Shown: piece after piece, positions 1 to 10,398 of the stretch
Position numbering within the stretch: position 1 is the stretch's first letter
How the letters are laid out: the number at the start of each line of letters is the position of its first letter
Assembly: GCA_946405115.1 (NCBI GenBank)
Contig: CAMJGB010000055.1
Location: 1 to 10,398, forward strand
From: an uncultured Clostridia bacterium
GTDB taxonomy: Bacteria; Bacillota; Clostridia; Saccharofermentanales; Saccharofermentanaceae
Direction of reading: 5' to 3'
DNA: 10,398 nt
The notes under the pieces: model-generated
What the model saw: the letters and a program-made list of their open reading frames with translations, nothing else
The model's database searches: none
Told to the model about the DNA's origin: nothing
Translations under genes and position numbers: made by a program

Positions 1-1470
1 ACCGCAGTTCTCGGAGATAAAAGATGAAAGATCCAAGAGGTAATCATCGTCGTTAAGCATACCGAATGTAGCGCCGTTAACGATGAGGTCAGGACCGTCA
101 CCGGACATGAGGTCAACAGTAAGTCTGTTACCGAGGTTTGCAGATGCCTGATCAATAGCAAGGCTGCCGTCATCCTCATTATCGGAATTAGTATTGTCAA
201 CCTCGTTCTCGATCATGTAAGAATCGTTGTAACGTATGAAGTAATTCTCGTTGGACTCGTTGAAGAGACATACAGCGCTGCAAAGAGCAGGTGAATAATC
301 ATCAATAACTGCGAGCTCAAGAATTGTCTTACCTACGTTAGGGTTTGTATCAGCCTTAGTGAAGATGTAGATCATTGTTGTGGAATCACCGTATGCTGCA
401 TCCGGAGGTGTAACGTCACCTGTAAATACAGCTCTGTCCTCACTTACGCTGATAGGTGTAAACATTGTGATGTCGTTTACGTTAACGTTGGAATAAGAAT
501 ACTGGAAAGAAGGCTCGACTGTCTGAGCATCGTAATTGATTGTGCTGAGACCCAATCTGTCCATTACTACTGCACCCATTCCGTCTACCTGATAGATGTT
601 GTCGGAATCGCAGTTAAACCAGGACATGTCATCTGTAACGTTTGTTACTTCCATTGCTGCAAAGTCGAGAAGGAAGAAGAGGTCTTCACCGTTGTAGTTA
701 GCACAGATAAGAGCCTTGTCGTTACCGAGATCAACGATGCTCGGAATATCGAATACAGGCTGTGTAGGGAACAGATCTCTGAAGTCGAACTCTGTTACGT
801 TATCGTCAGCGTCGATAACCTCAAGTACATAAGAAGGTGCATCACCGGATACCCAGAACTTTCTGATCGTATACTCGCCGATGATGTGTGAGCTCTCCTC
901 GGAAGCATCCTCATCAGCAAGGCGCTCTGTATATTCGAATTCTTCAACGGGCTCGGGCTCGCCGAATGTAAGAGTATCAAAATCGAATAATGTACGGTAG
1001 TTAGTCTGTGCACCTGTAGTCATGTTGTAAGACAAGATGTCGACACGAAGCTCTTCGCCAACCTTGGTAACATCATTTACAACTACATATTCACCGAGGT
1101 CGCACTCGGCAAGATAATCGGAAACTGAAACTACAGATACGAGATTACCCTGAAGATCATAGACATCGATGTCCTGAACTACGTAATCCATGTAATCGTC
1201 TGTGTTGTAATCGAAGTCAGCAGGAAGAAGCTTAATTCCTTCCATCATGTAAACATAATAATCGCCCATCTCAGCGATGAATCTGTTGCCGACGTACTCA
1301 TATTCAGTTTTATCAATGCCGGGATCAATTGTGATCATCTCGAGGTTATACCAAGGATCATCCTCACTGATAACGTCTGCGTCACTTGATGTCTTATAGC
1401 ATCCTGTGATCATGGGCACTAGCATAACCGCGGACAAACCTGCTGCGGCTACCTTCAAAGATCTCTTCAT
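1..1470 (-). CDS. Large lipoprotein with extracellular solute-binding domain (partial, C-terminus outside window)
   Basis: I translated this frame by hand: 490 codons without a stop from the ATG at 1470 to the window edge. The N-terminus is a lipoprotein signal: a basic start (MKRSLK), a hydrophobic stretch and the lipobox ITGC with Cys24, so the protein is probably anchored outside the membrane. Residues about 25-380 are acidic, rich in Tyr, Asp and Val, and predicted by eye to be beta-rich, perhaps a propeller. Residues 381-490 resemble the start of a family 1 solute-binding protein: a strand (ILELAVID), a helix ending in LFNES, a second strand, an acidic insertion at about 421-434, then the typical DLMSGDGPDLIVNG at 453-466. 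It is therefore probably the binding component of, or a paralogue linked to, an ABC sugar or peptide importer; the ligand is unknown. A good RBS (GGGGAG, 9 nt away) supports the start. Gly is mostly GGT and Thr mostly ACA, unlike the GGC-rich polyamine genes, which may reflect high expression. Confidence 0.75.
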   Translation of the reverse strand, partial: MKRSLKVAAAGLSAVMLVPMITGCYKTSSDADVISEDDPWYNLEMITIDPGIDKTEYEYVGNRFIAEMGDYYVYMMEGIKLLPADFDYNTDDYMDYVVQDIDVYDLQGNLVSVVSVSDYLAECDLGEYVVVNDVTKVGEELRVDILSYNMTTGAQTNYRTLFDFDTLTFGEPEPVEEFEYTERLADEDASEESSHIIGEYTIRKFWVSGDAPSYVLEVIDADDNVTEFDFRDLFPTQPVFDIPSIVDLGNDKALICANYNGEDLFFLLDFAAMEVTNVTDDMSWFNCDSDNIYQVDGMGAVVMDRLGLSTINYDAQTVEPSFQYSYSNVNVNDITMFTPISVSEDRAVFTGDVTPPDAAYGDSTTMIYIFTKADTNPNVGKTILELAVIDDYSPALCSAVCLFNESNENYFIRYNDSYMIENEVDNTNSDNEDDGSLAIDQASANLGNRLTVDLMSGDGPDLIVNGATFGMLNDDDYLLDLSSFISENCG

Positions 1471-1511
1471 AAGTATCTTCTCCCCTTACTCTTAATTTTT
1501 TGCGGAAACAT

Positions 1512-1520
1512 ATTATACCA
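1512..1520 (-). promoter_or_regulatory. Extended -10 promoter for the solute-binding lipoprotein
   Basis: On the minus strand the sequence reads TGGTATAAT, a perfect TATAAT (1512-1517) preceded by the TGn extension. No good -35 hexamer lies 16-18 bp upstream, which is usual for extended -10 promoters. Transcription should start near 1505, giving a leader of about 35 nt that contains the RBS at 1480-1485. Confidence 0.65.
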
Positions 1521-1561
1521 ACGAGCCTCAAAATAATAAGGCAGAATTCAGGCACAAATAT

Positions 1562-1596
1562 CCTGCGTATTTCCAAAAGCATTGTAAACACGCAGG
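1562..1596 (-). other. Intergenic inverted repeat, possible weak terminator or operator
   Basis: The arms CCTGCGT (1562-1568) and ACGCAGG (1590-1596) are a perfect 7-bp inverted repeat. On the minus strand the stem extends to 11 bp (CCTGCGTGTTT pairing with AAATACGCAGG through one G-T pair), with a 13-nt loop. It lies between the 63-residue gene and the promoter of the solute-binding lipoprotein. Only a poor T-run follows on either strand, so it is at best a weak terminator for the small gene; an operator is the alternative. Orientation is assigned by context only. Confidence 0.35.
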
Positions 1597-1651
1597 TTTA
1601 AACGTTCATTAACCGAAGTTTAAGAAATGTTAAAGATTTTAAGGCAAGCAT

Positions 1652-1843
1652 TTATGCACTCCAATTATTCTTAATGAAAGCTATCTTCTCAGCATCAAAC
1701 TGAGTCTCGATAAATTCTTCCATCGTATAGTTATAGAACTTAGCCATGTTAATTAAGTTCTTAAGGTCAGCCTTCTGTGCGTTCGTCAAATGACCCGACA
1801 CGCGACCGAGGGCTGACCTTCCGATTAAGTTTTGCATTGTCAT
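1652..1843 (-). CDS. Small orphan protein, 63 residues, function unknown
   Basis: This short gene looks real because a strong RBS (AAGGGGG, 8 nt from the ATG) precedes it and a plausible promoter lies at 1888-1916. I do not recognise the protein. It has no cysteine, no signal peptide and no membrane segment, so it is probably cytoplasmic. Its N-terminal 20 residues are basic and glycine/serine-containing (IGRSALGRVSGH). The rest looks like two helices, TNAQKADLKNLINMAKFY and EEFIETQFDAEKIAFIKNN, the second one acidic. It is separated from the lipoprotein gene downstream by 181 bp with its own promoter, and is divergent from the cyclase-family gene. A DNA-binding or protein-binding regulator and a small structural protein are both possible; nothing in the sequence decides. 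Confidence 0.6.
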   Translation of the reverse strand: MTMQNLIGRSALGRVSGHLTNAQKADLKNLINMAKFYNYTMEEFIETQFDAEKIAFIKNNWSA

Positions 1844-1867
1844 AATCTTGTCCCCCTTTCGGATGTA

Positions 1868-1897
1868 TTGCCATTTTTGTTAATATGATTCTATTAA
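1868..1897 (+). promoter_or_regulatory. Weak candidate promoter of the cyclase-family gene
   Basis: On the plus strand TTGCCA (1868-1873, 5/6 match to the -35) is followed after 18 bp by TATTAA (1892-1897, 4/6 match to the -10). If used, it would overlap the divergent promoter of the small gene and give a leader of about 100 nt. That leader contains a short inverted repeat, TGTCG/CGACA, at 1937-1952. Confidence 0.25.
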
Positions 1898-1916
1898 CCG
1901 TCCATAGGGCGAACAA
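1888..1916 (-). promoter_or_regulatory. Candidate promoter of the 63-residue protein gene
   Basis: On the minus strand TTGTTC (1911-1916) is followed after exactly 17 bp by TAGAAT (1888-1893), a 5/6 match to the -10 consensus; the -35 matches only in TTG. Transcription would start near 1880, about 37 nt before the start codon and just upstream of the RBS. Confidence 0.45.
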
Positions 1917-2004
1917 TGATTAATGTCCGTAAGACCTGTCGCTTAACCGACACATTGCAAGCGTACTGTTGATTTACAGCATCACCGATTAAGGAGGACC
2001 CCGC

Positions 2005-2604
2005 ATGAAGATCTACGATATCGCACAGGAAGTGTTCGAATGTAATGTATTCCCCGGAGACCCGTCCCCCGAGAGGATCGTTCAGATGAAGATCAAGGAC
2101 GGCGATGTTTGTAATCTTACGTCATTCAAGATGTGCGCACATAACGGCACTCACGTGGATGCGCCGTTCCACTTCATAGATAACGGCAAGACAATCGATC
2201 AGGTTGATCTTCGAAGATTCATAGGCAAGGCTTATGTCGCCTGCCACGAAGGTAACATCACAGCCGATGACATCACATCAATAATCAATAAAGCCCGCGA
2301 GACTGATCCCGATTCAGCGGAACATATCCTCATCAAGGGCAAGGCAACTCTTACCGAAGAAGCGGCGCAGGTTCTTGCTGACGAGAAGATACTTCTTTAC
2401 GGCAACGAGTCGCAGACAGTAGGTCCTGAGGATGCACCCATGAAGTGCCACCTCATTACGCTCGGTGCCGAGATAGTTTTGCTTGAAGGCATTCGCCTTA
2501 CGGAAGTACCCGAGGGCGTTTATCTTCTTAATGCAGCTCCCATTAATCTCGGCGGCGCAGACGGTGCCCCGTGCAGAGCGGTGCTTATAGATCTTAATAA
2601 CTAA
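2005..2604 (+). CDS. Cyclase-family metal-dependent hydrolase (kynurenine formamidase-like)
   Basis: The 199-residue protein belongs to the cyclase family (Pfam PF04199), which includes bacterial arylformamidase KynB and other Zn- or Mn-dependent amide and lactone hydrolases. The signature HNGTHVDAPFH is present, with His46, His50, Asp52 and His56 spaced exactly as the metal ligands and catalytic His of KynB. The second ligand pair is also there as His149 and Glu161. Length is close to the usual 200-215 residues and no signal peptide is seen, so it should be a complete cytoplasmic enzyme. The start is well supported by AGGAGG 7 nt upstream of the ATG. It stands alone: no tryptophan or kynurenine degradation genes are near, so the substrate cannot be inferred and kynurenine formamidase is only one option. 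Its stop codon is 13 bp from the end of the convergent cls gene, with no terminator between. Confidence 0.88.
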   Translation: MKIYDIAQEVFECNVFPGDPSPERIVQMKIKDGDVCNLTSFKMCAHNGTHVDAPFHFIDNGKTIDQVDLRRFIGKAYVACHEGNITADDITSIINKARETDPDSAEHILIKGKATLTEEAAQVLADEKILLYGNESQTVGPEDAPMKCHLITLGAEIVLLEGIRLTEVPEGVYLLNAAPINLGGADGAPCRAVLIDLNN

Positions 2605-2617
2605 GCTTTTCGCGGTG

Positions 2618-4135
2618 TTACAGTAAAGGCGCGATGATGCGCAGGATGTTGTCGAGGAACTTACTGAAAATATTCTTCTTCTCGATCCCGATTGTTCTGC
2701 ATTCCTTAAGCGAGTTTAAGTAGTCCTGCTTAAGGTCCGCGATGATGTCTGACTTGTAGAAAACGGAGTTGCACTCGAAGTGCAGGAACAGACTTCTGTA
2801 GTCGAGGTTTACCGTGCCGATGCCGGCCACTTTATCGTCGCAGATAAACGCCTTCGCATGCACGAATCCGGGCGTGTACTCGTATACTTTTACTCCCGCC
2901 TCAAGAAGGTCCTTGTAGTAGCTTCGTGAGAGCCTGAAGACCATCTTCTTGTCGGGGATGCCCGGCATTATTATCCTTACGTCAACGCCTCTTCTTGCAG
3001 CTCTTATGAACGCATCGAAAAGCGCGTCTCCCAACATAAGGTACGGCGTGTAGAACCACACGTAATCGGTAGCAAGGGAAAGCATCTCGGTAAAGAGAGT
3101 GTTGCTCGTGTGCTCGCTTCGCATCGGTGAATCATAGTAAGGAAGGATGTAACCGTTATCGGCTTCCTTCTTCTCCGGAAGCGGAACAAGATTAACGTCG
3201 ATCTTATCCTTCGAATAAGCGTTCCAGAACTCGGCGAACATGTAGATGTAGCTGATAACACCCTCGCCCGTGATCCTGAAACCGATGTCCTTCCAACGGC
3301 CGAATACTTCCTTCGCATTGATGTACTCGTCAGCGATGTTAACGCCGCCGCTGTAAGCGACCTCGCCGTCGATGACCATTATCTTTCGATGGTCTCTGTT
3401 ATTAAGCTGAGTCTTGATGAAGATGAACGGGTTGAACGGGATTACCTTAATGCCCTTCTTCGCAAGGCCGACCACGTCCTTCATGGAGTAAGTGCCGATG
3501 CTTCCGAGGTCGTCGTACATGACGCGGACTTCGACGCCCTTAGCAGCCTTCTCCGCAAGGATTGCCGTGATGGTATCCCAGAACAAACCGTTCTCGATGA
3601 TGAAGTACTCGATGTAGATATACTTCTCGGCTTTCTTAAGATCCTCCACCATGTCGTGGAACATATTCTCGCCGAAAGGATAGTACCTTGTAGTATCCGC
3701 CTTAAGTATGGGAAAACCTGTAGACTCGGTGATGCGGTGCAGGCTCTGGCCGATACGCATGTCGTCGGCCTTTACTGCATCCGCGTTATCACCTGCAATC
3801 TTAATTATTGAAGCGGGATCCACATGTGTGTTCGCGAAGTTCTTCTTGAGCTTGGTTCCGGTTCTCTTGTTGCCGAGGAACAGGTACAGTATCGCACCTA
3901 AGATCGGCATCGCGACGATTACGATCGCCCACAAGATCTTGTAAGCGCTCTCATCTCTTTTGGATACAAGATTAGTTACAAAGATTATCGCAAGTATCGC
4001 GAAGACAACGGCTATGATATTCGCAAGATAACCGTTAAGAACCTTATTAAGTCCTATTATCGCGAAGTAATACCATGTGAACTGAAGAATAACCGCAGGT
4101 ACCACTGCGATTACTCTGGCTATGACCTTCTTCAT
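2618..4135 (-). CDS. cls: Cardiolipin synthase, phospholipase D superfamily
   Basis: This 505-residue membrane protein should join two phosphatidylglycerols to form cardiolipin and glycerol. Three hydrophobic segments are visible at about 4-28, 36-56 and 67-88; the last carries the typical N-terminal phospholipase D-nuclease motif (P..GA.LY...G). Two catalytic HxKxxxxD motifs follow: His249/Lys251/Asp256 and His426/Lys428/Asp433, each followed by the expected G-x-x-N segment (GGVNIADEY and GTVNLDYRS). Length and order match bacterial ClsA-type enzymes (about 480-510 residues), so it looks intact. The RBS GGGGAGG ends 5 nt before the ATG, but it lies in the loop of an inverted repeat (see 4135-4187). 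The small lipoprotein gene is 34 bp upstream on the same strand, so the two are probably co-transcribed from the promoter at 4579-4587. Confidence 0.95.
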   Translation of the reverse strand: MKKVIARVIAVVPAVILQFTWYYFAIIGLNKVLNGYLANIIAVVFAILAIIFVTNLVSKRDESAYKILWAIVIVAMPILGAILYLFLGNKRTGTKLKKNFANTHVDPASIIKIAGDNADAVKADDMRIGQSLHRITESTGFPILKADTTRYYPFGENMFHDMVEDLKKAEKYIYIEYFIIENGLFWDTITAILAEKAAKGVEVRVMYDDLGSIGTYSMKDVVGLAKKGIKVIPFNPFIFIKTQLNNRDHRKIMVIDGEVAYSGGVNIADEYINAKEVFGRWKDIGFRITGEGVISYIYMFAEFWNAYSKDKIDVNLVPLPEKKEADNGYILPYYDSPMRSEHTSNTLFTEMLSLATDYVWFYTPYLMLGDALFDAFIRAARRGVDVRIIMPGIPDKKMVFRLSRSYYKDLLEAGVKVYEYTPGFVHAKAFICDDKVAGIGTVNLDYRSLFLHFECNSVFYKSDIIADLKQDYLNSLKECRTIGIEKKNIFSKFLDNILRIIAPLL

Positions 4136-4187
4136 ACTAACCTCCCCGCAGTTAGTAGGATCGATAGGTTTACTTAACTATTGATCC
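4135..4187 (-). promoter_or_regulatory. Two adjacent inverted repeats at the lipoprotein-cls junction; cls RBS in a loop
   Basis: The first repeat is perfect: TACTAAC (4135-4141) and GTTAGTA (4151-4157) with a 9-nt loop. On the mRNA the loop holds most of the cls RBS GGGGAGG, and the last stem base is the A of the start codon. The second, GGATCGATAG (4158-4167) and CTATTGATCC (4178-4187), has one mismatch and a 10-nt loop spanning the lipoprotein stop codon. The repeats abut with no spacer. A role in translation control or mRNA processing of cls is an inference. Confidence 0.5.
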
Positions 4188-4538
4188 GCGAAGAGTAAAG
4201 TTTCCCGGAACGTTCTGATAGACGCTGTCGATCCTGAACACAACCTCGTCACCCTGTGCTACGCCGGAACCGCTTGCCGTATTGGGGCAAACCTGTACCT
4301 GGAATCCGCCTGCTACGTTAACGTCGGTAGAGATCATTCCTGTTCCGTCAGGCAGGGGTGTGAAGTTCATTGTTGCTGTAACAGCTACAGTCTTGCCGAT
4401 GATGTCATCGCCGTTACGTGATGCCTGAATAGCAGCTGCGGGGCTCTCATAGTCCGCCTTGCTGCCGCATCCCGTGAATGCAAATGCCATGGCAACTGCC
4501 AATACAACTGTGAGCATTACTGATAATACTTTTCTCAT
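4170..4538 (-). CDS. Small secreted lipoprotein with OB-fold-like domain
   Basis: The 122-residue product starts with a clear lipoprotein signal (MRKVLSVMLTVVLAVAMAFA) and the lipobox FTGC with Cys24, so the mature part of about 99 residues should sit on the outer face of the membrane. The mature sequence contains GKTVAVTATMNF and GDEVVFRIDSVYQNVPGNFTLRGSIV, which resembles the beta-barrel pattern of small OB-fold (tRNA_anti-like) lipoproteins; this family call is tentative. A second cysteine (in VQVCPN) is present. The start is supported by AAGGGAG 9 nt upstream of the ATG. It is the first gene of a probable two-gene unit with cls. No function is known; a ligand-binding or envelope role is a guess from location only. 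Confidence 0.8.
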   Translation of the reverse strand: MRKVLSVMLTVVLAVAMAFAFTGCGSKADYESPAAAIQASRNGDDIIGKTVAVTATMNFTPLPDGTGMISTDVNVAGGFQVQVCPNTASGSGVAQGDEVVFRIDSVYQNVPGNFTLRGSIVK

Positions 4539-4578
4539 TTTCTATATCTCCCTTTTATCAATATAATTTGATTCTTCG

Positions 4579-4587
4579 ATTATAGCA
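4579..4587 (-). promoter_or_regulatory. Extended -10 promoter of the lipoprotein-cls unit
   Basis: The minus strand reads TGCTATAAT: a perfect TATAAT (4579-4584) with the TGn extension and no good -35. Transcription would start near 4572, giving a leader of about 34 nt with the RBS. It lies in the 71-bp gap after nspC, where no terminator of the polyamine operon is visible, so read-through from the operon into this unit is possible. Confidence 0.65.
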
Positions 4588-4609
4588 CGTTTGGGGATTA
4601 TGGGAACGT

Positions 4610-5779
4610 TTATTTAACGCTTCCGAGCCTGTGCTTAAAATCATCGTATCCGAAGTTAGTAATCTTATCTATAGAGCCGTCTTCCTTAAGCCTATAGATA
4701 TCGGGAAGGGGCATGCCGTTAAACGTGTTGTTCTTGCACGTGGTGTAGATCGCCATGTCCTCGAACACCAGAAGGTCGCCTTCCTTAAGTTTGTTATCAA
4801 AACTATAGTCACCTACAACGTCACCTGAGAGGCATGTAGGGCCTCCGAGCCTGTAACGGTATGGTTTTGTATCTTCGCTGTCCGCGCCCCTGAGAGGCGG
4901 TGTGTACGGCATCTCGATGACATCCGGCATGTGGCACGCTGCACTTGCATCAAGGATCGCGATGTTAACATCCTGATTCTCCACTACATCGAGCACATGC
5001 GTAAGAAGATATCCTGCATTAAGCGCCACCGCTTCGCCGGGCTCAAGGTAAACCTGCACGCCCCACTTCGCCTTCGCATCAATAAGGATCTTCTCAAGCT
5101 TAGCCACGTCATAATCAGGCTTCGTGATGTGATGACCGCCGCCCATGTTAAGCCACTTCATCTTGGGGAGCACGTCGCCGAACTTCTCCTCGACTGCCTT
5201 TATCGTCACTTCAAGCGCATCCGAATTCTGCTCACAAAGCGTATGGAAGTGAAGACCGTCCAGCACCTCGAAAAGCTCCGGCGTCATCTCCTTATCCCAC
5301 ACGCTTCTCGTTACGCCCAAGCGGCTTCCTCTTGCACACGGATCGTAGATCTCGTGACCTTCCTGAGTGGAGCACTCGGGGTTGATCCTAAGGCCCACGC
5401 TCTTGCCTTCTTTCTTTGCCTTGGCACCGAACTTGGCAAGCTGATGGATCGAGTTAAATACGATGTGATCTGCGTAGTTAAGAAGCTCATCGAATTCATC
5501 GTCGCGGTACGCTCCGCAGAAGACGTGCACCTCACCTTCGGGCATCTCTTCCTTGCCAAGTCTCGCTTCGTAAAGCCCGCTTGCTTCAGTACCTGCAAGG
5601 TAGCCTGAAAGAAGCGGATAGAAGTCGTAATTAGAGAAAGCTTTCTGCGCGAGCAGAATCTTGCAGCCCGTGCGGGACATAACTGAAGTTAAGGCTTCAG
5701 AGTTCTTACGAAGCTGCTTTTCGTCTATGACGTAACAAGGTGTTTTTAAACCGTCGAAGATGCCGTCCATGTTCATCAT
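4610..5779 (-). CDS. nspC: Carboxynorspermidine/carboxyspermidine decarboxylase
   Basis: This PLP enzyme of the alanine racemase-fold decarboxylases removes CO2 from carboxyspermidine (or carboxynorspermidine) to give spermidine, the last step of the pathway encoded here. The 389-residue sequence has the family landmarks in order: LAQKAFS with PLP lysine Lys46, RINPECS (131-137), HFHTLCE (177-183), the phosphate-binding GGGHH (213-217), EPGEA (246-250), DASAACHMPD (277-286) and the catalytic-cysteine motif GGPTCLSGD with Cys316. Length matches the family (about 375-400). It is the last gene of the operon; its first ATG overlaps the preceding stop codon as ATGA. Start choice is uncertain: the only RBS-like sequence, GGTGG, is 1 nt from ATG1 and 4 nt from ATG2 (5776) but 10 nt from ATG4 (5770), which begins MDGIFDGL. 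Carboxyspermidine is the more likely substrate, because putrescine is made by the same operon. Confidence 0.95.
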   Translation of the reverse strand: MMNMDGIFDGLKTPCYVIDEKQLRKNSEALTSVMSRTGCKILLAQKAFSNYDFYPLLSGYLAGTEASGLYEARLGKEEMPEGEVHVFCGAYRDDEFDELLNYADHIVFNSIHQLAKFGAKAKKEGKSVGLRINPECSTQEGHEIYDPCARGSRLGVTRSVWDKEMTPELFEVLDGLHFHTLCEQNSDALEVTIKAVEEKFGDVLPKMKWLNMGGGHHITKPDYDVAKLEKILIDAKAKWGVQVYLEPGEAVALNAGYLLTHVLDVVENQDVNIAILDASAACHMPDVIEMPYTPPLRGADSEDTKPYRYRLGGPTCLSGDVVGDYSFDNKLKEGDLLVFEDMAIYTTCKNNTFNGMPLPDIYRLKEDGSIDKITNFGYDDFKHRLGSVK

Positions 5780-7035
5780 TCCACCAATGTAGGATTGAAG
5801 TTCTCTCTTCTCGGGAGACCGTGCTTGTCGAGTGCGTCGAGGAACGGATCCGGATCGAATTCTTCAACCGTGTGAACGCCCTTATCTGTCCACTTGCCTG
5901 TAAGAAGCATGAGTGCGCCGCACATTGCAGGTACGCCTGTTGTGTAGCTTATAGCCTGGCTCTCAACTTCCTTGTAGCACTCCTGGTGATCGCATACGTT
6001 GTAGATGTAGTATGTCTTGTCCTTGCCGTCCTTCTTACCCGTGAAGATGCAGCCGATGTTTGTCTTGCCGTGTGTGCGGGGACCGAGGCTTGCAGGGTCA
6101 GGAAGAAGCTCCTTTAAGAACTTGATGGGAACGATCTCGTGTCCTTCGAAGTTAACTGGAACCGTGGAAAGCATGCCGACATTCTCGAGACACTTCATGT
6201 GAGTAAGATAACTCTGTCCGAATGTCATGAAGAAACGGATCCTCTTAACCTCAGGGATGTTTACTGCGAGGGACTCAAGCTCCTCGTGGTGAAGAAGGTA
6301 CATGTCCTTCTGTCCTACGGAGTCGAAGTCGTACTCTCTCTTGATGCTCATGGCGGGGATCTCTACCCACTTGCCGTTCTCGATGTAGCTTCCGGGAGCG
6401 GAAACCTCACGAAGGTTTACCTCAGGGTTGAAGTTAGTAGCAAAAGCATAGCCGTGGTCGCCGCCGTTGCAGTCGAGGATGTCGATCGTATCGATCTCAT
6501 CGAACTCGTGCTTCTTCGCATAAGCGCAGTATGCCTGAGTTACTCCGGGGTCGAAGCCGCAGCCGAGAAGTGCCGTAAGTCCTGCCTTCTCGAACTTCTC
6601 CTTGTAAGCCCACTGCCAGCTGTAATCGAAGTATGCAGAGAAGCCCTGCTCCTTGCATCTTTTCTCATAGATTGCTCTCCACTCGGGATCGTCTGTATCC
6701 TCGGGCTCGTAGTTAGCTGTATCCATGTAGTTAACGCCGCAGATGAGGCATGCATCCATGATCGTAAGATCCTGATAAGGAAGCGCGATATTCATGACAA
6801 GATCAGGCTTGTATGAATTGATGAGTGCAACCAGTTCATCAACATTATCGGCATCAACCTGTGCCGTTGTGATTACAGTCTTTGTCTTGCCCTTAAGCGC
6901 TTCTGCGAGCGCATCACACTTGGACTTTGTTCTGCTTGCGATGCAAAGCTCAGTGAACACGTCGTCCACCTGACAGCACTTTCTGATAGCTACATTCGCT
7001 ACACCGCCGCATCCGATTACTAATACTCTGCTCAT
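5776..7035 (-). CDS. Carboxynorspermidine/carboxyspermidine dehydrogenase (saccharopine dehydrogenase family)
   Basis: This enzyme should reductively condense putrescine with L-aspartate 4-semialdehyde, using NADPH, to give carboxyspermidine. The N-terminus is a Rossmann fold (VLVIGCGGVANVAIRKC), followed by the family segments DLVMNIALPYQDL, GVNYMDTANYE and LLGCGFDPGVTQAYCAYA. The product is 419 residues, the usual size for this enzyme and close to other short saccharopine-dehydrogenase-like proteins. Lysine-pathway saccharopine dehydrogenase is an alternative by homology, but the speB and nspC neighbours make the polyamine role much more likely. A start at 7041 (two residues longer, MNMSRV) is possible, but the RBS AAGGGGG is only 2 nt from that ATG and 8 nt from the ATG at 7035, which I therefore prefer. 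The stop codon overlaps the next start in an ATGA junction, suggesting translational coupling to nspC. Confidence 0.93.
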   Translation of the reverse strand: MSRVLVIGCGGVANVAIRKCCQVDDVFTELCIASRTKSKCDALAEALKGKTKTVITTAQVDADNVDELVALINSYKPDLVMNIALPYQDLTIMDACLICGVNYMDTANYEPEDTDDPEWRAIYEKRCKEQGFSAYFDYSWQWAYKEKFEKAGLTALLGCGFDPGVTQAYCAYAKKHEFDEIDTIDILDCNGGDHGYAFATNFNPEVNLREVSAPGSYIENGKWVEIPAMSIKREYDFDSVGQKDMYLLHHEELESLAVNIPEVKRIRFFMTFGQSYLTHMKCLENVGMLSTVPVNFEGHEIVPIKFLKELLPDPASLGPRTHGKTNIGCIFTGKKDGKDKTYYIYNVCDHQECYKEVESQAISYTTGVPAMCGALMLLTGKWTDKGVHTVEEFDPDPFLDALDKHGLPRRENFNPTLVE

Positions 7036-7051
7036 GTTCATATCCCCCTTA

Positions 7052-7906
7052 TTATGTGTTGATTGAAAGGATCAATTCTCTTAATACCTTGCATGCTACC
7101 GCTGTTGAAGCGCCGCTTGCATCAAGCATGGGTGCAAGTTCGTTCACGTCTGCTCCCACGATGTTCGTCTTGCTTACCGTAAGAATAGCATCGAGAAGCT
7201 CCGGGAAGTTTACGCCGCCTGCCTCGGGTGTACCCGTTCCGCAGAATACGGAAGGATCAAGACAGTCGAGGTCGATCGTGAAGTACACGGGTGTGTTGTT
7301 CTTGGAAAGCTCCTCGCACACTTCCTTAAGCCCGTCGAAATTAAACTTGTGCATGTCAGTGTGGGAGGCCGCGAACTTGAACTCGTCGCGCTCGCCGCTT
7401 CTTATGCAGAACTGATGGATCTTGCCGTCGCCCACAAGACCGTGGCATCTTCTTAAGACACATGCGTGGCTAAGCTTTACTCCGAGATAATCGTCTCTTA
7501 AGTCAGCGTGTGCATCGAAGTGAATGATCTGAAGATCAGGGTACTTCTTAAACACTGCCTTCACAGCACCGTAAGTTACGAGGTGCTCGCCTCCGATCAT
7601 GATGGGAAGCTTGCCGTCATTTAAGATCTTCTCTGTCTGTTCTTCGATGTCGTTAAGTGCCGATTCCGATGAGCCGAAGCAAAGCTCCAAGTCACCGCAG
7701 TCGAACACTTTATAGTCTGTAAGATCCTTGTCCTGATAGGGACTGTAGGTCTCTATTCCGAAGCTTTCGTGGCGGATGGCTGCGCTTCCGAATCTTGCTC
7801 CCGGACGGAAGCTCGTAGTGGAATCAAAAGGCGCACCCCAGAGTACGATCTTAGATTCATCGTACTCGCTGTCGCAGCCGATAAACGTCTCTACATTCTT
7901 GTTCAC
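7052..7906 (-). CDS. speB: Agmatinase (ureohydrolase family)
   Basis: The enzyme should hydrolyse agmatine to putrescine and urea with a two-manganese centre. The 284-residue sequence shows all expected metal ligands: His108 in GGEHLVTYG, Asp131/His133/Asp135 in HFDAHADLR, and Asp212/Asp214 in TIDLDCLDPS. Length is normal for agmatinases (about 290-310) and no signal peptide is seen. The start is a GTG at 7906 that overlaps the speE stop as GTGA; the RBS GGAGG is 7 nt upstream, which confirms it. The position between speE and the dehydrogenase gene supports putrescine formation. Because it follows speA and speE directly, it could also act on N1-aminopropylagmatine, as in the Thermus thermophilus route. 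Guanidinobutyrase and related ureohydrolases cannot be excluded by motifs alone. Confidence 0.93.
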   Translation of the reverse strand: MNKNVETFIGCDSEYDESKIVLWGAPFDSTTSFRPGARFGSAAIRHESFGIETYSPYQDKDLTDYKVFDCGDLELCFGSSESALNDIEEQTEKILNDGKLPIMIGGEHLVTYGAVKAVFKKYPDLQIIHFDAHADLRDDYLGVKLSHACVLRRCHGLVGDGKIHQFCIRSGERDEFKFAASHTDMHKFNFDGLKEVCEELSKNNTPVYFTIDLDCLDPSVFCGTGTPEAGGVNFPELLDAILTVSKTNIVGADVNELAPMLDASGASTAVACKVLRELILSINT

Positions 7907-8757
7907 GATTCAACCTCCATAAGCATCTTTTCGAGGTATGCGGGAAGATAGAAAGAACCCACATGAAGTTTTGTTGTGTAGTACTTGGTGCTTAAGTGAA
8001 GCTTCTTCCACCTCTCCTCGTCGAAGTCCTCGATGGGGTGGTACTTCTTGCTCGCGAAACCGAAAAGCCAGTAACCCGCGGCGTAGGTCGGAATGTGTGC
8101 CTGATATACGCGGCTTATGGGGAACGTGTTTACAATTCTCTTATGGCTTCTCTGCATTGCTTCTGCGTCGTGCTTGTAGAAGGGGCTTCCCTGCTGGTTT
8201 ACCATGATGCCGTCGCTTCTTAAAGCGTTGTAGCAGATGCCGTAGAACTCTCTTGTGAAGTAACCCTCGGAAGGGCCGAACGGATCGTTGGAATCGACGA
8301 TGATGAGGTCGTATTCGTCTGTGCTTCTTCTTATGAAACGAAGTGCATTATCGTAGTAGATATGCACTCTTGAGTCATCGAGCTTGCAGGCATTCTCGGG
8401 AAGATATGTGCGGCATGCTTCGATAACCTTGTCGTCCATCTCAACGAGATCGATTCTCTTAACGCTCTCATATCTTGTGAGCTCCTTAACGACACCTCCG
8501 TCTCCCGCGCCGATAACGAGAACATCCTGCACGTTCGGATGAACGGACATCGGGATGTGCGTGATCATCTCGTCGTAGATAAACTCGTCGCGCTCCGTGA
8601 GCATTACGTTGCCGTCAAGCGCCAGCACCTTACCGAACTCGGGTGTGTCGAAGATGTCGATCTGCTGATAATCGCTCTTGCCCGAATAAAGGTGTCTCGT
8701 AACACGAATGCTGTGTCTTACGTCAGGTGCGTGGTATTCGCTGAACCAAAGATTCAT
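7903..8757 (-). CDS. speE: Polyamine aminopropyltransferase (spermidine synthase)
   Basis: The protein should transfer the aminopropyl group of decarboxylated S-adenosylmethionine to an amine such as putrescine. The 284-residue sequence has the family motifs: LTERDEFIYDEMITHIP (53-69), the nucleotide-binding GAGDGG (83-88), the ribose-binding acid in VEMDD (Glu106), the gatekeeper loop DSNDPFGPSEGYF (155-167) with Asp155 and Asp158, and HIPTYAAGYWLFGFASK (221-237). Two positions differ from the common pattern: Asp62 where His or Gln is usual after the tyrosine, and Asn157 where Ser or Thr is usual in DSTDP. The RBS AAGGAGG, 6 nt before the ATG, supports the start. It is 11 bp downstream of the speA-type gene and overlaps speB by 4 bp. 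No speD (the source of the aminopropyl donor) is in the window, although the operon already encodes the SAM-independent route to spermidine. Confidence 0.94.
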   Translation of the reverse strand: MNLWFSEYHAPDVRHSIRVTRHLYSGKSDYQQIDIFDTPEFGKVLALDGNVMLTERDEFIYDEMITHIPMSVHPNVQDVLVIGAGDGGVVKELTRYESVKRIDLVEMDDKVIEACRTYLPENACKLDDSRVHIYYDNALRFIRRSTDEYDLIIVDSNDPFGPSEGYFTREFYGICYNALRSDGIMVNQQGSPFYKHDAEAMQRSHKRIVNTFPISRVYQAHIPTYAAGYWLFGFASKKYHPIEDFDEERWKKLHLSTKYYTTKLHVGSFYLPAYLEKMLMEVES

Positions 8758-8768
8758 CCGTCTCCTCC

Positions 8769-10223
8769 TTATACCAGAATGTTGATGTTGTTGATGTCCG
8801 GATCCTCGGGACCTGTCATGGAACAGCCCTTGGCCTTCGCATAGCTTATGTAATCGAGGATGTCTGCCGTGATCCTCTCACCCGGAGCAAGGATCGGGAT
8901 TCCCGGCGGGTAGCACATAACGAACTCGCTGCAGACCTCTCCCGCGCTGTCCTTAAGAGGAACGCTCTTTTTCTTGGAATAGAAAGCCTTCTGGGGACTG
9001 CATACGACCTCGGGGTCGATGTACTCCTGGCTCATGAGACCGTCGGGATCTTTCTTGTATCTTCTGCGGATCTCGGCGAGCGCACTTACGAGTCGCTCGA
9101 GCTCCTGCATTCTGTCGCCGATGGAAAGATATGCGAGGATGTTTCCGATGTCACCGAACTCGATCTGGATGTCGTACTCATCTCTTAAGATGTCGTAAAC
9201 CTCGATTCCCGCGAGACCAATGTCTCTTGTGTGGACACTGAGCTTCGTGGGGTCAAAATCGAAGATGGAATCGCCGTTGATCATCTCGCGTCCGTAAGCA
9301 TAGTAGCCTCCGATCGCGTTGACCTCTTCCCTTGCATACTCCGCCATCTCGATTACCTTGCGGAATACTTCCTTGCCTCTTAAAGCGAGGTTTCTTCTGC
9401 TTATGTCGAGGCTCGACATGAGAAGATAGCTTCCCGATGTCGTCTGAGTAAGATTGATGATCTGTCTTACGTGTCCTTCGCTTACATTCTCACCGATGAG
9501 AAGAAGGCTCGACTGTGTTAAACTTCCGCCGCTCTTGTGCATCGATACTGCAGCCATGTCGGCACCTGCACGCATTGCAGAAACAGGCATGTTCTCGCCG
9601 AAGTAGAAGTGTGTTCCGTGAGCCTCATCTGCAAGGCACAGCATGCCCGCATCGTGCGCCATCTTTACGATAGCTTTGATGTCGCTGCAGATACCGTAGT
9701 AAGTCGGGTTATTAACGAGAACTGCAACTGCATCAGGATTCTCCTCGATCGCCTTCTTAACCTGGTCGCGGTTCATGCCGAGTGAGATTCCGAGTCTTCG
9801 GTCAACATCAGGATTAACGTAAACCGGGATCGCACCGCACAGTACCAGGGAGTTGATTACGCTTCTATGCACGTTACGAGGGAGGATGATCTTATCGCCC
9901 TGTTTGCAGCAGGAAAGAACCATGCTCTGAACCGAGCTTGTCGTGCCGCCTACCATGAGGAACGCGTGCTTTGCGCCGAATGCATCTGCAGCAAGAAGCT
10001 CCGCCTCGTGTATTACCGACACGGGATGGCAGAGGTTATCGAGAGGCTTCATGCTGTTTACGTCAACGCCTACGCACTTCTCGCCGAGAAAAGCAGTAAG
10101 CTCGGGGTTGCCCTTGCCGTGCTTATGTCCCGGCACGTCGAAAGGCACGACTCGCATCTCTCGGAACTTCTCGAGTGCCTCGTAGATCGGAGCTCTTGTC
10201 TGATCCAAATCTGTTCTTTCCAT
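8769..10223 (-). CDS. speA: Orn/Lys/Arg decarboxylase, aspartate aminotransferase fold (probable arginine decarboxylase)
   Basis: This PLP enzyme should decarboxylate arginine to agmatine, opening the pathway. The 484-residue protein is the short form without the N-terminal wing domain, like Bacillus SpeA. Visible motifs are PGHKHGKG (31-38), GGTTSSVQS (92-100), PRNVHRSV (115-122), LADEAHGTHFYF with PLP-contacting Asp199 and His202, SMHKSGGSLTQSS with Schiff-base Lys230, and the C-terminal MCYPPGIPILAPGE (436-449). Arginine rather than ornithine or lysine is inferred from the agmatinase gene two places downstream; the motifs alone do not decide. The start at 10223 is supported by the RBS GAGG 6 nt upstream and by family-like sequence beginning near residue 11 (APIYEALEKF). 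It is the first gene of the operon; the leader upstream contains an apparent terminator (10234-10272). Confidence 0.93.
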   Translation of the reverse strand: MERTDLDQTRAPIYEALEKFREMRVVPFDVPGHKHGKGNPELTAFLGEKCVGVDVNSMKPLDNLCHPVSVIHEAELLAADAFGAKHAFLMVGGTTSSVQSMVLSCCKQGDKIILPRNVHRSVINSLVLCGAIPVYVNPDVDRRLGISLGMNRDQVKKAIEENPDAVAVLVNNPTYYGICSDIKAIVKMAHDAGMLCLADEAHGTHFYFGENMPVSAMRAGADMAAVSMHKSGGSLTQSSLLLIGENVSEGHVRQIINLTQTTSGSYLLMSSLDISRRNLALRGKEVFRKVIEMAEYAREEVNAIGGYYAYGREMINGDSIFDFDPTKLSVHTRDIGLAGIEVYDILRDEYDIQIEFGDIGNILAYLSIGDRMQELERLVSALAEIRRRYKKDPDGLMSQEYIDPEVVCSPQKAFYSKKKSVPLKDSAGEVCSEFVMCYPPGIPILAPGERITADILDYISYAKAKGCSMTGPEDPDINNINILV

Positions 10224-10233
10224 AGTTCACCTC

Positions 10234-10272
10234 AAAACAAAAACGCAAGCTGTGTAATCTCACAACTTGCGT
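10234..10272 (-). terminator. Intrinsic terminator/attenuator in the leader of the polyamine operon
   Basis: On the minus strand the arms ACGCAAGTTGTG (10272-10261) and CACAGCTTGCGT (10254-10243) form a 12-bp stem with one G-U pair and a 6-nt loop (AGATTA). TTTTGTTTT follows at once, making a T-tract interrupted by one G. The tract runs into the speA RBS GAGGTG (10228-10233), and the start codon is only 19 nt from the stem. The plus strand shows no T-run after the stem, so the structure acts on minus-strand transcripts. There is no room for a promoter between it and speA, so the hairpin must be inside the operon's own transcript. Confidence 0.75.
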
Positions 10273-10398
10273 ATGGTTCATGAATATTCTGTCGGCCATC
10301 ATACAGGAATCAATGCCCCCGTACGATGAATAATCCGGTATCCAGAGTCTATATAGCAATACTACTTTTACTACTCTTATTGACCATTTCACAAGTCT
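10273..10398 (-). other. Upstream leader of the polyamine operon (no clear promoter)
   Basis: This 126-bp stretch upstream of the attenuator-like stem carries no convincing gene. Weak -10-like hexamers are TATATA (preceded by TGC, near 10350-10355) and TATGAT (near 10295), neither with a matching -35, so the promoter may lie beyond the window. Two copies of AGTAGTA lie in tandem near 10359-10376. I did not recognise a known riboswitch class. Part of the stretch could form the antiterminator that competes with the stem. Confidence 0.35.

What the first reader, a model, noticed from the sequence alone, without database searches (positions are those of the whole stretch)
10224..10398. Polyamine operon appears to be controlled by premature termination just before the first start codon
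A 12-bp stem-loop with a T-rich tail lies 19 nt upstream of the speA start, and its tail touches the RBS. The start is well supported, so a promoter cannot fit between the hairpin and the gene. All operon transcripts must therefore pass through it. This points to attenuation, by a polyamine- or arginine-responsive RNA, a leader peptide or an antiterminator protein. I did not recognise a known riboswitch in the 126 bp upstream, so this may be an undescribed leader element.
Basis: partly seen in the sequence, partly recalled or inferred. Interest (0 to 1): 0.72.

Follow-up and report, generated by a model that had tools for sequence, protein, structure and literature searches.

The report
Candidate polyamine-sensing leader RNA switch
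The hairpin in front of this bacterial polyamine operon is the stop signal at the end of a large, highly conserved RNA that sits before polyamine-making or polyamine-importing genes in many related bacteria and looks like an unstudied on/off switch for them.

Summary
A 12-bp terminator hairpin (10272-10243, minus strand) with a U-rich tail ends 19 nt before speA. It ends a ~220-nt structured leader RNA that the contig end cuts: the window keeps model positions 163-218 (10398-10343; E 3.4e-15). In relatives the RNA has covarying helices (36 of 51 pairs changed on both sides; 327 such cells against 81 in shuffles). In 68 of 69 loci the first recognised downstream gene, same strand, is speA, speD, carboxynorspermidine dehydrogenase or potA. 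Of 210 aptamer positions, the one that best pairs with the terminator's 5' arm is helix P6's 3' strand, GACUUGUG: a competing antiterminator, 10397-10390 with 10271-10264. Best reading: a transcription-terminating riboswitch that lowers polyamine synthesis and import when a polyamine, most likely spermidine, is plentiful. Ligand, direction and switching are inferred, not measured. Only the first quarter is catalogued (Rfam RF02440, a 54-nt 'sRNA'). It is not the known spermidine riboswitch, a SAM-I variant: no SAM match appeared. My ten paper searches found no description of the full RNA.

The parts
10343..10398 (-). 3' quarter of the conserved leader RNA (model R1 positions 163-218); the 5' three quarters lie beyond the contig end
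   Evidence: cmsearch 58.3 bits, E 3.4e-15, flagged as cut at its 5' end; contig ends at 10398
10390..10397 (-). GACUUGUG: 3' strand of helix P6 (partner UAUAAGUU lies off the contig) and proposed antiterminator strand
   Evidence: P6 97.7% of cells paired in 100 sequences; best of 210 positions at pairing with terminator 5' arms
10377..10383 (-). UCAAUAA: 3' strand of long-range helix P4 (partner UUAUUGA off the contig)
   Evidence: helices 6 and 7, 94.4 and 99.0% paired, nearly invariant so little covariation
10373..10376 (-). GAGU: pairs with ACUC 10348-10345, as a pseudoknot in the aptamer fold or a local hairpin in the read-through fold
   Evidence: 98.0% paired; U-A becomes C-G in 4 of 100 sequences
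10355..10360 (-). AUUGCU: 3' strand of closing helix P1 (partner AGCAAU-like, off the contig)
   Evidence: all 6 pairs have two-sided changes, 89.5% paired
10345..10348 (-). ACUC: partner of GAGU 10376-10373, or of the 5'-terminal AGAGUC in relatives
10297..10328 (-). local hairpin in the linker, lineage-specific
   Evidence: predicted; absent from the closest relative L003, so not essential
10264..10271 (-). CGCAAGUU in the terminator 5' arm: 8-bp complement of 10397-10390 (antiterminator)
   Evidence: duplex -8.9 kcal/mol for the window; 0.8% of 243 control terminators pair as well
10243..10272 (-). intrinsic terminator hairpin, 12 bp, 6-nt loop
10234..10242 (-). U-rich tail of the terminator
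   Evidence: sequence
10228..10233 (-). GAGGUG ribosome-binding site of speA
   Evidence: sequence
8769..10223 (-). speA: Orn/Lys/Arg decarboxylase family (PF01276), first gene of the operon
   Evidence: Pfam 239.8 bits against cut-off 27; no NCBIfam model reached its cut-off
7903..8757 (-). speE, polyamine aminopropyltransferase
   Evidence: NCBIfam PRK00811 364 bits, over cut-off
7052..7906 (-). speB, agmatinase
   Evidence: TIGR01230 269 bits, over cut-off
5776..7041 (-). carboxynorspermidine dehydrogenase/synthase (CANSDH)
   Evidence: best match NF043000, 408 bits, below its cut-off of 800
4610..5779 (-). carboxynorspermidine decarboxylase (nspC, CANSDC)
   Evidence: TIGR01047 445 bits, over cut-off

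Best explanation
The hairpin is the terminator half of a cis-acting, riboswitch-like transcription attenuator. A ~220-nt RNA folds into a multi-helix aptamer (P1 closing helix, P2, P3, P4, P5, P6, P7, P8) in which UAUAAGUU pairs with GACUUGUG (P6). While P6 holds that strand, the downstream terminator forms and the operon stays off. If the aptamer does not hold, GACUUGUG pairs with CGCAAGUU in the terminator's 5' arm and polymerase reads into speA. The genes shared across relatives (spermidine synthesis by two routes, and spermidine/putrescine import) make spermidine, or a close polyamine, the most likely ligand, acting as an OFF signal. Shown by comparison: the RNA, its helices, its genes, the terminator, the complementarity. 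Inferred: mutual exclusion in the cell, ligand identity, sign, and independence from proteins. Rough split: attenuator with a competing fold 0.9; direct polyamine sensing given that 0.75-0.8.
For: RNA and helices: A1 (41 leaders) 96.7% of cells paired, 17 of 55 pairs with two-sided change against 6.4 in shuffles, 0/500; A2 (100 leaders) 36 of 51 pairs, 327 cells against 81.1, 0/500. Genes: the 69 loci covering all 70 distinct model matches of the phylum and class searches have as first recognised same-strand gene, starting within 345 nt, speA 20, speD 25, CANSDH 9, potA 14, none 1; some operons are CANSDH-CANSDC and others potABCD. Family: all 59 genomes with the RNA (of 113 searched) are among the 72 of 115 with the speA orthologue (E below 1e-80), RNA upstream on the same contig and strand. 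Antiterminator: P6 3' strand is the top of 210 positions (mean -6.7 against -3.1 kcal/mol for control terminators); 69 of 95 leaders beat 95% of 243 controls; difference still -2.6 kcal/mol, p 0.0009, among 14 leaders under 60% identical.
Against: No binding, termination or expression data. In ViennaRNA the aptamer-plus-terminator fold is the more stable in all 7 leaders computed, by 0.2-12.6 kcal/mol, and the unconstrained fold is lower than both, so read-through would have to rely on co-transcriptional kinetics; thermodynamics does not give the sign. 26 of 95 leaders do not beat 95% of controls; of the 14 most diverse only 6 do, and of 6 potA leaders 3. Pairing is not strict at one position: 34 leaders have an A facing a C there. 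Besides the truncated window, 12 of the 72 family genomes with the speA orthologue gave no RNA match (up to two of them may not have been among the 113 searched). One genome (L006, identical to L032 around the leader) lacks the 3' third, antiterminator strand included, but keeps the terminator.
Confidence: 0.72

Rival explanations
1. Same RNA, different ligand: it senses putrescine, agmatine, arginine, S-adenosylmethionine or a SAM derivative rather than spermidine.
For: speA-type enzymes use arginine or lysine, speD uses SAM, and putrescine is a substrate of the import and synthesis steps (gene identities; reactions from pathway knowledge).
Against: CANSDH-CANSDC operons without other recognised polyamine genes in the 7 kb read (L180-L183, L190) and potABCD operons share no arginine- or SAM-using step; spermidine is the compound common to all four gene settings (pathway knowledge).
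Confidence: 0.17
2. A protein (a polyamine-responsive RNA-binding regulator) sets the balance between terminator and antiterminator.
For: Attenuation by proteins is common in Bacillota (established knowledge); nothing here excludes it.
Against: Protein sites are usually short and simple (recalled), whereas this RNA keeps dozens of invariant bases over ~220 nt and many covarying helices.
Confidence: 0.09
3. The RNA is a free trans-acting small RNA gene, as Rfam's type for RF02440 says, and the terminator is simply its 3' end.
For: RF02440 is typed as an sRNA gene; a terminated leader would be seen as an sRNA.
Against: 68 of 69 loci have a polyamine gene as first recognised gene on the same strand, which a trans-acting gene would not need; in the window only 19 nt lie between terminator and start, too short for a promoter.
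Confidence: 0.04
4. Leader-peptide attenuation: ribosomes translating a short frame in the leader decide termination.
For: 75 of 96 leaders have a GTG-started frame of at least 10 codons at alignment column 555.
Against: Only 7 of 96 leaders have any such frame with a Shine-Dalgarno-like site; 1- and 2-nt insertions break the frame in several lineages; the sequence is explained by base pairing.
Confidence: 0.03
5. An ordinary terminator of an upstream gene, unrelated to speA.
For: It has the form of an intrinsic terminator.
Against: A terminator lies between the leader RNA and the gene in nearly all leaders (97 of 101 have one within 330 nt), and its arm keeps complementarity to the RNA; in the window it touches the ribosome-binding site.
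Confidence: 0.02

Closest known systems
Rfam RF02440, SpF59_sRNA ('ldcC RNA'), 54 nt
   Same: It is the first quarter of this RNA: all 17 RF02440 matches in 398 phylum genomes lie inside matches of the full model.
   Different: RF02440 ends shortly after helix P2; it has no P3-P8, no P1 closure, no terminator or antiterminator and is typed as an sRNA gene. The full model finds 24 of 398 genomes against 17. The window itself lacks this part.
Spermidine riboswitch, a SAM-I variant (PMC10853860; start of abstract, find passages, sections 11 and 13 read)
   Same: Controls polyamine genes (ldcC, speE, speB) by a terminator/antiterminator choice; ligand binding favours the terminator.
   Different: It keeps the four-stem SAM-I architecture and is described there as narrowly distributed; no SAM family match here in 12 loci at gathering score or in the L085 leader at E up to 5.
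Attenuator reported in the potABCD leader of Haemophilus somnus and Pasteurella multocida (known to me only from a sentence in PMC8744998, passages read; the original paper not seen)
   Same: Attenuation before a polyamine importer operon.
   Different: Gammaproteobacteria; I did not compare sequences or structures, so relation is untested.
E. coli mdtU / speFL type leader-peptide control (PMC7815308; passages read)
   Same: Polyamine-linked premature termination in a 5' UTR.
   Different: mdtU control there depends on a translated upstream frame and Rho; here no supported frame and an intrinsic terminator.
odc1 and potE motifs (PMC8632094; passages read)
   Same: Candidate RNA elements upstream of polyamine genes.
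   Different: In the passages seen, odc1 is an element incorporating an upstream frame and potE a motif with weak covariation support; I did not compare sequences.

Membership tests
RF02440 SpF59_sRNA | covariance model match above its gathering score | tested here: met
   met in 9 of 12 relatives' loci; not met in the window itself, where that part is cut off
Spermidine riboswitch (SAM-I variant) | SAM-I aptamer architecture | tested here: not met
   no SAM riboswitch match at gathering score in 12 loci nor at E up to 5 in the L085 leader
Spermidine riboswitch (SAM-I variant) | selective spermidine binding | not testable with these tools
   needs in-line probing or transcription assays
Riboswitch (general kind) | conserved structured aptamer in cis, upstream of functionally related genes | tested here: met
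Riboswitch (general kind) | expression platform with mutually exclusive helices | tested here: met
   terminator in 97 of 101 leaders; conserved complement of its 5' arm inside the aptamer; by sequence only, and 26 of 95 leaders do not pass the 95% mark
Riboswitch (general kind) | direct binding of a ligand that changes expression without a protein | not testable with these tools
T-box | match to the T-box family model | tested here: not met
   no T-box match in 12 loci at gathering score or in L085 at E up to 5
Leader-peptide attenuator | conserved, translatable short frame in the leader | tested here: not met
   frame at column 555 in 75 of 96 leaders, but any frame with an SD-like site in only 7 of 96; frame-breaking insertions

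The most novel reading that the evidence does not exclude
A second, structurally unrelated class of polyamine (spermidine) riboswitch: a large, widely distributed Bacillota RNA that senses spermidine directly and shuts off both spermidine pathways (speD/speA/speE and CANSDH/CANSDC) and the potABCD importer by transcription termination, with the antiterminator strand taken from a helix deep inside the aptamer rather than from its closing helix. The 'SpF59 sRNA' would be its terminated leader product.
Probability: 0.62. Interest if true: 0.86.

Novelty: new variant of a known kind. Interest (0 to 1): 0.76.

Why it matters
The spermidine riboswitch paper (PMC10853860, section 13) calls earlier proof of polyamine riboswitches unsatisfying, describes its own class as narrowly distributed, and says it seems certain that further classes remain to be found. 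This RNA is a strong candidate: it sits before four kinds of polyamine gene that have spermidine in common, has clear covariation, and offers a ready-made expression platform to test. Carriers include gut bacteria such as Faecalibacterium, Gemmiger and Blautia (L074, L076, L087), so it could help explain how gut microbes set polyamine output. It also recasts a catalogued 54-nt 'sRNA' as a piece of a much larger regulatory RNA.

Tried and rejected
Considered and rejected: plain terminator of an upstream gene, trans-acting sRNA, leader peptide, T-box, SAM-I-type spermidine riboswitch (see rivals and membership rows). The strong local hairpin at 10328-10297, seen in the window's fold, was dropped because the closest relative lacks it.

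Led nowhere: Rfam on the whole window at gathering scores gave nothing, and on 10100-10398 at E up to 10 only two eukaryotic families far below their cut-offs. The missing 5' part of the leader was not found in the window's own assembly. A further helix ACUGC/GUAGU (91.7% paired, weak covariation) competes with GAGU/ACUC and is left open. Two-state energies do not decide the sign. Ten paper searches and term look-ups in eleven papers (some of these had no passage at all) found no description of the full RNA; the library lacks most subscription journals, and one relevant paper was not held.

Rows dropped: 19 of 109 relatives' leaders lacked one of my anchor motifs; four of these that I later gave to the model (L069, L071, L104, L109) all matched it, so the anchor count is a lower bound. 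A1 holds 41 leaders picked by hand from the other 90. A2 holds 100 of the 162 loci then held, also picked by hand; all 100 matched. In the antiterminator test 4 of 101 leaders had no terminator by my finder and 2 had too short a P6 strand, leaving 95. The finder took the lowest-energy hairpin within 330 nt, and in two leaders (L058, L100) that lies more than 180 nt downstream, in L058 inside the gene; both were kept in the counts.

Full report
What is in the window. The minus strand holds a polyamine operon: speA (Orn/Lys/Arg decarboxylase, PF01276), speE, speB, CANSDH and CANSDC (the CANSDH match is below NCBIfam's cut-off). A 12-bp hairpin at 10272-10243 with a U-rich tail ends 19 nt before the speA ATG. 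The contig ends at 10398, so only 175 nt of leader are visible. That leader folds better than all 200 of its shuffles (z -3.93). Rfam finds nothing in the window at gathering scores, and in 10100-10398 at E up to 10 only two chance-like eukaryotic matches.

What lies beyond the contig end. I searched speA relatives in the window's GTDB family and in named genomes (MAGs named Ruminococcaceae, Saccharofermentans, Lachnospiraceae and others, and cultured Faecalibacterium, Gemmiger, Blautia, Neglectibacter and Acidaminococcus). Upstream of speA, 90 of the 109 relatives' leaders (L003-L111) show all anchor motifs of one ~220-nt sequence (sequences), and four of the other 19 that I tested match its model too. 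Its first 54 nt are Rfam RF02440, SpF59_sRNA or 'ldcC RNA', in 9 of 12 loci tested. For one full leader (L085) at E up to 5, the next Rfam match after RF02440 is a minus-strand one at E 0.019 with 19.8 bits against a gathering score of 97. The rest of the RNA is outside the Rfam model.

Structure. On a MAFFT alignment of 41 hand-picked leaders (A1), a structure that I read from the sequences has 96.7% of cells paired and 17 of 55 pairs with changes on both sides, against 6.4 in shuffles (0 of 500 reach it; slid versions pair 33-45%). A covariance model, R1 (218 positions, 51 pairs), recognises the window's remnant as positions 163-218 with E 3.4e-15, cut at its 5' end. On 100 leaders aligned to R1 (A2), 36 of 51 pairs have two-sided changes, with 327 such cells against 81.1 in shuffles (0 of 500). 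A2 is fitted to the model and so leans towards it; A1 is not, though the structure was read from its sequences. RNAalifold on A2, predicting on its own, gives 27 pairs, 25 of them with two-sided changes, covering P1, P2, P3, P7 and P8 but not P4-P6. Helices: P1 AGCAAU/AUUGCU; P2 GGACC/GGUCC with a hairpin ACUCC/GGAGU; P3 variable; P4 UUAUUGA/UCAAUAA; P5 UUGAG/CUCAA; P6 UAUAAGUU/GACUUGUG; P7 GGUU/AACC; P8 UGCG/CGCA. P4 and P6 are almost invariant, so their support is mainly consistent pairing rather than covariation. GAGU/ACUC is paired in 98.0% of cells with U-A to C-G in 4 of 100 sequences. The far 5' end (AGAGUC-like) also complements GACUCU (mean -7.4 against -3.7 kcal/mol for shuffled flanks, 99 leaders).

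Genes. R1 finds 24 of 398 phylum genomes and 48 of 391 class genomes at E up to 0.001: 70 distinct places in 69 loci, all inspected. The first recognised same-strand gene, starting within 345 nt of the match, is speA in 20, speD in 25, CANSDH in 9, potA in 14 and none in 1, the weakest match of the class search (L209, E 6.4e-4) (frames under 70 codons were ignored). speD was named through one representative (TIGR03331) and the others by similarity to it; CANSDH by similarity to the window's protein; potA by NCBIfam in six loci and by similarity in eight. Some operons read over 7 kb have only CANSDH and CANSDC as recognised polyamine genes (L180-L183, L190), one adds speA and speE (L191), others are speD-speA-speE-speB-CANSDH-CANSDC (L188, L189). 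L184 and L186 read potA-potB-potC-potD, and L185 and L187 are consistent with it (potB, potC and potD by best match, below NCBIfam's cut-offs). One genome has two tandem copies before potA (L207). In the window's family all 59 genomes with the RNA (113 searched) are among the 72 with the speA orthologue (115 searched, E below 1e-80), upstream on the same contig and strand (tables compared by eye). All 17 RF02440 matches in 398 phylum genomes lie inside R1 matches, and of 14 named control genomes Lactococcus lactis has RF02440.

Expression platform. 97 of 101 leaders have a terminator hairpin within 330 nt after the RNA. I asked, without choosing a segment beforehand, which 8-nt aptamer segment best pairs with the terminator's 5' arm. 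Of 210 alignment columns with at least 60 leaders, the best is GACUUGUG, the 3' strand of P6: mean -6.7 kcal/mol against -3.1 for control terminators (six drawn at random per leader from 243 found elsewhere in the same loci), about four standard deviations from the mean of all columns. Leader by leader against all 243 controls, 69 of 95 beat 95% of them, 81 of 95 beat 90%, and 4 do worse than half; the window stands at 0.8%. Leaders are related, so I thinned them: among 36, 20 and 14 leaders under 75, 65 and 60% identity the mean difference is -3.1, -3.2 and -2.6 kcal/mol (p 9e-7, 1e-5, 0.0009), with 19, 11 and 6 passing the 95% mark. In three leaders the P6 base changed from A to G faces a C in the arm, keeping the pair, but 34 leaders have an A facing a C at that point, so strict covariation is not shown.

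How it most likely works. With the aptamer folded, GACUUGUG is held in P6 and the terminator forms. Without it, GACUUGUG (10397-10390) pairs with CGCAAGUU (10271-10264) and polymerase reads into speA. Biosynthesis and import genes under one RNA suggest that the end product turns them off, and spermidine is the compound common to the four gene settings. This sign and ligand are inference. ViennaRNA makes the terminated fold the more stable in all 7 leaders computed, by 0.2 to 12.6 kcal/mol, with unconstrained folds lower still, so the model needs co-transcriptional timing.

Results against. 26 of 95 leaders do not pass the 95% mark, and only 3 of 6 potA leaders do. Besides the truncated window, twelve family genomes with the speA orthologue gave no RNA match (one search searched two genomes fewer, so up to two of the twelve may not have been searched, and its stricter filters lose weak matches). 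One genome has lost the 3' third of the RNA but keeps the terminator (L006, identical to L032 around the leader): either a natural mutant stuck off, or an assembly error. RNAalifold alone did not return P4 to P6. No expression or binding data exist here.

Comparison with what is known. The spermidine riboswitch (PMC10853860; passages and sections 11 and 13 read) is a SAM-I variant before ldcC, speE and speB; this RNA works in a similar way by inference but does not meet the SAM-I architecture test. RF02440 is a fragment of it. E. coli mdtU and speFL (PMC7815308, passages) use upstream frames; here the recurrent frame lacks a ribosome-binding site and is broken by insertions. PMC8744998 (passages) mentions an attenuator in the potABCD leader of Haemophilus somnus and Pasteurella multocida; I have not seen that work or compared sequences. 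Term look-ups in PMC11109978, PMC6429828, PMC7266159 and PMC6296669 found none of the polyamine terms asked for; PMC10942264 only a chance match in its references; PMC8632094 the potE and odc1 motifs; PMC2864571 an unrelated aspartate decarboxylase; PMC11477304 a speF-like motif before an unrelated gene. I did not read supplements. So the claim that the full RNA is undescribed holds only for the papers and searches named.

Verdict.

Noticed in passing
L207 (genome G794, contig C99:37495-37954, minus): Two tandem copies of the leader RNA (E 2.1e-9 and 1.1e-7) before one potA gene, an arrangement known from other riboswitches (recalled).
   Followed up: partly
L006 and L032 (identical around the leader; L006 is genome G074): The leader lacks the 3' third of the RNA (P6, P4 and P1 3' strands) but keeps the terminator and speA: a natural deletion or an assembly error.
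   Followed up: partly
window:4610-8757: The operon has both SpeE and CANSDH/CANSDC, two routes to spermidine, but no speD in it, which SpeE would need; related loci L188 and L189 start with speD. I did not look for speD elsewhere in the genome.
   Followed up: no
window:2005-2604 and 2618-4135: An arylformamidase-like gene on the plus strand (below cut-off) and a cardiolipin synthase on the minus strand lie downstream of the operon.
   Followed up: no
window:4170-4538 and 1-1470: Two open frames of 122 and 490 aa (the second cut by the window's end) without any NCBIfam or Pfam match.
   Followed up: no
L104:1283-1449: A Clostridiales-1 RNA (RF01699, 94.4 bits) about 1 kb upstream of the leader RNA.
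   Followed up: no
A2 columns 178-183 with 581-585: ACUGC (after P2) can pair with GUAGU next to GAGU (91.7% of cells, weak covariation) and overlaps the GAGU/ACUC pairing; it may be another switching element.
   Followed up: partly
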